Source: Olivibacter jilunii
Lineage (GTDB): Bacteria > Bacteroidota > Bacteroidia > Sphingobacteriales > Sphingobacteriaceae
Direction: 5' to 3'
Assembly: GCF_900607235.1 (NCBI RefSeq)
Contig: NZ_LR027849.1
Coordinates: forward strand, 434,001-498,000
DNA length: 64,000 nt
A program made the translations under genes and the position numbers. The notes beneath the pieces were generated by a model. The model was not told the origin of the DNA, did not search any database, and saw nothing but the letters and a program-made list of their open reading frames with translations. Numbering within the stretch: position 1 is the first letter of the stretch; each line of letters begins with the position of its first letter. Below are positions 1 to 64,000 of this stretch, piece by piece.

Positions 1-327
1 TCTCTACCGCCGGTTAATATCCGCGATACGAAGGACTATTATGAATTAACATTAGCTGCGCCCGGGTATAAAAAAGATGATTTCAAGATTGCCATTGAAG
101 ACGGTATGATCAGCATTAGTGCCGAACATAAGTCAGAAAAGAAAGAAGAGAAGGAAAATTACACGCGGCATGAATTTCATCAGGAAGAATTTACGCGCGT
201 ATTTAGTTTGCCTGAAAATGTGACAGAAGATGCTATTAAAGCAAAGTATCAGGACGGTATTTTACAAATTGAACTAAAAAAAACAGCGAAATCCCCGTCT
301 AATAAAAAAACGGTGCAAGTTTCTTAA
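1..327 (+). CDS. Hsp20 family small heat-shock protein (5' truncated by window)
   Basis: The frame is open from the first base, so the start lies outside the window. The 108 visible residues form an alpha-crystallin domain. A strand-rich part (YYELTLAAPGYKKDDFKI) leads into the segment IAIEDGMISISAE and the loop with RHEFHQEEFTRVFSLPENV. The typical C-terminal core motif follows (AKYQDGILQIELKK) and then a short basic tail. Such proteins are ATP-independent holdases that bind unfolding proteins in the cytosol. A hairpin right after the stop separates it from the Crp gene, so it is probably not part of the sulfur operon. Confidence 0.9.
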   Translation, partial: SLPPVNIRDTKDYYELTLAAPGYKKDDFKIAIEDGMISISAEHKSEKKEEKENYTRHEFHQEEFTRVFSLPENVTEDAIKAKYQDGILQIELKKTAKSPSNKKTVQVS

Positions 328-341
328 GCGGAATCAATTTT

Positions 342-366
342 GGGGGCAATTATATGCCCCTAAAAT
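342..366 (+). terminator. Hairpin after hsp20
   Basis: The arms GGGGCA and TGCCCC are separated by six bases, directly behind the Hsp20 stop codon. The downstream tract is only weakly T-rich, so this is a probable but not classical intrinsic terminator. Confidence 0.45.
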
Positions 367-367
367 G

Positions 368-375
368 TAAATTTG
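368..375 (+). promoter_or_regulatory. Candidate -7 box for the crp/sulfur operon
   Basis: TAAATTTG fits the Bacteroidota -7 consensus TAnnTTTG. It lies only a few bases before the ATG at 380, which would give an almost leaderless transcript. The true translation start could therefore be slightly further in. Confidence 0.3.
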
Positions 376-379
376 CGAT

Positions 380-1003
380 ATGGACGTTCTGGATCAAATT
401 GAAGAATTTAGGTATTCGCCGCAATTAAGAGAGATGTTGTATGCAAATAGCATACAGAAGACCTATAATGCAGGACATGTTATTTTAAGCGAACATGCGT
501 ACATCCGTTCAATCCCTATTGTTACAAAGGGTACATTAAAGGTTATCCGTACAGAAGAAGACGGACGAGAGATTTTACTATATTACATCAAGGCCGGCGA
601 AAGTTGCATCATGTCATTTTTAGGAGGACTTCACAACGAAACGAGTAAGGTTAGGGCCGAAGTGGAGGAAGACGCCGAAATTCGCTTCCTGCCCATGGAA
701 AAGGTCTCATTGTTCATTAGAGAATACCCACAGTGGCTCGATTACATTTTTCGCCTCTATCACAAACGTTTTGAAGAATTACTGGATATGGTGAACGCAA
801 TTGCGTTTAAGAAAGTTGACGAACGATTGCTAACGCTATTACGGAAAAAAAAAGAACTTTCGGGAAACAATATGCTGAGCATTACGCACGAGCAATTGGC
901 GAACGAACTTGGTACCGCACGTGTGGTTGTTTCCAGACTTTTAAAACAGCTCGAAGACGATGGTACGGTAAAGCTCGGTAGAAATAAAATCGTTCTTGTG
1001 TAA
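380..1003 (+). CDS. Crp/Fnr family transcriptional regulator
   Basis: A 207-aa protein of normal length for the family. Residues about 20-125 form a cyclic-nucleotide-binding-like beta-roll (VTKGTLKVIRTEEDGREILLYYIKAGESCIMS). The C-terminal winged helix has the recognition part EQLANELGTARVVVSRLLKQLEDDG. There is no N-terminal Cys cluster for an Fe-S centre as in Fnr. It is the first gene of a sulfur-oxidation/export cluster, and a repeated motif stands in front of the next two genes, so I infer that it controls the cluster. The signal it senses cannot be read from the sequence. Confidence 0.9.
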   Translation: MDVLDQIEEFRYSPQLREMLYANSIQKTYNAGHVILSEHAYIRSIPIVTKGTLKVIRTEEDGREILLYYIKAGESCIMSFLGGLHNETSKVRAEVEEDAEIRFLPMEKVSLFIREYPQWLDYIFRLYHKRFEELLDMVNAIAFKKVDERLLTLLRKKKELSGNNMLSITHEQLANELGTARVVVSRLLKQLEDDGTVKLGRNKIVLV

Positions 1004-1020
1004 CAAAAGTAGCTGTACAG
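998..1020 (+). promoter_or_regulatory. Repeated operator-like motif, copy 1
   Basis: GTGTAACAAAAGTAGCTGTA plus three bases. A second copy at 1881-1903 matches in 19 of 23 positions. It overlaps the crp stop codon and stands about 45 bp before the TauE gene. Candidate site for the neighbouring Crp/Fnr regulator. Confidence 0.45.
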
Positions 1021-1063
1021 ATCTTTGAATTGACGGACCTTTGATCCATCTAATAAAAAAGAA

Positions 1064-1864
1064 ATGGACTTCATCGGTTATTTTGCGTCAATTTTAATAG
1101 GTATCTCGCTGGGACTGATCGGAAGCGGCGGTAGTATCCTTACCGTACCGGTATTAGTTTATCTGTTTCATATTGACGTTATAACCGCTACGACCTATTC
1201 GTTGTTTATCGTTGGCTTAAGCAGTGCCGCAGGTACATTTCCCTATTTTAGGGGAAATATGGTGGATATTAAAACTGCATTAATTTTCGGTATACCTTCC
1301 GTCTTGGCAGTTTTCTTTAGCAGACGGGTCATTGTACCGGCGATACCGGAATCTGTATTTGAAATTGGCAATTTAGCCGTCACGAGAAGCACCCTTCTCC
1401 TTTCCATCTTTGCCGTGTTAATGGTAATAGCCTCCTATAGCATGATCGCAAAATCGGAAGAAGCTGACCAACCAAAAGTAAACAGGCAAAAGCCATTTAG
1501 TAATTTACGTATCCTATCGTTGGGTGCGCTCGTAGGACTTGTTACAGGATTGGTTGGAGCAGGAGGTGGTTTCCTTATAGTTCCGGCACTTATAGGTTTC
1601 CTTAAAACGCCTATAAAGACAGCTATAGGGACATCGCTGTTAATCGTTGCTATCAACTCCTTAACAGGATTTCTATTCTCAGTAACATTTATTGCCATCA
1701 ATTGGTGCTTCCTCCTATCGGTCACCTTGATGGCCTTTCTAGGCATTTTTGTTGGTAGTAAGTTGGTAAAAAAAATTGAAGGAAGAAGACTACGGTTTGC
1801 CTTTGGCTGGTTTGTTTTGATTATGGGTATTTATATCCTTTTAAGAGAATTGTTGTTCAAGTAG
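1064..1864 (+). CDS. TauE/SafE family sulfite/organosulfonate exporter-like permease
   Basis: A 266-aa polytopic membrane protein. It shows the two-fold repeat of the family: GLIGSGGSILTVPVLVYL near residue 18 and GLVGAGGGFLIVPALIGF near residue 160, each followed by hydrophobic helices, with 7-8 transmembrane segments in total. Family members move sulfite, sulfonates or related anions across the inner membrane. Here it sits between a Crp regulator and a persulfide dioxygenase, so export of sulfite or thiosulfate formed by that enzyme is the natural inference. Substrate specificity cannot be read from sequence. Confidence 0.88.
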   Translation: MDFIGYFASILIGISLGLIGSGGSILTVPVLVYLFHIDVITATTYSLFIVGLSSAAGTFPYFRGNMVDIKTALIFGIPSVLAVFFSRRVIVPAIPESVFEIGNLAVTRSTLLLSIFAVLMVIASYSMIAKSEEADQPKVNRQKPFSNLRILSLGALVGLVTGLVGAGGGFLIVPALIGFLKTPIKTAIGTSLLIVAINSLTGFLFSVTFIAINWCFLLSVTLMAFLGIFVGSKLVKKIEGRRLRFAFGWFVLIMGIYILLRELLFK

Positions 1865-1880
1865 CGCACTGACTTGCGTC

Positions 1881-1903
1881 GTGTAACCAAAGTAACTGTA
1901 CGA
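1881..1903 (+). promoter_or_regulatory. Repeated operator-like motif, copy 2
   Basis: GTGTAACCAAAGTAACTGTA plus three bases, 19/23 identical to the copy at 998-1020. It lies about 50 bp before the CstB-like gene. Within the motif GTAAC is repeated nine bases apart. Confidence 0.45.
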
Positions 1904-1950
1904 TAAAAAATTAGTTTACAACTTTAACAGATCATTAAATATTACATATC

Positions 1951-3354
1951 ATGTTTTTTCAACACATTTATGATAAGAGTTTATCACAGAGCAGCTATCT
2001 GATAGGCTGCCAAACAATTGGGAAGGCTATTGTGCTTGACGCCAAGAGGGACATCGATACCTATTTAGCGCTTGCTGAGGAAAATAACCTGACGATAACC
2101 CACATTGCGGAAACCCATATTCACGCAGATTTTCTTTGCGGATCACGCGAATTGGCTGCAGTGACAGGGGCAGAACTTTACCTGTCTGATGAGGGAGGAG
2201 CCGCTTGGCAGTACGAGTTTCCGCACATCGGTCTAAAAGATGGTGATAAAATTACTATCGGTAAACTTACATTAGACGTGATACACACACCCGGGCACAC
2301 ACCCGAAAGCATCAGCTTTCTACTTACAGATCATGCCGCAAGTGATCAACCTGTAATGATCTTCACAGGCGATTTCATATTTGTCGGCGATGTTGGTAGA
2401 CCTGATCTTTTAGAGAAGGCGGCCGGATTTTCCGGTACAACGGAGCGGGGTGTTCAACAGTTATACCAATCGCTTCGGAAATTTGCAGATCTTCCCGATT
2501 ATGTTCAGGTCTGGTCAGGACATGGGGCCGGTTCCGCTTGCGGTAAGTCGCTCGGGTCGGTACCGAGTTCCACCGTCGGTTATGAAAAAATCAGGAACTG
2601 GGCATTTCAATTATATGGAAATGAGGAAAAGTTTGCGGACTATTTATTGGCCGATCAACCTGAGGCACCACGATACTTTGCCATGATGAAGCGTCTCAAT
2701 AAGGAAAGGCGACCGTTGTTGGCAGCTATTCCTCCGCATCCGAAATTAACAAAAGAACAGTTCAAAGCCGCTTATGATCAAGGAATCCAAATTATTGATA
2801 CTAGGGATAAACGCCTCTTTGCTAAGGGATTTCTTTTGCAAAGCATTAATATACAGGCGAATAATTCATTTTCAACGTGGATGGGTTGGCTGCTGAGCTA
2901 TGAAGAACAATTCATGCTGATAGCGGATGACGAGCAAATGAGCGATTTGACGCGAAAATTAATGCGTATCGGCCTCGATAACATACTAGGTTATATATCA
3001 GATATATGTGATGTGGGTGTTGAGCTGCAAAAAGCAGATGTGCTCTCGCTGTCCGAATTCAAAAGTTACCTAAACAGGAACGATGTGCAGTTAGTAGATG
3101 TGCGGAGTGCTTCAGAATACCGTGAGGCACATATTGAAGGTTCCCATAATATTTTCGTTGGCACCTTGACAAGCAATCTGAACAAAATCGATAAAGATAA
3201 ACATTTAGTCGTTTATTGCCAGTCCGGCGATCGAGCTACCATAGCTCACTCAATTTTAATAAAAAACGGATTCAATAATGTAAAGTACTATACAGGAGGG
3301 ATGAAGGAATGGTTGGAAAACAAAGAGCCTGTTATAACAAAATCAGTTTTGTAG
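1951..3354 (+). CDS. CstB-like persulfide dioxygenase with two rhodanese domains
   Basis: A 467-aa fusion. Residues 1-250 are a metallo-beta-lactamase-fold dioxygenase with THIHADF, HTPGHTPES, FTGDFIFVGDVGRPDLL and SGHGAGSACG. These supply the His/His/Asp iron site of ETHE1-type enzymes; the sixth position of HxHxDH is Phe, as in several persulfide dioxygenase-rhodanese fusions. Residues about 260-355 form a rhodanese fold without an active Cys (pseudo-rhodanese). Residues about 365-460 form an active rhodanese with CQSGDRA. The order MBL, pseudo-rhodanese, rhodanese is that of staphylococcal CstB, which oxidises persulfide to thiosulfate. It probably works with the adjacent TauE and YeeE proteins in sulfide detoxification. 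Confidence 0.9.
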   Translation: MFFQHIYDKSLSQSSYLIGCQTIGKAIVLDAKRDIDTYLALAEENNLTITHIAETHIHADFLCGSRELAAVTGAELYLSDEGGAAWQYEFPHIGLKDGDKITIGKLTLDVIHTPGHTPESISFLLTDHAASDQPVMIFTGDFIFVGDVGRPDLLEKAAGFSGTTERGVQQLYQSLRKFADLPDYVQVWSGHGAGSACGKSLGSVPSSTVGYEKIRNWAFQLYGNEEKFADYLLADQPEAPRYFAMMKRLNKERRPLLAAIPPHPKLTKEQFKAAYDQGIQIIDTRDKRLFAKGFLLQSINIQANNSFSTWMGWLLSYEEQFMLIADDEQMSDLTRKLMRIGLDNILGYISDICDVGVELQKADVLSLSEFKSYLNRNDVQLVDVRSASEYREAHIEGSHNIFVGTLTSNLNKIDKDKHLVVYCQSGDRATIAHSILIKNGFNNVKYYTGGMKEWLENKEPVITKSVL

Positions 3355-3398
3355 CTGGGAGTGTACAAGAGCGCAAAATTAACTATAATTTATAAAAC

Positions 3399-3962
3399 AT
3401 GTTAGAACTTATTAAACAACCTTGGCCCTGGTACATTGCCGGGCCACTCATTGGCTTAACGGTTCCGATACTGTTAATTATCGGAAATAAATCCTTCGGT
3501 ATCAGCTCTTCACTGCGGCACATTTGCGCGGCATGCGTACCTGCCAATATCCCTTTCTTCAAATATAACTGGAGAAGAGAGTCGTGGAACTTGTTTTTTG
3601 TCGTTGGTATTCTTATGGGCGGCTTCATCGCTAAAAACCAGCTTTCTGATGCCGATCCGATTAAGTTAGATCCTCGGTTGGTATCAGAACTCACAGATTA
3701 TGGCATTACGGATTACAGCAGCTTAATACCTCATGATCTTATGAGTTGGTCAAGTCTCTTCACCCTGCGAGGTTTCATTATCCTCATATTTGGCGGATTC
3801 CTCATAGGTTTTGGTAGCCGCTATGCAGGAGGATGTACCAGCGGACACGCTATTATGGGGCTATCTAATCTACAATGGCCATCATTGGTAGCAACCATCA
3901 GTTTTATGGCAGGCGGTTTTATTATGGCTAATTTTATACTCCCCCTTATCCTAACACTTTAA
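3399..3962 (+). CDS. YeeE/YedE family sulfur transporter, half 1
   Basis: A 187-aa membrane protein. Conserved small-residue and Cys motifs of YeeE/TsuA thiosulfate transporters are visible: HICAACVP near residue 45 and GSRYAGGCTSGHAIMG near residue 145. The second motif carries the family Cys thought to relay thiosulfate through the membrane. The protein is about half the length of full YeeE proteins, and the next gene supplies a second half, a common split arrangement in Bacteroidota. It lies 44 bp behind the persulfide dioxygenase gene and is probably co-transcribed. Confidence 0.88.
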   Translation: MLELIKQPWPWYIAGPLIGLTVPILLIIGNKSFGISSSLRHICAACVPANIPFFKYNWRRESWNLFFVVGILMGGFIAKNQLSDADPIKLDPRLVSELTDYGITDYSSLIPHDLMSWSSLFTLRGFIILIFGGFLIGFGSRYAGGCTSGHAIMGLSNLQWPSLVATISFMAGGFIMANFILPLILTL

Positions 3963-3973
3963 TAAATATAAAC

Positions 3974-4468
3974 ATGCATTTAAAGATAATTGAAAGAAAT
4001 AATAACGAAGAGCAAAATAGGAGGGACGTCACTGAAAACGACTCAAGGCGTCGTTGGTATCCAAATTTTAAATATCTGTTAGTGGGCATTTTTTTTGGGA
4101 TTATATTCGTGAAATCCGAAGCGATCAGTTGGTTTCGTATACAGGAAATGTTCCGTTTGCAATCCTTTCACATGTACGGCATTATTGCAAGTGCCGTAGT
4201 TGTTGGTATAATATCTATAGGCATAATTAAAAGGTTTAATATCAAAACAATGGGTGGCGAGCCGATCGAATTTCAAGCAAAAAAATTCAATCGTGGGCAG
4301 TTGTATGGCGGGTTGCTCTTTGGATTTGGTTGGGCAATCACCGGAGCCTGCCCAGGCCCATTGTTTGCGCAAATAGGAACCGGAGCTCTTGTGATTGGAA
4401 TAAGCCTTTTGAGTGCTATATTCGGAACGTGGGTTTATGGCTTATTAAGGGATAGACTGCCACATTAA
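3974..4468 (+). CDS. YeeE/YedE family sulfur transporter, half 2 (DUF6691-like)
   Basis: A 164-aa membrane protein that starts 11 bp after half 1. A charged N-terminus of about 35 residues is followed by four hydrophobic segments. The motif GFGWAITGACPGPLFAQIGTG near residue 115 matches the C-terminal Cys motif of YeeE/YedE transporters. Together with the previous gene it likely builds one thiosulfate or sulfur-compound channel in the inner membrane. It is the last gene of the sulfur operon; the next gene is on the other strand. Confidence 0.85.
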   Translation: MHLKIIERNNNEEQNRRDVTENDSRRRWYPNFKYLLVGIFFGIIFVKSEAISWFRIQEMFRLQSFHMYGIIASAVVVGIISIGIIKRFNIKTMGGEPIEFQAKKFNRGQLYGGLLFGFGWAITGACPGPLFAQIGTGALVIGISLLSAIFGTWVYGLLRDRLPH

Positions 4469-4505
4469 GGTAAAGGCTTAAATAATAAGCTACTACAGTT
4501 TATCC

Positions 4506-5108
4506 CTATAAGATTACCTTTCGGAACGTCAGATTGATCCTCGGCCCCATGATCACGTTCGATTTTGCTATCCTATGTTCCCAGTGAAGTTGCAGATCGC
4601 CTTTCATGAGCAGAAGGGAGCCGTGCTGCAGCTTGATGGAGTAGCGACCGGTATGGTCGTCCTTCCTGCGGAAATCAAAGCTCCGTTCGGCTCCCAGGCT
4701 CAGGGAGGCTATTTCGGTTTTGCGGCCGGGCACCGTATCCTTGTCGGCATGCCAGGCCACCGAATCATTTCCATCGCGGTAGAGGTTCAGCAGCACGCCC
4801 TGAAAGGCCATGCCGGTAAAGGCCTCTATGCGCTGCCTTACCATCTGCAGTTCCGGCAGCCAGGGTATCGGTTCACGCCGGTCATCTGCCCTCAGCGGGC
4901 GGTCTCCGTACCATGCCGTCAATCTGGGCGTTACCACCTCCTTATCGTACATCTTAACTTTGGTCTGCTGCCAGGGCACATTATGCAATAAAAAAGTAAG
5001 CAGCGTATCCGCCTCCGGCCGTTCCAGAAAGCCTGGCGTATAATCCATCAGTTCCCGTGGCAGTACCAATTGCCGGTTATCATCAAACAATTTCCCCTGC
5101 ATCTCCAA
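4506..5108 (-). CDS. alkB: AlkB-like Fe(II)/2-oxoglutarate dioxygenase
   Basis: A 200-aa protein of the AlkB/ALKBH2-3 type that removes alkyl lesions from DNA bases by oxidation. Visible signatures are the iron ligands H and D in WHADKD, the distal His in HWEHRIAK and the 2-oxoglutarate-binding Arg pair in GPRINLTFR, plus the substrate-lid strand LLNLYRDGNDS. It lies 11 bp downstream of dnaE2 on the same strand, so it appears to be the last gene of the imuA-imuB-dnaE2 operon. This couples direct repair of alkylation damage to lesion bypass. Base composition matches the GC-rich mutasome genes. Confidence 0.92.
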   Translation of the reverse strand: MEMQGKLFDDNRQLVLPRELMDYTPGFLERPEADTLLTFLLHNVPWQQTKVKMYDKEVVTPRLTAWYGDRPLRADDRREPIPWLPELQMVRQRIEAFTGMAFQGVLLNLYRDGNDSVAWHADKDTVPGRKTEIASLSLGAERSFDFRRKDDHTGRYSIKLQHGSLLLMKGDLQLHWEHRIAKSNVIMGPRINLTFRKVIL

Positions 5109-5119
5109 TCAATTAAAAT

Positions 5120-8100
5120 TTACCTGAAATTACGTCCTTTCGGAAACAGCTCCAGTTGAGCATCAACCCGTACCTGCGTCCTTTTGTTTTTGGCAGGGAA
5201 GACATGGCCGTCTTTTTCATCGGCGGGCGAGAGTGTCCGCAGCTCGGCCTGCTTTCTTTCCTTCGGACCGAGCAGCGTGAGCAGCCCGGAGAGGTTGTAG
5301 AGCCTTTTGGCCACCACATGGGTAACCTGTCCCTCGCGCTGCAGTTTACCCTCTACCATCAACAGCTGCGAGTAGAGGATTTCCTTCCGGTACCGTTCAA
5401 AGAGACTCGCAAAGGCCACCAGGTTGGCCACGCCCGTTTCGTCCTCGATCGTGATGAAACAGACACCGCCCGCCGTTCCCGGGCGCTGCCGTACCAGTAC
5501 CAGTCCGGCCACCCGAACGGGCGTGCCATCGGGCCATCGGTCCAGTTCCCTCGTGGTCAGGATATCCCGCTCATAAAGCTGCCGCCGGATAAAACTCACC
5601 GGATGCGCCTTCAGCGAAAGTGCCAGCGAGCTGTAATCCTGCAGCACATGTTCCGATTCTGACATCGCCGGCAACCGCACCTTTTCTTCCGGTGTGCTCG
5701 CCGAAGGCTGCCCTTCAAAGATGCCCATGGGACGGTCATGGAGGGCCGACACCTCCCAGAGCGCCTGCCTGCGGTCCATGCCCATCGAGCGGAACGCATC
5801 GGCATCCGCCAGGCGCTCCAGCGAAGCGATGGAAACCCCTGCATCCGGCAGGAAATGGATATGCGTATAAGGTCTCTTCCGCGCCCGTACCAGCGCTTCC
5901 ATTTCCTCCCGGTTCATTCCCTTAACCTGCCTGAAACCCAGGCGCAGCGCGCAGTAGGGGCCTGTTTTCTCCTCCAGGGTATTGTCCCAATGGGAAAAGT
6001 TGACGTCAACGGGCCTTACCGTCACGCCATGCTCCCGCGCATCGCGCACAATCTGCGCCGGGGCATAAAAGCCCATGGGCTGGCTGTTCAGCAGCGCTGC
6101 GGCAAACACATCTGGGTAGTGATGCTTCAGCCAGCAGGAAACGTAAACCAAGAGGGCAAAACTGGCCGCATGGCTTTCGGGAAAGCCGTAGCTTCCGAAA
6201 CCTTCCAGCTGGCGGAACACCCTTTCGGCAAATTCCTTTTTATAGCCCCGTGATACCATGCCGTCGATCAGCTTCCTTTCGAACCGGCTCACCAGACCCT
6301 TCGCCTTAAAGGTGGCCATGCTGCGCCGCAGTTCATCCGCTTCGGCAGGGGTGAAGCCCGCGGCCACAATGGCGATTTTCATGGCCTGTTCCTGAAAGAG
6401 GGGCACGCCCAGTGTCTTGCCCAGAATCGCTTCCAGCTCGGGAGAGGGATATTCCACCTCCTCCTCACCGTTGCGCCTGCGCAGGTAGGGGTGTACCATA
6501 TCCCCCTGGATCGGGCCCGGCCGTACAATGGCCACCTCGATCACCAGGTCGTAAAAGTTCCGCGGCCGCAGGCGCGGCAGCATCGATTGCTGCGCGCGGC
6601 TCTCGATCTGGAATACCCCGATGGTATCGGCCGCGCTGATCATATCGTACACCTCGGGGTCATCCTGCGGTACGGTGGCCAGCGTCAGCTCCAGGCCGTG
6701 ATGTGCCCGTGCCAGATCAAAGGCCTTGCGGATGCAGGTCAGCATGCCCAGTGCCAGCACGTCGATCTTGAGGAAGCCCAGCGCATCGATATCGTCCTTG
6801 TTCCATTCGATGTTGGTGCGGTCCTCCATCCGTGCGTTGATCACCGGACACAGGTCGGTCAGTTTACCGTCCGTGATCACAAAACCGCCCGTATGCTGGC
6901 CCAGCTGGCGCGGAAAACCCATAAACTGCCGTGTCAGTTCCAGCACCTTTACCAGGTGAGGGTCCTTCGGGTTGAAGCCGTGCTCCGAAATGCGATCGCC
7001 CTCAAACCATTCGTCGGTAAACTCCCAGATGGAGCTCGACAGGCGGTTGATGGCATCCACCGACATGCCCATGGCCTTCGCCACATCCCGCACCGCGCCT
7101 TTCTGGCGGAGCTGGGTCACCGTGGCCACAATGCCCGCGCGGTCGCGTCCGTATTTTTCATAGATATACTGGATGATCTCTTCGCGGCGTTCGTGCTCAA
7201 AATCCACGTCAATGTCGGGCGGCTCGTTCCGGGCCGAAGAGATAAAGCGCTCGAAGAGCAGGTCAAACTTCGTCGGGTTCACCGCCGTGATGCCCAGGCA
7301 GAAACAGATGGTGGAGTTGGCGGCCGAGCCGCGGCCCTGGCAGAGGATGCCGCGCGAGCGGGCCTCCCGTACAATGTCATATACCGTAAGGAAGTAGGGC
7401 GCATAATCCATCTCCGCAATGAATTTCAGTTCGTGCACAATGGCCGATGAAACCTTTTCCGGCAGCGGATCACCGAAAAAGCCGTAAGCTCCCTGCCACG
7501 CCAGCCGGGTCAGTTCCTCCAGCGGCGTGCGTCCGTCCGGCATGATCTCCCTTGGGTACACATACTTCAGGCTGTCGAGGTTGAAGCGGCAGGCCTCCGC
7601 GATCCGCCGGGTGTTTTCGATGGCCTGCGGATATTTTCCAAAAAGGCGTTCCATCTCCCCGGCGGGCTTCAGGTAGCGTTCCGCATTCCCGTAAAGCAGG
7701 TAACCCGCATTGTAGATCGTTTTCTTTTCGCGCACACAGGTCACGATGTCCTGCAGCTGCCGCCGCTCGGGGCTGTGGAAATGCACATCGTTGGTGGCCA
7801 CCATCGGTATGCCGAAATCCGCTTCCAGTTCCGCTATGCGGTAGAGCCTTTTGGCGTCGCTGCCCCTGTACAGCCAGGAGGCCGCCACATAGAGTTGCCG
7901 GCCGAAGGCCTTTTTATATTCCAGCAGCTCCCTTCTGAAATCCTCTCCGAAATCAAATTCGTCATCAAGATCAACGGGAGGCAGGGAAATAAAGATCATG
8001 CCCTCTGCATAGCGATATACATCGGCCTTATAGAGCTCGCATTTCCCCTTTTCCGTCCGCCGGTTGCCTTCGGTCAGCAGCGCCGAGAGACGGGCGTAAG

Positions 8101-8350
8101 CATCCCTGTCCGTCGGGTAGGCCAGCAGGGGAGGGCCGTCCACAAGATTGAGGCGTGCGGCAGGGATGATACGCAGACCGTATTTTTTCGCAGCGCTGTG
8201 TGCCCGCACAATACCCGCCAGGGTGTTGTGGTCGGTTATGGCCATGCTCCCATAACCGAGCGCCGCGGCCTGTTCCACCAGTTCCTCCAGGTGCGAGGCA
8301 CCGCGGAGGAAGCTGAAATTCGAAGTGACCTGTAATTCCGTATAATCCAT
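5120..8350 (-). CDS. dnaE2: Error-prone DNA polymerase III alpha subunit DnaE2 (ImuC)
   Basis: A 1076-aa polymerase of the usual DnaE2 length. The N-terminal PHP domain begins with NFSFLRGASHLEELVEQA and contains AITDHNTLAG. The C-family polymerase core contains CQGRGSAANS and the catalytic Asp motif PPDIDVDFEHERR (about residue 380). HhH and OB-fold regions follow. It performs translesion synthesis together with ImuA and ImuB. The extreme C-terminus reads AQLELFPKGRNFR and includes a QLxLF sequence like the beta-clamp-binding pentapeptide. The start is 6 bp after imuB, so the genes are co-transcribed. Confidence 0.96.
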   Translation of the reverse strand: MDYTELQVTSNFSFLRGASHLEELVEQAAALGYGSMAITDHNTLAGIVRAHSAAKKYGLRIIPAARLNLVDGPPLLAYPTDRDAYARLSALLTEGNRRTEKGKCELYKADVYRYAEGMIFISLPPVDLDDEFDFGEDFRRELLEYKKAFGRQLYVAASWLYRGSDAKRLYRIAELEADFGIPMVATNDVHFHSPERRQLQDIVTCVREKKTIYNAGYLLYGNAERYLKPAGEMERLFGKYPQAIENTRRIAEACRFNLDSLKYVYPREIMPDGRTPLEELTRLAWQGAYGFFGDPLPEKVSSAIVHELKFIAEMDYAPYFLTVYDIVREARSRGILCQGRGSAANSTICFCLGITAVNPTKFDLLFERFISSARNEPPDIDVDFEHERREEIIQYIYEKYGRDRAGIVATVTQLRQKGAVRDVAKAMGMSVDAINRLSSSIWEFTDEWFEGDRISEHGFNPKDPHLVKVLELTRQFMGFPRQLGQHTGGFVITDGKLTDLCPVINARMEDRTNIEWNKDDIDALGFLKIDVLALGMLTCIRKAFDLARAHHGLELTLATVPQDDPEVYDMISAADTIGVFQIESRAQQSMLPRLRPRNFYDLVIEVAIVRPGPIQGDMVHPYLRRRNGEEEVEYPSPELEAILGKTLGVPLFQEQAMKIAIVAAGFTPAEADELRRSMATFKAKGLVSRFERKLIDGMVSRGYKKEFAERVFRQLEGFGSYGFPESHAASFALLVYVSCWLKHHYPDVFAAALLNSQPMGFYAPAQIVRDAREHGVTVRPVDVNFSHWDNTLEEKTGPYCALRLGFRQVKGMNREEMEALVRARKRPYTHIHFLPDAGVSIASLERLADADAFRSMGMDRRQALWEVSALHDRPMGIFEGQPSASTPEEKVRLPAMSESEHVLQDYSSLALSLKAHPVSFIRRQLYERDILTTRELDRWPDGTPVRVAGLVLVRQRPGTAGGVCFITIEDETGVANLVAFASLFERYRKEILYSQLLMVEGKLQREGQVTHVVAKRLYNLSGLLTLLGPKERKQAELRTLSPADEKDGHVFPAKNKRTQVRVDAQLELFPKGRNFR

Positions 8351-8356
8351 AAACCG

Positions 8357-9859
8357 TTAAGCAAAAAAACCATGCATGAACCATTCCGGCTCGCCCTCGC
8401 CATCATAATGCCCCGATCGGAAGAGCCAGTAGCGCGCGCCCTCTTCATCCTCCACGCGGTAGTAATCGCGCTGCGGACCCGTCTCGATCCACCATTCCCT
8501 TTCGATGCGCTCGGGCCCGTCCGCCTTTTTCACCTTATGCCTTTTCCCTTTGTACACAAAAACCATGGGCGGGTAATCCGGCACGGGAGCCGATACCCGG
8601 ATGGGCTCCGGCTCGGGCAGCAGGTAAATCGGGCGCGGCTCATCGATAGGCCAGGGGATGGCCGGCCGTTCGTCATAAGAGGTGGCAGGCCTGATGGAGC
8701 GCTCCGGCCAGTGGTGCTCATCCGGCAGATAGCGGCGGATGGCATCGTGGCCGGCACGCGTGGCGATCCGGTCGAGCAGATTGCCGATCTCCGTACTTTC
8801 ATAGACACCGCCATCGTTCCACAACTTCTCCTGTCGGGCATCCAGATCCTCCACAACGGGCGCTTCCAGTATAAAAAGCTCGATGCCCAGACCGGGGGCA
8901 ATGGTACCGATCTTTTCGCCGAACAGGCGGAAGAGGTGATGCCGGTCACGCGAAGGGCGGCCGGTGCCTATCTGGATCTGCTGTACCTTACCATCTATAC
9001 GGAAAGACCGGAAAACCGCCTTCCGCAGCCCCATCCCATCCTCCAGCAGATTCCGTGTAAGCATTTCCAACAACGTCTCCAGCGCCATTTCAATGGCCTT
9101 TCGCGTCCGTACCGGCTCCAGACAGGGCAGGCGTTCCGCATAAGGTGCCGGCGGCCGCACCGGTTCCAGCGGTTCGGGAGAGGTGCCCAGCGCCTGACCG
9201 ATGCGGTTGAGCAACTGCTCACCGAAACGGCGGCGCAGTACCGTACGGGGCATGCCGATAAAATCACCGATGTGGGTAAGGCCCAGCTTCTGCATGCGTT
9301 CCGTTATGGCCCGGTCCAAACGCAGCGCGGCAGGGGGGAGGGGCATCAGGGCCGCCAGCTGCCCACCCGGAGCAACCACGGCGCCATCCGTTCCATAACG
9401 GGCCACGGCCCATGCCGTTCCGATGGTGTCGGCCATGGCCATCCGCACATCATAGCCCGCGCCTTTCAGTTTCCCGGCAATCTCTCCCATATAGGGCCTT
9501 TCCCCTTTCCATAGGTGGGTGCAGCCGCTCGCATCCAGTATCAGCCCGTCCGGCAGATCGACGCCCGCCATCGGCGTATAGCGCAGACACTGTTCGGCCA
9601 GACGCTTCAGTAATTTTTCCGCCCGGTGGGGCTCATAATCGAAGACCTCCAGATCGGGATAAAGGGCACGCGCATCGGCCAGTACCATATTCACGGTAAC
9701 ACCTTCCGCCGCTGCCCCGGGGCTCAGGGCCCGGATCACCATGCGCCCCCGCTCGGGCGCGGCCAGTACAAAAGCCTTTCCGCGCAGTTCCGGCCGGTGG
9801 ATGGCCAGGTCATCCGTGAGCAGATGACGGAATGCTATCGCAACATATCTTTTCATCAT
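8357..9859 (-). CDS. imuB: ImuB, Y-family polymerase-like mutasome scaffold
   Basis: A 500-aa protein with the Y-family polymerase fold. At the N-terminus, where DinB has its DMD metal site, this protein reads YVAIAFRHLLTDDL, so the first catalytic acidic residues are missing, as is typical of ImuB. Palm and little-finger regions follow (GLILDASGCTHLWKGE; HIGDFIGMPRTVLRRRFGEQL), then a C-terminal extension ending in WFMHGFFA. ImuB normally bridges the clamp, ImuA and DnaE2. It overlaps imuA by 4 bp (ATGA), which indicates translational coupling. Confidence 0.94.
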   Translation of the reverse strand: MMKRYVAIAFRHLLTDDLAIHRPELRGKAFVLAAPERGRMVIRALSPGAAAEGVTVNMVLADARALYPDLEVFDYEPHRAEKLLKRLAEQCLRYTPMAGVDLPDGLILDASGCTHLWKGERPYMGEIAGKLKGAGYDVRMAMADTIGTAWAVARYGTDGAVVAPGGQLAALMPLPPAALRLDRAITERMQKLGLTHIGDFIGMPRTVLRRRFGEQLLNRIGQALGTSPEPLEPVRPPAPYAERLPCLEPVRTRKAIEMALETLLEMLTRNLLEDGMGLRKAVFRSFRIDGKVQQIQIGTGRPSRDRHHLFRLFGEKIGTIAPGLGIELFILEAPVVEDLDARQEKLWNDGGVYESTEIGNLLDRIATRAGHDAIRRYLPDEHHWPERSIRPATSYDERPAIPWPIDEPRPIYLLPEPEPIRVSAPVPDYPPMVFVYKGKRHKVKKADGPERIEREWWIETGPQRDYYRVEDEEGARYWLFRSGHYDGEGEPEWFMHGFFA

Positions 9860-10596
9860 GTACCGGTATGTGTATAGACTTTCTTTTTAACGGGGGCATC
9901 GGGCGCAATGTGCCGGAAGTTACCGGCCTTCCAGCACAGGTGCCAGGTGCCGGGCCTTCCGTTGCGTATCTTCCCGAGCTGCACTTCCCACAGCGGGTGG
10001 CCGATGCCCGGCAGGCGTCCGTCCTGCAGGCTGCTCAGGGGGCGTATGTTCCAGCGCGAGACGCAGGCCAGGTTATTCAGGCGCCGCGGGCGATAGCGGT
10101 GCAGAAAGCCCGTAACACGGCTCTGCTCCACGGCCAGCTGCAGGCGGCGCGAGGCCGTCAGGTCCAGGTCGCGGATTTCGCCCACCACAGCGGCGAGCGA
10201 AGGGCACTTAAGCGCCTCCTCCAGCACCCAGAGGGCATCCTTTTCCCCATGCAGGTTGATGAAGATCACCCGGTGGGGCTCAATGCCGAAACCCAGCAGA
10301 GAGGGCGGAAACAAACGCTTGCCGATGCTCACCCAGAGGCAGGGACCCTTCCGCTGCATCAGGCGGCCGATCAGGCAGGCGATGAAGCCGGTAGATGCCG
10401 CCGCTTCCTCCGCACTGTTACTGATAAATTCATGGATGGCCCCGAGCGGAAAGGTACCCATCGGGAAGGCCTTTTCCATCGGCCCCAGATCCCCGGGCAG
10501 TTCATCGCTTCCGTTCGGAGCGGAAAAACCCTCCGCTGCCAGAATCATTTTCCGCAGCTCCTCCACCACTGACTTTTTCTTCAACGAGGTTTCCAT
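9856..10596 (-). CDS. imuA: ImuA-like RecA-fold mutasome protein
   Basis: A 246-aa protein with the ImuA/SulA-related RecA-like core: MGTFPLGAIHEFI at the start of the fold, CLWVSIGKRLFPPSLLGFG in the first strand-helix region, and VVGEIRDLDLTASRRLQLAVEQSR. No classical Walker A motif is seen, as in other ImuA proteins. The C-terminal half reads like the ImuA tail (WEVQLGKIRNGRPGTWHL). It is the first gene of the mutasome operon; 70 bp separate it from the divergent LexA-like repressor. Confidence 0.9.
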   Translation of the reverse strand: METSLKKKSVVEELRKMILAAEGFSAPNGSDELPGDLGPMEKAFPMGTFPLGAIHEFISNSAEEAAASTGFIACLIGRLMQRKGPCLWVSIGKRLFPPSLLGFGIEPHRVIFINLHGEKDALWVLEEALKCPSLAAVVGEIRDLDLTASRRLQLAVEQSRVTGFLHRYRPRRLNNLACVSRWNIRPLSSLQDGRLPGIGHPLWEVQLGKIRNGRPGTWHLCWKAGNFRHIAPDAPVKKKVYTHTGT

Positions 10597-10612
10597 ATCC
10601 CGATTTTATTTT

Positions 10613-10620
10613 TAATTTTG
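10613..10620 (+). promoter_or_regulatory. Candidate -7 box of the XRE-S24 repressor gene
   Basis: TAATTTTG fits TAnnTTTG. It overlaps the left end of the palindrome at 10616-10638, which suggests autorepression. Confidence 0.4.
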
Positions 10621-10638
10621 TCACCATTGGTAACAAAA
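10616..10638. promoter_or_regulatory. Near-perfect palindromic operator between imuA and the LexA-like repressor
   Basis: A 23-bp dyad with half-site TTTTGTnACCA centred at 10627. Only positions 7 and 17, plus the unpaired centre, break the symmetry. It sits in the 70-bp gap between divergent starts and overlaps a -7 box, as expected for the operator of an XRE-S24 repressor controlling both directions. Confidence 0.6.
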
Positions 10639-10666
10639 TGAATGTCATCAATAATAACAATACAAA

Positions 10667-11464
10667 ATGGAAGCTGCAAAAGTTTTTTTCAGAAGCAATC
10701 TCCGGTTTCTCCGCAACCGCAAAAAATACAGTCAGGAACACCTGGCACAGCTGCTGGGCCTTACACGCAGTAAATATACCGCACTGGAGAACGGGCAGAC
10801 GGAGAATCCGCCACTGGTCGACCTGATCCGGTTGTCCGAGTTCTTCAGAATCCCCGTGGATTACCTGCTCCGGCAGGACCTGGGCCGCTGGAGCGAATAC
10901 GAACTGCGCAAGCTGGAAACGGGGGCAAAGGAATATATCAACGGGAAGAACCTGCGCGTACTTTCCATTACCGTTACGCCCGATAATAAGGAAAACATGG
11001 AGTATGTACCCGTAAAGGCCAAGGCAGGCTATGCCGCGGGCCATGCCGATCCCGAGTTTCTGGCGGCGCTGCCCAAATTTTCGCTGCCGAACCTTCCGGC
11101 CGGGGGTACCTACCGGATGTTCCCCACTACGGGCGATTCGATGCTGCCCATTCCCGAGGGGAGCGATGTGGTGGCCCGTTATGTGCAGGACTGGAAAACC
11201 CTGAAGCCCGACAGCCTGTGCATCGTTATCCTCAAAGGTGAACGGGATTTCGTGTTCAAGCAGGTTACCCTGCAAGGGGACGGTACCGTGCTGCTCCGCT
11301 CGCTCAATAAAAATTATGCGCCCTATACCGTAAGGGTGGATGAGGTGCTGGAAATCTGGCAGTATGTAAAGCACCAGACCGATAAGCTGCCCGAAGCCGG
11401 AACCGACCTGCAGGAAATCAGGCAGCTCCTTCTTGATGTAAAAAAGCGGGTCGAAAAAATATAA
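10667..11464 (+). CDS. XRE-S24 (LexA/CI-like) repressor of the mutasome operon
   Basis: A 265-aa protein. Residues about 10-65 form an XRE helix-turn-helix (YSQEHLAQLLGLTRSKYTALENG). The C-terminal half is an S24 peptidase-like domain with a candidate Ala-Gly cleavage site (A120-G121; A124-G125 is an alternative), the Ser motif TGDSM (S158) and the Lys FVFKQ (K198). This is the LexA/UmuD Ser-Lys dyad, so RecA-stimulated self-cleavage is plausible. It is divergent from imuA, with an intervening palindrome. An in-frame upstream start is not visible; the ATG at 10638 is in another frame. I infer that it is the damage-responsive switch for imuA-imuB-dnaE2-alkB. Confidence 0.9.
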   Translation: MEAAKVFFRSNLRFLRNRKKYSQEHLAQLLGLTRSKYTALENGQTENPPLVDLIRLSEFFRIPVDYLLRQDLGRWSEYELRKLETGAKEYINGKNLRVLSITVTPDNKENMEYVPVKAKAGYAAGHADPEFLAALPKFSLPNLPAGGTYRMFPTTGDSMLPIPEGSDVVARYVQDWKTLKPDSLCIVILKGERDFVFKQVTLQGDGTVLLRSLNKNYAPYTVRVDEVLEIWQYVKHQTDKLPEAGTDLQEIRQLLLDVKKRVEKI

Positions 11465-11489
11465 GGCTTGGAATTATTAAACAGAACAG

Positions 11490-11744
11490 ATGGACGAACC
11501 CTTTTTCATAACCATAAATTACCGGAATACCGAACATAGTTTCGAAAGCCGTATCCGCTGGATGGGCTATACCCATAAGATCGAGGTGGAAGTATTCGGC
11601 ACCATGGTGCATTTCGAGCCCGATGAAGAACGGAATTACCGGGCCATATTGGTAGATCCGACTGCCGACACGTCAAAAGAACTAAAGCCGGGGCTTTTGC
11701 AGGCAATCGCAAGCTATCTGGAAGAGCAGGTTAAATCGAAGTAA
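11490..11744 (+). CDS. Small conserved hypothetical protein
   Basis: An 84-aa soluble protein that starts 25 bp after the XRE-S24 gene and is probably co-transcribed with it. The sequence alternates short strands (ITINYRNTEHSFESRIR; HKIEVEVFGTMVHFEPDEE) and ends in a helix (PGLLQAIASYLEEQVKSK). I recognise it as a type of small Bacteroidota protein without assigned function. No catalytic or metal motif is visible. Confidence 0.75.
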   Translation: MDEPFFITINYRNTEHSFESRIRWMGYTHKIEVEVFGTMVHFEPDEERNYRAILVDPTADTSKELKPGLLQAIASYLEEQVKSK

Positions 11745-11828
11745 ATGTTACTGTTGGCCACCTGGCTCTTTAGCTAAACACTTTGCCTCTGCACTTGTTA
11801 GAAAAAGAAAAAGTGCCCTCCTTCATTC

Positions 11829-12605
11829 ATGAAAATTGCAACGTTCAATATCAACGGCATCAATGGCCGTTTACCCGTTCTGCTCCGCTGGCTACGGGAA
11901 GAAGAGCCCGACGTGGTGTGTTTGCAGGAGCTCAAAGCGCCCCAAAACCGCTTTCCCTTAAAAGCCATCCAAGAGGCAGGTTACCAAGCTATCTGGCACG
12001 GACAGAAAAGCTGGAACGGGGTGGCAATTTTATCGAAATTGGGAGAGATCACAGAGGTGACCCGCGTGCTTCCCGGTAACGTGGAAGATAACCATAGCCG
12101 GTACCTCGAGGCGATCATTGATGACACGCTTATCTCCTGTTTGTATCTGCCCAACGGCAATCCCTATCCCGGGCCTAAATTTGACTATAAGATGGCCTGG
12201 ATCAAACGCTTTAAAAGACGGGCTGCCCAGCTAATAAAAATGGACATTCCCGCCATTTTAATCGGTGATTTTAACATTATCCCTACAGAGCTGGACGTTT
12301 ACAAACCCCAAAAATGGGAAAACAACGCCCTGTACCGCATGGAGGCAAGAAAGGAATTTAAATCTCTGCTCAAACAGGGATGGATGGATTCCGTCCGTAG
12401 GCTATTTCCCGATCAGGCAGTCTATACCTTTTGGGATTACCTCTGGAATGCCTATGGGCGTAATGCAGGCCTCCGATTGGATCACATTTTGCTGAGCCCC
12501 AAAATTGCGCCCCGGTTGATCGAGGGCGGCATCGACAGGCATGTCCGTGGCTGGGAAAAGAGCAGTGACCATGCGCCGGTATGGATCAGATTGAAACCTA
12601 CGTGA
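11829..12605 (+). CDS. xth: Exodeoxyribonuclease III / AP endonuclease
   Basis: A 258-aa protein of the EEP nuclease family, normal length for Xth. Catalytic motifs are all present: N-terminal FNINGINGRL, the metal-binding Glu in CLQELKAP, GDFNIIPTELD, and the terminal SSDHAPVWI with the catalytic His. It cuts at abasic sites and trims 3' ends. Its position behind the mutasome/alkylation repair cassette groups DNA repair genes together, but an 84-bp gap leaves co-transcription open. Confidence 0.95.
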   Translation: MKIATFNINGINGRLPVLLRWLREEEPDVVCLQELKAPQNRFPLKAIQEAGYQAIWHGQKSWNGVAILSKLGEITEVTRVLPGNVEDNHSRYLEAIIDDTLISCLYLPNGNPYPGPKFDYKMAWIKRFKRRAAQLIKMDIPAILIGDFNIIPTELDVYKPQKWENNALYRMEARKEFKSLLKQGWMDSVRRLFPDQAVYTFWDYLWNAYGRNAGLRLDHILLSPKIAPRLIEGGIDRHVRGWEKSSDHAPVWIRLKPT

Positions 12606-13480
12606 ATCTGTTAGGTTTTCTGCTACGCTGTTAAGAATTTTCGAACAATTAAATAATTTACGTATCGATATATAGACAACAAGAAATGCCAAGTGACACT
12701 TTCTGGCCTATAGCTAGCGATTCATCACGTTTATCACTGTCTTTTGGATGCCGTAGTGGGAGAGGCTTTAGCACTATATTATGCTGTTTGTAGTAGCGGT
12801 CTTTTTATCGAAATAGATTTAGGCTTAATACATTTCTGCGCCTGAGAAAGAGTGTCTTTAAAGGCTTAGGTACGCTTTTATGATCGTTTTGTGAAACGCT
12901 ATTATGAGGTAATCGTTTTATGCAAAGGGATAAGAAAATCTGTTGGAACCTTGTCAGCTCAATCCTTAATTTGGTTAATAAAACCGAAATATATCAAACA
13001 TAAGAAGAAAACCAATGAATGCTACTGTGCCCGCAGTTGATAAAAAATAATTTCCCGTTTTACGCATACCCGTGGATCGTGTGATTTCCCTTTCTTTCGC
13101 GTATTTATAATAGTATGCGATTCCTATTGTGTGGGTTACACCTGCAATGATAAATAATACAAGCGGTACAAGGCGTCAATCAATTGTGAAAGTGCCAATT
13201 TTCGCAATACAAGTTTTTGGGATAAACAATATTAGTTCTTAGTTAGCCTTCCCCACAACTGAAAGTGGTTCCAGAAAACAGACGTTTATTTGTGACAAAA
13301 AACGTCAGATTTTAGCGATATTTATAAAAATTTAAATGCTATAATCTCGCTACAATAAGAGGAGTCAGCAGGTCAGAAGACACTGTTATATTGCGAGGCG
13401 ATATCTTGAGCAGGACAACCTGGTTTACATCATAATGATTTAATGACGCTCGTACTAGCTATTAATACTATAAAGAAAGC
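12606..13480. other. 875-bp stretch without an intact gene
   Basis: AT-rich DNA with scattered stops in all frames. The clearest content is a remnant of a small membrane protein gene on the minus strand (12975-13175). A second minus-strand stretch near 12658-12812 is open for about 46 codons without a start. This stretch marks the boundary from the GC-rich repair cassette to the AT-rich island. Confidence 0.5.
12975..13175 (-). pseudogene. Remnant of a small two-TM membrane protein
   Basis: The minus strand reads 65 codons that begin LVPLVLFIIAGVTHTIGIAYY and end FIGFLLMFDIFRFY before TAA. This is a helix, basic loop, helix layout. There is no start codon, and an in-frame TGA lies directly upstream, so it is best seen as a 5'-truncated gene. 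I cannot name the family. Confidence 0.35.
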
Positions 13481-13897
13481 ATGAAAGACTTTATAAAAGA
13501 CAATTGTATTGCAATTGCCGGTGTAGTAATATCTATAATCTCTCTGATTCGAACCTTTAGAGAAGGTAAAATCTACATTGATGCTGTATATAGTTTTTAT
13601 GGCCCTGAAAACACAATAACGATTTACAACAATTCTACACGTAAAGTAACGATTACTTACTTTGAAATCTATCATTCTATCTGGAAATGCTTTTTTAAAA
13701 AAGAATCTGCATGGACATGGTACGATGAAGGACAAACTAGTCGTTATGTAATAGCTCCTTACGAAAGTTACGATATAATATTTGATGAGCACAATAAATA
13801 TAATGATTCTGTTGATAGAATTTTTAACAAGAAAGGTAGGGTTTATATTAAGATCGTTATTGCTGGGCAAAAGAAGAAAATTGTTAGGCTTCGATAG
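13481..13897 (+). CDS. Hypothetical membrane-anchored protein
   Basis: A 138-aa protein with one N-terminal transmembrane helix (CIAIAGVVISIISLI, residues 9-23) followed by a mostly beta-like soluble part (KIYIDAVYSFYGPENTITIYNN, then SYDIIFDEHNKYNDS). No known domain recognised. The AT-rich codon use is like that of the neighbouring island genes and unlike the repair cassette to the left. It is alone on the plus strand. Confidence 0.55.
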   Translation: MKDFIKDNCIAIAGVVISIISLIRTFREGKIYIDAVYSFYGPENTITIYNNSTRKVTITYFEIYHSIWKCFFKKESAWTWYDEGQTSRYVIAPYESYDIIFDEHNKYNDSVDRIFNKKGRVYIKIVIAGQKKKIVRLR

Positions 13898-13972
13898 AGC
13901 GCAAAATATCCACGTCAACCATTTCTATAAAAATATCCGACCCGTTACCTATACGTTAGACTAGCGATTTCG

Positions 13973-14146
13973 TCACCTTAACTTTTCCTCAGCATTTGTT
14001 AGTATAGCGATTCCTTTTACCAACGCAGCGATTTCAAAAGAAATGCCTACGCTATTTATACCTTTATAACCATCCTTATTATATTTCTCAAAGATCGTCT
14101 TGGCTCTTTCATAAGAACCAGAGAAATTTTGCTTGTTCTGTTCCAA
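13973..14146 (-). pseudogene. Possible gene remnant behind the HNH gene
   Basis: About 57 open codons (VHFLEQNKQNFSGSYERAKT and onward to TNAEEKLR) start just behind the HNH gene in another frame. The composition looks coding, but there is no ATG, only a TTG, and stops lie directly upstream. It could be a frame-shifted tail of the HNH protein or the end of a lost gene. Confidence 0.25.
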
Positions 14147-14154
14147 AAAATGGA

Positions 14155-14964
14155 CTAATAAACCTTATTAATAACCTCCATAGCCTTTTTGTATGCTACG
14201 GTAGTTTCTTTGAACTGCTCTTTGAAAAAATAAAATAGGGCGATTTTATATTGTGGTATTTCCAAAAATATAAAATCGTCAATCGTATGGAAGAAATGAA
14301 AATGTTGGTTTGAGGTTTTGAAAATGAGTAAGGAATTGACGTGGTTTGCTTTATCCTTTACCGCTAGGCGTTTGTGAGCGTATCGAATTGTAGACAATAT
14401 CTTTGCAGGTGAATATCCTTTGTTAGGTAGTAGCAAGTATAAAGGAAAATCACTTAGATATGGAATATGTTTTCCATTTTTTGGACTTAGAAATTTTTTG
14501 GAAATATTCATGATTTGAAATTTATAATCAATAGTTTCAAGCCAGCGAATTATATGTTGCAGTTCGAAAATATTGAAAGCAAAGTCTTTCTCAAATCCTT
14601 CGTGAAACAGTTTTTGTATATACCTTTCCAAACTATTGAGCAATTCAGCATTGCATGTTGAGCAGGTTGGAATCGTTGCTTTATTGTACGTTACTGTGTG
14701 CCCGTTTACGGTGATATCAAAATATTTTTTTGTATCTTTTCGAAAGCACCACCGTGGTATAATATGCTCTCTTGTTATGTTAAGATGGGATCCACAAACC
14801 ATACAGATGAGATATTCGTTATTTTTGACAACTTCTTCATTTACGCGCAATACATAATTGTGATAAACGAATTCCATCACTGAGAGATTGTTTCTTCTGA
14901 TTATACCACGAAGTATCCTTAGTTTTGCATTTAGTCCTTTTAACTCGACAGAATTATTGCTCAT
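14155..14964 (-). CDS. HNH-like zinc-binding protein of unknown function
   Basis: A 269-aa protein. Residues 54-105 carry a treble-clef/HNH pattern: CMVCG, then EHIIPRWCF, then CSTCN. The Cys pairs (C54/C57, C101/C104) would hold zinc, and H67 with N105 fits an HNH core. The remainder is helical and not recognised. It overlaps the upstream 65-aa membrane protein gene by 4 bp (ATGA), so the two are coupled. A nuclease role in a defence context is possible, but no trained family is evident to me. Confidence 0.7.
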   Translation of the reverse strand: MSNNSVELKGLNAKLRILRGIIRRNNLSVMEFVYHNYVLRVNEEVVKNNEYLICMVCGSHLNITREHIIPRWCFRKDTKKYFDITVNGHTVTYNKATIPTCSTCNAELLNSLERYIQKLFHEGFEKDFAFNIFELQHIIRWLETIDYKFQIMNISKKFLSPKNGKHIPYLSDFPLYLLLPNKGYSPAKILSTIRYAHKRLAVKDKANHVNSLLIFKTSNQHFHFFHTIDDFIFLEIPQYKIALFYFFKEQFKETTVAYKKAMEVINKVY

Positions 14965-15158
14965 TTTCTATACCTTTTCCTAACTTCTCGAATTTGCCCG
15001 CAGTGATCATACTTTTCATAATATTCGATCGGTTTATTTCGCATAATATAACCATATATTCGCCTAACGAGCCAACCTATGAAAAATAAGCCGCCTACAA
15101 ATGGCAACTTTTGATCCGGTAATTTATCAAGTATATTGATGATTTCTTGAAAGTCCAT
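14961..15158 (-). CDS. Small membrane protein coupled to the HNH gene
   Basis: A 65-aa protein with one hydrophobic segment (LPFVGGLFFIGWLVRRIYGYI, shown in part) followed by a basic, charged tail (YYEKYDHCGQIREVRKRYRK). The stop overlaps the HNH start by 4 bp. A membrane-anchored small partner next to a nuclease-like protein could act as regulator, anchor or immunity factor; this is inference. A 9-bp inverted repeat spans its start codon. Confidence 0.6.
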   Translation of the reverse strand: MDFQEIINILDKLPDQKLPFVGGLFFIGWLVRRIYGYIMRNKPIEYYEKYDHCGQIREVRKRYRK

Positions 15159-15186
15159 AGCATCACTATTTAAATTATGATGCTAT
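15157..15186. promoter_or_regulatory. Inverted repeat over the start codon of the small membrane protein
   Basis: The arms ATAGCATCA and TGATGCTAT (9 bp, perfect) are separated by 12 bases; the left arm includes the ATG at 15156-15158 on the minus strand. It could be an operator or an mRNA hairpin hiding the start. Confidence 0.35.
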
Positions 15187-15305
15187 CCACTTATCGTCGT
15201 GAAGGCACTCCAATTATAAGAAATATTTTTCATATTCCAAAGGACACGTAAATCAATGCTTTTAGAACTGCATTAGGGCAACTTAAGCGGTTTTATATTA
15301 CATTG

Positions 15306-15342
15306 GTGCTGATTTTAGAACTCAGATTTCTAAAATTAGCAC
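15306..15342. promoter_or_regulatory. Strong inverted repeat between divergent operons
   Basis: The arms GTGCTGATTTTAGAA and TTCTAAAATTAGCAC (14 of 15 paired) flank a 7-nt loop. It lies between the HNH pair on the minus strand and the cyclase-like operon on the plus strand. No T-tract follows, so an operator is more likely than a terminator. Confidence 0.45.
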
Positions 15343-15419
15343 AAAATAAATTTCAGACGATGGGTTTATCTCACATGAGAATAGACGCAATAACTTTTTT
15401 TCATGTAGCGAAAATTGAT

Positions 15420-15427
15420 TATATTTG
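15420..15427 (+). promoter_or_regulatory. -7 box for the cyclase-like/sce7725 operon
   Basis: TATATTTG is an exact match to TAnnTTTG. It lies 36 bp before the ATG at 15463, which argues for that ATG as the start and against the in-frame TTG at 15415. Confidence 0.5.
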
Positions 15428-15462
15428 AGCCAACAATCAAAGCCCAAATAAGCCTATTATCT

Positions 15463-16317
15463 ATGCACGATATTGCACCTTATATTTTTCATAATCGAGC
15501 CGTTGCTTTTCTAGATGTTTTGGGATTTCAACAATTTCTAGGCGAATTTGATGCGGAGGCTAGGCAAAATCGGAAGCGCCTACCCGAAGAAAATGAAGAC
15601 CCTATATTGGGAGGTAGGTTCACCTCTCAGAAAGCGAACGAATTTATTGCAACATTTAAAAATGCCATAGAGCAGTTAGATAAAGAAAAGTACAGATACT
15701 ACCTGTTTTCAGATAATATCTGTATCACCTCCATTCAGGAGACCACCCCGAATGATTTGCAAGACCTGTTACTGGTCATCACTAAATTATATTTTGATTT
15801 CGCGAAAAAAGGATATTTCCTTAGGGGAGGAGTGGATTACGGACTTTTTATTGACGAAGAAACTATTGCAGTAGGAGTACCATTAGCCAACGCGTATTTG
15901 CTTGAATCGAAAATTGCGATATATCCTCGCATTGTGTTGTCCACAAATATTGTCGATCAATTCCAAGCATATAATCTGTTGGGCGAAAAGGAATATGACT
16001 ATCCCTTTGCTGATGTTATGATCGAAGGCGAAGACGTGAAGTATTTAAATATTTTTTTGCAGGTCTTTCAAAGTGACTATGTAGAGGATAAAAGACTTTT
16101 TTTTACTGATTTTAATCAAGTAATTGGTAACCATTTAGAAGAGAATAGACAAAACGAGCGTATATACGAAAAGTACCAGTGGCTTGCCGAGCAGTTTAAT
16201 ATATTTATTGACAAGTTTGTTAACGAACTTGCTTTTCAGGATAGTAACTTCGACCCCGAGAGCGACGAAGATTTTCTCGAATTTGTGAAAAAACAACGGA
16301 TAAATTATGGCAATTAA
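15463..16317 (+). CDS. Nucleotidyl-cyclase-like protein (class III fold suspected)
   Basis: A 284-aa protein counted from the ATG at 15463. The pattern resembles a class III cyclase core: FLDVLGF (D18, metal position), YYLFSDNICITS (D84), FLRGGVDYGLFI, then GVPLANAYLLES followed by PRIVLS, which parallels the GDxVNxAxRMES segment. The transition-state Arg is Leu here and the Asn is shifted by one residue, so activity is uncertain. It overlaps the next gene by 11 bp. Proteins starting with this FLDxLGF motif are usually left as hypothetical. It may make or sense a nucleotide signal for the adjacent sce7725/sce7726 pair; this is inference. Confidence 0.65.
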   Translation: MHDIAPYIFHNRAVAFLDVLGFQQFLGEFDAEARQNRKRLPEENEDPILGGRFTSQKANEFIATFKNAIEQLDKEKYRYYLFSDNICITSIQETTPNDLQDLLLVITKLYFDFAKKGYFLRGGVDYGLFIDEETIAVGVPLANAYLLESKIAIYPRIVLSTNIVDQFQAYNLLGEKEYDYPFADVMIEGEDVKYLNIFLQVFQSDYVEDKRLFFTDFNQVIGNHLEENRQNERIYEKYQWLAEQFNIFIDKFVNELAFQDSNFDPESDEDFLEFVKKQRINYGN

Positions 16318-17395
16318 CCTCATATACATGCCAACATTTAGGGCACGCCAACAGGAAAACCTCGTATTACGAAGCTTCAAGTTTGATGGCCACATGTACC
16401 CTATGTTAGAAATCATCAAAGAGTATGATCGAAAGAGAGACTCTGATAAACAATCTCCATTTCACGAAATCTACTTAGACCTTATTGAGACCATACAATC
16501 AGAGCGAGTGTTTGTTGACTTACCTTTATACCTAAAAGAACGGGCGTCAATGAAAAATGAGGTTATCGCATTCAGTCGTTCCGTCATTGCCAGTAAAGAA
16601 CGTCGTACAAAATACTTACAATCATTGGGAGAAGCTAGCCCAAAGATGATCCCAGTAATATCATCCTATTTACACAAGACCGGGGAAATTGATACCCTGC
16701 AATGGCAAGAGGCACATCTGCGTCCAAACTTTCCGTCCATCGCTTTTAGAGTAATGTACAATCAATTCAATGAAGATTGGCCAATTATCAACCAGCTTGC
16801 CACAGCAGTAGATTTTATCATACTCGATCTTGACAATATTGCACCATATCCTAGTCCATCAGTCAGACAAATCATGAATGCATGGAGATCTTTTAGTACC
16901 TGCCCCAAGATTATACTACGCAGCGCTATAAACACCGATATACAAAACGTTGGATTAGATCATGGCGAAGTGGTGTTTGATATCGATAACGGCTTAATAG
17001 ATACCTATAAACAACCCCTGCTTGGCCAATGCTTCGGCGATTATGCCGGTATTAAAAAAGATGATTTAACCTCCGGCGGAGCAATTAGTCCGGGTTTTCT
17101 TTTCTATGATGCCGTAGATAATCAATTCGTAGGCTTCAAGGGTAGTGTAAAAGAGCTTTCCGAATTTAAGAATACTATTGTGCCAGCGGTTATAAATTCC
17201 GAAGCTGCGAAGCGCATGCAAGCAAGTGGACTTCCGTATTTAGACGATCGAAATTGGGGCTGGCAAACGTTGCTCCGCATTCAGCACGAGGGCGAAACCG
17301 GAAAAAGCCAGGCAAAATTTAAACGTATTGCTATGGAACATTATCTACATTGCATTCGCGTGAAAATTGAAGCGGGAGAGCTTAAGACTTCTTAA
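16307..17395 (+). CDS. sce7725 / Beta protein (PF14350) family protein
   Basis: A 362-aa protein. The opening YMPTFRARQQENLVLRSF, the following PMLEIIKEY, the central AVDFIILDLDNIAPYP and the segment GQCFGDYAGIKKDD near residue 245 are the layout I know from phage-type Beta family and sce7725 family proteins. No catalytic assignment exists to my knowledge. In other bacteria sce7725 genes lie beside sce7726 genes, and that is also the case here, with 4 bp overlap of the convergent ends. The start overlaps the cyclase-like gene by 11 bp, so translation is probably coupled. Confidence 0.75.
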   Translation: MAINLIYMPTFRARQQENLVLRSFKFDGHMYPMLEIIKEYDRKRDSDKQSPFHEIYLDLIETIQSERVFVDLPLYLKERASMKNEVIAFSRSVIASKERRTKYLQSLGEASPKMIPVISSYLHKTGEIDTLQWQEAHLRPNFPSIAFRVMYNQFNEDWPIINQLATAVDFIILDLDNIAPYPSPSVRQIMNAWRSFSTCPKIILRSAINTDIQNVGLDHGEVVFDIDNGLIDTYKQPLLGQCFGDYAGIKKDDLTSGGAISPGFLFYDAVDNQFVGFKGSVKELSEFKNTIVPAVINSEAAKRMQASGLPYLDDRNWGWQTLLRIQHEGETGKSQAKFKRIAMEHYLHCIRVKIEAGELKTS

Positions 17396-18141
17396 TCTTG
17401 GTAGATCAATAGCGGATCCACATTTGTGTTAAAAAAAAATTGCAAATCTATAGGCAATATGTGCTTCCAGTGTGCCAAAACAAAAGACCAGCGAGCTTCA
17501 TAACGCTTTTTCAAGGCAATTTTTAAACGCTCGTTGATTTCTTGAGCAGTATATTCGCCCATAATTTCTGTGTATACAGCTGTCTTAAAAAGGCTGAGCC
17601 GTTCTTTCTTGGTAAGTACTTCCAATTGGGCAAGAGGATTAAGATAGGGACTTTTAATGGCAGACCGGTATTCCACACGCTTTTTCCCTTCAAAATACCA
17701 GATTCCGTAATGCGCTGGTACTAAACATTCCGTTTCACGCAGGTGCTTGGCATCAATTACTACCGTATTATATTCAAATATTCTATGATAATCATCACTC
17801 TGTTTCCCCAAGCGCCTCAAAGTGTCAATTTTCGACTTTACCTCAAAGCATTTCGAATCACCGTTAATTACCACAAAATCCGCTCGGCTGTTTTTTGCAC
17901 GCACTTCAAATGCAGCAACGTATCCCTTCTTCCTGAACGTAGTGGCGAGCTTATATTTTAAAGACTCTTCACCATGATAGTTTGAAAAAAGAGCTTTATT
18001 AATTTTAAGATGCAGTTGGTATTTAGACAAACCGTCCGTCTTACATTTTCCGTAACAGGCCTCTACTATTTGCAGTAACTGTTGACGGTAATGCAGGGTG
18101 TTATAAGATTTTGCCAGTGCAGTATAATCTACTTTGCCCAT
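17392..18141 (-). CDS. sce7726 family PD-(D/E)xK nuclease-like protein
   Basis: A 249-aa protein. Residues 75-105 carry a PD-(D/E)xK core: the Asp in RADFVVING (D88) and the FEVKS motif (E100, K102), preceded by the strand VAAFEV. The C-terminal part is helical and basic. I place it in the sce7726 family, whose genes accompany sce7725. It is convergent to the sce7725-like gene and shares 4 bp with it. A nuclease in a defence or toxin-type pair is the likely role, but its target is unknown. Confidence 0.78.
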   Translation of the reverse strand: MGKVDYTALAKSYNTLHYRQQLLQIVEACYGKCKTDGLSKYQLHLKINKALFSNYHGEESLKYKLATTFRKKGYVAAFEVRAKNSRADFVVINGDSKCFEVKSKIDTLRRLGKQSDDYHRIFEYNTVVIDAKHLRETECLVPAHYGIWYFEGKKRVEYRSAIKSPYLNPLAQLEVLTKKERLSLFKTAVYTEIMGEYTAQEINERLKIALKKRYEARWSFVLAHWKHILPIDLQFFFNTNVDPLLIYQD

Positions 18142-18296
18142 TGTTGCAAATATAGGAAGTTTTTGGAAGTTTCAGCCTTTCGGTCTTGGTTATGATCAGG
18201 ATAATGTGACAGGAGACGAGAGGATACGATCGTCGACGCGATTCTGGACAAAATAGAACACAGCTCCCAAACAGGTTGTTTTGATGCCGTGGTTAT

Positions 18297-20750
18297 TTAT
18301 CCTGCTGCGGTTATGGCAACTTCGACATTATCATCTTCTGTCTGCTTAGTGATAAGTTTCTTTAAGTTTGTGGAATGAAAGCCATCAAAATATTCAATAA
18401 TATCTATTGTTTCCAATGCGATATTCCTCAATGCGTCATCAGTAATGAAGTTACTTTCATCCAAATGTTGTGTGTTTCCGTGAGAAAACCCATCACATAA
18501 CTTATTTATGTTTGAGAGTTTGTCTTGTATATTATCTTTTGATATTTTTCCTACTGAAGTATCAGGCAACGTTTCAAAGTCTATTATATCTGAAATGAAG
18601 TATTCCAGGCCAGCAGATTGATTAGCGTTGGATTTCGTTGTCAATTGAGCATATTTGAAACTAAAAAATGTTTCTAATATTCGACGGATATAATTCGGCA
18701 AGTATTTTCTTGCTTCTTCATAATTCGGTGTTTCATCACTTGAAAATTCGAGAAGACTTTCCAACATATAAAAATAGGGGCTTTGGAAATTTTGTAATGA
18801 CTTGGGTAAGTCGCTTATACACCCCCTATTTATAAGGTAACAGGATTTTGAAGTTTTTACTCGGAAATTTGGATTCAGAAACTTCATAAACAACAAATTG
18901 TGGCTTAGGATAAACAGTTGCCTATAATCTTTAAACTCCTTGTGTATCAAATAGGCTGTTTGATATAAGCGATTGTCATCGAGGCTTGAAATTGGATCGT
19001 CAATAACGATGATAGTATTGCCTTTATCTTTAACTTCCGTCGTGACCTTGCTCAGGAAATACGCAAAGGCCAAAGCTGTTTTCTCGCCATCGCTCAAAGT
19101 ATTGCGTAGTCGCTTCCGTATTTTTTCCGAATTATTATACTTAATTAAAATGTTCTCATTATCGTCCTCTTCATTAAGGTCGATGGTGAAATGATTGATG
19201 CCGAGTTTCTCCAAATATTCCCCTACTTTTTTTGCCTCCAACTTTAAAGCGCGGAGTCTCTGCATCTTCGCAGTCGAATGTTGAATTAGTTCATTGTTGT
19301 ATGTTGCGATTTGCGAGCTTAGTTCGTGGTATTTTTTTACGTTATTTTTGTCTTCGTGACCGTTCAATTCCAAGATTATTAGTTTTGAATAGAGGCGTCT
19401 GATGTCAGTTTCTAGTGTTTCGGGGCTTTTTCTCCGGGCTTGAAGGGTTGAAATCAATTCGTCCTTGAAATCAGTCAATTTTTTAATATCCTCGTTATAA
19501 TTTTCAATTGCCGATTGGATGTTGGTTAACTCAAAATCTATAATCTTTGAAGAATTATTTCCTTTGTCATCAACGAGATCTGTTAGCGTCTTTATCTGGG
19601 AAGTTAATCCGTCTATCCGGACGTCAGGCATCTTGTTCTCCAGCATGGCATTGTACTTTGTGGCTTCCTGTTGCAAGGTGGTTTTTGAATCCTTGTTAGC
19701 TGTACAAAAATTTTGAGCGGTGGCCAGTTGACGCGTATGATCGGCTATGTTTTGCTTAAATTCTTCATAGCTGCTATCAAAGTATTCCCCAAATTCCTTT
19801 ATTAAATCAATAATGGTGTTATTGAGATTAGAATTACATAGAGGGCAAGTTGTTTCGTCGGTCTGATTTGATTTCTCTAAAAGTAATTTTCCGAATCTGT
19901 ACCAAGGCTCTATCTTACTTATATCTTCCTCGTTGACTTTGGCTTGAAAAGTTTCAATTTTGCTTTTTAAAGTGGTTACAGCTTTTTCTCTGGCGGTAGT
20001 ATTAAGTAGGGTTTTCAAAGACGGAAAATCCAATGAAATTTGACTGAATGAAACATTTCCTAACTTTTCTATATCCGCGATAAGGGCTGCCTGGTCTTTA
20101 CTGATTTGATATTCAGATATTTTTTGCCTGATAGCTAACTCTAAATCAGATTTATTTTCCGTAGGAATGCTTTGTACATCAGGGAAATTTGGATTTCTGA
20201 GATTGCCACTTGGGAATGTTTCCCTAAATTTTTTGTTAAATTGCTGCTTGATGGCTTCAAAACTGCTTTTATATTCCTCTTGCTCTGATTCACTCTTGCC
20301 TTTGTCTAATTCTTTTTTCTCGATGATTTCGTTTAATTCCACGATTTCAGGATCTTCCAATACCGTTTCTGCCACATTGAATTTCTGAATTTTTCCTTTC
20401 CTTCCGTCAAAAACATGGTCGGCAACAAAATTGGAATTGAAAACGTAAATACTCTTATTATTGTTGTGACCGTCTCCGGTAAGGGGATAGAGTAATGTTT
20501 CCTTGTCGGTGCAGAGGAATTTAACTTTAGCATCATCAGAGCATTTTAAATCGTCAAATAAATCTTGTTTCTTTTCGGACGGGAAGTTCTGGTTTTTAGC
20601 AATCAAGTTGAAAAGATTGGACAGAGTGGACTTTCCGCTACCATTAAATCCGAAAATCAAATTGTACTTTCTAAAATCTTCACTGCAATTCCACGAGAAA
20701 TTATCGAAGATACTCAACTTCTTAATTTCGATAAATTTTAGGATACTCAT
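18297..20750 (-). CDS. AAA_13 ATPase, RloC/PrrC-like putative tRNA anticodon nuclease
   Basis: An 817-aa protein with an ABC-type ATPase split by a long coiled coil. Walker A GFNGSGKST is at residues 34-42, the signature LSDGEK at 552-557, Walker B IIVIDDP at 580-586 and the H-loop His at 617. The coiled-coil insert (about 140-515) bears CPLC at 302-305, a zinc-hook motif as in Rad50 and RloC. The C-terminal part has R689xxxE693 and H757, the R-E-H arrangement of PrrC/RloC anticodon nucleases. Such proteins cleave tRNA during phage infection or DNA damage. The nuclease call rests on these three residues and the layout; AAA_13 also contains non-nucleases. Confidence 0.72.
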   Translation of the reverse strand: MSILKFIEIKKLSIFDNFSWNCSEDFRKYNLIFGFNGSGKSTLSNLFNLIAKNQNFPSEKKQDLFDDLKCSDDAKVKFLCTDKETLLYPLTGDGHNNNKSIYVFNSNFVADHVFDGRKGKIQKFNVAETVLEDPEIVELNEIIEKKELDKGKSESEQEEYKSSFEAIKQQFNKKFRETFPSGNLRNPNFPDVQSIPTENKSDLELAIRQKISEYQISKDQAALIADIEKLGNVSFSQISLDFPSLKTLLNTTAREKAVTTLKSKIETFQAKVNEEDISKIEPWYRFGKLLLEKSNQTDETTCPLCNSNLNNTIIDLIKEFGEYFDSSYEEFKQNIADHTRQLATAQNFCTANKDSKTTLQQEATKYNAMLENKMPDVRIDGLTSQIKTLTDLVDDKGNNSSKIIDFELTNIQSAIENYNEDIKKLTDFKDELISTLQARRKSPETLETDIRRLYSKLIILELNGHEDKNNVKKYHELSSQIATYNNELIQHSTAKMQRLRALKLEAKKVGEYLEKLGINHFTIDLNEEDDNENILIKYNNSEKIRKRLRNTLSDGEKTALAFAYFLSKVTTEVKDKGNTIIVIDDPISSLDDNRLYQTAYLIHKEFKDYRQLFILSHNLLFMKFLNPNFRVKTSKSCYLINRGCISDLPKSLQNFQSPYFYMLESLLEFSSDETPNYEEARKYLPNYIRRILETFFSFKYAQLTTKSNANQSAGLEYFISDIIDFETLPDTSVGKISKDNIQDKLSNINKLCDGFSHGNTQHLDESNFITDDALRNIALETIDIIEYFDGFHSTNLKKLITKQTEDDNVEVAITAAG

Positions 20751-20784
20751 AGCTGGTTAGGTCTGATAACATTAAAACGTTTTT

Positions 20785-20792
20785 CAAATTTA
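20785..20792 (-). promoter_or_regulatory. Candidate -7 box for the RloC-like gene
   Basis: On the minus strand TAAATTTG matches TAnnTTTG, 35 bp upstream of the start at 20750. It would allow expression apart from the XRE/SNase genes. Confidence 0.4.
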
Positions 20793-20852
20793 ACTAATCT
20801 TTTGAAGCAATGCCTAAAATCGGTATAATTTTGTCAATCTGATAAAGATGGA

Positions 20853-21236
20853 TTAATCTCTGACGGATGAATTATCGAAGTGTTTGTAGTGCCAAGCTAA
20901 CCCGGCCTTTAACAGCTCTTTATTTAGGTTGTTTCCATCTGGTAAAAGAACAATGCCAACGGTTCTGCCATACCTGTCTATGTCTTTAACCTGTACCGTC
21001 ACCACCTTTTGAAAGCAATGATCTGCAGTAAACTTTTTAGCCACTGTACCAAAATCTTGATGACTTTCCGGGCAATCTATACCATACATGCGAATCCTTA
21101 CCTGCGTGTCATCTGAATCTAAGATAGTTATTGTGTCGCCATCAGCCACTCTTATGACTTTCCTTTTCACTAGAGTTTGGCAAAGAGAGATTATAGAGAT
21201 GAACAGCAATAAAAATGTCAAATAAAAATTTCGCAT
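20853..21236 (-). CDS. Staphylococcal-nuclease-like secreted protein, C-terminally short
   Basis: A 127-aa protein with a signal peptide (about residues 1-20) and an SNase domain: ADGDTITI, then R49 and E57 in RMYGIDCPES, then DRYGR with R91. These match the catalytic R35, E43 and R87 of staphylococcal nuclease. The family motif LLKAGLAWHYKHF is present, but the protein stops nine residues later. The last helix, usually ending near GLW, is absent. It lies 23 bp after the XRE gene and 100 bp before the RloC-like start. Either the fold tolerates the loss or the gene is damaged. Confidence 0.8.
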   Translation of the reverse strand: MRNFYLTFLLLFISIISLCQTLVKRKVIRVADGDTITILDSDDTQVRIRMYGIDCPESHQDFGTVAKKFTADHCFQKVVTVQVKDIDRYGRTVGIVLLPDGNNLNKELLKAGLAWHYKHFDNSSVRD

Positions 21237-21259
21237 AATGGAAAAGGTTTAGATACGGC

Positions 21260-21529
21260 CTATTTCGTTTTCTTACTCGGGGTAACATCCCATTCTGACT
21301 TAGGTCTTAGTTTTAAGTCTTTACAGAGAAAAGCGGCAATTTCGTTCAGGTTCACTTCCAAAGCAAGAGAAATTAGATACACCTCATCAATTGTCGGCTT
21401 AGTTGTTAGATCCACGTGCAACCGACTTATTCTATCCTTTGATATACCAGTCATCCTAGCTAGTTTAGCTTGGCTTAGTGGTTTTCTTGATAGATATAAA
21501 CCAAGTTTGGTAATTGTTTCTTTTGCCAA
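21260..21529 (-). CDS. XRE family regulator
   Basis: An 89-aa DNA-binding protein, essentially one helix-turn-helix (SQAKLARMTGISKDRISRLH, residues 19-38) plus a second helical half (PTIDEVYLISLALEVNLNEIAAFL) and a basic tail. It is the first gene of a minus-strand group with the SNase-like and RloC-like genes. A 14-bp perfect inverted repeat lies 40-85 bp upstream and is its likely operator. Confidence 0.82.
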   Translation of the reverse strand: MAKETITKLGLYLSRKPLSQAKLARMTGISKDRISRLHVDLTTKPTIDEVYLISLALEVNLNEIAAFLCKDLKLRPKSEWDVTPSKKTK

Positions 21530-21568
21530 TTTTCCCTCCGTTACACTTTAAAAATACGAAGGCAAAAA

Positions 21569-21614
21569 AAATGTAGATAATTATTTTGTAAATGGCGCAG
21601 AATTATCTACATTT
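21569..21614. promoter_or_regulatory. Perfect 14-bp inverted repeat upstream of the XRE gene
   Basis: The arms AAATGTAGATAATT (21569-21582) and AATTATCTACATTT (21601-21614) are 18 bases apart. The right arm contains a plus-strand TACATTTG (-7 type), and the left arm a minus-strand TACATTTT. This looks like an autoregulated, possibly divergent control region. Confidence 0.5.
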
Positions 21615-21673
21615 GTATTATAAAATTCGATAAATATAAATCGAGTTATAAAATATATAGGTTTGGCTTTATG

Positions 21674-21967
21674 CTAAACCGCATGAGCCTTGTTATCGAA
21701 AACTGCAAATTTTGAATGACGCGAGGCCATAGGGGATTTCCTTGACCGAATTTTTCGTAAATTCGCAAAAATACACGGGAAAGGTGCCCCTATTGGAAGC
21801 CGCGTCAGGGTCTTGCAGTACCTCGATAACGGCGGAAGATAGGGGATACCGCCCACCAGCTCCGCAAGAGGCTCGTTAATAGAACGAGTTATGATAGCTA
21901 AACCTAACAAAAAATTCTGTCTAAGAAACATCTTTAGCGCTCCCGAATAGGCAAGGTGCTTGGCCAT
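21674..21967 (-). other. Doubtful 97-codon open frame in a conserved-looking non-coding stretch
   Basis: The frame would encode 97 residues (MAKHLAYSGALKMFLRQNFL and so on) with a Pro/Ser/Arg-rich tail and no domain. The stretch has no AT-rich wobble bias and contains a small hairpin (CTCGTT/AACGAG), so it may be a repeat or an RNA element rather than a gene. The codon pattern does not convince me either way. Confidence 0.25.
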
Positions 21968-22058
21968 TTTATGGCTTCATCTCCTTACGGTGAAGGCGCC
22001 CCACTGTACGGATTTTCAAACCAAATTATTTGCATGAACAATCTAAATCATTACAGAA

Positions 22059-25000
22059 ATGAAGCTTTTTACAAGCTACATCAGGGAGCTTTTTGCCCAA
22101 TTTAAACTAAAAAGTAATACGGTCGTTACGCGCAAACCATCATTAGTGATGAATGTGCTCATGCCAAGCGCTCAAAGATTCTTCATCCCGCTTTGCAACG
22201 GGATGATGCAGGGGGTAGAGCCTCTCAGTACGACTGGTTGTATACAAAAAATAAATAAAAAAACTACCTGTAACTCGCGAGTTACAGGAAAATGGGCTTT
22301 AAGAAGGTTTAAAGGCGTTTTTTGGTGGTTTTTTACCACTAAAATTTGCATAAAAAAGTGGGGGGAATTTAGGTGCAGATACCTTTTTTCGTCGCAAAAT
22401 GCTGCCTACGAAACTATAAGAATCGGGAGGCGACTGCGCGTCCTTAAACCTTACACCGTATACCTTATAACCCTAAAGATCTTGTTCTGTGTTTGTTTGG
22501 CACACGCCCGGCAGTCCTCCTCTCCGGAGGCTGCCCACGGCGTGGCTTTTCAAGATGTTTTATTGAAAGGGAAAGTTCTTTCGGCAGACGGTGAGCCACT
22601 TCCGGGAGCTACGGCAGCCATTAAAAACACCGAAATTAGGGTATTGACTGATGCCAATGGAGCCTTTACGATAAAAGGGCATAAAAGGGAAGGAGTCTTG
22701 ATTATAAGCTACCTAGGCTATGCGATAAAAGAAATCTCGTTCGATGGTAAAAGCTCAGAGGTGCTAACTGTGCGGCTGATACCTAATGAAAACGTATTGG
22801 ATGAGGCAGTAGTGATAGGTTATGGGCAAACCACAAGGAGATTGAACACGGGCTCAGTCAGCAAAGTGACGGCGGAAGATATTGCCAAACAACCTGTGGG
22901 TAATCCGTTAGCGGCCCTACAAGGTAGGGTGCCTGGTATGGTGGTGACACAAACCAGCGGCGTACCGGGGGCTGCAATCAATGTGCAGATAAGAGGCAGG
23001 TCATCGTTGGATCTGGCGCGCTCACGGAACGATCCTTTATTCATTGTAGACGGTGTACCTTTCCTTATGGGCAATGAAATTGCCAACCAGCTCATAACGG
23101 CTGCCAATAATCCCACGCAAACCAGTCAGGGCGGACTAAGTCCGCTGAATCTCATCAACCCGGCCGATATTAAAAGTATCGAAGTATTGAAAGATGCGGA
23201 TGCGACAGCGATATACGGAAGTAGGGGAGCCAACGGAGTGATATTGATTACAACAAAGAAAGGCCAGGCAGGGGAGTTCCGATTGAATTTTCAGAGTTAT
23301 GCCGGATGGGGTGCGGTTACTCGAACGATGGATTTTATGGATACTGAACAATACCTAGCCATGCGGAGAGAGGCTTTCCGAAACGATGGCATTGAACCAA
23401 TATCCGCCACAGCTCCCGATCTCTTACTTTGGGATACTACACGTTATACCGATTGGAAGAAAGAGTTGATTGGCGGGATTGCCTCTACAACAGATATGCA
23501 GCTTCGCGCTTCAGGCGGTAACCAATACACTCGCTTTAATCTAGGTGTAGGCTATAGACGGGAGGGGACTGTATTTCCCGGCGATCAGGCCGGTAAACGG
23601 ACAAGTGTCAGCATGGGAGTGGATCATCGAACACCAGATAATAAGCTGGAACTGAATTTCTCGGGAATGTACAGCTACAATATCAGCGATCTTACGGCCC
23701 GCGACCTGACGCTTTATGTGAACCTCCCGCCCAATTTTCCTGCACCTCGTGATGAGAAGAACAGGCTGAAATTCAGCGAAGGTGGTGTATCCTTTGCAGC
23801 TCTCGGGCTCGAGAACCCATATGCCTATTTATTAAGAAAATACCGCGGGCATACGGCCAATTTAATCGGAAATTTACAGGCCACTTACTATATCTCTCCG
23901 GGGCTCCTGTTCAGAAGTAACTTTGGCTATAACTCGATCGTGTCGGAAGAACGCTCGACAAATCCTTCTACTTCCATCGATCCCCAAAGCGGAGCAGCGC
24001 CCTCCGCCAATTTTGCCAATGGGAACGGGAAAAGCTGGATTATTGAACCACAGCTGGAGTTTACCGAACAGTGGGGCGGCGGCAAGTTCAATGTCTTACT
24101 GGGCGCCACCTGGCAGTCGCTTGATAGCCGGAACAGCACCATCATGGCAACCGGTTTTGCCAATGATTTGTTACTGTATTCTATGAATGCTGCCGCAAAT
24201 CTTAATGCCAACAATAGTTTTTCGCTCTATCGCTATACCGCACTTTTCGGCCGGCTGAACTATAGCTGGAAGGATACGTATATTATAAATCTGACCGGTA
24301 GGAGGGATGGTTCCAGTCGCTTCGGACCGGAAAATCGTTTTGCCAACTTCGGCGCACTGGGAGCGGCATGGCTCTTCGGCAACGAAGAGTGGATAAAAAA
24401 TGGTTTGCCCTTTCTAAGTTTCGGAAAAATTCGGGCAAGTTATGGCGTAACAGGCAATGATCAGATCGGTGATTATCTTTATCTGGATACGTGGACTTCT
24501 ACATTGAGACCCTATGATGGGTTGGGTGGTTTGAGGCCGTCGCGTTTGTACAACCCTAATTTCAAATGGGAAATCAATAAAAAATTTGAGTTCGGCCTTG
24601 AGCTTGGAGCTCTGGACGACAGAATGCTGTTTTCCGCTGCTTATTACCGGAATAGAAGCAGTAATCAGCTGGTGTCTTACGCTTTGCCTGCTTTAACGGG
24701 TTTCAATAATGTGGTGCAGAACCTCGATGCCCTGGTGGAAAATAAGGGTATGGAGCTATCACTTTCTACTGAAAATGTGAAAAGAAAGGACTTCCGATGG
24801 TCGTCAGCGATCAATATTACCTTCCCGAAAACCCGGTTATTGGTTTTCCCCGATCTGGAAGGATCGAGCTATGTTAACCGCTACGAGATCGGCCAACCAT
24901 TGAATGTGATCAAAGCTTACCGCTTCCTGGGGATAGACCACGAAACCGGAGTCTACATGTACGACGACATGAACGGTGATGGCAACCTGAATGCATCGGA

Positions 25001-25511
25001 TTATCTTACCGTAGGTCATACCGATCCTGTCTTTTTCGGAGGCTTGTCCAATACCTTTAACCTTGGCAGTTTTGAACTGCACTGTTTCTTTGAATTCAGA
25101 AAACAGACGGGACAGAATTATTATGCCAATATGTATTCGTATCCACCGGGTTTCATTTTTAATCAACCTCAGCTTGTGAATGATCGATGGCAACGCCCTG
25201 GAGACGAAGCGGTCTTCCAACGGCTAACATCGCGGGCGGGCAATCCATTGTACACCGCTAATTCACGCTTGTTGAACTCCTCCGCGGCTTATAGCGATGC
25301 CTCTTTTATCCGATTTAAGACGCTCTCGTTGAGTTACCAATTTAAACCTGAATGGTTAACGCAGATGAGGCTGAGAAATTTAAGAATCTATATGCAAGGG
25401 CAGAACCTGCTTACTTGGACAGGCTATAAAGGGGCCGATCCTGAGAACCAGAACTTGCTGATGCTGCCGCCCTTGCGAACTTTTACCTTAGGCCTACAGG
25501 CAATTTTTTAA
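22059..25511 (+). CDS. SusC/RagA family TonB-linked outer membrane protein (start uncertain)
   Basis: The SusC part begins near residue 165: a carboxypeptidase-D-like repeat (LLKGKVLSADGEPLPGATAAIK), the TonB-box region (DEAVVIGYGQTTRR), the plug (KQPVGNPLAALQGRVPGMVV ... ADATAIYGSRGANGVILITTKKG) and a barrel ending in AIF. It imports large nutrients with the SusD partner. The first 130 residues of the frame are unlike any SusC leader; the signal peptide is near residues 135-150 (YLITLKILFCVCLAHA) with no in-frame ATG close by. The real start may be a rare codon near 22440, or the leader was rearranged. Confidence 0.9.
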   Translation: MKLFTSYIRELFAQFKLKSNTVVTRKPSLVMNVLMPSAQRFFIPLCNGMMQGVEPLSTTGCIQKINKKTTCNSRVTGKWALRRFKGVFWWFFTTKICIKKWGEFRCRYLFSSQNAAYETIRIGRRLRVLKPYTVYLITLKILFCVCLAHARQSSSPEAAHGVAFQDVLLKGKVLSADGEPLPGATAAIKNTEIRVLTDANGAFTIKGHKREGVLIISYLGYAIKEISFDGKSSEVLTVRLIPNENVLDEAVVIGYGQTTRRLNTGSVSKVTAEDIAKQPVGNPLAALQGRVPGMVVTQTSGVPGAAINVQIRGRSSLDLARSRNDPLFIVDGVPFLMGNEIANQLITAANNPTQTSQGGLSPLNLINPADIKSIEVLKDADATAIYGSRGANGVILITTKKGQAGEFRLNFQSYAGWGAVTRTMDFMDTEQYLAMRREAFRNDGIEPISATAPDLLLWDTTRYTDWKKELIGGIASTTDMQLRASGGNQYTRFNLGVGYRREGTVFPGDQAGKRTSVSMGVDHRTPDNKLELNFSGMYSYNISDLTARDLTLYVNLPPNFPAPRDEKNRLKFSEGGVSFAALGLENPYAYLLRKYRGHTANLIGNLQATYYISPGLLFRSNFGYNSIVSEERSTNPSTSIDPQSGAAPSANFANGNGKSWIIEPQLEFTEQWGGGKFNVLLGATWQSLDSRNSTIMATGFANDLLLYSMNAAANLNANNSFSLYRYTALFGRLNYSWKDTYIINLTGRRDGSSRFGPENRFANFGALGAAWLFGNEEWIKNGLPFLSFGKIRASYGVTGNDQIGDYLYLDTWTSTLRPYDGLGGLRPSRLYNPNFKWEINKKFEFGLELGALDDRMLFSAAYYRNRSSNQLVSYALPALTGFNNVVQNLDALVENKGMELSLSTENVKRKDFRWSSAINITFPKTRLLVFPDLEGSSYVNRYEIGQPLNVIKAYRFLGIDHETGVYMYDDMNGDGNLNASDYLTVGHTDPVFFGGLSNTFNLGSFELHCFFEFRKQTGQNYYANMYSYPPGFIFNQPQLVNDRWQRPGDEAVFQRLTSRAGNPLYTANSRLLNSSAAYSDASFIRFKTLSLSYQFKPEWLTQMRLRNLRIYMQGQNLLTWTGYKGADPENQNLLMLPPLRTFTLGLQAIF
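22267..22288. repeat. Perfect 22-bp palindrome inside the SusC 5' region
   Basis: The half-site CCTGTAACTCG is repeated as its exact reverse complement without a spacer. It lies in the part of the SusC frame that does not look coding, so it may be an operator or a cruciform element upstream of the true start. Confidence 0.5.
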
Positions 25512-25512
25512 A

Positions 25513-26898
25513 ATGAAAAAATCAATGAAGCTATACAGTTACTTAAAAATACTGCTTTTAGGCGGATTAGCTATGTCATCAAGCTGCAGCTCGTTTGTCG
25601 ACATTCCGCTACCTGAAAATGAAATTCTCACGGAGCGCATTTTTGAAAACGAGGAAACGGCCCGCACGGCGATGGCAGGCGTATACAGTCAGATTATGGG
25701 GGCGAACCTCCATTTGGCAAGCGGAGGGCTTTCTGTTTATATGGGTCTTGCAGCGGACGAGCTGCTTAATACCGCACCCAATACGGTGGCCGACGCCTTT
25801 GCCCAAAATGCGCTGACATCCAATTTATCAACCATCGGAGCTAATTTCTGGAATTCATCCTACAACCTTATCTACCATCTAAATACGATTATTGAAGGGC
25901 TAAGTGACAATAGCCGCTTGACGGAACAGGCACGGACGGAGCTATTGGCAGAGGCGAAGTTGTTGAGGGCTTTTTATTTCTTTTATCTCGTAAATCTCTT
26001 CGGTGATATCCCAATACCCATATCCAGTGATTTTAGGTTTAATGCGAAGCTGAGCCGGGCCAGCAGCAATGACGTTTATGAGCTGATACTAGATGATCTA
26101 ACTTACGCAGCTTCAAATCTTAATAACAACCACATAGGTGCCTACCCCTCAGCCATGGCAGCCAAGGCTATGCTTGCCCGCGTGCACCTCTACCGTGAGG
26201 AATTTGAAGCGGCCTTCCAGTTGTCAAATGAAGTGATCGAAAGCCGTCGTTTTGAGCTGGATTCAACATCGGGCGTTTTTCTTGATAACAGCCCTGAAAC
26301 AATATGGGCCATGAAACCACTTCAGGGGAATCCGAGGAATACGGTTGAGGGAAATGTCTTTATTCCGGCCTCTGCTACTGCCAGACCTAACTATACCTTG
26401 TATGAAGGCTTGGTAATAAGCTATGATGAAAAGGACAGGAGAAAGAGAGACTGGATAGGTGAACGTACCATCGGTGAGGAAACCTACCATTATCCTTACA
26501 AATATAAGCTTCGTGACGGCTCGAGATATGAAGAGAATAATATTATTATCCGCCTGGCAGAAATGTACCTGATCAGGGCAGAATCGCTGGTACGAACGGG
26601 TAATCTAATGGCTGCGGCGACAGATCTTAATATCGTGCGGCACAGAGCCGGGATTGATCCCATAGATGCCACAAATTTCTCAGCAGAACAGATGATCAAC
26701 GAAATACTTAATGAGCGGAAACGGGAACTTTTTGCAGAGTGGGCACACCGCTGGTTCGATCTGAAACGAACGAACCGCATAGATCAGGTGCTGGGCACGC
26801 TGAAACCTACCTGGAGAAGCTTCGCAGCGCAACTTCCCATTCCATTAACTGAAATAAACCGAAATCCACAACTTAAACAAAATGAAGGTTATGATTAA
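25513..26898 (+). CDS. SusD/RagB family outer membrane lipoprotein
   Basis: A 461-aa protein that starts 1 bp after the SusC stop. The signal peptide ends in a lipobox with C25 (SSSC-SSFVDIPLP), so it is a surface lipoprotein. SusD landmarks are the N-terminal helices (EETARTAMAGVYSQI), EAKLLRAFYFFYLVNLFGDIPIP, the TPR part and the C-terminal LNIVRHRAG with NERKRELFAEWAHRWFDLKRT. It caps the SusC channel and binds the ligand. The set lacks visible glycosidases, so the ligand may be a protein, peptide or small compound. Confidence 0.93.
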   Translation: MKKSMKLYSYLKILLLGGLAMSSSCSSFVDIPLPENEILTERIFENEETARTAMAGVYSQIMGANLHLASGGLSVYMGLAADELLNTAPNTVADAFAQNALTSNLSTIGANFWNSSYNLIYHLNTIIEGLSDNSRLTEQARTELLAEAKLLRAFYFFYLVNLFGDIPIPISSDFRFNAKLSRASSNDVYELILDDLTYAASNLNNNHIGAYPSAMAAKAMLARVHLYREEFEAAFQLSNEVIESRRFELDSTSGVFLDNSPETIWAMKPLQGNPRNTVEGNVFIPASATARPNYTLYEGLVISYDEKDRRKRDWIGERTIGEETYHYPYKYKLRDGSRYEENNIIIRLAEMYLIRAESLVRTGNLMAAATDLNIVRHRAGIDPIDATNFSAEQMINEILNERKRELFAEWAHRWFDLKRTNRIDQVLGTLKPTWRSFAAQLPIPLTEINRNPQLKQNEGYD

Positions 26899-28216
26899 TA
26901 AGATAATACGAACTTTTTTTCCGGTATTTATAGGATTAATACCTGCAATGGGTTCCGTATACGGACAGGTGCTGAAAATAGGGGATACTGTTCCTGATTT
27001 TGAGATTAATGATGTAATCGGCTATTCTAGTTCTACCATTCACTTATCCGATTTTGAAGGCAAAGCGATTATTCTAGATTTCTGGAGCCATGGATGTAAA
27101 GGCTGCATCGAGAGCTTTCCGAAGGTAGACTCTCTACAACAAAAATACGGAGACAACCTACAGATTATTCTGGTGAACAATGAAAGTCGCGATTCGACCG
27201 AACGATGGCGGAGCAAACGGACCGGCATCAAACTACCTTCGGTACCTATCGTCACAGGCGGGGGGCCATTGTCGGCCGCTTTTCCGCAGAATGCTTATCC
27301 GTTACATGTGTGGATTGATGCGGATCGTGTGGTAAAACATATCACCCATGGATGGAACGCTACAGAAGCCAATATTGAGGCTTTTATCAATCGAGATACG
27401 TTGAACCTATCTACGGTTGAATTTGTAGATATCGACCAAGAGGAGAAACGCTCCACACAGCGGATTTATGATGCCATGGTGGATAGCGCTGTATCTTTTT
27501 CCTATCTGGCAAGGTATCGATCTAAAAAAGACATTAATCCCGGGAATCATCTTTTTGTCCATAAAAATGGTAAATGGCGCTTCTCCGTTACGTCGAATGC
27601 TGTAGAAGGGTTATTCAAAACGGCTTACATTCCGTTGATGGATATGGACCTGTTTCCTAAAAACGCAGTGATTTATGAAATGGAAAATACGCTGCCATAC
27701 CGGATTCCAAAGGATAAGGCGTTGATTGACTTTCATTATCAACACTATATCTATACTTATGATTATGTGTGCGAAGCTGCGAGCGAGGCAGTATTTAGAG
27801 AAGCGATGGCGGAAGATTTAATGAATAAATTTAACTTGGAGGTTACCTTGCAGGAACGTAAAATCCCCTGTATGGTATTGAAGATGAAAAAAACCAAACA
27901 ACTGGAATCGAAAGGGGGGCAGTCTATAGACAGTCTTTATGCGGTAATTTTGCAGATGGAGGTGAAGGAACCTAAAATGAGGAACATGCCTTTTGCAACC
28001 TTGGTGCATCGCTTAAGGGCACGCATGAAAATTACCCGGGGCATGGCACTGTTGGATGAATCCGATTTTAAAGGGAACATTGATATAGACCTTAGCCCAG
28101 CAGCTTTGCAAGCAAAGGATAATAAATTGTTGATAAAGGAATTGGCGGAATATGGCCTAGTTCTGAAAGAGGAAAAAAGGAAGCAAACTTGCTTGGTTTT
28201 TAAAGAGCGAGAGTAA
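26882..28216 (+). CDS. TlpA-like thioredoxin-fold protein with long C-terminal region
   Basis: A 444-aa exported protein; the start overlaps the SusD end by 17 bp. A signal peptide (residues 1-28) is followed by a TlpA/AhpC-type redox domain to about residue 170 (KIGDTVPDFEINDVIGYSSS, then FWSHGCKGCIESFPKVDSL with the CxxC pair). The region 180-440 is not recognised. TlpA-like proteins behind SusCD genes are common in Sphingobacteriaceae and act as periplasmic thiol reductants. The CKGC motif keeps both Cys, so redox activity is likely. Confidence 0.82.
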   Translation: MKVMINKIIRTFFPVFIGLIPAMGSVYGQVLKIGDTVPDFEINDVIGYSSSTIHLSDFEGKAIILDFWSHGCKGCIESFPKVDSLQQKYGDNLQIILVNNESRDSTERWRSKRTGIKLPSVPIVTGGGPLSAAFPQNAYPLHVWIDADRVVKHITHGWNATEANIEAFINRDTLNLSTVEFVDIDQEEKRSTQRIYDAMVDSAVSFSYLARYRSKKDINPGNHLFVHKNGKWRFSVTSNAVEGLFKTAYIPLMDMDLFPKNAVIYEMENTLPYRIPKDKALIDFHYQHYIYTYDYVCEAASEAVFREAMAEDLMNKFNLEVTLQERKIPCMVLKMKKTKQLESKGGQSIDSLYAVILQMEVKEPKMRNMPFATLVHRLRARMKITRGMALLDESDFKGNIDIDLSPAALQAKDNKLLIKELAEYGLVLKEEKRKQTCLVFKERE

Positions 28217-28220
28217 AGGA

Positions 28221-28249
28221 TACTGATCCGCATTGTATGCGGATCAGTA
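28221..28249. terminator. Hairpin between convergent genes
   Basis: A 13-bp perfect stem (TACTGATCCGCAT and its complement) around the loop TGT, placed between the convergent TlpA-like and DUF6520 genes. It can end transcription from both sides, although T-tracts are poor. Confidence 0.6.
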
Positions 28250-28270
28250 ATTCAGCAAGTTTAGATTATC

Positions 28271-28582
28271 CTAGTCTTGGAAGCTAAGATAATCCGACTG
28301 AGGCTGACTTTGAGGTTGCCCAGGCGTTTGTGCGCTGGTGTAACCTCTCGCACAGTCAGGTGAAACAAGGGGCTCGCAACCTGTAGCGGCTTCAGCATCT
28401 TCTTTCGAAATCATCCCGGTCCCGATCTGATTACCTACGACATTGTTTGCCGCATCAAACTGATACCAGTGTAATTGTTGCTGTGCCGATTTTGTCGGCG
28501 CTTTTTGAGTACTTGTAAAAGCACTACCTACCAATCCAACTACTATAGCTGCAGCTGGCAGGATTTTGATGAAGTTGTTCAT
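28271..28582 (-). CDS. DUF6520 family small exported protein
   Basis: A 103-aa protein: a signal peptide (FIKILPAAAIVVGLVGSAFTS, in part), then HWYQFDAANNVVGNQIG, a Cys pair region (GCEPLVSPDCARGY) and a Gln/Ser/Pro-rich tail. This is the usual layout of the DUF6520 family of Bacteroidota, which is found with MauE-like and TlpA-like genes. Function unknown. It is convergent to the SusCD operon and follows the MauE-like gene by 73 bp on the same strand. Confidence 0.72.
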   Translation of the reverse strand: MNNFIKILPAAAIVVGLVGSAFTSTQKAPTKSAQQQLHWYQFDAANNVVGNQIGTGMISKEDAEAATGCEPLVSPDCARGYTSAQTPGQPQSQPQSDYLSFQD

Positions 28583-28655
28583 GTTTTTTGATTTAGTAAA
28601 AGTTTCTATGTTGTTCCTTAGGCCACTACCTAGTAGCGATCTCCGAGGTATATAC

Positions 28656-29114
28656 TCATGGTCCCATCTTAACCTCCTTTCTTTTTCGGTACAGAATTAA
28701 CGCCCATATATTGAGAGCTATGAACGTGCAATTGAACAGTAAGTGCTGCCACCAAGAGAGTTGTTTGAAGGGAGCACCGCAGGCACAGGGTAAATGTGGC
28801 TGTGTTATAAACAAGAAGATAATATAACCGCTGAAAATGACAAGCAGCCAGAGCGACATCTTTAAACCGAATCGTCTAGTCTTTTCCAGCACTAAAAGTA
28901 ATGCGGCTAATAGTTCGGATGGTATTAAGATCAGTTTGGTAGTTCCTTTAAGGAAAGGTAATAGTGGTTGTAAATCCATTTGGTTTTTAAACGTTTTATA
29001 ATCCCGCAGTTTTATTCCTGCTGTCACCGCCCATAAAAGCGTTAGCAGTGTAGTGAGGATGATGACCGTCTGTTCGCTTTTCAGAAATCGTTTTAATGCG
29101 CTTGCCTTTTTCAT
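28656..29114 (-). CDS. MauE/DoxX-like membrane protein
   Basis: A 152-aa protein with four transmembrane segments. The conserved part CACGAPFKQLSWWQHLLFNC, after the third helix, is typical for MauE-like proteins of Bacteroidota, which usually show CxCGG and LxWxxHLxFN. Here the second Gly is Ala. Such proteins accompany TlpA-like reductases and probably pass electrons or assist thiol chemistry in the envelope. It is likely co-transcribed with the DUF6520 gene. Confidence 0.78.
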   Translation of the reverse strand: MKKASALKRFLKSEQTVIILTTLLTLLWAVTAGIKLRDYKTFKNQMDLQPLLPFLKGTTKLILIPSELLAALLLVLEKTRRFGLKMSLWLLVIFSGYIIFLFITQPHLPCACGAPFKQLSWWQHLLFNCTFIALNIWALILYRKRKEVKMGP

Positions 29115-29332
29115 TTTAAACTTTCTTCTTTTTACATAAGCGGGCTGCCGATTTATCCCACATATCTGTTTTCGGCAGCCGGCTGACCCATGGAACTGTT
29201 GCCTATTGTTCGGCTATACCTACCTGTCGTTTCCATGAAGTAAAGATCTTAACAAAAGGCCCCTGAGTGTTATATCAAATCGAAACCTCGCGCATGTCTT
29301 TTTCGAAACCTCTTTTTATCGTAAACCTATTT

Positions 29333-30331
29333 TTATTCCTTTTTTCTGTAAGTGGATGGAGGTGATCCGAAGTATTGTGCAAACTGCTTGGAGAATGGGC
29401 TGGCCTGGCTGTAACCTAAACGATGGGCCACGGTGTTGATATCCAGGCCCGCATGTTCCAGAAGCATACGGGCATAGTTGAACTTTTGTTCGGTGATATA
29501 GCGTTTCAAGCTTACCTGATAATACTTGCGGTGTATTCTGCACAGGTATTGTGTGGATACACCGAAATCGGATGCAATTTCATTGATGACCACAGGTGCC
29601 GAATAGGCAATCTTTTCGCTGATCAATTCGTGAACAGCGTCTAAGAGTTGAAGCGATTTGGAAACAATAGGTGTTTCAGGTGCTTCCAGATCGCTCAAAC
29701 TGAGCGCCAGTAATTGAACCACTTTGTCATATACCACACAATCCTGCTCTACAGGCAGTCGTTTAGATTGTCTGCAAAGTGATAGAATTAGCTGCCGGTG
29801 TTTGGCTCGAATATCGAGCGCCGGTATGGTATAGCTTTCCATTAGCTGTGCACGCAGTTTCGCAAATAAGCTCTGCAATTCTTCCATGCGATGTGTGGGC
29901 CGCCGCATTAACCAATAGCTTTTAATGACAAAATAGAACAGTACGTGTTTTCCACTCGCCACTCTGAGCGAACATTCAATAGGGGGTATGTACGCAATGC
30001 GATATTCGTTATCAGGTATCTCCGTGATAAATGCTCCGCAGCGGTAACCTTCGCTGATGGTAAAGGTGCCTGCAAATGGATAGAACCAGTATAGATCATG
30101 TAAAGCAAAATGCACAGGAATGTCAAGTGCCGCCCGGGTATCTATTTGCAGAAAACTGATGAAGGCATCTTTTGCGTTATAATACTGTTCGGTAATTGAA
30201 AATACAGGATGCTTCCAGTGATTGCATGCCGCATAATCCAGTTTGTAACTCGCCGTTGCCGGGCATTTCGTGTTAAAGTCAATGTCCGGCAGATAACGAT
30301 CAGGGATGTCGATATGTAACGGTTTTTCCAT
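29333..30331 (-). CDS. AraC family transcriptional regulator
   Basis: A 332-aa protein. The C-terminal 100 residues hold the two helix-turn-helix motifs of AraC (VINEIASDFGVSTQYLCRIHRKYYQVSLKRYI and INTVAHRLGYSQASPFSKQFAQYFGSPPSTYRK, each shown only in part by the first and last residues). The N-terminal 220 residues are related to those of the next gene, including CNHWKHPVFSITEQYYNAK, and give no known ligand domain. It may control the SusCD/TlpA or DUF6520/MauE genes next to it. Confidence 0.88.
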   Translation of the reverse strand: MEKPLHIDIPDRYLPDIDFNTKCPATASYKLDYAACNHWKHPVFSITEQYYNAKDAFISFLQIDTRAALDIPVHFALHDLYWFYPFAGTFTISEGYRCGAFITEIPDNEYRIAYIPPIECSLRVASGKHVLFYFVIKSYWLMRRPTHRMEELQSLFAKLRAQLMESYTIPALDIRAKHRQLILSLCRQSKRLPVEQDCVVYDKVVQLLALSLSDLEAPETPIVSKSLQLLDAVHELISEKIAYSAPVVINEIASDFGVSTQYLCRIHRKYYQVSLKRYITEQKFNYARMLLEHAGLDINTVAHRLGYSQASPFSKQFAQYFGSPPSTYRKKE

Positions 30332-30364
30332 AAATGAGGTTCATTTAAGGTTTATCAAATACTT

Positions 30365-30402
30365 GAGATGCAATAGTAAGTGAATATTGCATCTCTTTTT
30401 TT
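30365..30402 (+). terminator. Terminator-like hairpin between the two AraC genes
   Basis: The arms GAGATGCAATA and TATTGCATCTC have a 9-nt loop and are followed on the plus strand by seven T. Both neighbouring genes are on the minus strand, so its orientation does not fit an ordinary terminator for them. It could block antisense transcription or serve as a regulator site. Confidence 0.4.
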
Positions 30403-30562
30403 ATCGGAAAAATGCAAAAATGCCTGTTTAGGACAAATTTACAGCCCATTTAAAGGTTAAGGGGGGCATAAATGAACACAAAAAGGGGGCATAAGTGTTG
30501 GTTTTTGTTTATTGATAGAGCAATTATACCCTGTTTTTGATGACGGTTCAGAAGAATCTTCG

Positions 30563-31558
30563 TCAACTTCGGAAAAGATCATTCGGCGTGATACCGAAAT
30601 GTTTGATAAACTGTCTTCGAAAGGCTCTGATTTCAGTGTAACCCATGGCATAAGCCGCTTGTAAGGGCCTAAACCCTTCCTCTTTGATTAAATGGTAAAC
30701 CTCCTTTAATCTTAAATCTGTAATGTACTCTTGTAGGCTTTGGTCATAGGCCTGTTTATGGGCATAGCGTAGTTGGTAAGGGCTGATGTCAAACCGATAG
30801 GCAATTTGTGATACGGTATAGATATTGCCTATATCAATATTCTCCTTGATAAATAACCTGATTTCCGCTAAGCGTTCAACGTCCAATCGGATATGCTGCT
30901 GCCGCAGATAGAAGGCAGATCGAGCGATTACAATAAGCCGGATGATAGCCAGTGGAATTTCTCCTTCCAGTTCCAATTCATCTAATTTACGATGATGTAA
31001 TAGCTTGTTTAAGTGGCGTAAAACATGTGCATCAATAGGTAACCGTAAACTAGCAGCAAATTCTTCGTGCGATTCCTTCAGTTTATCCAGTAGATCTTTT
31101 ATGAAATGTAAAGAAGTATTCCGAAAGCGCAACAACAACTCTTCATCTACTACAAAATAAAAGACGAGACAATGGGTTCCTTTTTCGAAGTGGCTGTGGT
31201 GATCGCCTGACGGGACGTAAACTGCTTGATAGTTTTTTTCTTTTGGTTTTAATGGGATTTTACGGTGTTTGCAATTGACTACCAATAAATATTCGTCTTC
31301 CAATTGGTAAATCCAATAGATGTTCGGAGTGGAGCAACGTAAAATGATGGATAGATCTACGTCTGTTTTTATCTCTCCAAGGTAAAGGAAGATATGTTTG
31401 GTACGGTAGTATTGTTCTACCACAGAATAGACTTGGTGTTCCCAATAATTGCATAGGGCATAACCTAATCGATAAGTTGCGGTTTTCGGCAGCATATGAT
31501 TTAAAGTTGGCTTGCCGAGTGAATTTGGAAATTCGAGTTTTATTAAAGATTCTGCCAT
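30563..31558 (-). CDS. AraC family transcriptional regulator, paralogue of the neighbour
   Basis: A 331-aa protein. The C-terminal AraC domain has SQIAYRFDISPYQLRYAHKQ and AAYAMGYTEIRAFRRQFIKHFG. The N-terminus matches the gene at 29333-30331 in several blocks (TATYRLGYALCNYWEHQVYSVVEQYY against the same pattern there), so the two are tandem duplicates that have diverged. It lies 85 bp behind the HTTM gene on the same strand. It could regulate the HTTM cassette, the SusCD locus or both. Confidence 0.88.
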   Translation of the reverse strand: MAESLIKLEFPNSLGKPTLNHMLPKTATYRLGYALCNYWEHQVYSVVEQYYRTKHIFLYLGEIKTDVDLSIILRCSTPNIYWIYQLEDEYLLVVNCKHRKIPLKPKEKNYQAVYVPSGDHHSHFEKGTHCLVFYFVVDEELLLRFRNTSLHFIKDLLDKLKESHEEFAASLRLPIDAHVLRHLNKLLHHRKLDELELEGEIPLAIIRLIVIARSAFYLRQQHIRLDVERLAEIRLFIKENIDIGNIYTVSQIAYRFDISPYQLRYAHKQAYDQSLQEYITDLRLKEVYHLIKEEGFRPLQAAYAMGYTEIRAFRRQFIKHFGITPNDLFRS

Positions 31559-31642
31559 GTTTTTTTTGATTTGATAATGAGTTGGTTGGTTTTAAGGTCA
31601 TGTAAAGCCCGTGGGATACAGCACGGTTCCTCCTTTCTTTTG

Positions 31643-32545
31643 TTAAGCCGGCGGCTCCAGGGCGGAGGCAGCGTCTTTGGCTCGCCGACTTGCGTTAAAC
31701 ATAAATTGGTTTTTAGGGTAGTATTTTTTCAGGATCATTGGGCCGATAATAAAGGCCGCTATATTCCAACTGATCATAAGCATGCTGAAATGCCAAAGCC
31801 CCATAAAGTAGGCAATGAAGGCATGCATAAGGCATGTGATAGTAATCCACATAAAGCGGGGCCTCCCGCTGTACACGGCCAAGGAATAAAACTGTTCGAG
31901 CAGAACAACCAGCCAGCCTAGTATAATTGCTAACCATGGTTTGTTTGCTAGCAGCTCTAAATGCCAGCTGCCATGTGCTTGGAAATAGGGGAGGTTAGCG
32001 GCTTTCCAAACGGCTTCTCCATTCCACCAGGTGCCGCCCATGGCTTTGAGCAGACCTCCGAAAAAATAGATCAAGCACAGATGAATCTGCACTACGCGCA
32101 TGTAAAGCCATAGGTAGAAACCGGGGCATCGCGGTGTTAAAGCCAGGTAAAAGAGAAGGGAAGCTCTAATAGCATCTGCTCCATAACTGTAAGACTGATT
32201 GATACTGAAGATGCTTACATCCAATAGCAATAGAAGAATCACACATGCCCGCCAGTAAGGGGTGAAGGCCAGGCCACCGCAAAGGATGAGGTAAAGACCC
32301 ATAATGAACCATGTGCTTTGCGAGGCAGTGAATCCGATAGATTGTAAACCCATTATTAGGCTTTGGATGCCCAAAGCGGGAAATTGCTGCGTCATCCGCA
32401 ACAGGTCTACATCAATCCATCCTTCGCTGCCGTAAACAAGCTCGAAGTCGGGCATGAGTATCAGCAGATTACTGGCGAAAACAAAAGCAAAAACTTTCCG
32501 GAGCACTTGGAAAAATGCTCGATCTACTGGGTGAAAATCTTTCAT
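31643..32545 (-). CDS. HTTM domain membrane protein (gamma-carboxylase/SdpB-like)
   Basis: A 300-aa protein with 7-8 transmembrane segments. The core motifs of HTTM proteins are visible: RSLLFYLALTPRC-like (ASLLFYLALTPRCPGF), the histidine-bearing segment VVQIHLCLIYFFGGLLKAMGGTWW, and WLVVLLEQFYSLAVY. HTTM proteins include vitamin K-dependent gamma-glutamyl carboxylases and SdpB of Bacillus, which matures a toxin peptide. It is the third gene of a minus-strand group with two small proteins. Carboxylase activity cannot be claimed from sequence. Confidence 0.8.
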   Translation of the reverse strand: MKDFHPVDRAFFQVLRKVFAFVFASNLLILMPDFELVYGSEGWIDVDLLRMTQQFPALGIQSLIMGLQSIGFTASQSTWFIMGLYLILCGGLAFTPYWRACVILLLLLDVSIFSINQSYSYGADAIRASLLFYLALTPRCPGFYLWLYMRVVQIHLCLIYFFGGLLKAMGGTWWNGEAVWKAANLPYFQAHGSWHLELLANKPWLAIILGWLVVLLEQFYSLAVYSGRPRFMWITITCLMHAFIAYFMGLWHFSMLMISWNIAAFIIGPMILKKYYPKNQFMFNASRRAKDAASALEPPA

Positions 32546-32552
32546 CTCGGCT

Positions 32553-33128
32553 TTATTTAATTAGGCAATGTTCATAAATTTTGGCGGCTCTTGCGCTTTT
32601 CCCTGCTTCTATTAGGGCTGGCGGCTCATGAAGGTAAATGGTGCAATGCAGGCTACTGGCCTGGTCCGCTTGCGCTAGCAGGTGCTTCATCAGGTTGCGT
32701 ATACTAGCTTCCAGGTAACGGCGATAAAATCGGGCGGAAGCATTTTCTTCCGCCCGCTCGTGCAGATAACGTTGAAATTGGTCGAGCCATATGGCATAAC
32801 GCTGCAAGCCCTCCATGCTGGCTTCCGCCGGCAACTGGTCCTGGCGCAAAAGCTTTCCCTCAGCATTGAAATACCGAAAGCTGCTCATGTATTGGCTGGC
32901 GACATGCGGTGCAAAGAAACCGTAGCCATATGCCGTGCCACTGACCAAACCGTAAAGACGGCAAGCATCGCTTGATAAAACCTTATCAATAGCTTCTTTA
33001 AAGTGTCCACTAGCCGCTTGTCTATAAATTAGGTTATAAGCGTTTATTCCACTAATACTATTTACAACCAAGATATGCAACAAGTGCAGCACGGCGCAAA
33101 ATAGAAGCAGCTTTTGCTGTTTACTCAT
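32553..33128 (-). CDS. Membrane-anchored protein of the HTTM cassette
   Basis: I choose the ATG at 33128 (MSKQQKLLL, 191 aa), which overlaps the stop of the upstream gene by 8 bp (ATGAGTAA). The longer frame from 33197 would run far into that gene. The protein has an N-terminal transmembrane helix (LLLFCAVLHLLHILVV) and an extracytoplasmic part with YGYGFFAPHVASQYMSSF. This resembles the FFAP/LFAP motif seen in DUF5819/SdpA-like partners of HTTM proteins. The C-terminal half is helical. Family assignment is tentative. Confidence 0.68.
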   Translation of the reverse strand: MSKQQKLLLFCAVLHLLHILVVNSISGINAYNLIYRQAASGHFKEAIDKVLSSDACRLYGLVSGTAYGYGFFAPHVASQYMSSFRYFNAEGKLLRQDQLPAEASMEGLQRYAIWLDQFQRYLHERAEENASARFYRRYLEASIRNLMKHLLAQADQASSLHCTIYLHEPPALIEAGKSARAAKIYEHCLIK

Positions 33129-33378
33129 AGTTTGCCAATAAGGTTTCATACATAGCCCAATCGCCCTCAGGTTTTTGGATGGTTTCATCGCCACCACGGG
33201 TAGTGATGAACGAACGAGTTGCTGCCGTAAGGCCCATAAAATCTCTTAAATCCATTTCCGTATCGAATAAATCGATTTCGTTTGTAGGTACGTTTAAATG
33301 AGCTGTCTGCTGTGTAGCGATCCAATAGGCCATAACCATACCGGCCAAGCCTGCAAGCTTTATCATTTTCCTGTTCAT
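33121..33378 (-). CDS. Small exported acidic protein, first gene of the HTTM cassette
   Basis: An 85-aa protein with an N-terminal signal or anchor (MIKLAGLAGMVMAYWIATQQ, from residue 5) and an acidic remainder rich in Glu and Asp (NEIDLFDTEMDLRDFMG). It starts the three-gene unit ending in HTTM and overlaps the next gene by 8 bp. By analogy with SdpC or with carboxylase substrates it could be the peptide acted on by the HTTM protein. That is inference; no family is recognised. Confidence 0.65.
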   Translation of the reverse strand: MNRKMIKLAGLAGMVMAYWIATQQTAHLNVPTNEIDLFDTEMDLRDFMGLTAATRSFITTRGGDETIQKPEGDWAMYETLLANYE

Positions 33379-33451
33379 AACTTTGTGATTGTTTATTTAA
33401 TTTCTCGAGATGGAAGTAAATATCTAAGCTTTGAATCTAAATCGCGAAAAA

Positions 33452-33505
33452 CTTGGACGAAATGAAAAATTAAGTCGATTTCGGTTGAATTGCTTGGATG
33501 AAATG
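33452..33505. promoter_or_regulatory. Direct repeats in the control region between HTTM cassette and LytTR system
   Basis: CTTGGACGAAATG (33452-33464) and CTTGGATGAAATG (33493-33505) match in 12 of 13 positions, 41 bp apart, about four helical turns. LytTR regulators bind direct repeats, and one is encoded 100 bp downstream. Confidence 0.45.
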
Positions 33506-33604
33506 GTTGCAAAAGGCATTTTGGTTAATTAATTGTTGTTAAATAAATCGATTTTTTTGATATTTAGCTTATTTAACGGTTTTATCACTCCTAAACATTA
33601 TACC

Positions 33605-34345
33605 ATGTTATTAAACTGCATAATTATTGATGACTCAACGGGTGCGCTTTTTCAGGCAGCCGATGCGATTAGATCTGTTCCGGAACTGCGCATGCAACAC
33701 CTATTTGAACAGGTGCATGAGGCCCGCGCCTGGCTGCAAAAAAATGGTCCGGTCGATATCATTTTTACCGATGTGGAGATGCCCGAAATATCGGGTATCG
33801 AAGCGGTAGGTATCTTGAAGCCTTTTACTAAGTGGATTGTTTTTACCACGGCTTATAAAAAATATGCCTTTGAAGCTTTTGAAAAAAGTGTGGACGGTTT
33901 TATTTCTAAGCCAATAAGACCCGTTAAACTTATTCAGACGTTGGATCGCTTACAACAGCGAAACAGCAAAGCAAGCGACACCTTGCTTCGCGAAGCAAAT
34001 GTTCGCTTTGTGAAAGGACTCTCCGGTAAATTGGATAGTATAGCCCTCAAGGATATTCTGTATATAGAATCCGATAGAAACTACATCCGTGTGCATACCA
34101 AAGAAGATGTGTATACAGTTCATTTAACCTTGCAAAAGGCCTATATGTCTTTACATCAGTTAATTGCTTTGGTACAAATCAGCAAATCTGCCCTGATTGC
34201 GATCGAACATGTGGTAAAGGTTTTCGGGAATTACATCACCATGGCGGACGGTAAAGAGTTTACGGTTCAGCCGAATTTTAGGGAAGCTTTTGTTCATCGG
34301 CTCCAGCTACTATCGTGGACGGCCAAACGTAATTCATCCGCCTAA
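33605..34345 (+). CDS. LytTR response regulator
   Basis: A 246-aa protein from the ATG at 33605 (MLLNCIIIDDST); an in-frame TTG at 33533 would add 24 residues unlike the family and is rejected. The receiver has IIIDD, the phospho-acceptor Asp in IIFTDVEMPEISG, the Thr in FTTAYKKYA and FISKPIRP. The C-terminal LytTR domain contains LKDILYIESDRNYIRVHT and QISKSALI. It overlaps the kinase gene by 1 bp. It is divergent from the HTTM cassette and probably controls it. Confidence 0.92.
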   Translation: MLLNCIIIDDSTGALFQAADAIRSVPELRMQHLFEQVHEARAWLQKNGPVDIIFTDVEMPEISGIEAVGILKPFTKWIVFTTAYKKYAFEAFEKSVDGFISKPIRPVKLIQTLDRLQQRNSKASDTLLREANVRFVKGLSGKLDSIALKDILYIESDRNYIRVHTKEDVYTVHLTLQKAYMSLHQLIALVQISKSALIAIEHVVKVFGNYITMADGKEFTVQPNFREAFVHRLQLLSWTAKRNSSA

Positions 34346-35337
34346 TGTTAACCCATTGGTATGAGCGAAGTCAACACGTTTGGGTTCACGTACTTGTGTG
34401 GCTGGTATACATAGCCTACCACGTCGGCCTATTTACGCTTTTTGAAGATGAATTGGATTATTGGGAAAATTATGTGTCTTATTTTTCGGTGAATATCCTG
34501 TTCTTCTACCTCCACGGCCGCTATGTTATCCCTCACATTTTGCGCTTGAAGGGCTGGAATGCACTTAAAATTCTATTTATACCTTTTGCTGAGTTTGCAA
34601 CCTACTGCCTGGTTTATGTGTTGATTAGCTCTTTATTTGGTGATATGTATTGGGACTTTAGCACCTTTTTGCCGCTATTTGAGGTCGCTAATGCAACACC
34701 TTTTTTGCAACCTTTCTTAGCTTTTTTGTTTGTGTCTTCTTTGTATGGATTCCTTCGCTTATTCGGTTATAACCTCTTGTTGCAAGATGGACGAATAACG
34801 ATCAGTTCCCATTTTCTAAACAATTTCCTGAGTGCTATTTATAGTTCAGTTGCTAAAGAGCAAAAGGCAGAAGCGCAAGAGTTGATTGTTTGGCTACAGG
34901 AACATGGCGGAATCATTGTAGACAAAGAGTACCACCGTCCGCAGCCGCTGGAAGCGGAATTGGAAGCCTTAAAAAACTTAATTGCAATGAAACGAGCGGC
35001 ATCGGGAAGTTTCTTTTTCTTTAATTTAACAATCGGAGAAGGAGTGGCTTCGTTTGAACTGGCTCCTTTAACGCTACTGACTGTCGCTGAAAATATGTTT
35101 CAGCACGGCTTGGTTACCGTGGAGGATTATCCGGCCTGCCTTTCGATTACCCTTGCGGATGCTTCCTTAGTGGTACACGCAAAGAATGGAATTAACCGGG
35201 CAGCAAGGCATAAAGGCCGCCAGATAGGTTTGACGAACGTTCGGACGCGCTTGAAGCTTCATCACCGCGGTAAACATCAATTAATCATTAAAGAAAGTAA
35301 GGAAGTGTTTGAATTGTATTTGCGTGTTTGGGGGTAG
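34345..35337 (+). CDS. LytS-type membrane histidine kinase
   Basis: A 330-aa protein with four transmembrane helices in the first 150 residues and a His-kinase domain of the LytS/YehU type. The His box is SSHFLNNFLSAIYSS, and the ATP-binding part shows LLTVAENMFQHG and RQIGLTNVRTRL. These boxes are degenerate compared with typical HPHFLFN and ENAIKHG. It forms a two-component pair with the overlapping LytTR gene. The membrane part without an extracellular domain suits sensing of a membrane-active peptide, by inference. Confidence 0.86.
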   Translation: MLTHWYERSQHVWVHVLVWLVYIAYHVGLFTLFEDELDYWENYVSYFSVNILFFYLHGRYVIPHILRLKGWNALKILFIPFAEFATYCLVYVLISSLFGDMYWDFSTFLPLFEVANATPFLQPFLAFLFVSSLYGFLRLFGYNLLLQDGRITISSHFLNNFLSAIYSSVAKEQKAEAQELIVWLQEHGGIIVDKEYHRPQPLEAELEALKNLIAMKRAASGSFFFFNLTIGEGVASFELAPLTLLTVAENMFQHGLVTVEDYPACLSITLADASLVVHAKNGINRAARHKGRQIGLTNVRTRLKLHHRGKHQLIIKESKEVFELYLRVWG

Positions 35338-35432
35338 GCGCTTGTATTGATACTTAAACGAACAGTGAATTGTTTCATTGTGGGAGACGTTAAAATAAGG
35401 AAGCGGATTTTTTACAAACCCACTTCCTGTAA

Positions 35433-35600
35433 CTATTTTCCCTTGCGCCATTTTTGAAGCAGGTAGCTTACCAAAAAGCTGATGGTAGCACCAAGAGCTG
35501 CTAAAACAATGGTACGCAACAGCTCTTGTGTACTGATAAAGGGTAGGGTACTGCAAACTGTACCGCTTACCGTACCGATGCTAAGCCCCGTCTTTTTCAT
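35433..35600 (-). CDS. Small membrane protein (holin-like)
   Basis: I prefer the ATG at 35600 (MKKTGLSIG, 55 aa) to the one at 35651, because the longer form overlaps the upstream gene by 71 bp. The protein has a hydrophobic segment (LLRTIVLAALGATISFLVSYLL) and a basic tail (QKWRKGK). Size and shape are holin-like, but no family is recognised. It is the last gene of the DUF5675 cassette. Confidence 0.5.
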   Translation of the reverse strand: MKKTGLSIGTVSGTVCSTLPFISTQELLRTIVLAALGATISFLVSYLLQKWRKGK

Positions 35601-35817
35601 CAACAAGCTCGCTTTTTGTTGTGGATTCCTTTTCCTTTTCGAATAAGCCATCGATTAGGCTGATGGCTAACACGGCATACTTGGCTCCCTGAATTAATTT
35701 AATGGGAAGTTTTAAGGGCGAAGCTAAAATTAACTGCGCTGCTAAATGAATGCCGCTTTTCAGCTGTTTTAAGGTATTCTTTTTACTTTCTTCTTTTGAA
35801 ATATTCGGATTATTCAT
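35581..35817 (-). CDS. Small amphipathic protein of the DUF5675 cassette
   Basis: A 78-aa protein with a charged N-terminus (SKEESKKNTLKQLKSG), two moderately hydrophobic stretches (HLAAQLILASPLKL; AKYAVLAISLIDGLF) and an acidic tail. It lies 30 bp after DUF5675 on the same strand. No family recognised; membrane association is likely. Confidence 0.55.
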   Translation of the reverse strand: MNNPNISKEESKKNTLKQLKSGIHLAAQLILASPLKLPIKLIQGAKYAVLAISLIDGLFEKEKESTTKSELVDEKDGA

Positions 35818-35847
35818 AATGGTTTTTTAATCTTGAATTAACTGTTA

Positions 35848-36282
35848 TTACTCCTGTTCCCATTGGATTTCGACGATCCAGAGGTATTCCTGTATATTAA
35901 GAAATACTTCTTCTCCGCGTTCTAAGGCTGGATAAACGAGATCCTTCAAGGCCTGCAAGGCTTTTCTGCTGTAAGTGCCTTTACCGTAACCGGTATGCTC
36001 GCTAACGGGTGCAATGCAGCCTTGTAGTTCGCTTAACGCGAAATTGGCTGGATGGATCAGGATGGCTTCGCGCCCCGGTACATTCGGAATGGCTAGCTGA
36101 TCACCGTGCTTCTGGTGCATTCGGCGGATCAATCTGTAGGTTCCGGTGGGTATGCAGCTGACGCGCTTTTTGTTATTACGCCACGGAAGCTCAATGGTTT
36201 TGCAAACAGGTTTGCCCTCATAAGAGAGCAAACCGTTTGTTCCTTCAGGATGATAGGTCCTGAGAAGAGATAACATCATCAT
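35848..36282 (-). CDS. DUF5675 family protein (L,D-peptidase/transpeptidase-like)
   Basis: A 144-aa protein. The N-terminal strands (LSLLRTYHPEGTNGLLSYEGKPVCKTIELPW, in part) and CIPTGTYRL lead to the motif ILIHPAN and QGCIAPV. This His and Cys arrangement is similar to the HxN and GC catalytic segments of YkuD-type enzymes. DUF5675 proteins occur in crAss-like phages as putative L,D-carboxypeptidases and in Bacteroidota chromosomes. It overlaps the 255-aa gene upstream by 4 bp. A phage-derived lysis or wall-modifying role is possible. Confidence 0.75.
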   Translation of the reverse strand: MMMLSLLRTYHPEGTNGLLSYEGKPVCKTIELPWRNNKKRVSCIPTGTYRLIRRMHQKHGDQLAIPNVPGREAILIHPANFALSELQGCIAPVSEHTGYGKGTYSRKALQALKDLVYPALERGEEVFLNIQEYLWIVEIQWEQE

Positions 36283-37046
36283 ATGGTATCGATTTTGACA
36301 ATGCTAAGTGAATTGAAGGCGCCGTTGTTAAGCGGGTAGTGCTTACCGTTAACCTCTTGATAAAAGGAAACACCGAAACCCAAAAACAGCGGCAGTTCGC
36401 CAATGCTCGCGGGTGCAAGGCTGGTACTCAACTCCGTCGCCTCGATCAGTGCATTGAGCGGCCATAAGTCGCTTTCCTGCATGTCGAATGCATAATCGCT
36501 CTCTTCACCGGCACTGAAATCAACTGCAGCAAGTGCCGCACTGAACTGAAAATGCGTAGCGCCCGCTGGCTTGGCAATTTTTACCGCCGGGTCAAGCGCT
36601 TTCAGCGAAACACCGCCTGTTCCGGTACTGCGGTCAATAACGCTTTCCACCTTTTCAAACAATGTATTGGATAGCAGTGCTGCGGCATTGAAGCTGAAAC
36701 GGTTCAGAATGCCGAGATTTTCATCCAGTATCTTGCGTTCCCCGCGATCGCTTACCGCATCCGCTTTGAGCACCCGCATCATCCGGCTGTTCAAGCGGTT
36801 AGGCATGCGCGAATCGGACGTGAGCTGAATGAAGGCACGAAAGGCATCCCGCAGTTTCTTTGCCGATGCATTGGCCCGGCCAAATTCGGCATTGTTTTCG
36901 CGCGTCCGCTGAAACTTGGGATCGCTAGCGATACGGCTGGCGCTTACACCGCCTTTCTCTCTTGCTTGATATCCATCTTTGGTTTTGTAGAAGGTCAAAT
37001 CCCCGATTCTTCCTTCTAATTTGACGAAACTTTTCTGTCTTGCCAT
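36279..37046 (-). CDS. Conserved hypothetical protein accompanying DUF5675
   Basis: A 255-aa protein starting MARQKSFVKLEGRIGDLTFY, then KTKDGYQAREKGGVSA. I know this opening from many Bacteroidota proteins that stand next to DUF5675 genes; no function is assigned to them. The middle is rich in Arg and helical (ASAKKLRDAFRAFIQLTSD). The last third is beta-rich (PLFLGFGVSFYQEVNGKHYPLNNGAFNSLSIVKI, shown only in part in motifs). There is no signal peptide. It may be a structural or carrier protein of a prophage-like particle; this is inference. Confidence 0.7.
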   Translation of the reverse strand: MARQKSFVKLEGRIGDLTFYKTKDGYQAREKGGVSASRIASDPKFQRTRENNAEFGRANASAKKLRDAFRAFIQLTSDSRMPNRLNSRMMRVLKADAVSDRGERKILDENLGILNRFSFNAAALLSNTLFEKVESVIDRSTGTGGVSLKALDPAVKIAKPAGATHFQFSAALAAVDFSAGEESDYAFDMQESDLWPLNALIEATELSTSLAPASIGELPLFLGFGVSFYQEVNGKHYPLNNGAFNSLSIVKIDTI

Positions 37047-37527
37047 GATTGTAAAAATTAGCTACCGTCTTACGGAACCCACTATTCGCTTTATCGACGG
37101 GCCCTGTCCGACAAAGGAAAATCGGGCTCTTGAATTGGGTAGCGTTTAACAACAAGACAAAGGTGCAAGGAATAAAAATAGGGGCGGTCGCGTGTATACC
37201 GCTGGGTCGCTAATGGTGCTATTTAGGCTTCTTTTTTCCTTAATGTCGCTTTTATACCCAAATAAACCTTGCCCGTTTCTATACTGCCCGTTATTTTTGA
37301 AACTAAGGGAGAGATCTGGTTTACTAGGGGCTTCCTTCGGGTCCTATCCGCCGCCTATTCACGGTATATACACGCTATATTCGCCTTTAGGGTAGTAAAA
37401 ACGGGCTTTTAGCGGCAAAGTAGCGGGTGGATATCGGCTAAAGAGGGGGTGAGGCATCTCTCCGGATAATATGTTTTTGTGAACCTTAGTCTTCGTTTAG
37501 GAAGCGAAGACTCCAAACCTGTATGTT
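37047..37527. other. 480-bp intergenic stretch
   Basis: It holds the promoter area of the minus-strand DUF5675 cassette and the leader of the small gene at 37528. The leader contains a hairpin at 37488-37512 (AGTCTTCG/CGAAGACT, 9-nt loop). No coding signal seen. Confidence 0.5.
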
Positions 37528-37743
37528 ATGAATCAGCACAGACTTTATATTTACCCCAAGGATGTTACGATCATTACCGGAAAAGGTATCCGCCATGCAC
37601 AACGGCTGCTGCGGACGGTCCATGTGGCTTTAGGTAAGCGACCTCACCAACCTGTTACTTTTCCTGAATTTGCCAGATATATGGGGCTCGACGAACAGGC
37701 CGTGCGGGAAGCCTGTATTGGCACCGTTGTAAAGAAAGAATGA
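37528..37743 (+). CDS. Small conserved protein, possibly DNA-binding
   Basis: A 71-aa protein: YPKDVTIITGKGIRHAQRLLR, then TVHVALGKRPHQPVTFPEFARYMGL. This opening and the H-Q-x-V-T part are typical for a widespread small Bacteroidota protein that looks like a compact helix-turn-helix unit. No function assigned. A leader hairpin precedes it and an intrinsic terminator follows within 50 bp, so it is monocistronic. Confidence 0.65.
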   Translation: MNQHRLYIYPKDVTIITGKGIRHAQRLLRTVHVALGKRPHQPVTFPEFARYMGLDEQAVREACIGTVVKKE

Positions 37744-37790
37744 AATAACTGACTATCGGGTAACATTAGCGAAATCATTTATTCCCCGAT

Positions 37791-37825
37791 AAGTGCTGTC
37801 AAAATCTGACAGCACTTTATTTTCA
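37791..37825. terminator. Bidirectional intrinsic terminator
   Basis: An 11-bp perfect stem (AAGTGCTGTCA and TGACAGCACTT), 5-nt loop, flanked by T-rich DNA on the plus side (TATTTTC). It lies between the small plus-strand gene and the convergent NmrA-like gene. Confidence 0.75.
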
Positions 37826-37845
37826 AAGTTTCGATAGGGAGCAGG

Positions 37846-38724
37846 TCAGCTATAAATCTGTTTTAAAAATTCACGAACGGATGTTGGCTTCCTGCCCAAT
37901 AACATGGTCAATGCTTCATCATTTTTATCCAGGCTGTGCGCTGCCAATGCTGCGGCCCACATGGCAAACATGCCAATATACAGCTGCGGAACTCCGGCAT
38001 TTTCCAGCATTGTTTTAAATTCACCCATTTCGGGAGATTTATAATGGATATCCCGGTCCAATACTGCGGAAATTTCCCCGGCTATGGTTTTAAAACCAAC
38101 CGATTCGGTATGGGTCAGTGTATAAGTTTTACCTTTATGCCCGTCGGTAGTTAAAACGTTGGCAGCGGCTTCCGCCAGTTCTTCCCGAAGCACCCAGCTT
38201 GCTTTTCCTTCCCCGGCAGGAAAAACGATTGTTCCGTTTTCAGCGACCTTATCTCCGATAAATACCGGAATCATTTCAGCATAAATACCGTTCTGAAGTA
38301 TCGTGTATTCCATGCCGCTTTCCTTTAAATACTGTTCGGACTCAACATGTGAATTTTGAAAGCTGCTTATGGGCGAACCTTCAAACCCTGGTTTTCTTAC
38401 AAAGGATGTATATACAAGATGTTTTACGCCTGCTTCCTTAGCAGCCCTGATCGCATTTTTGTGATGTTGGGTACGGTTCTCCATGGCTCCTCTATCATTG
38501 CTGGAAACCAATAACAATCTCTCCACATCTTGAAAGGCTTTTACCATAGATGTATGATCGGCATAATCACCCTCTCTTACCTGAACACCCTGTTCCTTTA
38601 AACGACCTGCCCTGGCTGAATCTCTGACCAAAACGGAAATTTCCGAAGGATGTACTCCATTTTTCACTAAATGCTCAACCGCTTTTGAGCCGAACCGGCC
38701 CGTTGCTCCCGTAACTAAAATCAT
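37846..38724 (-). CDS. NmrA-like NAD(P)H quinone oxidoreductase-type SDR
   Basis: A 292-aa atypical short-chain dehydrogenase. The N-terminus MILVTGATGRFGSKAVEHL has the GxTGxxG dinucleotide motif. LLLVSSNDRG, HLVYTSFVRK and the C-terminal substrate part (EFLKQIYS) match QorB/NmrA-like proteins. The catalytic Tyr of classical SDRs is not in YxxxK form, as usual in this group. It stands beside an azoreductase and an HxlR regulator, which fits a response to quinones or electrophiles. Confidence 0.88.
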   Translation of the reverse strand: MILVTGATGRFGSKAVEHLVKNGVHPSEISVLVRDSARAGRLKEQGVQVREGDYADHTSMVKAFQDVERLLLVSSNDRGAMENRTQHHKNAIRAAKEAGVKHLVYTSFVRKPGFEGSPISSFQNSHVESEQYLKESGMEYTILQNGIYAEMIPVFIGDKVAENGTIVFPAGEGKASWVLREELAEAAANVLTTDGHKGKTYTLTHTESVGFKTIAGEISAVLDRDIHYKSPEMGEFKTMLENAGVPQLYIGMFAMWAAALAAHSLDKNDEALTMLLGRKPTSVREFLKQIYS

Positions 38725-38790
38725 ATTTTGTTTTTTAAGTTTTAATGATCCCTTTTTTCTATTTTTTTGAGTTTTGTGTTCCTAGATTGT

Positions 38791-39390
38791 TTATGCTATA
38801 ACAATACTTTCAATTCCTTTCCGTATAGCATCTTCCGGTCCCAGTATTGCCTGGGCGTCTGCCCTGAAAATATTGGCAACCTCAATTCCCATAAGCTCAA
38901 GGAAAAACCGAACATAATTGGTCGTAAAATCGAAGGCCTTCAATTCTCCTTCCGTATATATTCCACCGGATGAGGTTACTATATACGCAATTTTATCTTT
39001 CAGTAATCCTTCCGGTAAAGCTCCTTTTCCGGTATAACGGAATGTAAGTCCGGGCCTGGCGATCTGGTCAAAGTACGCTTTCAATGTTGAAGGGATATTC
39101 CAATTGTACATCGGTGCTTCAACTATTAAAATGTCAGCTTCGATCAGATCAGTAATGGCCCGATCGGAAATGGCTATTTCTCGTTGCTGCTCATCTGTCC
39201 GGTTTTCAGTAGATGTAAAGAAGGCATTGATATGGGATTCGCTTAAATGCGGAATTGTATTGAGATCGTATTCCTTAATTTCCACATGCTGAAATTTTTC
39301 TTTTAATTTTTCAGCCACTTTTTTTCCCAGCATTCTACTCGCAGAATTAGCTTTTTTCGGACTTGAAATTATGTGCAATATTTTTTTCAT
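38791..39390 (-). CDS. azoR: FMN-dependent NADH-azoreductase
   Basis: A 199-aa flavodoxin-fold protein of AzoR length. HIISSPKKANSASRMLGKKV is the phosphate loop, APMYNWNIPSTLKAYFDQIARPGLTF (given here as APMYNWNIPSTLK and FDQIARPG) is the FMN-binding core, and TSSGGIY is the third loop. AzoR reduces quinones and azo compounds by two electrons. It is 66 bp upstream of the NmrA-like gene on the same strand and divergent from the HxlR regulator. Confidence 0.92.
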   Translation of the reverse strand: MKKILHIISSPKKANSASRMLGKKVAEKLKEKFQHVEIKEYDLNTIPHLSESHINAFFTSTENRTDEQQREIAISDRAITDLIEADILIVEAPMYNWNIPSTLKAYFDQIARPGLTFRYTGKGALPEGLLKDKIAYIVTSSGGIYTEGELKAFDFTTNYVRFFLELMGIEVANIFRADAQAILGPEDAIRKGIESIVIA

Positions 39391-39513
39391 TTCTTTACCT
39401 CTTTTAAAACAGGGTGTTGCAAAATTAGCTATATTAGCTAACCGAATTATAGTAGTTACATTAAAGTAAGTAGTAACTTTTGGGTTAGTTGCTAAAAGAA
39501 AAAACAGAAGGGA

Positions 39514-39879
39514 ATGGCGACAAATAAATTGGAATATTCACAGATACAGTGCAAAAATCGGCTGTCATCAACCGAAGATGCTTTATATGTTCTTGGCGGC
39601 AGGTGGACAATAAGGGTGATGATCGCAATTTTGGGGGGACATACCAGGTTCAACGATATACAGCGTACTTTAAAGGGTATTTCTGCAAAAATGCTTTCAA
39701 GCGAATTGAAAAAATTGGAAGTAAATCTTTTAGTTGAAAGAAATGTATATGCCGATCAAACGCCGGTCGTCGTAGAATATATACCTACCGAATACAGTAA
39801 ATCATTAAAAGATATCATTACTGCTTTAGCTCAATGGGGAGCTCAGCATAAAAGGAAAATCACATCTGACGGTAGTTGA
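39514..39879 (+). CDS. HxlR family transcriptional regulator
   Basis: A 121-aa winged-helix protein. LYVLGGRWTIRVMIAIL and HTRFNDIQRTLKGISAKMLSSELKKLE are the HxlR core, followed by the wing (YADQTPVVVEYIPTEYSKSL). A single N-terminal Cys (QCKNRLSSTEDAL) is in the position used by QorR/YodB-type quinone sensors. It is divergent from azoR, with a 120-bp AT-rich control region. It likely represses azoR and the NmrA-like gene until quinones modify the Cys. Confidence 0.9.
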   Translation: MATNKLEYSQIQCKNRLSSTEDALYVLGGRWTIRVMIAILGGHTRFNDIQRTLKGISAKMLSSELKKLEVNLLVERNVYADQTPVVVEYIPTEYSKSLKDIITALAQWGAQHKRKITSDGS

Positions 39880-40369
39880 TATTAAGGCAAAAGGGCCACA
39901 GGTTAGCTGGCATATTGCATTTGATTTATTTTTCCGGAATATGGCTTCCTATATCGGATTTTTTTTGATTTCGAACCTGTACTCCATATCCTTATTGTTC
40001 ATCCACAAGCTGGTTCAAGAAGGAAAACTAGCAGAAGCACTTTCGATAAACGACGCACAGGAATCTAGGTTAACGGATATGTGTTACGTGGTACCGAGAA
40101 AGTTATGTGCCATATATCGAAGCAATCAAAATCGGACAGACTAATCTAGTTTTTGAGTTGTTGGAAAAAAATGCCGAAATTTAATCGCAGCAATTGTGAT
40201 GTAATAGATATAAAACCTATAACTTTTTTTCACGATAAAAGCCGCACTATGAAGTCAGTGTTAATAGGCAATAAATATGAAATCCTACTCCTTGCGTTGG
40301 CGCAGCATTTATTCCTGTCACCTATATTTACTATCTACCCCAAGCTAGGAAGGTCAATGATAGAGCTCG
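39880..40369. other. 490-bp stretch with a degraded duplicate
   Basis: No intact gene. The middle part (40018-40140) is a decayed copy of the segment at 56435-56568. Other open frames here are short and without domain signs. Confidence 0.5.
40018..40140 (+). repeat. Degraded direct repeat, left flank of the PUL
   Basis: Starting with AGAAGGAAAACTAGCAGAAG it follows the segment at 56435-56568 almost base for base, with an 11-nt net deletion near 40080. The frame EGKLAEALSINDAQESRLTD is broken after the deletion. Confidence 0.75.
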
Positions 40370-41800
40370 CTACTTAAAATGCTTTTTTTCGTCTAGAACG
40401 AGTAACCAGTCTTGATCCCGACCTTGAGTGGGAGGTGTAAAGGTTGTCGGACACCGATTGCTATATTCTCCAATATAAAGAAAACGGCCGTCTTTGGGTT
40501 GATACCATTGTGCGCGTACGGTAGATTTAAATCCGGTGAGGTCTATACGTAGCGATTGGCCAATAGCAGCGTATACTAAAGCAAAGCTGTAGTCATTAGC
40601 CCTGGCAGCACTAATATAGGTGCTGTCTTTACCATATTCGCTCAAAATCATCGTGGTGTCTGGTACAAGCTTTGCAAAGCTCCGTAGCTCGAAAAGGTTT
40701 TTTAAGGCGGACATTGACTTAGCCCCTGGGCGATGTAACGCCGTTTTCCAATCATATAAGCAAGGAATAGCCGTCGAATCTCCTGCGGAAAAAAACTGCC
40801 AAATGGCGTTGTTGCCATACGTATAGCCGCACGCTCCAGATAAAATGTTCCAATAGGCATGTACCCGTACATCGTAATCAGTAAAATAGCCTTGTTTAAA
40901 ATACTCCTTATTACGTATAAATCCATCTGCGTCTACTACTTGATTGGGCAACTTCGCTTTACCATCCCAACGAATAAAATCCCAAAACCGAATAGGTATA
41001 TCTTCATAAGCGGGTTCAACATCGATAAAGGGCTTAAGCGGCTGTATAGAATAATGATAGGAAGCGAAGTTGTAAACGGGGAAATAGGGGCGGGCGTGTC
41101 CGCTTTGATAACTGTTAAATGATAGCCAAGATTCGTTATGAAACCAGTGGGATGATGATGATTCGCCAGCGGGATGATAACTTATAATTGCGTTGCTGCC
41201 CATACCGTCCTGTATTCCCGTAGCCATGCTCTTCCAGATAGCTACAACGGTCGTGTCAGCTACGTTTCTATCGCCTCCGAGCATCCAAATAACAGGCTTA
41301 TTCTGATACCGCTTTCCTAAATATTTTCCGTAAGTGTAGGCATTTTCTTTATTGAAGATAACAGGCCCTTGACCAGGGCGGTTAGATTTTACCTTATCCC
41401 CCCATGTTGGTAAGAGAGCCATATAAAGGCCTAATTGCTCAGCTTTGTTTATCAGCCTATCTATCTGCTTAAAGTACGCTTCATTAGGGGTTTCCGGATT
41501 AAGATTGTGCAAAGGTCTTTCTCCATAATAATTCGGAGTTCTTAAGCCATTGTTTTCCGAAAGTATCACCGCTTGGATTACCGTAAACCCTTGCTCAGCC
41601 CGTGTTTCCAAATAATACTCGGCATCGGTCACATTTAACTTATGAAACAGCTCCCAAGCGGTATCCCCAATCCACAGAAAAGGCTTGTTATTGTGTGCTA
41701 GGTAGCGATGATTGGCACTGATATGTAATTGCCCCAAAAGAAGTTGGGGCAACAGGAGCCATTGAACAATTATAAGAAGTTTAATTTTATTTTTTTGCAT
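40370..41800 (-). CDS. GH140-like glycoside hydrolase (DUF4038, apiosidase type)
   Basis: A 476-aa secreted protein (signal peptide 1-23, ending LLLGQ). The (beta/alpha)8 domain starts HRYLAHNNKPFLWIGDTAWE, contains PVIWMLGGDRN (Asp of the acid/base region) and PFIDVEPAYED (Glu of the nucleophile region). The C-terminal beta domain (about 390-476, the putative collagen-binding type) ends in LLVLDEK. GH140 enzymes release apiose from rhamnogalacturonan-II side chains. The family call is firm; the true substrate here is not shown. It is divergent from the GntR gene. Confidence 0.87.
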   Translation of the reverse strand: MQKNKIKLLIIVQWLLLPQLLLGQLHISANHRYLAHNNKPFLWIGDTAWELFHKLNVTDAEYYLETRAEQGFTVIQAVILSENNGLRTPNYYGERPLHNLNPETPNEAYFKQIDRLINKAEQLGLYMALLPTWGDKVKSNRPGQGPVIFNKENAYTYGKYLGKRYQNKPVIWMLGGDRNVADTTVVAIWKSMATGIQDGMGSNAIISYHPAGESSSSHWFHNESWLSFNSYQSGHARPYFPVYNFASYHYSIQPLKPFIDVEPAYEDIPIRFWDFIRWDGKAKLPNQVVDADGFIRNKEYFKQGYFTDYDVRVHAYWNILSGACGYTYGNNAIWQFFSAGDSTAIPCLYDWKTALHRPGAKSMSALKNLFELRSFAKLVPDTTMILSEYGKDSTYISAARANDYSFALVYAAIGQSLRIDLTGFKSTVRAQWYQPKDGRFLYIGEYSNRCPTTFTPPTQGRDQDWLLVLDEKKHFK

Positions 41801-41817
41801 ATTAATCGGATAAAAAG

Positions 41818-41888
41818 ATATACGTCTAACAAACTATTCGAGTAACAAAAATGATTCGTTTATCGTTAAATTGACTATATTCGTCTGA
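41818..41888. promoter_or_regulatory. Direct repeats between GH140 and GntR
   Basis: ATATACGTCTAA (41818-41829) and ATATTCGTCTGA (41877-41888) match in 10 of 12 positions. They lie in the 118-bp divergent control region and are candidate GntR half-sites. Confidence 0.35.
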
Positions 41889-41918
41889 TGATTAGTTTCG
41901 AGATTTAATAATTTACGA

Positions 41919-42674
41919 ATGAAGCCGAAGTTTGTTGCCATCAGTGAAGAGATTATAGAAAAAATTATATCTGGCGAATTGTTGCCGGGCGATAAGGTTC
42001 CTTCTGAAAACGAATTGATCAAAACCTATCATATTAGCAATACTACGGCTCGTAAAAGCCTCCTTGAAATCGAGTCGAAAGGGTGGGCACGTAGAATAAA
42101 AGGGAAGGGCACTTTTGTGCTGAATCGTACGTCTGACCATCAGCTCTTGCGCACTTTGGGTTCTATTGATTCTACGCGGAGGGGGTTCAATGAAGGTCTT
42201 CAAGTGGAAGGTTTTACACCAAAGAACATCCTCTTGGAGAAAACTGTCTTGAAAGATGGTCTTTCGGCGGCTGTTATGGGAAAGCATTACATTATAGAAG
42301 GTCCCGTCCTGAAAATCCATCTGTTGCGTTACGCGGATGATGACGTGCTCAAAGATGAAATTCGTTACATTTCTCTTCAGCTCTGCCCACGGATAGATCG
42401 TCTGTCTACAGACATTTCTTACTTTAAAACTTATGAAGACCATTATAAACTTCAAATTAATGATGTTAAACAAACTCTAAGCGCTGACATCTTATACCCG
42501 AAAGATAACCACAATAATTTTGAAGTAGATCGGCCAATTGCAGTCTTCGCACTGGATGGGGTGGTACTCACCCCAGCGGAAGAAGTAATCGAAATTGAAC
42601 GTTCTTATTACCGGGGGGATAAATACAAGTTTGCCGTGGTGGCTCATCCGCAATATGAACCCTCCAAGTCATAA
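41919..42674 (+). CDS. GntR (HutC/UTRA type) transcriptional regulator
   Basis: A 251-aa protein. Residues 1-70 are a GntR winged helix (LLPGDKVPSENELIKTYHISNTTARKSL, in part, and KGWARRIKGKGTFVL). The C-terminal UTRA-like part ends VVLTPAEEVIEIERSYYRGDKYKF. It binds a small effector, most likely a sugar or sugar phosphate from this locus. Divergent from GH140 and convergent with GH3, it is the only regulator inside the PUL, which lacks a SusR, HTCS or ECF gene. Confidence 0.9.
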   Translation: MKPKFVAISEEIIEKIISGELLPGDKVPSENELIKTYHISNTTARKSLLEIESKGWARRIKGKGTFVLNRTSDHQLLRTLGSIDSTRRGFNEGLQVEGFTPKNILLEKTVLKDGLSAAVMGKHYIIEGPVLKIHLLRYADDDVLKDEIRYISLQLCPRIDRLSTDISYFKTYEDHYKLQINDVKQTLSADILYPKDNHNNFEVDRPIAVFALDGVVLTPAEEVIEIERSYYRGDKYKFAVVAHPQYEPSKS

Positions 42675-42678
42675 CCGT

Positions 42679-45018
42679 TTATCTTCCCGTCCATTCATTG
42701 ATTTCTTCTGGTGGGGCTAACAGCTTTTCGACTTTTTTTACAAGCATCCCTTTTGGCACATTGAAGGATACTTTTTTCTTTATATGGCTGCTGGAGCTGC
42801 TTATATAGAGCTCGTATGTCCCTGCTTCAACCTCCCATGCGCTTTTTTTGCTATTAAAAGAAGCCAATAGTAGCGGGTCAATCTGGAAATCCATTCTCTC
42901 CATTGCACCTGGAGTCAACGTGCCGGTTTTAGCGAAGGCTTTTAATTCTTTGCTTGGTTTGTGCATACTTAGACCCGGGGCACGAAGGTATACTTGCACC
43001 ACTTCGCGGCCAGCGACCGGCCCGTCATTTTGAATAGAAATTGACAAGTTGAGATTGTCTCTGAATACTTTTGTGCTCAATATCGGCTCTTTGTAGCTAA
43101 AGCGCGTGTAAGATAATCCATAACCAAATGGATAAGCAGTTTTTCTATTATAACTATCATAGTAACGGTAGCCTATATAGATGCCTTCTTCGTATAGTAC
43201 TTTTAATGGGTTGTCTGCAGGTGTGCCGGGGAAATTCTTAGCTGTGGGTACATTTTCATAACGAAGAGGAAAGCTCGTTGTCAGTTTACCTGACGGGTTG
43301 ATGCGCCCACTAATAATATCGGCCATGGCGTGACCGCCTTCTTGCCCTGGGTGCCAAGCGAGTAAAATAGCATCTACTTGGTCGCGCCAGCTGGCTGTTT
43401 CTATTACGCCTCCAATATTGAGTACGACCACAACCTTTTTACCTTTTTTACGAAAGCTTGTTGAAACCTGCTTGATTAGTTCCTCTTCTGCATTCGTGAG
43501 ATAAAAGTCCGTCTGCTTACGGTCTCCCCCTTCTCCAAATACACGCATAAGTGAAATCAATGCTACATCACAGCTCGCTGCTTTTTCTTGTATTATTTTT
43601 TTACCTAATTGAAGTTCGTTTAACACGCTGTCGAGCTTCGGCATAGCCGTTATCAAACTGTCGCTTTTGTCTATCTTTCTTTCCCCTAGGGCTAAGTAGT
43701 TGTGGTATCGATTGGCCAAATCTTGGTCTAACGGATAACCAGCAGCCACTAAACCATCAGCCAATGAAACACTGTAGGCGTTATTGACCATTCCACTTCC
43801 GGTACCTCCAACAATGAGTTTGTAGGAGTAGTTGCCAAAAACTGCCACTTTCTGTGTTTTATCCAGCGGTAAGGTGGTATTTTCATTTTTTAGTAATACC
43901 ATAGAGGAAGCTGCGGCTTTTCTGGCTAATTCAGCATGCTGTTTCAAATTTGGTTGATTGCTAACGGGACGGTTTTTGAAAGTAGGAGTACGTTGTACAA
44001 TGCTTAATATGCGCCGAATGTTACGGTCGACCACTTCAGTTGCTAGAGACCCAGTGTTCAAGGCGCTGTCTATACTGTTCGACCAAGTCGCTAAACCTGG
44101 CATTAGTAGATCATTTCCCGCCTTCATTTGCTTGATTGGATCATCTCCTCCATACCAATCACTCATGACAAAACCGTCGAAACCCCATTCTTTACGCAAC
44201 AAGTTTTCCAGGAGTTCAACGTTTTGCGATGTATGTATACCATTAATTTTATTGTAAGATGACATGACCGTCCATGGTTTGCCTTCTTTTACTGCTATTT
44301 CAAAACCTTTTAAGTAAATTTCGCGTAAAGCGCGTTCACTGATGATAGTATTAATAGTTCGTCTGTTGGTTTCTTGATTATTGGCTGCAAAATGTTTGAT
44401 AGAAGTCCCAACGCCCTGAGATTGAATCCCCTTGATAGCGGCAGCTGCCATTTTTCCCGATAGGAGGGGATCTTCAGAATAATATTCGAAGTTGCGCCCT
44501 CCCAATGGGTTTCGGTGGATGTTCAATGCCGGAGCTAATAATATATCGACGCCATAAGCCAACGCCTCCTGACCCATTGCTTTTCCTACCGCTTCAGCAA
44601 GCTGAAGGTCCCAACTAGAAGCTAACAGGTTGGCAACCGGAAATGCTGTGCAATAATAGTGGCTACTGTCGCCATAGCGACGGGGAGCGATACGCAATCC
44701 CGCAGGTCCGTCGGACAACATGATGGAAGGAATGCCGAGGTCTACAAACGGATAGGTGTAGCCTCCTACACCTTCTATGTTTTTTTGTTGCTGGCCCGGA
44801 AGCGCTGTCGGGATGACTCCTCGTCGTTTTGCACCTGTTACCATCAAGGATTTCTCTTCATTCGTCATGGCGTCAATCAACTGCTGGACGGGAGAATGAC
44901 CAAAAATAGGACGTTCTTGTGCTTTGGTATTAATAGAAAGATATACAAGTAAGCCAAGTAGATAAAAAGTAGATAAGCCTATGTTCATGATGATTGGATG
45001 ATTATTTATTGAAACCAT
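42679..45018 (-). CDS. GH3 family beta-glycosidase
   Basis: A 779-aa secreted enzyme. Residues 1-34 form the signal peptide. The GH3 N-domain shows LSDGPAGLRI, KHFAANNQETNR (208-219) and the nucleophile D287 in FVMSDWYGG. The C-domain and a fibronectin-III-like end (REVVQVYLRAPG) follow. Typical activities are beta-glucosidase, beta-xylosidase or alpha-arabinofuranosidase. The end lies 4 bp from the convergent GntR end, and the start overlaps the SGNH gene by 13 bp. Last gene of the main PUL operon. Confidence 0.93.
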   Translation of the reverse strand: MVSINNHPIIMNIGLSTFYLLGLLVYLSINTKAQERPIFGHSPVQQLIDAMTNEEKSLMVTGAKRRGVIPTALPGQQQKNIEGVGGYTYPFVDLGIPSIMLSDGPAGLRIAPRRYGDSSHYYCTAFPVANLLASSWDLQLAEAVGKAMGQEALAYGVDILLAPALNIHRNPLGGRNFEYYSEDPLLSGKMAAAAIKGIQSQGVGTSIKHFAANNQETNRRTINTIISERALREIYLKGFEIAVKEGKPWTVMSSYNKINGIHTSQNVELLENLLRKEWGFDGFVMSDWYGGDDPIKQMKAGNDLLMPGLATWSNSIDSALNTGSLATEVVDRNIRRILSIVQRTPTFKNRPVSNQPNLKQHAELARKAAASSMVLLKNENTTLPLDKTQKVAVFGNYSYKLIVGGTGSGMVNNAYSVSLADGLVAAGYPLDQDLANRYHNYLALGERKIDKSDSLITAMPKLDSVLNELQLGKKIIQEKAASCDVALISLMRVFGEGGDRKQTDFYLTNAEEELIKQVSTSFRKKGKKVVVVLNIGGVIETASWRDQVDAILLAWHPGQEGGHAMADIISGRINPSGKLTTSFPLRYENVPTAKNFPGTPADNPLKVLYEEGIYIGYRYYDSYNRKTAYPFGYGLSYTRFSYKEPILSTKVFRDNLNLSISIQNDGPVAGREVVQVYLRAPGLSMHKPSKELKAFAKTGTLTPGAMERMDFQIDPLLLASFNSKKSAWEVEAGTYELYISSSSSHIKKKVSFNVPKGMLVKKVEKLLAPPEEINEWTGR

Positions 45019-45719
45019 TTGAATAGTTCATCGGCAATAAGGGCATGTCCTTTTTCATTGGGATGATTAATATGCGACATATAGTTCCGTATCCCGCCTT
45101 GTTCGTTAACTATTTGCACAAACCGCTGATAGGGGTCGGCAAGGCCAACCTGATATTCCCTTGCAAGGTTGCGTATCTGTTGTGCATGTTGCGATAAAGG
45201 ACTCTTCGCGTCGGCAATAGCTTGGCGTTGATCTGGAGAGGGAGTTAAAAGGATCACTTTGATACCTTTGGCTTGGGCTGCTTCAATCATTGATGCCCAA
45301 GCCACCTTGGATTGTCTTAGACCGATGCCAAGATCATTCAACGCGTAATCAATAAAGACTACATCAGGTTTATGTGGCAAAACATCGGTTATAAAGCGCT
45401 TTTCGCCTTTTGTTGACCATTCACCCCCAATAGAGGTCAGAATGATGTTGATCACCGCATAAGGGTATTGTTCTTTAAGCCGTTTTAATAACAGGTATGG
45501 ATATGATTGCAGAGTGTGCACTTCTGAATTGGCCCAATAACCAGAAGGGACAGAATGCCCGTGGAACACGAGATTAATGGTCTTATTGTTTGGAAACTTC
45601 GTCTTTAGGATGTTTTTTACCGATACGAGGTAATCTTGAGGTGTTGCCGGAGTCAGTTGTTGCGCTGAAATTAGGCTAATAAAATATAGACTGAAAAATA
45701 AATAAGTGACTGTTTTCAT
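45006..45719 (-). CDS. SGNH/GDSL hydrolase (putative carbohydrate esterase)
   Basis: A 237-aa secreted protein with a signal peptide (YLFFSLYFISLISAQ). SGNH blocks: block I VFHGHSVPSGYW (the Ser follows a divergent GHSV form), block II TSIGGEWSTKGE, block III FIDYALNDLG (Asn), and block V NHPNEKGHALIADELFKW with the Asp position replaced by Asn and His kept (INHPNEKGH). Family members deacetylate glycans in PULs. Overlap with GH3 and a 17-bp gap to the 844-aa gene place it in the operon. Confidence 0.8.
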   Translation of the reverse strand: MKTVTYLFFSLYFISLISAQQLTPATPQDYLVSVKNILKTKFPNNKTINLVFHGHSVPSGYWANSEVHTLQSYPYLLLKRLKEQYPYAVINIILTSIGGEWSTKGEKRFITDVLPHKPDVVFIDYALNDLGIGLRQSKVAWASMIEAAQAKGIKVILLTPSPDQRQAIADAKSPLSQHAQQIRNLAREYQVGLADPYQRFVQIVNEQGGIRNYMSHINHPNEKGHALIADELFKWFQ

Positions 45720-45736
45720 AAAGAATGGATTTATGT

Positions 45737-48271
45737 TTACCAGGACACCACCAAATCTCCGGTGACATCCTCTATTACATAATGGTGTCCAAGCGTTTCA
45801 TCTCCTTTTTTTACAGGTATTTTTCCTTTTTTCCAGGGATAGTCGCTATTTAAGTAAAAATTGATTTCTTGTTTACCAATTGCTTCGGGTGGATATACAC
45901 GTACCGTCGCATTCTTTAATCCGCTAACTTTTAAGCGTCGGCTAATACCGAGTTCGCCAGAATGTATTTCCTTGCAAGAAACTAAACCGTCGGCCTGTGT
46001 AACGAAGAGCCTACATTCGCGGTGCCAAGATGGGGGGAACAGATATTGACTATAACCTTCGTGCAATTGAGTGTCATAACCCAGGAGCAAGGGCGCCCCT
46101 TGAGCCAACTTAAACTTGTGAATAACGCTTGTATTGGGTGCGTATCCTGAGAATTGATAGGCATTGTTACTTCGCGCGATGCTCAGTACAGGGTTTTTGA
46201 TCGTTGGTGATGACTTCTGGAATCTTATATCGATTCCGAAAGCATCAAGAACGTAACGCAGATACAATGGGCCAACAAAATATGTATTGGGGTCATCAGG
46301 GTTTAGAAGTCGGCCTCCTGCGAAATGGCTTGAATTGGTGCCAGCGAGATAAGCAATTTTTCCTCCTTTCCAGGCGGGAAGCGATCGCAATGTTACAACA
46401 TCACGGCATCTGTGTCCTTGGCTGAAGCTGACATAAACCTTACTGTTGCTATCCTGCGTATCTCGAATTTTGCTACGGATACCACCTCCTGAGAGAAGCG
46501 CCTGATGACGAATCTTTTTTGGATAAGTTTCTTGCAATTGATCGCCTTTAAATGTACTTTTTATCTCGAACTCACCTTCAAGCGGTTCAACTTTTTGTAG
46601 ATTAAGTAAGCCAAGAAGCTGCTCGCTTGCACGTTCGAGGGGGCCATAAAGGACTACTTTACCGCCGGTTTGAAGGTAGTCAATCAGCGCGTTTTCATAA
46701 GCCGAATTTGGATCCGGTACGATACTGAGAAGAGTGGAGGCATTAAATAAGGACGGTTTTGCATGCCGGACACTGACGAAAGACTCGGTACTGATAACGG
46801 AGTTCAAGGGCAACCCATTGTTGATCGCCTGTCGAACAAACCAGTCGCCGTAATAGATCTCCTCCAGGTTTATTTTCTGATTAGCCCAACGATGATATTC
46901 TGCAAACGGATATACCCAAACAAGTGGGCCAGGTGCATCAGGGGCATCATACCGGGCCTTTAGGATATGGGGCGTAACCTCGTCGGGTACTTGTGTTGGC
47001 ATATTACCAAAAGAGTCATCAATCGTCAAAAAATTTAAGTGCGTAGGCAGGGCTACATTTCCATTTTCATCAATGCGGGCGACACTCATCGGTAAATAGA
47101 TATCATGTGGCTCGCGTCCGTAGCGATCTAACCATGGGCTGTTTAACCACCAGGGGTCGTGCGTATAGAAGCGAAAGATATACTGATTGCTGGGTAGTTC
47201 AGCCATGCGTGACATATAGCCCGCCAGCTCGAGCCCAAAGTCGCCATCTAAGGCGGCCCATGGTGAATTTGGTGGCGGAAGGATATTGAAACCACCTCGA
47301 TAGATGGCTTGTAAGTCAACGCCGTCTTTGGCCAGATCAATACCGGTAGACAAATTGGTTCCACGAGTTTCGATCCGAATGCTCGGGCATTCCCGCCTGA
47401 ACAGGGTCCAAAAATCAAGAATTTTTGCTTTGATATCAGCTAATTTATCCGTATTAAAATCGCTGCCAGTGAAAATAACACCGGTTGATGACCAAGGTTC
47501 CATGCCAAAACCAAATCCATTGCTAAACCAAATATAATCGAATCCCAAATCACTTAGAAAATGTTGACTTTGTCGGCCGAAGAAAGTACCAAAGGGGGTG
47601 TTGGCAGGAATACCTTTGGGATAGCCTGCGTAGTTTTCTTTGTCGGCTTTTAGAGTTGCGTAACTGTAGACAAAGCTCTTATGTCCCATAGCACTTCCCT
47701 CGACAATTTCGGGATGTTTCTCGTACTTGAAGGGCGATTTTGCGAATTCCGGACCTGGATCAAAGGTGGCGCCTATACGTATTGGTTTTCCGGTGAGTTG
47801 TTTTCCAACCCGCTTAAGCGTGTCGATAATTTCTTTAAGGTCGCCGTATAGGAAGTCGGGTGGTGCATCTTGGTAAAGATAAGCCCGTTCATGGAGAGAG
47901 AGCTCTTTTGGGCCTGTGCCAATGGCATGCATGGTGTTAGGATTGCCGATATACTTTGCCCACTCCAAGGCTTGGTTCAAATTACCCTTATAATCGAGAA
48001 TTTCCGAACCATCCGCTACCCATAATAGAACGGAGACGGTATCGGCGTGACGCAAGAGCGCGTGCCATTGCGTGAACATCTCTACGGCCACCAACTGATA
48101 GTACTTGGCATCTTTCACTTTAAAGGGTTTCAACGAAACTTCTAAGGTGATATTGTCAAAGCGTTTCCCTTTCAAATTGGTGTTTATCTGACCTACAGAG
48201 ATGCTGTTGCTCATCATCAACATAACGCACAAGAGCAGCGGTGCCAACGATACATGCTTTCTATATTTCAT
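45737..48271 (-). CDS. Large secreted protein of the PUL, putative glycoside hydrolase, family not recognised
   Basis: An 844-aa protein with a signal peptide (residues 1-27). The N-terminal 450 residues look like a TIM-barrel enzyme: EVSLKPFK, IRIGATFDPGPEF, FDYIWFSNGFGFGMEPW, SIRIETRGTNLS, LPSNQYIFRFYTHDPWW. Glu in GMEPW and RIETRG are possible catalytic acids. Residues 520-570 resemble the glutamine-amidotransferase-like fold of GH42-type enzymes (YLQTGGKVVLYGPLERASEQLL). The C-terminus is beta-rich. I cannot name the family. Position between SusD and SGNH suggests action on the same glycan. Confidence 0.75.
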   Translation of the reverse strand: MKYRKHVSLAPLLLCVMLMMSNSISVGQINTNLKGKRFDNITLEVSLKPFKVKDAKYYQLVAVEMFTQWHALLRHADTVSVLLWVADGSEILDYKGNLNQALEWAKYIGNPNTMHAIGTGPKELSLHERAYLYQDAPPDFLYGDLKEIIDTLKRVGKQLTGKPIRIGATFDPGPEFAKSPFKYEKHPEIVEGSAMGHKSFVYSYATLKADKENYAGYPKGIPANTPFGTFFGRQSQHFLSDLGFDYIWFSNGFGFGMEPWSSTGVIFTGSDFNTDKLADIKAKILDFWTLFRRECPSIRIETRGTNLSTGIDLAKDGVDLQAIYRGGFNILPPPNSPWAALDGDFGLELAGYMSRMAELPSNQYIFRFYTHDPWWLNSPWLDRYGREPHDIYLPMSVARIDENGNVALPTHLNFLTIDDSFGNMPTQVPDEVTPHILKARYDAPDAPGPLVWVYPFAEYHRWANQKINLEEIYYGDWFVRQAINNGLPLNSVISTESFVSVRHAKPSLFNASTLLSIVPDPNSAYENALIDYLQTGGKVVLYGPLERASEQLLGLLNLQKVEPLEGEFEIKSTFKGDQLQETYPKKIRHQALLSGGGIRSKIRDTQDSNSKVYVSFSQGHRCRDVVTLRSLPAWKGGKIAYLAGTNSSHFAGGRLLNPDDPNTYFVGPLYLRYVLDAFGIDIRFQKSSPTIKNPVLSIARSNNAYQFSGYAPNTSVIHKFKLAQGAPLLLGYDTQLHEGYSQYLFPPSWHRECRLFVTQADGLVSCKEIHSGELGISRRLKVSGLKNATVRVYPPEAIGKQEINFYLNSDYPWKKGKIPVKKGDETLGHHYVIEDVTGDLVVSW

Positions 48272-48286
48272 AGCTGCTTAGTAACC

Positions 48287-49711
48287 TTAATAACCTGGGT
48301 TTTGCTGTAATTTAGGGTTTATTTCAATTTCCCGCCGGGGAATCGGCAATAATAATTCGTGATCTTCCACGGAAAATTTCAATCCTTTTTGTGCATAGTA
48401 AGCATTGATCACTTCCTGTGCTTTACCGGTACGTTTTAGGTCGAACCAGCGTTGGGCTTCAAAAACAAATTCAACCCGGCGCTCCTGTGCAATTGCTTGC
48501 CGCAATGCTTCTGTATCGTTTTTTTCGAAAGAGTTTAATCCAGCTCGGGAACGGACGAGATTTAGATAAGTGTTTGCATCGGCAGATCCCTGTTCGTTTA
48601 GCGCTTCGGCATACATGAGCAATACATCTGCATAACGCAAAACAGTGAAATTAGCCGACCCATCGAGTGGGTTGTTTGTAGTCATATCTACAAACTTTAA
48701 CCCATAACGACTGTAAACCATGCCCACATCTGTAAGAATAGAATCGCCGACCGATGCAGACATACGTACATCTCCCGATTCGTAGGCCTGCATCAAGCTT
48801 AAGGTAGGATTGATACGACCCGATCCCGATTGCCGGTCGGGCAGTAGCCCGATAATAGCTGGGGTAAATAGTGAAGAATAGCTGTTGCCAAGATTGACAC
48901 CTGAAGTGTATTTGAATTCGAAGATGGATTCTGCCAAATTTTCATTGCTGGGTTGAAAAAGACTTTTATAGTTATCAACCAAGCTGTAATGACCTAAATC
49001 AATGACCTCTTTTAACTTGGCTGCTGCGTCCATGTAGTTGTGTTGGGTAAGGTATACTTTACCCAACAGCGTTTTTATGGCGCCGATAGACACTTGACCT
49101 TTATTTGGATTCAGATTGATTGGTATCTGACTTTCAGCAGTGAGCAGATCACTGATGATCAGTTGATACACTTCCTCACTTGGCTTTAAGGTAATATCCG
49201 CTGCGAAAACCTGCGCCGGACTGTTAAACTCGGCATCTGTAACTGGTGTATTACCGAAGGCCTGCACCAAAAAAAAGTAGCTTAATGCCCGCATAAATCG
49301 AGCTTCTGCAGCGATTCTGTTTTTAGCGATCTCATCAATCGCAGCCTCATTGATGCGATTCAATAGTACATTACAACGGGATACCGTGAAGAGTGCACTA
49401 TTCCAAGCGCTTTGAATAATGGTATTGGTTGCTGTAAGGGTCATTTCGTCAAATTCTACTTCAGCCAGTGATGATGTCGGAATAGATATTTCAGCGTTAT
49501 CTGTTGTTAATTCTGTAATGAAAAAGATGTCACGGGCGTATAGGTTCTTCAAAGTGGCATAAATGCCTACCATTGATGTCTCGAAATCTTTTTCGGTTTT
49601 ATAGAAATTGTTCTGATTGATTTGATTCTCAGGTTCCAGTTCTAAAAAATTGCTACAGGCACTTACCAAGAGAGTGCATGCGATGCAAATGCTTAACCAG
49701 TACTTTTTCAT
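48287..49711 (-). CDS. SusD/RagB family outer membrane lipoprotein
   Basis: A 474-aa protein with a lipobox at C19 (LLVSAC-SNFLELEPENQ). SusD landmarks: FETSMVGIYATLKNLY, AEARFMRALSYFFLVQAFGNTPV, the TPR part (LLGKVYLTQHNYMDAAAKLKEV) and the C-terminal LNLVRSRAGLNSF plus RRVEFVFEAQRWFDLKRTG. It is the surface glycan-binding partner of the SusC 31 bp upstream. Confidence 0.94.
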   Translation of the reverse strand: MKKYWLSICIACTLLVSACSNFLELEPENQINQNNFYKTEKDFETSMVGIYATLKNLYARDIFFITELTTDNAEISIPTSSLAEVEFDEMTLTATNTIIQSAWNSALFTVSRCNVLLNRINEAAIDEIAKNRIAAEARFMRALSYFFLVQAFGNTPVTDAEFNSPAQVFAADITLKPSEEVYQLIISDLLTAESQIPINLNPNKGQVSIGAIKTLLGKVYLTQHNYMDAAAKLKEVIDLGHYSLVDNYKSLFQPSNENLAESIFEFKYTSGVNLGNSYSSLFTPAIIGLLPDRQSGSGRINPTLSLMQAYESGDVRMSASVGDSILTDVGMVYSRYGLKFVDMTTNNPLDGSANFTVLRYADVLLMYAEALNEQGSADANTYLNLVRSRAGLNSFEKNDTEALRQAIAQERRVEFVFEAQRWFDLKRTGKAQEVINAYYAQKGLKFSVEDHELLLPIPRREIEINPKLQQNPGY

Positions 49712-49742
49712 AATGTCGTTTATAAAGTGAAATCCTAATTGT

Positions 49743-52700
49743 TTATTTTAAGGTGGCACGAATTCCTATTGTAAAGGTTCTTGCCAAAGGATAGCCAAAA
49801 TAATCTACACCACTTGCTGCGATGTTATCACCTGTAGAGCTTACTTCCGGGTCATAAGAGGGGTAGTTTGTAAAGGTGAAGGCATTGGCCACGTCACCAT
49901 AAATGGTTAAACCGGGTACGTTCAGTTGTTTGAGCAGACGCTCGGGAAAGCGATAAGCAAGATTGATGTTCTTGACGCGGACGAAAGAGCCATCAAAGAG
50001 GTAACGCGAACTGAATTGCTGGCCACGTGCATAATCACTCCGGATAGCCCGAGGTACTAAGCCGGCTCCTGGCCGCTCAGGTGACCGCCAACGGTCGTTT
50101 GCTAACGCTAACTGATTTTGTACACCCGCACTGTTCAACAAGATCTCTCCACCTTGAAAGTAAACTTCCTGACCTTGGCTACCTACAACAGATACATTTA
50201 GCGTTAGGTTTTTATAGCGGAAGCTGTTGTTAAATCCAAAGGTATAATCGGGCATAGGATTTCCCACAATGGTTTTGTCATCATCGCTTATCCGACCATC
50301 GCCATTCACATCCGCAAATTTTACATCGCCTGGTTGGGTATTTGGCGTAACCAACGGTGAAGAATTTACCTCATCCCAGTCTTTGAATACACCGATGGCG
50401 TGCAGTAGAAAAAAGCTAGAAATCGGTTTTCCTACCTCAGTGATCTGGTAGGTTGAATTACTGATGCGCGAACCCACAGTGCTTAGTTTCAATACCTTGT
50501 TCTTATTAAAGCTGATATTGAAGTTGGTGCTCCAGGAAAAGTCGGTACTTCGAATGTTCTCGGTGTTCAGAGCAATTTCAAGTCCTTTGTTTTCCAATTC
50601 GCCGATGTTCTGTGTCGCTGTTAGAAAACCCGAAATAGCAGGTAAGGCGTTATTGAGCAGTAGGTCTTTCTTTAGATTACGGTAAATATCAATGCTAAGG
50701 TTCAACCGGCTATTCCAGAATGCTACATCCATACCAAGGTTAGTTTGCTGAGAGCGCTCCCAGGTAAGCTCGGCATTGGCAAGGCCTGCTGGTACAATAC
50801 CTAAGATTGGAGCTCCGTTGTTAACATAAGAAGTAGTGCCTAATAAGCCGATATGTGCATAATTGCCGATGAGATTATTGCCTGATTCACCATAGCTTGC
50901 GCGGATTTTTAAATCGTTGATAAGTTGTTGATTCTTCATGAAACCTTCCTCGGATAATCGATATCCTACAGATGCCGATGGAAAAGTACCCCAGCGATTA
51001 TTGGTGCCGAAGCGCGAACTTCCATCACGTCGAACCGTACCCGTAAACAGCCACTTATCGGCAAACGTATAGTTGATACGGCCGAACATGGAAAGCATTG
51101 CCCATTCGGATATATAGTTATTACCGGCATTAACATTGCCGCCACCGATATAGTGAATGTAGTCGGTCGGGAAATCCGTAGCGCCTGCTTGTAGTATTTC
51201 AAATCGATCTTTTTGAGCCGAAAACCCCGCGACTGCGTTGATACGATGTTTTTCACCTAGGTGCTTGTTATAGGTAACCGTATTTTCATTAAGCCAATTA
51301 AGGGAGGTCTGCTGATTAACACCTGCTGTTGCCGGACTGGTTTTTACGCCCCATTGGCCAATTTCGGACGATTTCCATAACTTCGTGTTATTTGAATTGT
51401 AGTTGATGCCAATAGATGTTTTAATGGTTAAATCGTCATTTACTTTGTATTCCAGGTAGTTGTTATTGAACACCTGCGTTGAATATCGTCTATCACTAAA
51501 TTCATCGATCACGAGTAGGGGATTTTCTACGGGTACGCCAAAAGGATCTAATAGCTCGGAGGTGTAACTGCCGTCGGGATTATAAATAGCGAGTGCAGGC
51601 GAATTCGCTAAGGCTGTGGCGATTAGTCCACGTTGTCCCAGATGGCCTTCAGCTCGTGCAAAATTGCCATAAGCGTGCGAACCTGCAACGGAAACACCGA
51701 GTTTTAGATGTTCGGTAAGATCGACGTCTAGGTTAGTTCTGATGTTAAATCGCTTGAAATCAGAATTTTTTATAGTGCCTTGTTGGTCAAAATAACCCGC
51801 CGATACATTATACACAACCTGTTGGCCGCCACTTGTAGAGAATAAGTAATTCTGTACGGGAGCGGTTCGGAAAATGACATCTTGCCAGTCGGTATTGGTA
51901 GTGATGGAACCAGGGTTTCTAAACTCCGGTTTAACGGAGGTAGCTCCGTTTCGCACTTCGTTGGGATCGCTTGCATTTCCGCCGGCTAATATCCACGCAT
52001 TATCGCGTCCTTCCGCTACGAATTCAGCAAATTCTCTTGCATTCATCATGTCCAGTTTATTGGCTACTTGCTGTAAGCCTCCCGAGGCCTCTACCTGTAT
52101 ACTTGATTGTCCCTTGCTACCGCGTTTTGTTGTAATGATGACAACTCCGTTAGCTCCCCGCGAGCCATAGATAGCGGTAGCCGAAGCATCTTTCAAAATT
52201 TCAATGGATGCGATATCGGATGGATTAATGGTGCTGAGCGGATTGATTTTGGCCACCGTATTATTTGCCATACCGCTGGATGAGTAGGAGTTCCCATTAA
52301 AACTAGAGGCATCTGAGCCGCTACCACCTGCGCCTATAGCAAAACCATCGATCACATATAAAGGCTGATTGCCGCCTGTAATCGAATTGATACCACGTAT
52401 GACTACGTTGACATTTCCTCCGGGAGATCCGGTGGTTTGCGTAATCTGGGCTCCCGCCACTCGGCCCTGCATTAGTTGATCAAAGCTGGCGGCAGGTGTA
52501 GGTATGAGATCTTTGCCGGATAAATTGACGATAGAGCCGGTTAAGTCGCGCTTTCGTTGCGTGCCATAGCCCACAACCACCACATCTTCCAATATTTGTG
52601 CGGTTGGTGTTAGGGTAATAGACAGATTATTATCGGTGCCTACAAGAACCTCTCTACGCTCAAAACCTACGTACGTGAAAACTAGTGTTTCCCCAATTGA

Positions 52701-52904
52701 AGCATTGACGTTAAAGTGCCCATTTTCGTTCGTTTTGCTGGATGCATTTCGCCCTTTGACCGTAATACTAACTCCTGGAAGCGCTTGCATGCCTTCGGAC
52801 GAGATAACCCGTCCTTGAATTTGTTTTGTTTGCCCCATACTGGTCTGGCTGAGAAGCAAGAGTACAGTAAGGAAAACCAGTTTTAATTTAACAAAAGATT
52901 TCAT
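49743..52904 (-). CDS. SusC/RagA family TonB-dependent outer membrane transporter
   Basis: A 1053-aa protein of normal length with a signal peptide (about 1-24). A carboxypeptidase-D-like domain (IQGRVISSEGMQALPGVSITVKG) precedes the TonB box (DVVVVGYGTQRKRDLTGSI), then the plug (AASFDQLMQGRVAGAQI; ATAIYGSRGANGVVIITTKRG) and a 22-strand barrel ending in RATLK. It takes up oligosaccharides through the outer membrane with the SusD protein. It lies between the isomerase and SusD genes. Confidence 0.95.
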   Translation of the reverse strand: MKSFVKLKLVFLTVLLLLSQTSMGQTKQIQGRVISSEGMQALPGVSITVKGRNASSKTNENGHFNVNASIGETLVFTYVGFERREVLVGTDNNLSITLTPTAQILEDVVVVGYGTQRKRDLTGSIVNLSGKDLIPTPAASFDQLMQGRVAGAQITQTTGSPGGNVNVVIRGINSITGGNQPLYVIDGFAIGAGGSGSDASSFNGNSYSSSGMANNTVAKINPLSTINPSDIASIEILKDASATAIYGSRGANGVVIITTKRGSKGQSSIQVEASGGLQQVANKLDMMNAREFAEFVAEGRDNAWILAGGNASDPNEVRNGATSVKPEFRNPGSITTNTDWQDVIFRTAPVQNYLFSTSGGQQVVYNVSAGYFDQQGTIKNSDFKRFNIRTNLDVDLTEHLKLGVSVAGSHAYGNFARAEGHLGQRGLIATALANSPALAIYNPDGSYTSELLDPFGVPVENPLLVIDEFSDRRYSTQVFNNNYLEYKVNDDLTIKTSIGINYNSNNTKLWKSSEIGQWGVKTSPATAGVNQQTSLNWLNENTVTYNKHLGEKHRINAVAGFSAQKDRFEILQAGATDFPTDYIHYIGGGNVNAGNNYISEWAMLSMFGRINYTFADKWLFTGTVRRDGSSRFGTNNRWGTFPSASVGYRLSEEGFMKNQQLINDLKIRASYGESGNNLIGNYAHIGLLGTTSYVNNGAPILGIVPAGLANAELTWERSQQTNLGMDVAFWNSRLNLSIDIYRNLKKDLLLNNALPAISGFLTATQNIGELENKGLEIALNTENIRSTDFSWSTNFNISFNKNKVLKLSTVGSRISNSTYQITEVGKPISSFFLLHAIGVFKDWDEVNSSPLVTPNTQPGDVKFADVNGDGRISDDDKTIVGNPMPDYTFGFNNSFRYKNLTLNVSVVGSQGQEVYFQGGEILLNSAGVQNQLALANDRWRSPERPGAGLVPRAIRSDYARGQQFSSRYLFDGSFVRVKNINLAYRFPERLLKQLNVPGLTIYGDVANAFTFTNYPSYDPEVSSTGDNIAASGVDYFGYPLARTFTIGIRATLK

Positions 52905-52943
52905 AAATTAGTTGGTTAGATTTATAATATTATAGATATGGTA

Positions 52944-54395
52944 TTACGCCACGATCACCGCCTCAATTCCTAAGTACTCCCCAATTTTCTTAAGGCTTTG
53001 CGCATGATGGCCGATTCCGAGTGCAAAATGATGCGTAGGACCTTCTTTTACCCATTTTGTCAAAAACGTACGCACATCAGGTTTAAAGTAACCACGTGTG
53101 TTGGTGTTTCCCGTCGGCGGAATTGGCCCCTCTACCGACATCCCTTCGGCAATGACGAATTTTATTTTTCCTTCGTAGGTTGAAGTGATGCTCAACATGG
53201 TAATAGGACCTTCCTTGATTTTGAATTCCACACCAGCGCCAAAGCCGGGTTTTCCATGGTATTTTTTTAAGCTCCGCAGGACCGGTTGGCCCTCGGCTAT
53301 GGAGATGTTATGCGGCCCATCGTGACCGACAAGAATGAAATTCTCTTGGAAATCCACAGGGTGAAACTCCGCAAAGCTGCCGCCTATACCAAGTCGCTCC
53401 ATGATCAACATGGCGATACAACATTTTAGGTCTGATTCGCCGCACATCGGAAAACCTGCACCCGTTAACAACGAGTTGCCCACAATCAAATTGGTCATTA
53501 CCTGTTGCGTTAAGCTGTTTTCCTCGCCCTCGTAGTAATAAGCGAGTCCTGTGAGGTTTTTTTCGCGTACAAAAGTGTGTAGCGCTACCGATACCCTTGC
53601 AGCGACTTCAAGATCAGTGCTCCGTAGTTTTTCAGATATGGGATCAGATACCGGATCCGGTGTATCAAAAAAACCTAAAATTTTTTCTTTCTCGTAGTCG
53701 ACGGCTGCAGTGGATACTTCATTGTACTTGCTTACGATTTCATGTGCTTCACATTGTACAATATGTAGCCCGAAATGAGCAGTGAGCATGGTGGCATCTG
53801 AGTGCATATCTAGCATGGCCTCAATGGGGTGGCCAATATGACCGATGCGCGCAGTTTTAAGATCATGCAAGACTCTTGCAATGTCGCAATACTTTTTTAT
53901 CTCTTCGTCTGCCGCTGGGTCGTCATGTAAAGTCCCAATAATAACCTCAGGCGCTTTTTTTCCCATCCGAACGGCTACGCCTGTGAATTCAGGTAAAGAG
54001 CAGATGTCGTCATTGTATAGCTGTTGATGAGTGGATGCTCTGCTATAATTCAATGCTTTGTCGGGTTGAAGTGCCACTAGCACAATAGGAACATCTAAGG
54101 ATCTGATGATGACACCAAACGTGCTAGAAGTGGCGTAAGTAAGCATGTCGCAGAAAATTAGATCGAGATTGCCTGCTTTGAGTTTAGGTACCAACGCGTA
54201 GGCACCCGTTACGTCATCTATCATGCCAAACTCGATGAGCTCAATGTCGTAAGCCTTAACCTTGTCGATGAAGACAGCTTGCTTATCCAACATTTGTTGA
54301 TAAAGGCCCTCAAATTGCGGCCAATACTTGGCATAACCAACTCCAAATACGCCTATTCTTGGGCGTGTTTTCTCTCTCTTGTTAAAGTTTTTCAT
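52944..54395 (-). CDS. L-arabinose/L-fucose isomerase-like sugar isomerase
   Basis: A 483-aa cytosolic protein. Metal-ligand positions known from AraA are all kept: Glu in CGESDLK, Glu in VDFQENF, His in GHDGPHN and the final His in THHFALGIGHH. The N-terminal Rossmann-like part starts RPRIGVFGVGYAKYWPQF. It likely interconverts an aldose and a ketose (arabinose, fucose or another pentose such as apiose) released by the PUL enzymes. The exact sugar cannot be told. It has its own operator-like motif 30 bp upstream. Confidence 0.87.
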   Translation of the reverse strand: MKNFNKREKTRPRIGVFGVGYAKYWPQFEGLYQQMLDKQAVFIDKVKAYDIELIEFGMIDDVTGAYALVPKLKAGNLDLIFCDMLTYATSSTFGVIIRSLDVPIVLVALQPDKALNYSRASTHQQLYNDDICSLPEFTGVAVRMGKKAPEVIIGTLHDDPAADEEIKKYCDIARVLHDLKTARIGHIGHPIEAMLDMHSDATMLTAHFGLHIVQCEAHEIVSKYNEVSTAAVDYEKEKILGFFDTPDPVSDPISEKLRSTDLEVAARVSVALHTFVREKNLTGLAYYYEGEENSLTQQVMTNLIVGNSLLTGAGFPMCGESDLKCCIAMLIMERLGIGGSFAEFHPVDFQENFILVGHDGPHNISIAEGQPVLRSLKKYHGKPGFGAGVEFKIKEGPITMLSITSTYEGKIKFVIAEGMSVEGPIPPTGNTNTRGYFKPDVRTFLTKWVKEGPTHHFALGIGHHAQSLKKIGEYLGIEAVIVA

Positions 54396-54424
54396 TCGCT
54401 GTGTTCTAGTTTATTTTTGTATTC

Positions 54425-54437
54425 TTAACGCACTAAC
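54425..54437. promoter_or_regulatory. Operator-like motif upstream of the isomerase gene
   Basis: TTAACGCACTAAC lies 30 bp before the isomerase start. Its reverse complement core TTAGTGCGTTAA recurs at 55870-55881 upstream of the MFS gene, and a degenerate copy is at 55848-55861. Confidence 0.4.
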
Positions 54438-54487
54438 TTTTTATAAGTACTTCATGCTATCCCTTTAGCCAAGTGATGAGATATTTT

Positions 54488-55711
54488 TTATCTTGTCTTG
54501 TCTGGATACGGTTTTATAGTAATTCCTGTTGCGATAATTAAAAAAGCTATAGGATACATAAGGCCGCATATGAGCCATAAAGGCGTGTATGAATACTGTT
54601 GAATGATCCATCCTATTAGCGGGTTAATGACTAATCCCGAAATAGCACCGGCAGTACCCGAAAGTCCCACAATAGTAGACGTTGCTCTGTCTCCAAAAAT
54701 GTCTGAAATAGCGGTAATGTAATTGGTAATCCAAAAACCGTGTGCAAATAACAGTATAGTCATCAGTGTAATAGCTGATGGTAAATCGCTTGTTTGAGGT
54801 ATTAATATGGCTGATAATGTGAGTAAAGCGGCTACACCCATGACCAGCTTCCTTGCTTTGTTAACCGAGTAACCCTTTTTGATTAATGTGTCTGAAAAAT
54901 ACCCTCCGGCAATATTTGACAAGCCAAGAGCAAGAAAGGGTATCCATAAAAAATGTCCGATATCATCAAAAGATACGTTTTTGGTTTCATTCAAATACTT
55001 TGGAATCCAAAACATAAAAAAATAGAAAACGGGATCCAATAAAAAGCGTATCATTAACATTAACAAGGCTGATCGATTCCTGAAGATTTGAGAAAAAGGC
55101 AGAGGTGGTTTGGATGGATATATCTCCTTGTAAGTCTTTGGTTTATGTTGTTTTGGCCAACGCAGAAAGAGCCAAATGGCTACCCAAACGAGGCCAACTA
55201 GGCCAGCAAAGATGAAGCACCAACGCCAGCCATATCGATTAGATAACTGAATGGTAAGGACGGGAGCCAATACCGCTCCGATGGCAGACCCGCCAATAGC
55301 TATTCCATTAGCTAATGCACGTTCCTTTTTATTGAATAGCTCATTTACAGTCTTTGCAGCTCCGGGGAAACAGGCCCCCTCACCGAAGCCAAGCAGAAAA
55401 CGCGAGGCAACAAGATGTGAAATATGTGTCATAAAGCCATGTAAAGCACTAGCGGTAGACCAAATACCTACGGCGACGGCCAAACCAATCTTGCCTCCGA
55501 AGCGCTCAATCAGTCGGCCGCCAATGGTAAACATCAGTGCATAACTTACTAAGAAGCTGGTGTTTACCCATCCGTATTGGATGTCCGTTATATTAAACTC
55601 TTTCTGGATCTTGATAATGGTAATCGAAAGTATTTGCCTATCGAGAAAATTAAGCCCCGTTGCAATAAAAACTAAGAATACGATAATCCAACGTATATAA
55701 GGTATTAGCAT
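54488..55711 (-). CDS. MFS sugar/sugar-acid transporter (ACS family type)
   Basis: A 407-aa inner-membrane protein with 12 transmembrane segments. Signature parts: ATGLNFLDRQILSITI near the N-terminus, LIERFGGKIGLAVAVGIWS in loop 2-3 and GFGEGACFPGAAKTVNELF in helix 4, all typical for anion:cation symporters such as hexuronate or phthalate transporters. It is first in the PUL operon and 92 bp upstream of the isomerase, so it likely brings the monosaccharide or uronic acid into the cytosol. Confidence 0.9.
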   Translation of the reverse strand: MLIPYIRWIIVFLVFIATGLNFLDRQILSITIIKIQKEFNITDIQYGWVNTSFLVSYALMFTIGGRLIERFGGKIGLAVAVGIWSTASALHGFMTHISHLVASRFLLGFGEGACFPGAAKTVNELFNKKERALANGIAIGGSAIGAVLAPVLTIQLSNRYGWRWCFIFAGLVGLVWVAIWLFLRWPKQHKPKTYKEIYPSKPPLPFSQIFRNRSALLMLMIRFLLDPVFYFFMFWIPKYLNETKNVSFDDIGHFLWIPFLALGLSNIAGGYFSDTLIKKGYSVNKARKLVMGVAALLTLSAILIPQTSDLPSAITLMTILLFAHGFWITNYITAISDIFGDRATSTIVGLSGTAGAISGLVINPLIGWIIQQYSYTPLWLICGLMYPIAFLIIATGITIKPYPDKTR

Positions 55712-55847
55712 GAGATGGTAGTTTAATAAGATGTATTTTTTGCATAGTTCAATTAGCTGATCGTATAGCTTTTTTAAACAGTGCTCACGTTCTTAATTAC
55801 ATGTAGAAATATATTTGCTGAATCATTTTTCATAATATGTTATAATG

Positions 55848-55881
55848 GTTAGTGCTTTTAATAACAAACTTAGTGCGTTAA
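55848..55881. promoter_or_regulatory. Operator-like motifs upstream of the MFS gene
   Basis: GTTAGTGCTTTTAA (degenerate) and TTAGTGCGTTAA (55870-55881, exact core) stand 22 bp apart. The exact core equals the inverse of the motif before the isomerase gene. Confidence 0.4.
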
Positions 55882-56057
55882 GTTGTTGTGAACAAATATA
55901 GCTAAATATTCGAAACAGGCAACAAACTTTTAAAGAAATTTTTTGAATATGTACCCGATTATTTTCTACCTTTAATATTATGCACACGTTTGGCACGACT
56001 AACATATCCTTATTTCATAGACAATTATCCACATTGTTTTTCTGCAAATATCGTCTT

Positions 56058-56340
56058 GACTTTGACCCTAAGGAGAATGTCGCTCCCGAAAAACTGACCG
56101 AACTGGTGGGAATACTTTATTATAGTCATAGAACTTGCTAAGCAGACACATGAACAACTCCCTAACAATTTCTATGTACAAATTAAGGTACAGGAATTAA
56201 TGTACTTGCTTTCTATGAAGCTGTCGCTCGTGGAGAATCAAGTTTTAAGAATATAAATAGTACGATGCGGAGAGACTTTTGGTTATCCTCCATGAAATAT
56301 TGAGCGATCTCAGTACACCGCCAACGCCGTTTGAAATGCA
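56058..56340 (+). pseudogene. Decayed AraC family regulator fragment
   Basis: Three pieces in shifting frames: DFDPKENVAPEKLTELVGIL, IELAKQTHEQLPNNFYVQIK with VQELMYLLSMKLSL, and ERLLVILHEILSDLSTPPTP. Together they follow the middle part of Bacteroidota AraC regulators, where the ILSDLSTPP stretch precedes the DNA-binding domain. The DNA-binding domain itself is gone. Confidence 0.55.
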
Positions 56341-56430
56341 TCTTGGCCATTATCGACGGTTACTTCCTTAAAATTAACTGCAACTCTTTAGCCACATACT
56401 TTACGATGTCTTTGTGTTTGCCCATAAAAA
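56341..56430 (-). repeat. Degraded copy of the 61734-61812 segment
   Basis: The first 36 bases are identical to 61734-61769, and the end (CCCATAAAAA) also matches. An 11-nt insertion near 56380 shifts the frame of the 42-aa reading frame present in the other copy. Confidence 0.75.
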
Positions 56431-56434
56431 TGTA

Positions 56435-56568
56435 AGAAGGAAAACTAGCAGAAGCACTTTCGATAAGCGACGCACAGGAATTTAGGTTAACGGAGATGTC
56501 TAGACAAACGGTTACCTGGTACCGAGAAAGTTATGAGCCATATATCGAAGCAATCAAAATCGGACAGA
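56435..56568 (+). repeat. Direct repeat, right flank of the PUL
   Basis: Copy of 40018-40140 with an 11-nt net difference. Here the frame stays open from EGKLAEALSISDAQEF to ILPQLFRRG and a stop at about 56601, so it is the less damaged copy of the 3' end of an unknown gene. Confidence 0.75.
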
Positions 56569-56936
56569 AGCCTATACTACCACAACTTTTCAGAAGAGGG
56601 TAATGGCTGTACCATTTTGTAAACAAGAACGCTCATTTCCACATCAGAAGACCCAACCGGCTAATTCGTAGCAAAGCCCGTGGGGTAATCCAATGACTAT
56701 GTGACAATCCTATTTCGGTTATCCGAACCCATTCGGATTTGCTTTATGTACTTTAATTCAGTGTGTTCAGCTGAAGTCGATAGCAATGAAAAATACATAA
56801 AACTATACCCATCATGCCAGTTTTTGCGCTTATGCTACGAGGTATTTACCAGGTACTGCCATTGTATTTACGGAAGTTTTACGATTTTTTTTAGAAAGCA
56901 TGTAACATTTCCTCAACATATGTATTTAGACAGTAC

Positions 56937-57410
56937 ATGGATTTCGAAAGTATATACAAAACGTATTCTCCAAAAATATTCAGGGTCTGTCTTGGGTACT
57001 TTAATGATATTGATAAAGCCAAAGATATAACACAAGAAACCTTTATTGTCGTGTTTGAATATTTGGGATCCATAAAAAATACGGAAAATATTCCGGGCTG
57101 GATATATCGGATTGCTACCAACAAGTGTTTGCGGCAGTTGGCGAATGAAAGGAGAAACGAACGGGTTCCTGATTTTGATTTTTCGAAGATTGAATACAAA
57201 GAAACAGCTATAGAGGAGGGGAGTTACCAAAAATTATGGCAGTGTATCAATGAACTTGCAGAACTGGACCGGATTATTATCGGCCTCTACCTCGAAGATG
57301 TTAATCAGGATAAAATAGCCGGAATTGTGGGACTCAGCCATGCCAATGTAAGAGTTCGGATCCATAGGATAAAAGAAGTTTTGTCAATAAAAATGAAAAA
57401 GTATGAATGA
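56937..57410 (+). CDS. ECF-type RNA polymerase sigma factor
   Basis: A 157-aa protein. Region 2: IYKTYSPKIFRVCLGYFNDIDKAKDITQETFIVVF (region 2.2 DITQETF). Region 4: ELDRIIIGLYLEDVNQDKIAGIVGLSHANVRVRIHRIKEVL, shown by its ends only. It overlaps the following membrane protein gene by 8 bp. No FecR-type anti-sigma gene is adjacent; the membrane protein may serve that role. It does not belong to a SusCD pair. Confidence 0.9.
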   Translation: MDFESIYKTYSPKIFRVCLGYFNDIDKAKDITQETFIVVFEYLGSIKNTENIPGWIYRIATNKCLRQLANERRNERVPDFDFSKIEYKETAIEEGSYQKLWQCINELAELDRIIIGLYLEDVNQDKIAGIVGLSHANVRVRIHRIKEVLSIKMKKYE

Positions 57411-57996
57411 TAGTTTTGAACAGCTCAAAAATACCTGGCTTTCTGTAGATAGGGATTTAGTTCCGGGTTTTACAGAAGTACAGGATGAAATTGTCCATTT
57501 GAGAAAGCAAAAGAGAAACCGGATTTTGGTATGGTACATGCTTGTAATCTTGTTTTCGCTAGTGGTTATTGGGTATGTAATATATACAGACAAACTGAAT
57601 AACATCTATAAAAGTATTTCTGAATTCATTCTTCTCTTTACATCCATTTATTTATTCAGCAATTCATGGAAGAACATTACCAGACAAAAAAAAGAATATT
57701 TGTTGAGTAATCTTGCTTTCATCAAAAGCTTAAGCATTAATGAAAGCAAAAGAGCAGGTAAGCAGGTGCTTATAACTTGTACTTGTACAAGTCTCTTTAT
57801 GATTTCTTTATTTTTTCACTTTTTAGATGATCTCCTTAATTCACCTGAACATTTTTTGATGGGCTTGTCTTCGCTGCTGATCCTTATGGTGATTGTTTGG
57901 AAGGTTTTAAAACCCATTAGTGATAAGAGGATCAGCGAAGAAAATAAAGAACTATTATCCAAAACAGAAAAGATTTTCACTAATATAAATGATTAA
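57403..57996 (+). CDS. Membrane protein coupled to the ECF sigma factor
   Basis: A 197-aa protein with a cytosolic N-terminus (NDSFEQLKNTWLSVDRDLVP), two transmembrane pairs (ILVWYMLVILFSLVVIGYVI; FILLFTSIYLFSN; FMISLFFHFL; GLSSLLILMVIVW) and a charged C-terminus. No known anti-sigma domain is seen, but the 8-bp overlap and topology suit a membrane partner of the sigma factor. Confidence 0.65.
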   Translation: MNDSFEQLKNTWLSVDRDLVPGFTEVQDEIVHLRKQKRNRILVWYMLVILFSLVVIGYVIYTDKLNNIYKSISEFILLFTSIYLFSNSWKNITRQKKEYLLSNLAFIKSLSINESKRAGKQVLITCTCTSLFMISLFFHFLDDLLNSPEHFLMGLSSLLILMVIVWKVLKPISDKRISEENKELLSKTEKIFTNIND

Positions 57997-58001
57997 AAAA
58001 T

Positions 58002-58859
58002 ATGAAAAACCTATTAACCATTATTCTTCTGTTGGTATGCATTTCAATTTTTGCTCAAACGAAATCAATTCAGCACGATGGGATCAAAAGAAAGTACATT
58101 GTATATACTCCGAAAGGATATGATGCTGAAAAACGTTATCCGGTAGTTTTTAATTTTCATGGAGGAGGGATGACGCCTGCTGAGCAGATGCTTTATACAC
58201 GATTTAACCAAACTGCCGATAAATATGGGTTCATTGTAGTTTATCCAAAAGGGATCAATGAAGACTGGAACGTCGGTTTTGGAATGTCTTACAAAAACGG
58301 TACGGATGACGTCGGTTTTACGGAAATTCTATTGCACCAAATCGAAAAGGATTACAAAATAGATGGCAACAGGGTCTTTGCGACCGGCTTGTCACGGGGA
58401 GGCTTTTTCTGCCATCGTGTTGCCGCCGAATTATCCCATCGGTTTTTGGCTGTTGCAAGTGTCGGCGCCCCCTTGCCGGATTCTATTGCTTATTACCATA
58501 ATAACAATAGAAAGGAAGTTGGAGTTCTCATGGTTCATGGTACGGCCGATAAAGTAGTAGATTATAAAGGAAAAGATGGTCACTACTACTCCGCACTTGA
58601 TTCTTACAATTATTGGAAAGAGAATTCATTTACAAACGACAATACCACAAAAATCGATGAGATTGCAAGCGATAGTACGGTAGTCGAGATTTTAGAATCC
58701 TTTTCCGGTAAAAAATCCGTTGTGCTGATTTCTATTGAGAACGGTGGACATACCTGGCCAGGCGCCGATGACTTTAATATAGGATTACCTATAGGGCTGA
58801 CATCCAAAGAACTTGATATCAATGATTATATCTGGAGTTTTTTTGCTAAACAGAAATAA
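58002..58859 (+). CDS. PHB depolymerase-type (LpqC family) secreted esterase
   Basis: A 285-aa alpha/beta hydrolase with a signal peptide (residues 1-18, ending IFAQ). The oxyanion region is FNFHGGG, the nucleophile Ser is in ATGLSRGGFF, the acid Asp in VHGTADKVVDY and the His in NGGHTWPG. Family members cleave polyhydroxyalkanoate, feruloyl or acetyl esters. It follows the membrane protein by 5 bp, so it is probably under control of the sigma factor unit. Confidence 0.88.
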   Translation: MKNLLTIILLLVCISIFAQTKSIQHDGIKRKYIVYTPKGYDAEKRYPVVFNFHGGGMTPAEQMLYTRFNQTADKYGFIVVYPKGINEDWNVGFGMSYKNGTDDVGFTEILLHQIEKDYKIDGNRVFATGLSRGGFFCHRVAAELSHRFLAVASVGAPLPDSIAYYHNNNRKEVGVLMVHGTADKVVDYKGKDGHYYSALDSYNYWKENSFTNDNTTKIDEIASDSTVVEILESFSGKKSVVLISIENGGHTWPGADDFNIGLPIGLTSKELDINDYIWSFFAKQK

Positions 58860-59228
58860 TGCAATGGAATTTTTTGCATTTATGCAGTGCCCGTGCTTCG
58901 GGTCTCTTTAATTTGTTACAGGCTAAACGGTTTGTCTGAACGGTATTGTTTATCTCTGATTGGTCGGATGCAGCAGGCCCGGGTTATTTGGAGAAAGTAA
59001 GTTGCCTTAGGTCGTCTTGTACCGGCGTTGTAGAATAAGTATTGATTACATTCTGTAATTCTATTCAATCAAATGCATCGTACGGTGGTTTTTTGTAATT
59101 TAGCCACTAATGAGAGCATTGGTTGCGGTAATGCTGAATTGAATATCGGAGCTTGTATTTCCACCGCTATGAATAGCTCAAAGCTGTTGATGACAGGCAT
59201 ACAAAATCAGCAAGAAAAATGACGATGA
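58860..59228. other. 370-bp intergenic stretch
   Basis: A weak hairpin (CCCG/CGGG near 58890-58902, followed by a T-rich tract) may end the esterase transcript. I see no gene or clear promoter in the rest. Confidence 0.4.
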
Positions 59229-59801
59229 ATGAGTAAGATTCTACGACAACAAATAGAAAAAATCACACCGCTTTCAGACAACGAGTTTGAATACATATTG
59301 TCGCATTTCACTGAAAGAAAACTCAGGAAGCATCAATTTGCTGTGCAGTGCGGACAGGCCGTCAAGTTTGACTATTTTATTTTAAGCGGCTGCCTGAAAT
59401 CTTATCACACAGACAATGACGGCAAAATCCATATTATACAGTTTGGTATGCAAGACTGGTGGATAACAGATTATCAGGCTTATTACAATCAAACTGCTGC
59501 CACAATTGATATTGATTGCATTGAAGATACCGAAATGCTTTGCTTGTCTTACGAGAACAGAGAAAAATTATGTGCGGAACTACATAAAATGGAGCATTTT
59601 TTCAGAAAGAAAACGAATATACGGAATGTTGCGCTGCAACAACGCATTCTTTCACTGATGAGCAATAATGCAAAGGAACGATACGATAGTCTATTGGAAC
59701 AATACCCCCAACTTTTTCAAAAAGTACCAAAACATTTATTAGCCTCTTATTTAGGCGTTACAAGAGAAACACTAAGCCGTTTTAATTCAACTTCCAAATA
59801 A
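59229..59801 (+). CDS. Crp/Fnr family transcriptional regulator
   Basis: A 190-aa protein. The cNMP-like beta-roll (HQFAVQCGQAVKFDYFILSG, then GMQDWWITDYQAYYNQ) and a C-terminal helix-turn-helix (KHLLASYLGVTRETLSRF) are complete for the short Bacteroidota type. The W-W-I-T-D-Y part is typical of this subgroup. It stands before a YceI gene and a nitronate monooxygenase gene, a frequent arrangement, and probably regulates them. Confidence 0.9.
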   Translation: MSKILRQQIEKITPLSDNEFEYILSHFTERKLRKHQFAVQCGQAVKFDYFILSGCLKSYHTDNDGKIHIIQFGMQDWWITDYQAYYNQTAATIDIDCIEDTEMLCLSYENREKLCAELHKMEHFFRKKTNIRNVALQQRILSLMSNNAKERYDSLLEQYPQLFQKVPKHLLASYLGVTRETLSRFNSTSK

Positions 59802-59896
59802 ACTGTGATTTACCTCACATTAAAGTTGTGAGGTATGTCCTTCCTGATTTACCTAAAGCTATGGAATTTTGTGTTATAAATTTCAACACAAAAATA

Positions 59897-60424
59897 ATGG
59901 CAAAATTTCAAATTCAAAGTGCGAGTAGTACCGTAAACTGGACAGGTAAAAAAGTATTGGGCTTGCATACAGGAAGCATAAATGTAGAAAGCGGATTTCT
60001 TGAGCTTACTGACCACTTGATTACAAACGGTGAGATTAAAATTGATATGGCTTCAATTGCTGTTACCGACATTGAAGACATCAAGACCCATCATGAATTC
60101 CTGGCTCACCTGCAAAGTGAAGATTTTTTTTCAGTGGACAGGTTCAAAACGGCAACGTTGGTAATTACAGGTTCCAGGCAAATAGAAAATAGCAATTTCT
60201 CGATAAGCGGTAATCTTACCATAAAGGATATTACAAATCCTATCAGCTTCAATGCAAAAATTGAAGTATTTACCGACTACTTACATTCAATGGGCGAAAT
60301 TGTTATTGACAGAACGGCGTACAACATCCGTTACGGCTCCGGTAAATTTATTGACAATCTTGGCGATAAGCTTATTTACGACGATTTCGTTCTTCAATTC
60401 AAGTTGATAGGAAAAATAAGTTGA
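59897..60424 (+). CDS. YceI family lipocalin-like protein
   Basis: I choose the ATG at 59897 (MAKFQIQSASSTVNWTGKK, 175 aa); the frame is open to 59828, but that extension is unlike the family. YceI landmarks: GSINVESGFLELTD, GEIKIDMASIAVTDIED, HLQSEDFFSVDRFKTATL and a final DDFVLQFKL. There is no signal peptide, so it is cytosolic. YceI proteins bind isoprenoids or amphiphiles in a beta-barrel. Confidence 0.9.
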   Translation: MAKFQIQSASSTVNWTGKKVLGLHTGSINVESGFLELTDHLITNGEIKIDMASIAVTDIEDIKTHHEFLAHLQSEDFFSVDRFKTATLVITGSRQIENSNFSISGNLTIKDITNPISFNAKIEVFTDYLHSMGEIVIDRTAYNIRYGSGKFIDNLGDKLIYDDFVLQFKLIGKIS

Positions 60425-60481
60425 AAAAATGGAAAGACGGACTGGTATTGCTAATTTTTCGTCAGTAAAAATAAAAACACC

Positions 60482-61558
60482 ATGTGGAATAAAACAAAAT
60501 TTACAAAGCTATTGGGTATAGATTTCCCGATCGTTCAGGGACCCTTCGGTGGTGGATTGTCATCAGTCAGCCTCACAAGCACAGTTTCAAATGCAGGGGC
60601 GTTGGGTTCTTTCGGTGGGCAGCCTTTTTCTGCTCGGGAAATTATCAACATTTGCAATGAAATTAAAAAGAACACGAATAAACCCTTCAATATTAATTTG
60701 TGGGTTAATGACCGTGATAGCCGTTTAGCTACGTTTGGCGATGATGACTATAAAAAACTTACAGAATTGTTTAAGCCCTATTTTAACGAACTTGGTTTAC
60801 CAATTCCCCCAAAACCGACAGATTTGGGGACGAAATTTGAAGAGCAGGTAGAAGCGATATTTGAAGCAAAACCTGCTGTATTTAGTTTTGTTTACGGCAT
60901 TCCGCCACAACCTATTTTAGCAAGATGCAAAGCACTTGGAATAAAGACCGTTGGTGCCGCTACTACGGTAGATGAAGCTATTGCCTTGCAGCATGCAGGT
61001 GTAGATGCTATTGTAGCAACAGGATTTGAAGCGGGCGGGCATAGGGTTTCCTTTTTACAGTCAGCAGAAGATTCGCTGACAGGCACTTTTGCACTAATAC
61101 CACAAGTTGCAGATGCAGTCAACATTCCGATAATAGCAGCAGGAGGAATAACTGATGCAAGAGGAATACAGGCCGCACTAGCATTAGGTGCCGATGCCGT
61201 ACAGATGGGGACTGCGTTTTTAGCAACAGAACAATCAAACGCATCGCAAGATTATAAAGACAAATTATTCACATCTGATGCCAAACATACATCGCTAACG
61301 AAGGTATTTACAGGCAGACTTTCAAGAGGAATACGCAACAGAATAACGGAAGAGTTAAAACCTTTTGAATACTTATTAGCTCCATATCCTTTGCAAAGCA
61401 AATTTATGGGAAATTTGAAAGCCTATCCTGCCACCTATGATACCAACCCGGACCTCAGTTCATATTGGGCAGGACAAGCAGCGGCTTTACTGAAACACCG
61501 AGATGCAAAAACCTTGATAGAGACTTTGGTAAAAGACATGAATAAAAAGACCTTCTAG
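60482..61558 (+). CDS. Nitronate monooxygenase
   Basis: A 358-aa FMN-dependent TIM-barrel protein. IDFPIVQGPFGGGLSS at the N-terminus, GAATTVDEAIALQHAGVDAIVATGFEAGGHR with the active-site His, IIAAGGITDARGIQAALALGADAVQMGTAFLAT (given by its first and last parts) bind FMN phosphate. It oxidises toxic nitroalkanes and nitronates. It lies 57 bp after the YceI gene and is likely co-transcribed. Confidence 0.92.
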   Translation: MWNKTKFTKLLGIDFPIVQGPFGGGLSSVSLTSTVSNAGALGSFGGQPFSAREIINICNEIKKNTNKPFNINLWVNDRDSRLATFGDDDYKKLTELFKPYFNELGLPIPPKPTDLGTKFEEQVEAIFEAKPAVFSFVYGIPPQPILARCKALGIKTVGAATTVDEAIALQHAGVDAIVATGFEAGGHRVSFLQSAEDSLTGTFALIPQVADAVNIPIIAAGGITDARGIQAALALGADAVQMGTAFLATEQSNASQDYKDKLFTSDAKHTSLTKVFTGRLSRGIRNRITEELKPFEYLLAPYPLQSKFMGNLKAYPATYDTNPDLSSYWAGQAAALLKHRDAKTLIETLVKDMNKKTF

Positions 61559-61678
61559 ATTTAAATGTCAGTCCTCGATATCTGTGGCCGCTACATCTGG
61601 AAGCAATCTACAAAGTTTGTTCAGTTATAGATATCTGTCAGGATTTGACAAACCTAAAAAAGTGAGAATAGAAAAATT

Positions 61679-61807
61679 CTAAATGTGTTTCTGTCCTTCG
61701 CGGTTTGTAAAATTATGTTTAACTTTAACTAGGTCTTGGCCATTATCGACGGTTACTTCCTTAAAATTACCTGCCACATACTGTTCGATTTCCTTGTCGT
61801 TGCCCAT
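61679..61807 (-). CDS. Putative 42-aa protein or gene fragment within a repeat
   Basis: Minus-strand frame with ATG at 61807: MGNDKEIEQYVAGNFKEVTV, then DNGQDLVKVKHNFTNREGQK. The composition is protein-like. A damaged copy exists at 56341-56430. It may be a real small gene or the 5' part of a longer one that was cut. Confidence 0.35.
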   Translation of the reverse strand: MGNDKEIEQYVAGNFKEVTVDNGQDLVKVKHNFTNREGQKHI

Positions 61808-61812
61808 AAAAA
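61734..61812 (-). repeat. Intact copy of the segment also found at 56341-56430
   Basis: Thirty-six identical bases (61734-61769) plus a matching end (CCCATAAAAA). It covers the 5' two thirds of the 42-aa frame. Confidence 0.75.
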
Positions 61813-61975
61813 AATGTGTTATTTATTTCACTTATTCGCTAATATTTCTTTATTTCGGGTATTAAGTGTTTAAATGACATCTGTAAAATTTGCCATTTAG
61901 TGCTAGGCTAACCAATAAACGCTAATGAACTAATTGCCTGAAAGCAAGAGGATCAATAGACTGAAATCGTAAATT

Positions 61976-63373
61976 ATGAAATTAGACTTAAACAATTGTC
62001 CCAAAGTGGGGATATTAGCTGCATTACTCTGTATATTGAGTTCAAGTGGGTTCGCGCAGAACCCGATCATCCAAACAAAACATACGGCAGACCCAGCTCC
62101 TATGGTGTATAAGGACACGGTATACTTATACACAGGTCATGACGAGGATGATGCTTTTGGGTTTAAAATGACGGATTGGCTGCTCTATACGTCGACCGAT
62201 ATGGTTAACTGGCAGGATCGCGGTCCTGTAGCTTCATTGAAAAATTTTAAATGGGTCGATGCAGATAATGGTGCCTGGGCGGCCCAATGTGTAGAACGCA
62301 ATGGAAAGTTTTATCTCTACTGTACTGTGCCAGGAGGTGTCGGGATAGGTGTACTGGTTTCTGACAGTCCCTACGGGCCGTTTGTTGATCCCATTGGTAA
62401 ACCCTTGGTGAAAAATTCCAATGAAGATATAGATCCAACGGTTATGATCGATGACGACGGTCAAGCGTATATGTATTGGGGAAATCCTAACCTGTGGTAT
62501 GTTAAGCTCAAGGAAGACATGATTTCGATTGATGGTGAAATCGTTAAGGATTCATCATTCGCTAAACTTGAAGGGCAGAAAGACCCATTTCGCTATCAGG
62601 AAGGACCTTGGGCGTGGAAAAAAAACGGGAACTATTATATGGCCTACGCTTCAACTTGCTGTCCGGAAGGAATAGGCTATGCGATGGGAAAATCAGCGAC
62701 AGGTCCCTGGGTCTTTAAGGGAATGATTATGGATCGCAATAGCCGATCCAATGGTAACCATCCCGGTATTATAGACTATAAGGGTAAGTCGTATGTATTT
62801 GGATTTAATTATGAAATACTCAAGAAAACAATGAGCAAGCATTATGAGAGACGGTCCGTCTGTTTAACCCAGCTGGTTTATAATGAAGACGGCACACTGA
62901 AAGAACTGCCATTTTGGACATCTGAAAGTGTAGAACCTGTAGGGACACTTAACCCTTACCGGAGAACCGAGGCAGAAACAATCGCTTTTAGTGAAGGGCT
63001 CAAAACCGAAAAGCAAACGGAATGGGAGCGTAATATCCCTTGGGATAAAGGAGCGAAGATAGCTGATCGGGTAGTGGTTTCATCTATACACAATGGAGAT
63101 CATCTCATGGTTCGGGCAATAGACTTTTCCAAGGGTATAAAATCCTTAGACGTTAATGTTGCGTCGCTTTATGGAGGCAAGATCGAGGTTTATTTGGATA
63201 GCATCAATGGGCCGTTGTTAGGTGTAGTGAACGTTAATACGCAGGGTGAGGGTGATATCTTTCGTACAGTTAACGGGTCCATGAAAAATATAACGGGTAA
63301 ACACGATGTTTTTTTTGTTTTCAAAGGAAAAAAAGATTTATTCTATTTTGATTGGTGGCAGTTTAAATCTTAA
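61976..63373 (+). CDS. GH43 family glycoside hydrolase with C-terminal CBM6-like domain
   Basis: A 465-aa secreted enzyme (signal peptide 1-27, FAQ). The five-bladed propeller has the three GH43 acids: D39 in HTADPAPMVY (base), D153 in DIDPTVMIDDDG (pKa modulator) and E209 in YQEGPWAW (acid). The C-terminal 130 residues (YRRTEAETIAF to FDWWQFK) are a CBM6-like beta-sandwich. Activities are usually arabinofuranosidase or xylosidase. It is apart from the PUL but might act on the same arabinose-containing glycans. Confidence 0.92.
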   Translation: MKLDLNNCPKVGILAALLCILSSSGFAQNPIIQTKHTADPAPMVYKDTVYLYTGHDEDDAFGFKMTDWLLYTSTDMVNWQDRGPVASLKNFKWVDADNGAWAAQCVERNGKFYLYCTVPGGVGIGVLVSDSPYGPFVDPIGKPLVKNSNEDIDPTVMIDDDGQAYMYWGNPNLWYVKLKEDMISIDGEIVKDSSFAKLEGQKDPFRYQEGPWAWKKNGNYYMAYASTCCPEGIGYAMGKSATGPWVFKGMIMDRNSRSNGNHPGIIDYKGKSYVFGFNYEILKKTMSKHYERRSVCLTQLVYNEDGTLKELPFWTSESVEPVGTLNPYRRTEAETIAFSEGLKTEKQTEWERNIPWDKGAKIADRVVVSSIHNGDHLMVRAIDFSKGIKSLDVNVASLYGGKIEVYLDSINGPLLGVVNVNTQGEGDIFRTVNGSMKNITGKHDVFFVFKGKKDLFYFDWWQFKS

Positions 63374-63525
63374 ATTTAAGGTAAAGAATAAAGGGAGAAA
63401 TGTGGTAATTGTATTTTAAAAAACGGAAGATGAAGCGATAACGAACAATCATCAATTTGGTGAATTGAGTAAATTTCTGAAAGTCATTTTCTATAGTTAA
63501 GAAGAGAAATCTTAAAAAATGTGAT

Positions 63526-64000
63526 ATGAACGGCCAGGTCATACCTCCTTCTTCAACACTTGCCGATTACATTCGGTTCTTCTGGTTTGCAGAGGGCAGT
63601 GCTACGCAGGATACACCCTTTGTTCATCATGCCTTCGCTTACCCTTGTCCCGAACTCGTGTTCTGTTACAAAGGTCAATTTCAATTCCAAACAGCTTTTG
63701 AAGCAGAAAAAAAATTATCTCCTGGAATTTACGGGCAAACGCAGACCTTCGGTAAAGTCGCTTCAACTACAGATTTTGGTGTTTTTGGATTTTATTTATT
63801 TCCACACGCACTTCCACAATTATTCGGACTACCGGCGAACGAGCTGACCAACGAATCGGCGGACATTAAATCACTCTGTGGCAAAGAAGGTGAAATTCTC
63901 GAAGAAGAAATCATGCTGGCCAAGAACAACCACCAGCGAATTGAGCTGGTAAGCGATTTCTTAACAAGACGCTTAAAAAATGCGAAGACTACGAACATCC
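63526..64000 (+). CDS. AraC family regulator, N-terminal part (3' cut by window end)
   Basis: The frame beginning MNGQVIPPSSTLADYIRFFW is open to the window end. YIRFFWFAEG, then YPCPELVFCYKGQF, GQTQTFGKVA and FGFYLFPHALPQLFGLPANELT correspond to the N-terminal domain (DUF6597 type) of AraC regulators in Bacteroidota. The DNA-binding domain would lie beyond base 64000. The start position may be off by one base. Confidence 0.75.
   Translation, partial: MNGQVIPPSSTLADYIRFFWFAEGSATQDTPFVHHAFAYPCPELVFCYKGQFQFQTAFEAEKKLSPGIYGQTQTFGKVASTTDFGVFGFYLFPHALPQLFGLPANELTNESADIKSLCGKEGEILEEEIMLAKNNHQRIELVSDFLTRRLKNAKTTNI

Follow-up and report, generated by a model that had tools for sequence, protein, structure and literature searches.

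In the 64,000-nucleotide stretch of Olivibacter jilunii DNA that was analysed here (the window), three genes designated cyc, Beta and sce7726 form a single conserved unit with intact metal and nuclease residues in a defence-like genomic context (Table 1). Our best reading is that they make up a mobile module for defence, where a cyclase-fold protein that uses nucleotides would control a nuclease. We found no description of this trio in the literature searched.

Table 1. Features of the trio locus, in window coordinates
Feature	Position	Strand	Basis
cyc, class III cyclase-fold protein (predicted), 284 aa	15463..16317	+	ATG start; reading frame, predicted structure, 69-member alignment
D18 codon of cyc, first metal-aspartate position, class III core	15514..15516	+	invariant 69/69; hhalign to cyclase metal Asp
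D84 codon of cyc, second metal-aspartate position	15712..15714	+	invariant 69/69; hhalign to cyclase GD Asp
cyc/Beta reading-frame overlap, 11 bp	16307..16317	+	11-bp overlap shared with 11 further loci
Beta family protein (PF14350), 362 aa, predicted (beta/alpha)8 barrel	16307..17395	+	Pfam 8.2e-22; model pLDDT 84.8
Beta/sce7726 convergent 3' overlap, 4 bp	17392..17395	.	reading frames
sce7726 family protein (NF033832), 249 aa	17392..18141	-	NCBIfam 1.2e-30; PD-(D/E)XK-type motif D88, E100, K102
D88 codon of sce7726	17878..17880	-	residue alignments
E100-x-K102 codons of sce7726	17836..17844	-	residue alignments
AAA_13 ATPase neighbour, PADLOC candidate PDC-S06	18297..20750	-	Pfam + PADLOC; outside conserved trio

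The reading frames agree with the 11 bp shared by cyc and Beta and with the last 4 bp of Beta shared by sce7726 from the opposite strand, both of which had been described in the initial annotation of this DNA. Position 15415 is an in-frame TTG upstream of the cyc ATG at 15463, and in the close relatives the chosen start of the cyc homologue lies at most five codons from the position of the window ATG. At the 20 loci with an uninterrupted cyc (of 21 with cyc and Beta) the cyc/Beta junction ranges from a 4-bp gap to a 14-bp overlap, and 11 of these loci overlap by exactly 11 bp; the 11-bp overlap likely leads to translational coupling. In all 20 measurable loci the convergent genes Beta and sce7726 overlap at their 3' ends by 4–24 bp. 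An antisense overlap of the nuclease and partner mRNAs had also been proposed, which would be conceivable from the conserved 3' overlap of the genes.

The conservation of the unit was analysed with the best 80 of 242 cyc relatives from a genome scan, the distant ones being a sample set by this cut-off. All 20 close relatives (35–63% identity) with enough contig carry cyc, Beta and sce7726 in the same order and orientation. The expectation that a neighbourhood search would find the third gene together with the pair is thus borne out for these 20 complete close loci, where cyc lies beside its own type of Beta and sce7726. The independent cases are fewer than the loci listed, as the trios of loci L043 and L044 are identical and L018 is the same locus as L058. 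At the 58 distant cyc loci neither sce7726 nor a trio-type Beta was found in the flanking DNA examined, nine of these loci being shorter than 6 kb in total; the absence of a divergent Beta there is deduced from the absence of sce7726, whose HMM does detect non-trio loci.

The pairwise distances of the three trio proteins correlate with each other (r 0.958, 0.914 and 0.923; calculated without L040, L044, L052 and L058). None of 2000 permutations gave correlations as high, and host relatedness may also contribute to the agreement. The 20 trio cyc sequences form a single clade with a support of 1.0, and a Flavobacteriaceae MAG and Labilibaculum, which belong to different orders, have cyc and Beta that are 95% identical. 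We conclude that the trio is one horizontally moving module. In two samples of 395 genomes three trio-type Betas with an open frame were detected, each with cyc adjoining; these are the window, L052 and L058 loci and repeat cases already counted. At L058 (= L018) cyc contains an in-frame stop, and Beta and sce7726 are open.

A class III cyclase fold had been expected for cyc from a pattern of D18, D84, GGVDYG and LLES. All these elements are present, and structure prediction followed by Foldseek and VIA searches gives that fold. With the cyc model (pLDDT 89.3) class III cyclases fill ranks 1–39 in Foldseek (best E 4e-5) and all 50 VIA rows listed, the top Z being 15.3 with 7yz9 (rmsd 2.8, 159 residues). 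GGDEF and Cmr2 proteins come after the class III cyclases in the Foldseek ranking, and no mCpol is among the Foldseek and VIA rows listed; we favour class III over an mCpol or GGDEF identity of cyc, although an mCpol or another family outside these rows is conceivable. As modelled, cyc is a class III catalytic-domain fold. On the sequence level cyc matches no family of Pfam, NCBIfam or PADLOC at E<=10, the 69 members of its alignment have no credible Pfam match (best E 0.012, unrelated family), and nothing credible was found among PDB sequences. With hhalign, however, the cyc alignment scored against PF00211 proteins (11 of 20 loci fetched) with a prob of 70.8 and an E of 3.8e-5 versus a prob of 0.7 for an unrelated control, and D18 and D84 pair with D14 and D58 of the PF00211 cyclase alignment. 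A sequence search yielded no credible cyc relative among named phages, and a scan of viral contigs with patterns derived from cyc and trio Betas confirmed none. In a viral fold library the sole row with E<0.001 was a giant-virus response regulator; the other rows were loose, some of them being named guanylate cyclase domain.

D18 and D84 are invariant in 69/69 diverse members of the cyc alignment, which comprises the window protein and 68 of 78 usable references. L044 (duplicate), L058 and L108 (unusable) and L072, L076, L084, L089, L097, L101, L104, L105 and L110 (odd starts, short or near-duplicate) were excluded. R121, E148 and K237 are also kept in the alignment, the invariant or near-invariant set peculiar to cyc being R121, E148, R156 and K237. 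The C-terminal extra helical part carries the invariant K237 and the nearly invariant W240.

In class III cyclases an Asn and an Arg serve the transition state, and the base is recognized by a Lys/Asp or a Glu/Cys pair. At the canonical positions for chemistry and base choice hhalign places A142, L146, Y80 and I135 of the window protein. Position 142 (canonical Asn) is Asn in 0/20 trio members and 3/49 others; position 146 (canonical Arg) is Arg in 1/20 and 2/49, respectively, with Lys in 9/20 trio members. At position 80 all 20 trio members have Tyr and none Lys, which is found in 12/49 others, and position 135 is I, L or V in 20/20 trio members and Asp in none of these nor of the 49 others. 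Because other residues mostly occupy the canonical Asn, Arg and base-recognition positions, cyc is perhaps no cyclase, and its formation of a cyclic nucleotide is hypothetical. Altogether cyc shares with the adenylate/guanylate cyclases of PF00211 the fold, the motif order and both metal aspartates, but differs from class III cyclases in the absence of a credible Pfam match, in most residues at the four canonical active-site positions and in its extra C-terminal helical part.

The middle gene had been taken for sce7725. It matches the Pfam family Beta_protein (PF14350) with 78.6 bits, over the cut-off of 27 and as its sole Pfam family at E<=10, and has no match at E<=10 to NCBIfam sce7725 (NF033831), which a protein annotated as sce7725 matched at 5e-87; we therefore reject the sce7725 identity. 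Between sce7725 and Beta there is a faint N-terminal likeness (E 0.1 to 0.41). The three trio Betas scored on PF14350 reach 61–79 bits and seven other Betas 162–259 bits, and the HMM of trio Betas is blind to the non-trio Betas L030 and L031. A search of the PDB with the Beta sequence gave nothing credible. Beta is predicted to be a TIM barrel, (beta/alpha)8, and its model aligns to the tRNA-guanine transglycosylase 7owz (Z 13.2, 277 residues) and to DpdA 7ui4 (Z 12.3, 275 residues). These Z values are equalled by tryptophan synthase alpha and other barrels; a TGT or DpdA function of Beta from fold rank alone was therefore rejected.

sce7726 matches NF033832 with 106.8 bits (cut-off 70). Its residues D88, E100 and K102 are invariant in 19/19 trio members and in 9/9 of a mixed set of which three are trio members, and by these residues the protein is likely a PD-(D/E)XK-type nuclease. 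Against Pfam at E<=10 it gave solely a sub-threshold SfsA match, and its sequence found nothing credible in the PDB. It also matches the PADLOC model 'cll' (5.9e-14), for which no described system could be identified.

The pair of Beta and sce7726 also occurs without cyc, and a view of the trio as the general form of the pair is not supported. Across 395 genomes of the phylum, all six Beta-matching genomes besides that of the window have sce7726 beside Beta and no cyc within 1.5 kb on each side, Beta being broken in one of them. Pairs are found in phage Rac-SA53, in Gordonia phages and in plasmids, and none of the phage records has a cyc match; 26 plasmid records match Beta and 25 match sce7726, and none of these is among the 36 plasmid records that match cyc. 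The core pair thus does not depend on cyc. Convergent pairs of PF14350 and NF033832 proteins that overlap at their 3' ends as in the trio, but without cyc at the locus, are present in E. coli CP061267 (41 bp) and Rhodococcus CP128997 (35 bp), and the non-trio Betas differ from those of the trio in scoring higher on PF14350. Pairs of sce7726 with sce7725 (NF033832 and NF033831) have the same nuclease family as the trio, but they are co-directional in Moraxella and Arthrobacter plasmids and contain a protein whose model the window Beta does not match.

The genomic context makes a defence function of the trio likely. Of 19 trio loci, at least 7 have restriction-modification genes upstream; four of the 19 (L045, L048, L049 and L050) have less than 5 kb upstream. 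In total there are 131 flanking ORFs, of which 93 were scanned for families (mostly short ones having been dropped by hand), with family listings that cover the first 25 families and per-protein results for 20 ORFs; several flanking genes are ordinary metabolic genes. The window trio adjoins the AAA_13/PDC-S06 gene, presumably a defence gene in its own right. The window and L046 trios have the same kind of polymerase gene nearby.

Three known defence systems invite comparison. As in Pycsar, a stand-alone class III cyclase-fold protein with two metal aspartates stands beside a likely toxic effector. In the trio, however, Beta and the PD-(D/E)XK-type sce7726 take the place of PycTM or PycTIR, no cyclic-nucleotide-binding or TIR domain was found in eight genes scanned (Pfam, E<=10), and cyc matched none of the PADLOC models at E<=10, among which PycC is presumably represented. 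The Pycsar analogy of the initial annotation is weakened because the canonical positions are mostly replaced and Pfam finds no receptor domain in the trio. Like cyc, the PycC enzymes have residues of their own, located two positions ahead of the first Asp and in the surroundings of the second (F100, R142 and Q144 in EaPycC; F60, K104 and F109 in AnPycC; PMC11224242). For CBASS, the best 50 VIA rows of cyc contain class III cyclases exclusively and PADLOC gave no match; a CD-NTase of an unlisted family would be possible. Panoptes (the mCpol OptS with the 2TM effector OptE) resembles the trio in being a small defence operon with a polymerase/cyclase-fold enzyme that has two key aspartates and few other motifs (PMC12657218), but among solved structures cyc comes nearest to class III cyclases and the trio partners match Beta and sce7726.

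Taken as a whole, the trio is best explained as a mobile anti-phage or anti-element module in which a nucleotide step at cyc controls Beta and the sce7726 nuclease, a reading which we hold tentatively and at somewhat less than even chances. Here we infer a nuclease activity, a nucleotide step, an order of control and a phage trigger. The target would most likely be a phage or a mobile element. The two invariant aspartates of cyc would hold metal and a nucleoside triphosphate, and cyc would most likely make or sense a nucleotide and thereby control Beta and the nuclease. Beta, probably co-transcribed with cyc, would be a regulator or ligand-handling partner of sce7726, the nuclease effector of PD-(D/E)XK type, and these two would be the core pair which stands without cyc in other lineages.

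Somewhat unlikely, though the strongest rival, is that cyc is a pseudo-cyclase which binds nucleotide and metal, makes no messenger and serves a Beta–sce7726 nuclease complex as its sensor or allosteric subunit. This would agree with the trio clade having Asn in 0/20, Lys-80 in 0/20, Asp-135 in 0/20 and Arg-146 in 1/20 members, and the cyc/Beta junction (4-bp gap to 14-bp overlap) would point to balanced production of the two proteins, as for subunits of a complex. However, the retention of D18 and D84 in 69/69 members along with R121, E148 and K237 fits catalysis better than mere binding, Lys-146 (9/20) could replace the Arg, and OptS of Panoptes is active although nearly devoid of the GGDEF motif (PMC12657218). 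A further reading, which we consider unlikely, is a new branch of nucleotide-signal immunity: this cyclase-fold family outside Pfam, with just the two metal aspartates in common with classical class III cyclases and its own R121, E148, R156 and K237 set, would make a nucleotide which the TIM-barrel Beta reads as a receptor, switching sce7726 on or off.

A cassette for nucleic-acid modification, repair or plasmid/prophage maintenance, mobile but not defensive and with Beta as an enzyme, is a quite improbable alternative. The alignment of the Beta barrel to the transglycosylase and DpdA would suit it, as would the polymerase gene near two of the trios, but the barrel aligns to many other proteins with tied Z values, a TIM barrel says little on function, and the restriction-modification and phage contexts favour defence. 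More doubtful still is a guard in which a constant cyc product restrains Beta and the nuclease until a phage enzyme removes it. Pfam finds no sensor domain in the trio, and Panoptes is a precedent for this design (PMC12657218); the stop in cyc at L058/L018 and the pairs without cyc, however, indicate that the nuclease needs no restraint by cyc, at least there. That an unrelated cyclase-like gene lies beside the pair by accident, which might be read from pairs without cyc and cyc relatives without the pair, is practically dismissed by the 20/20 close loci, the matching distances and the transfer as a unit.

The trio links the recurrent and unexplained Beta/sce7726 pair, present in phages and plasmids, with a protein that handles nucleotides, and the mechanism of the pair thereby becomes testable. 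At the same time orphan proteins with a cyclase fold, a broad family absent from Pfam, are brought to light. Should cyc prove active, bacterial immunity would gain a new messenger enzyme; a dead cyc would instead represent a nucleotide sensor with a cyclase fold as its scaffold.

All three genes of the trio lie within an A+T-rich stretch of the 6.7 Mb genome. The initial annotation had described a cyclase-like gene (cyc) overlapping an sce7725/Beta-family gene by 11 bp, which in turn shares its last 4 bp with a convergent sce7726 gene. Both overlaps are present and the convergent gene is indeed an sce7726 gene. The middle gene is not matched by the sce7725 model; we refer to it as Beta, after the family that does match. 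The genes and their neighbors are listed in the table.

Genes of the trio and its surroundings in the window, and restriction-modification genes upstream of the trio in other loci (L numbers)
Gene or product	Locus	Position	Strand	Remarks
Unassigned protein with faint HNH match	window	14155-14964	-	E 0.063, below cut-off; adjoins trio
cyc	window	15463-16317	+	no family matched in Pfam, NCBIfam, PADLOC at E<=10
Beta	window	16307-17395	+	PF14350 match
sce7726	window	17392-18141	-	NF033832 match; convergent to Beta
AAA_13 ATPase, PADLOC class PDC-S06	window	18297-20750	-	adjoins trio
HsdR	L037, L038, L041	upstream flank	same	
HsdR-like helicase	L039	upstream flank	same	
HsdM	L040	upstream flank	same	
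Type III Res protein	L043	upstream flank	same	
Eco57I/MmeI-type methylase	L047	upstream flank	same	

As query for a scan of 84,980 species genomes we used cyc aligned with five relatives. The best 80 of the 242 relatives found were kept and split into two groups by identity across the aligned part: 22 close ones (35-63%) and 58 distant ones (23-33%). Two of the 22 close contigs are too short (L052 has cyc and Beta, L084 stops within cyc). The remaining 20 loci, of which L043 and L044 are identical, all contain cyc, Beta and a convergent sce7726 arranged as in the window, so that the proposed co-occurrence of the third gene with the pair is found in every complete close locus. Neither sce7726 nor a trio-type Beta was detected within up to 6 kb per side of the 58 distant cyc genes. 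Outside the window cyc and Beta overlap by 11 bp in 11 loci, by 4 bp in four and by 14 bp in one; in four further loci the junction ranges from a 4-bp gap to 0 and in L058 cyc is broken by a stop. The 3′ ends of Beta and sce7726 overlap by 4-24 bp in all 20 measured loci. Pairwise protein distances across the trio correlate with coefficients of 0.958, 0.914 and 0.923 (18 members; none of 2000 permutations as high; not corrected for host relatedness), and the 20 trio cyc sequences are united in one clade with a support of 1.0. The trio is a unit. The named hosts of the close relatives are nearly all Bacteroidota (Bacteroidales, Flavobacteriaceae, Cytophagales, Cyclobacterium, Algoriphagus, Pedobacter), along with one Ignavibacteriales MAG and one "Chlorobiaceae" MAG.

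The cyclase fold suspected for cyc is well supported by structure prediction. The AlphaFold2 model built from 69 sequences has a mean pLDDT of 89.3 and a pTM of 0.87, and in a Foldseek search of the PDB ranks 1 to 39 are all class III adenylate/guanylate cyclases (best E 4e-5). With VIA-align the best 50 rows are likewise all class III cyclases, with a Z of 15.3 for Rv1625c. Independent evidence comes from hhalign: compared with 11 PF00211 domains of the host's order, the cyc alignment reached a moderate probability of 70.8 (E 3.8e-5 over 143 columns), while an unrelated control reached 0.7. In this alignment D18 and D84, which the initial annotation had singled out, fall on both metal aspartates, and the RGGVDYG strand falls on the cyclase RxGIxxG strand. 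Both aspartates are invariant in all 69 cyc sequences, as are R121, G122, E148 and K237; R156 is found in 20/20 trio and 46/49 distant sequences.

In cyclases a Lys and an Asp recognize the base and an Asn and an Arg stabilize the transition state. The corresponding positions of cyc are Y80, I135, A142 and L146. Among the 20 trio sequences position 80 is always Tyr, position 135 is Ile, Leu or Val and position 142 Ala, Val or Thr, while nine carry Lys and one carries Arg at position 146; of the 49 distant sequences 12 have Lys-80, three Asn-142 and two Arg-146. Y80, N85, D131 and P140 belong to an invariant set specific to the trio and unshared by most or all distant cyc sequences. The known pyrimidine cyclases (Pycsar) likewise have their own residues around their two aspartates (PMC11224242), and OptS of Panoptes is active with its GGDEF motif nearly absent (PMC12657218). 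The missing classical residues are therefore not decisive for cyc activity.

The wider cyc family is a broad group of orphan class III cyclase-fold proteins from many phyla and from 36 plasmid records (L002-L029, L056-L115). No Pfam family covers it; the best E among 69 members is 0.012, to an unrelated family. On a Spirosoma plasmid and in a genome of the window's family the cyc-like domain is preceded by about 290-300 N-terminal residues (L008:3119-4927, L013:601-2406), and L061:5965-7686 holds a tandem pair of cyc-like genes. Distant cyc genes have mixed neighbors; AbiH, AAA and a few restriction genes are among them. On an Agrobacterium plasmid (L004:256-4840) the anti-phage sirtuin gene dsr1 is followed after about 150 bp by a distant cyc.

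The model of Beta (pLDDT 84.8, 21 sequences) shows strands and helices alternating as in an eight-fold barrel. It matches many kinds of TIM barrel, the best being tied (TGT Z 13.2, TrpA 13.1, DpdA 12.3). Of its 53 invariant columns in 21 sequences several are polar and lie next to DSSP strand ends, which in the predicted structure suggests a ligand or active site. In sce7726 the residues E79, R86, D88, E100 and K102 are invariant in 19 trio members; D88, E100 and K102, by their sequence a PD-(D/E)XK pattern, are kept in nine proteins of several lineages. The window protein also matches the PADLOC model 'cll' at 5.9e-14.

PF14350 occurs in 7/395 phylum genomes, and in all six besides the window's it adjoins an sce7726 gene, with Beta being in pieces in one of them (G582). 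No cyc is present within 1.5 kb per side of Beta in these six genomes. Annotated Beta-sce7726 pairs that converge and overlap occur in Rhodococcus and, together with phage genes, on an E. coli plasmid, and convergent matches are found in Escherichia phage Rac-SA53 (KU052037) and the Gordonia phages DumpsterDude and Powerball (MN234218, MT024859); the phage pairs are candidates for prophage-borne defence. Beta is matched in 26 plasmid records, sce7726 in 25 and cyc in 36, and none of those with cyc matched Beta or sce7726; phage records contained no cyc match. Given these pairs without cyc in genomes, phages and plasmids, cyc looks like a later addition to an older Beta-sce7726 core, retained in one clade. 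A third partner is supported for the trio clade, not for Beta-sce7726 pairs in general.

The trio is rare and patchy across the genomes sampled. Counting the window's own genome, cyc-like proteins of any kind occur in 9/201 family and 12/296 phylum genomes and a trio-type Beta in 3/395 class and 2/395 phylum genomes. All three open trio-type Betas have cyc alongside, namely those of the window, G672 (the L052 locus, ended by the contig) and G477 (the L058 locus with the stop in cyc). A fourth, in G795 (L147), is a decayed fragment next to an open sce7726 frame of 265 residues, and no cyc was detected in the 1.5 kb around it. Since cyc and Beta are 95% identical between a Flavobacteriaceae MAG (L037) and Labilibaculum filiforme (L041), the trio moves between orders.

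Upstream of the trio, on the same strand, restriction-modification genes occur in 7 or more of the 19 loci. In L037, L038, L040, L041 and L043 this gene lies 5 to 190 bp from cyc, with no other ORF of 100 residues or more in between. Of the 93 flank proteins scanned, 3 have the HsdR N-terminal domain; 134 matches in about 276 Mb (80 phylum genomes) lead to an expectation of about 0.08 in the approximately 163 kb of flank. The three HsdR flanks represent two or three events because the L037 and L041 trios are 95% identical and their HsdR proteins similar. Other genes beside trios encode a Schlafen-type helicase and, likewise in L042, an M78 peptidase, as well as a caspase-domain protein in L053; asparaginase and a proton pyrophosphatase are examples of metabolic genes in the flanks. 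The AAA_13 ATPase in the window matches PDC-S06 at 2.9e-56 and PrrC at 5.9e-14, and in L038 an AAA_13 match also sits between HsdS and HsdR beside the trio. The window also contains, about 5 kb from its trio, a cassette (5120-10596) of a DnaE2-like DNA polymerase III alpha-type gene and an ImuB-like Y-family polymerase gene. A polymerase 67% identical to the window's directly adjoins the L046 trio (L046:8927-12759), possibly reflecting a shared insertion site.

In the literature searched sce7726 is named in four papers and sce7725 in three; in PMC12457778 and PMC13414232 they appear as list entries. The latter is the one paper there with both 'beta family protein' and 'anti-phage', in separate places. 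The main text of DefensePredictor (PMC13092281) names neither sce772x nor Beta. PF14350 is not named in the literature searched, a body which excludes many subscription papers and most preprints, and the trio is not mentioned in the titles and abstract openings of the papers listed.

Taken together we consider it probable that the trio serves in defence. The most likely chain of events, which we infer at every step from genes, conservation, predicted folds and residues, would start with a phage or its replication changing something met by cyc. Using its two metal aspartates, this protein would handle a nucleoside triphosphate, and it would make or read a nucleotide; that it makes a real messenger we propose only tentatively. 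Beta, co-produced with cyc, would relay the signal and sce7726 would then cut nucleic acid. In L058:5950-6858 (the same locus as L018) cyc contains an in-frame stop, or an assembly error, and Beta and sce7726 are open. The locus offers a natural test of whether Beta and sce7726 can function or be tolerated in the absence of cyc.
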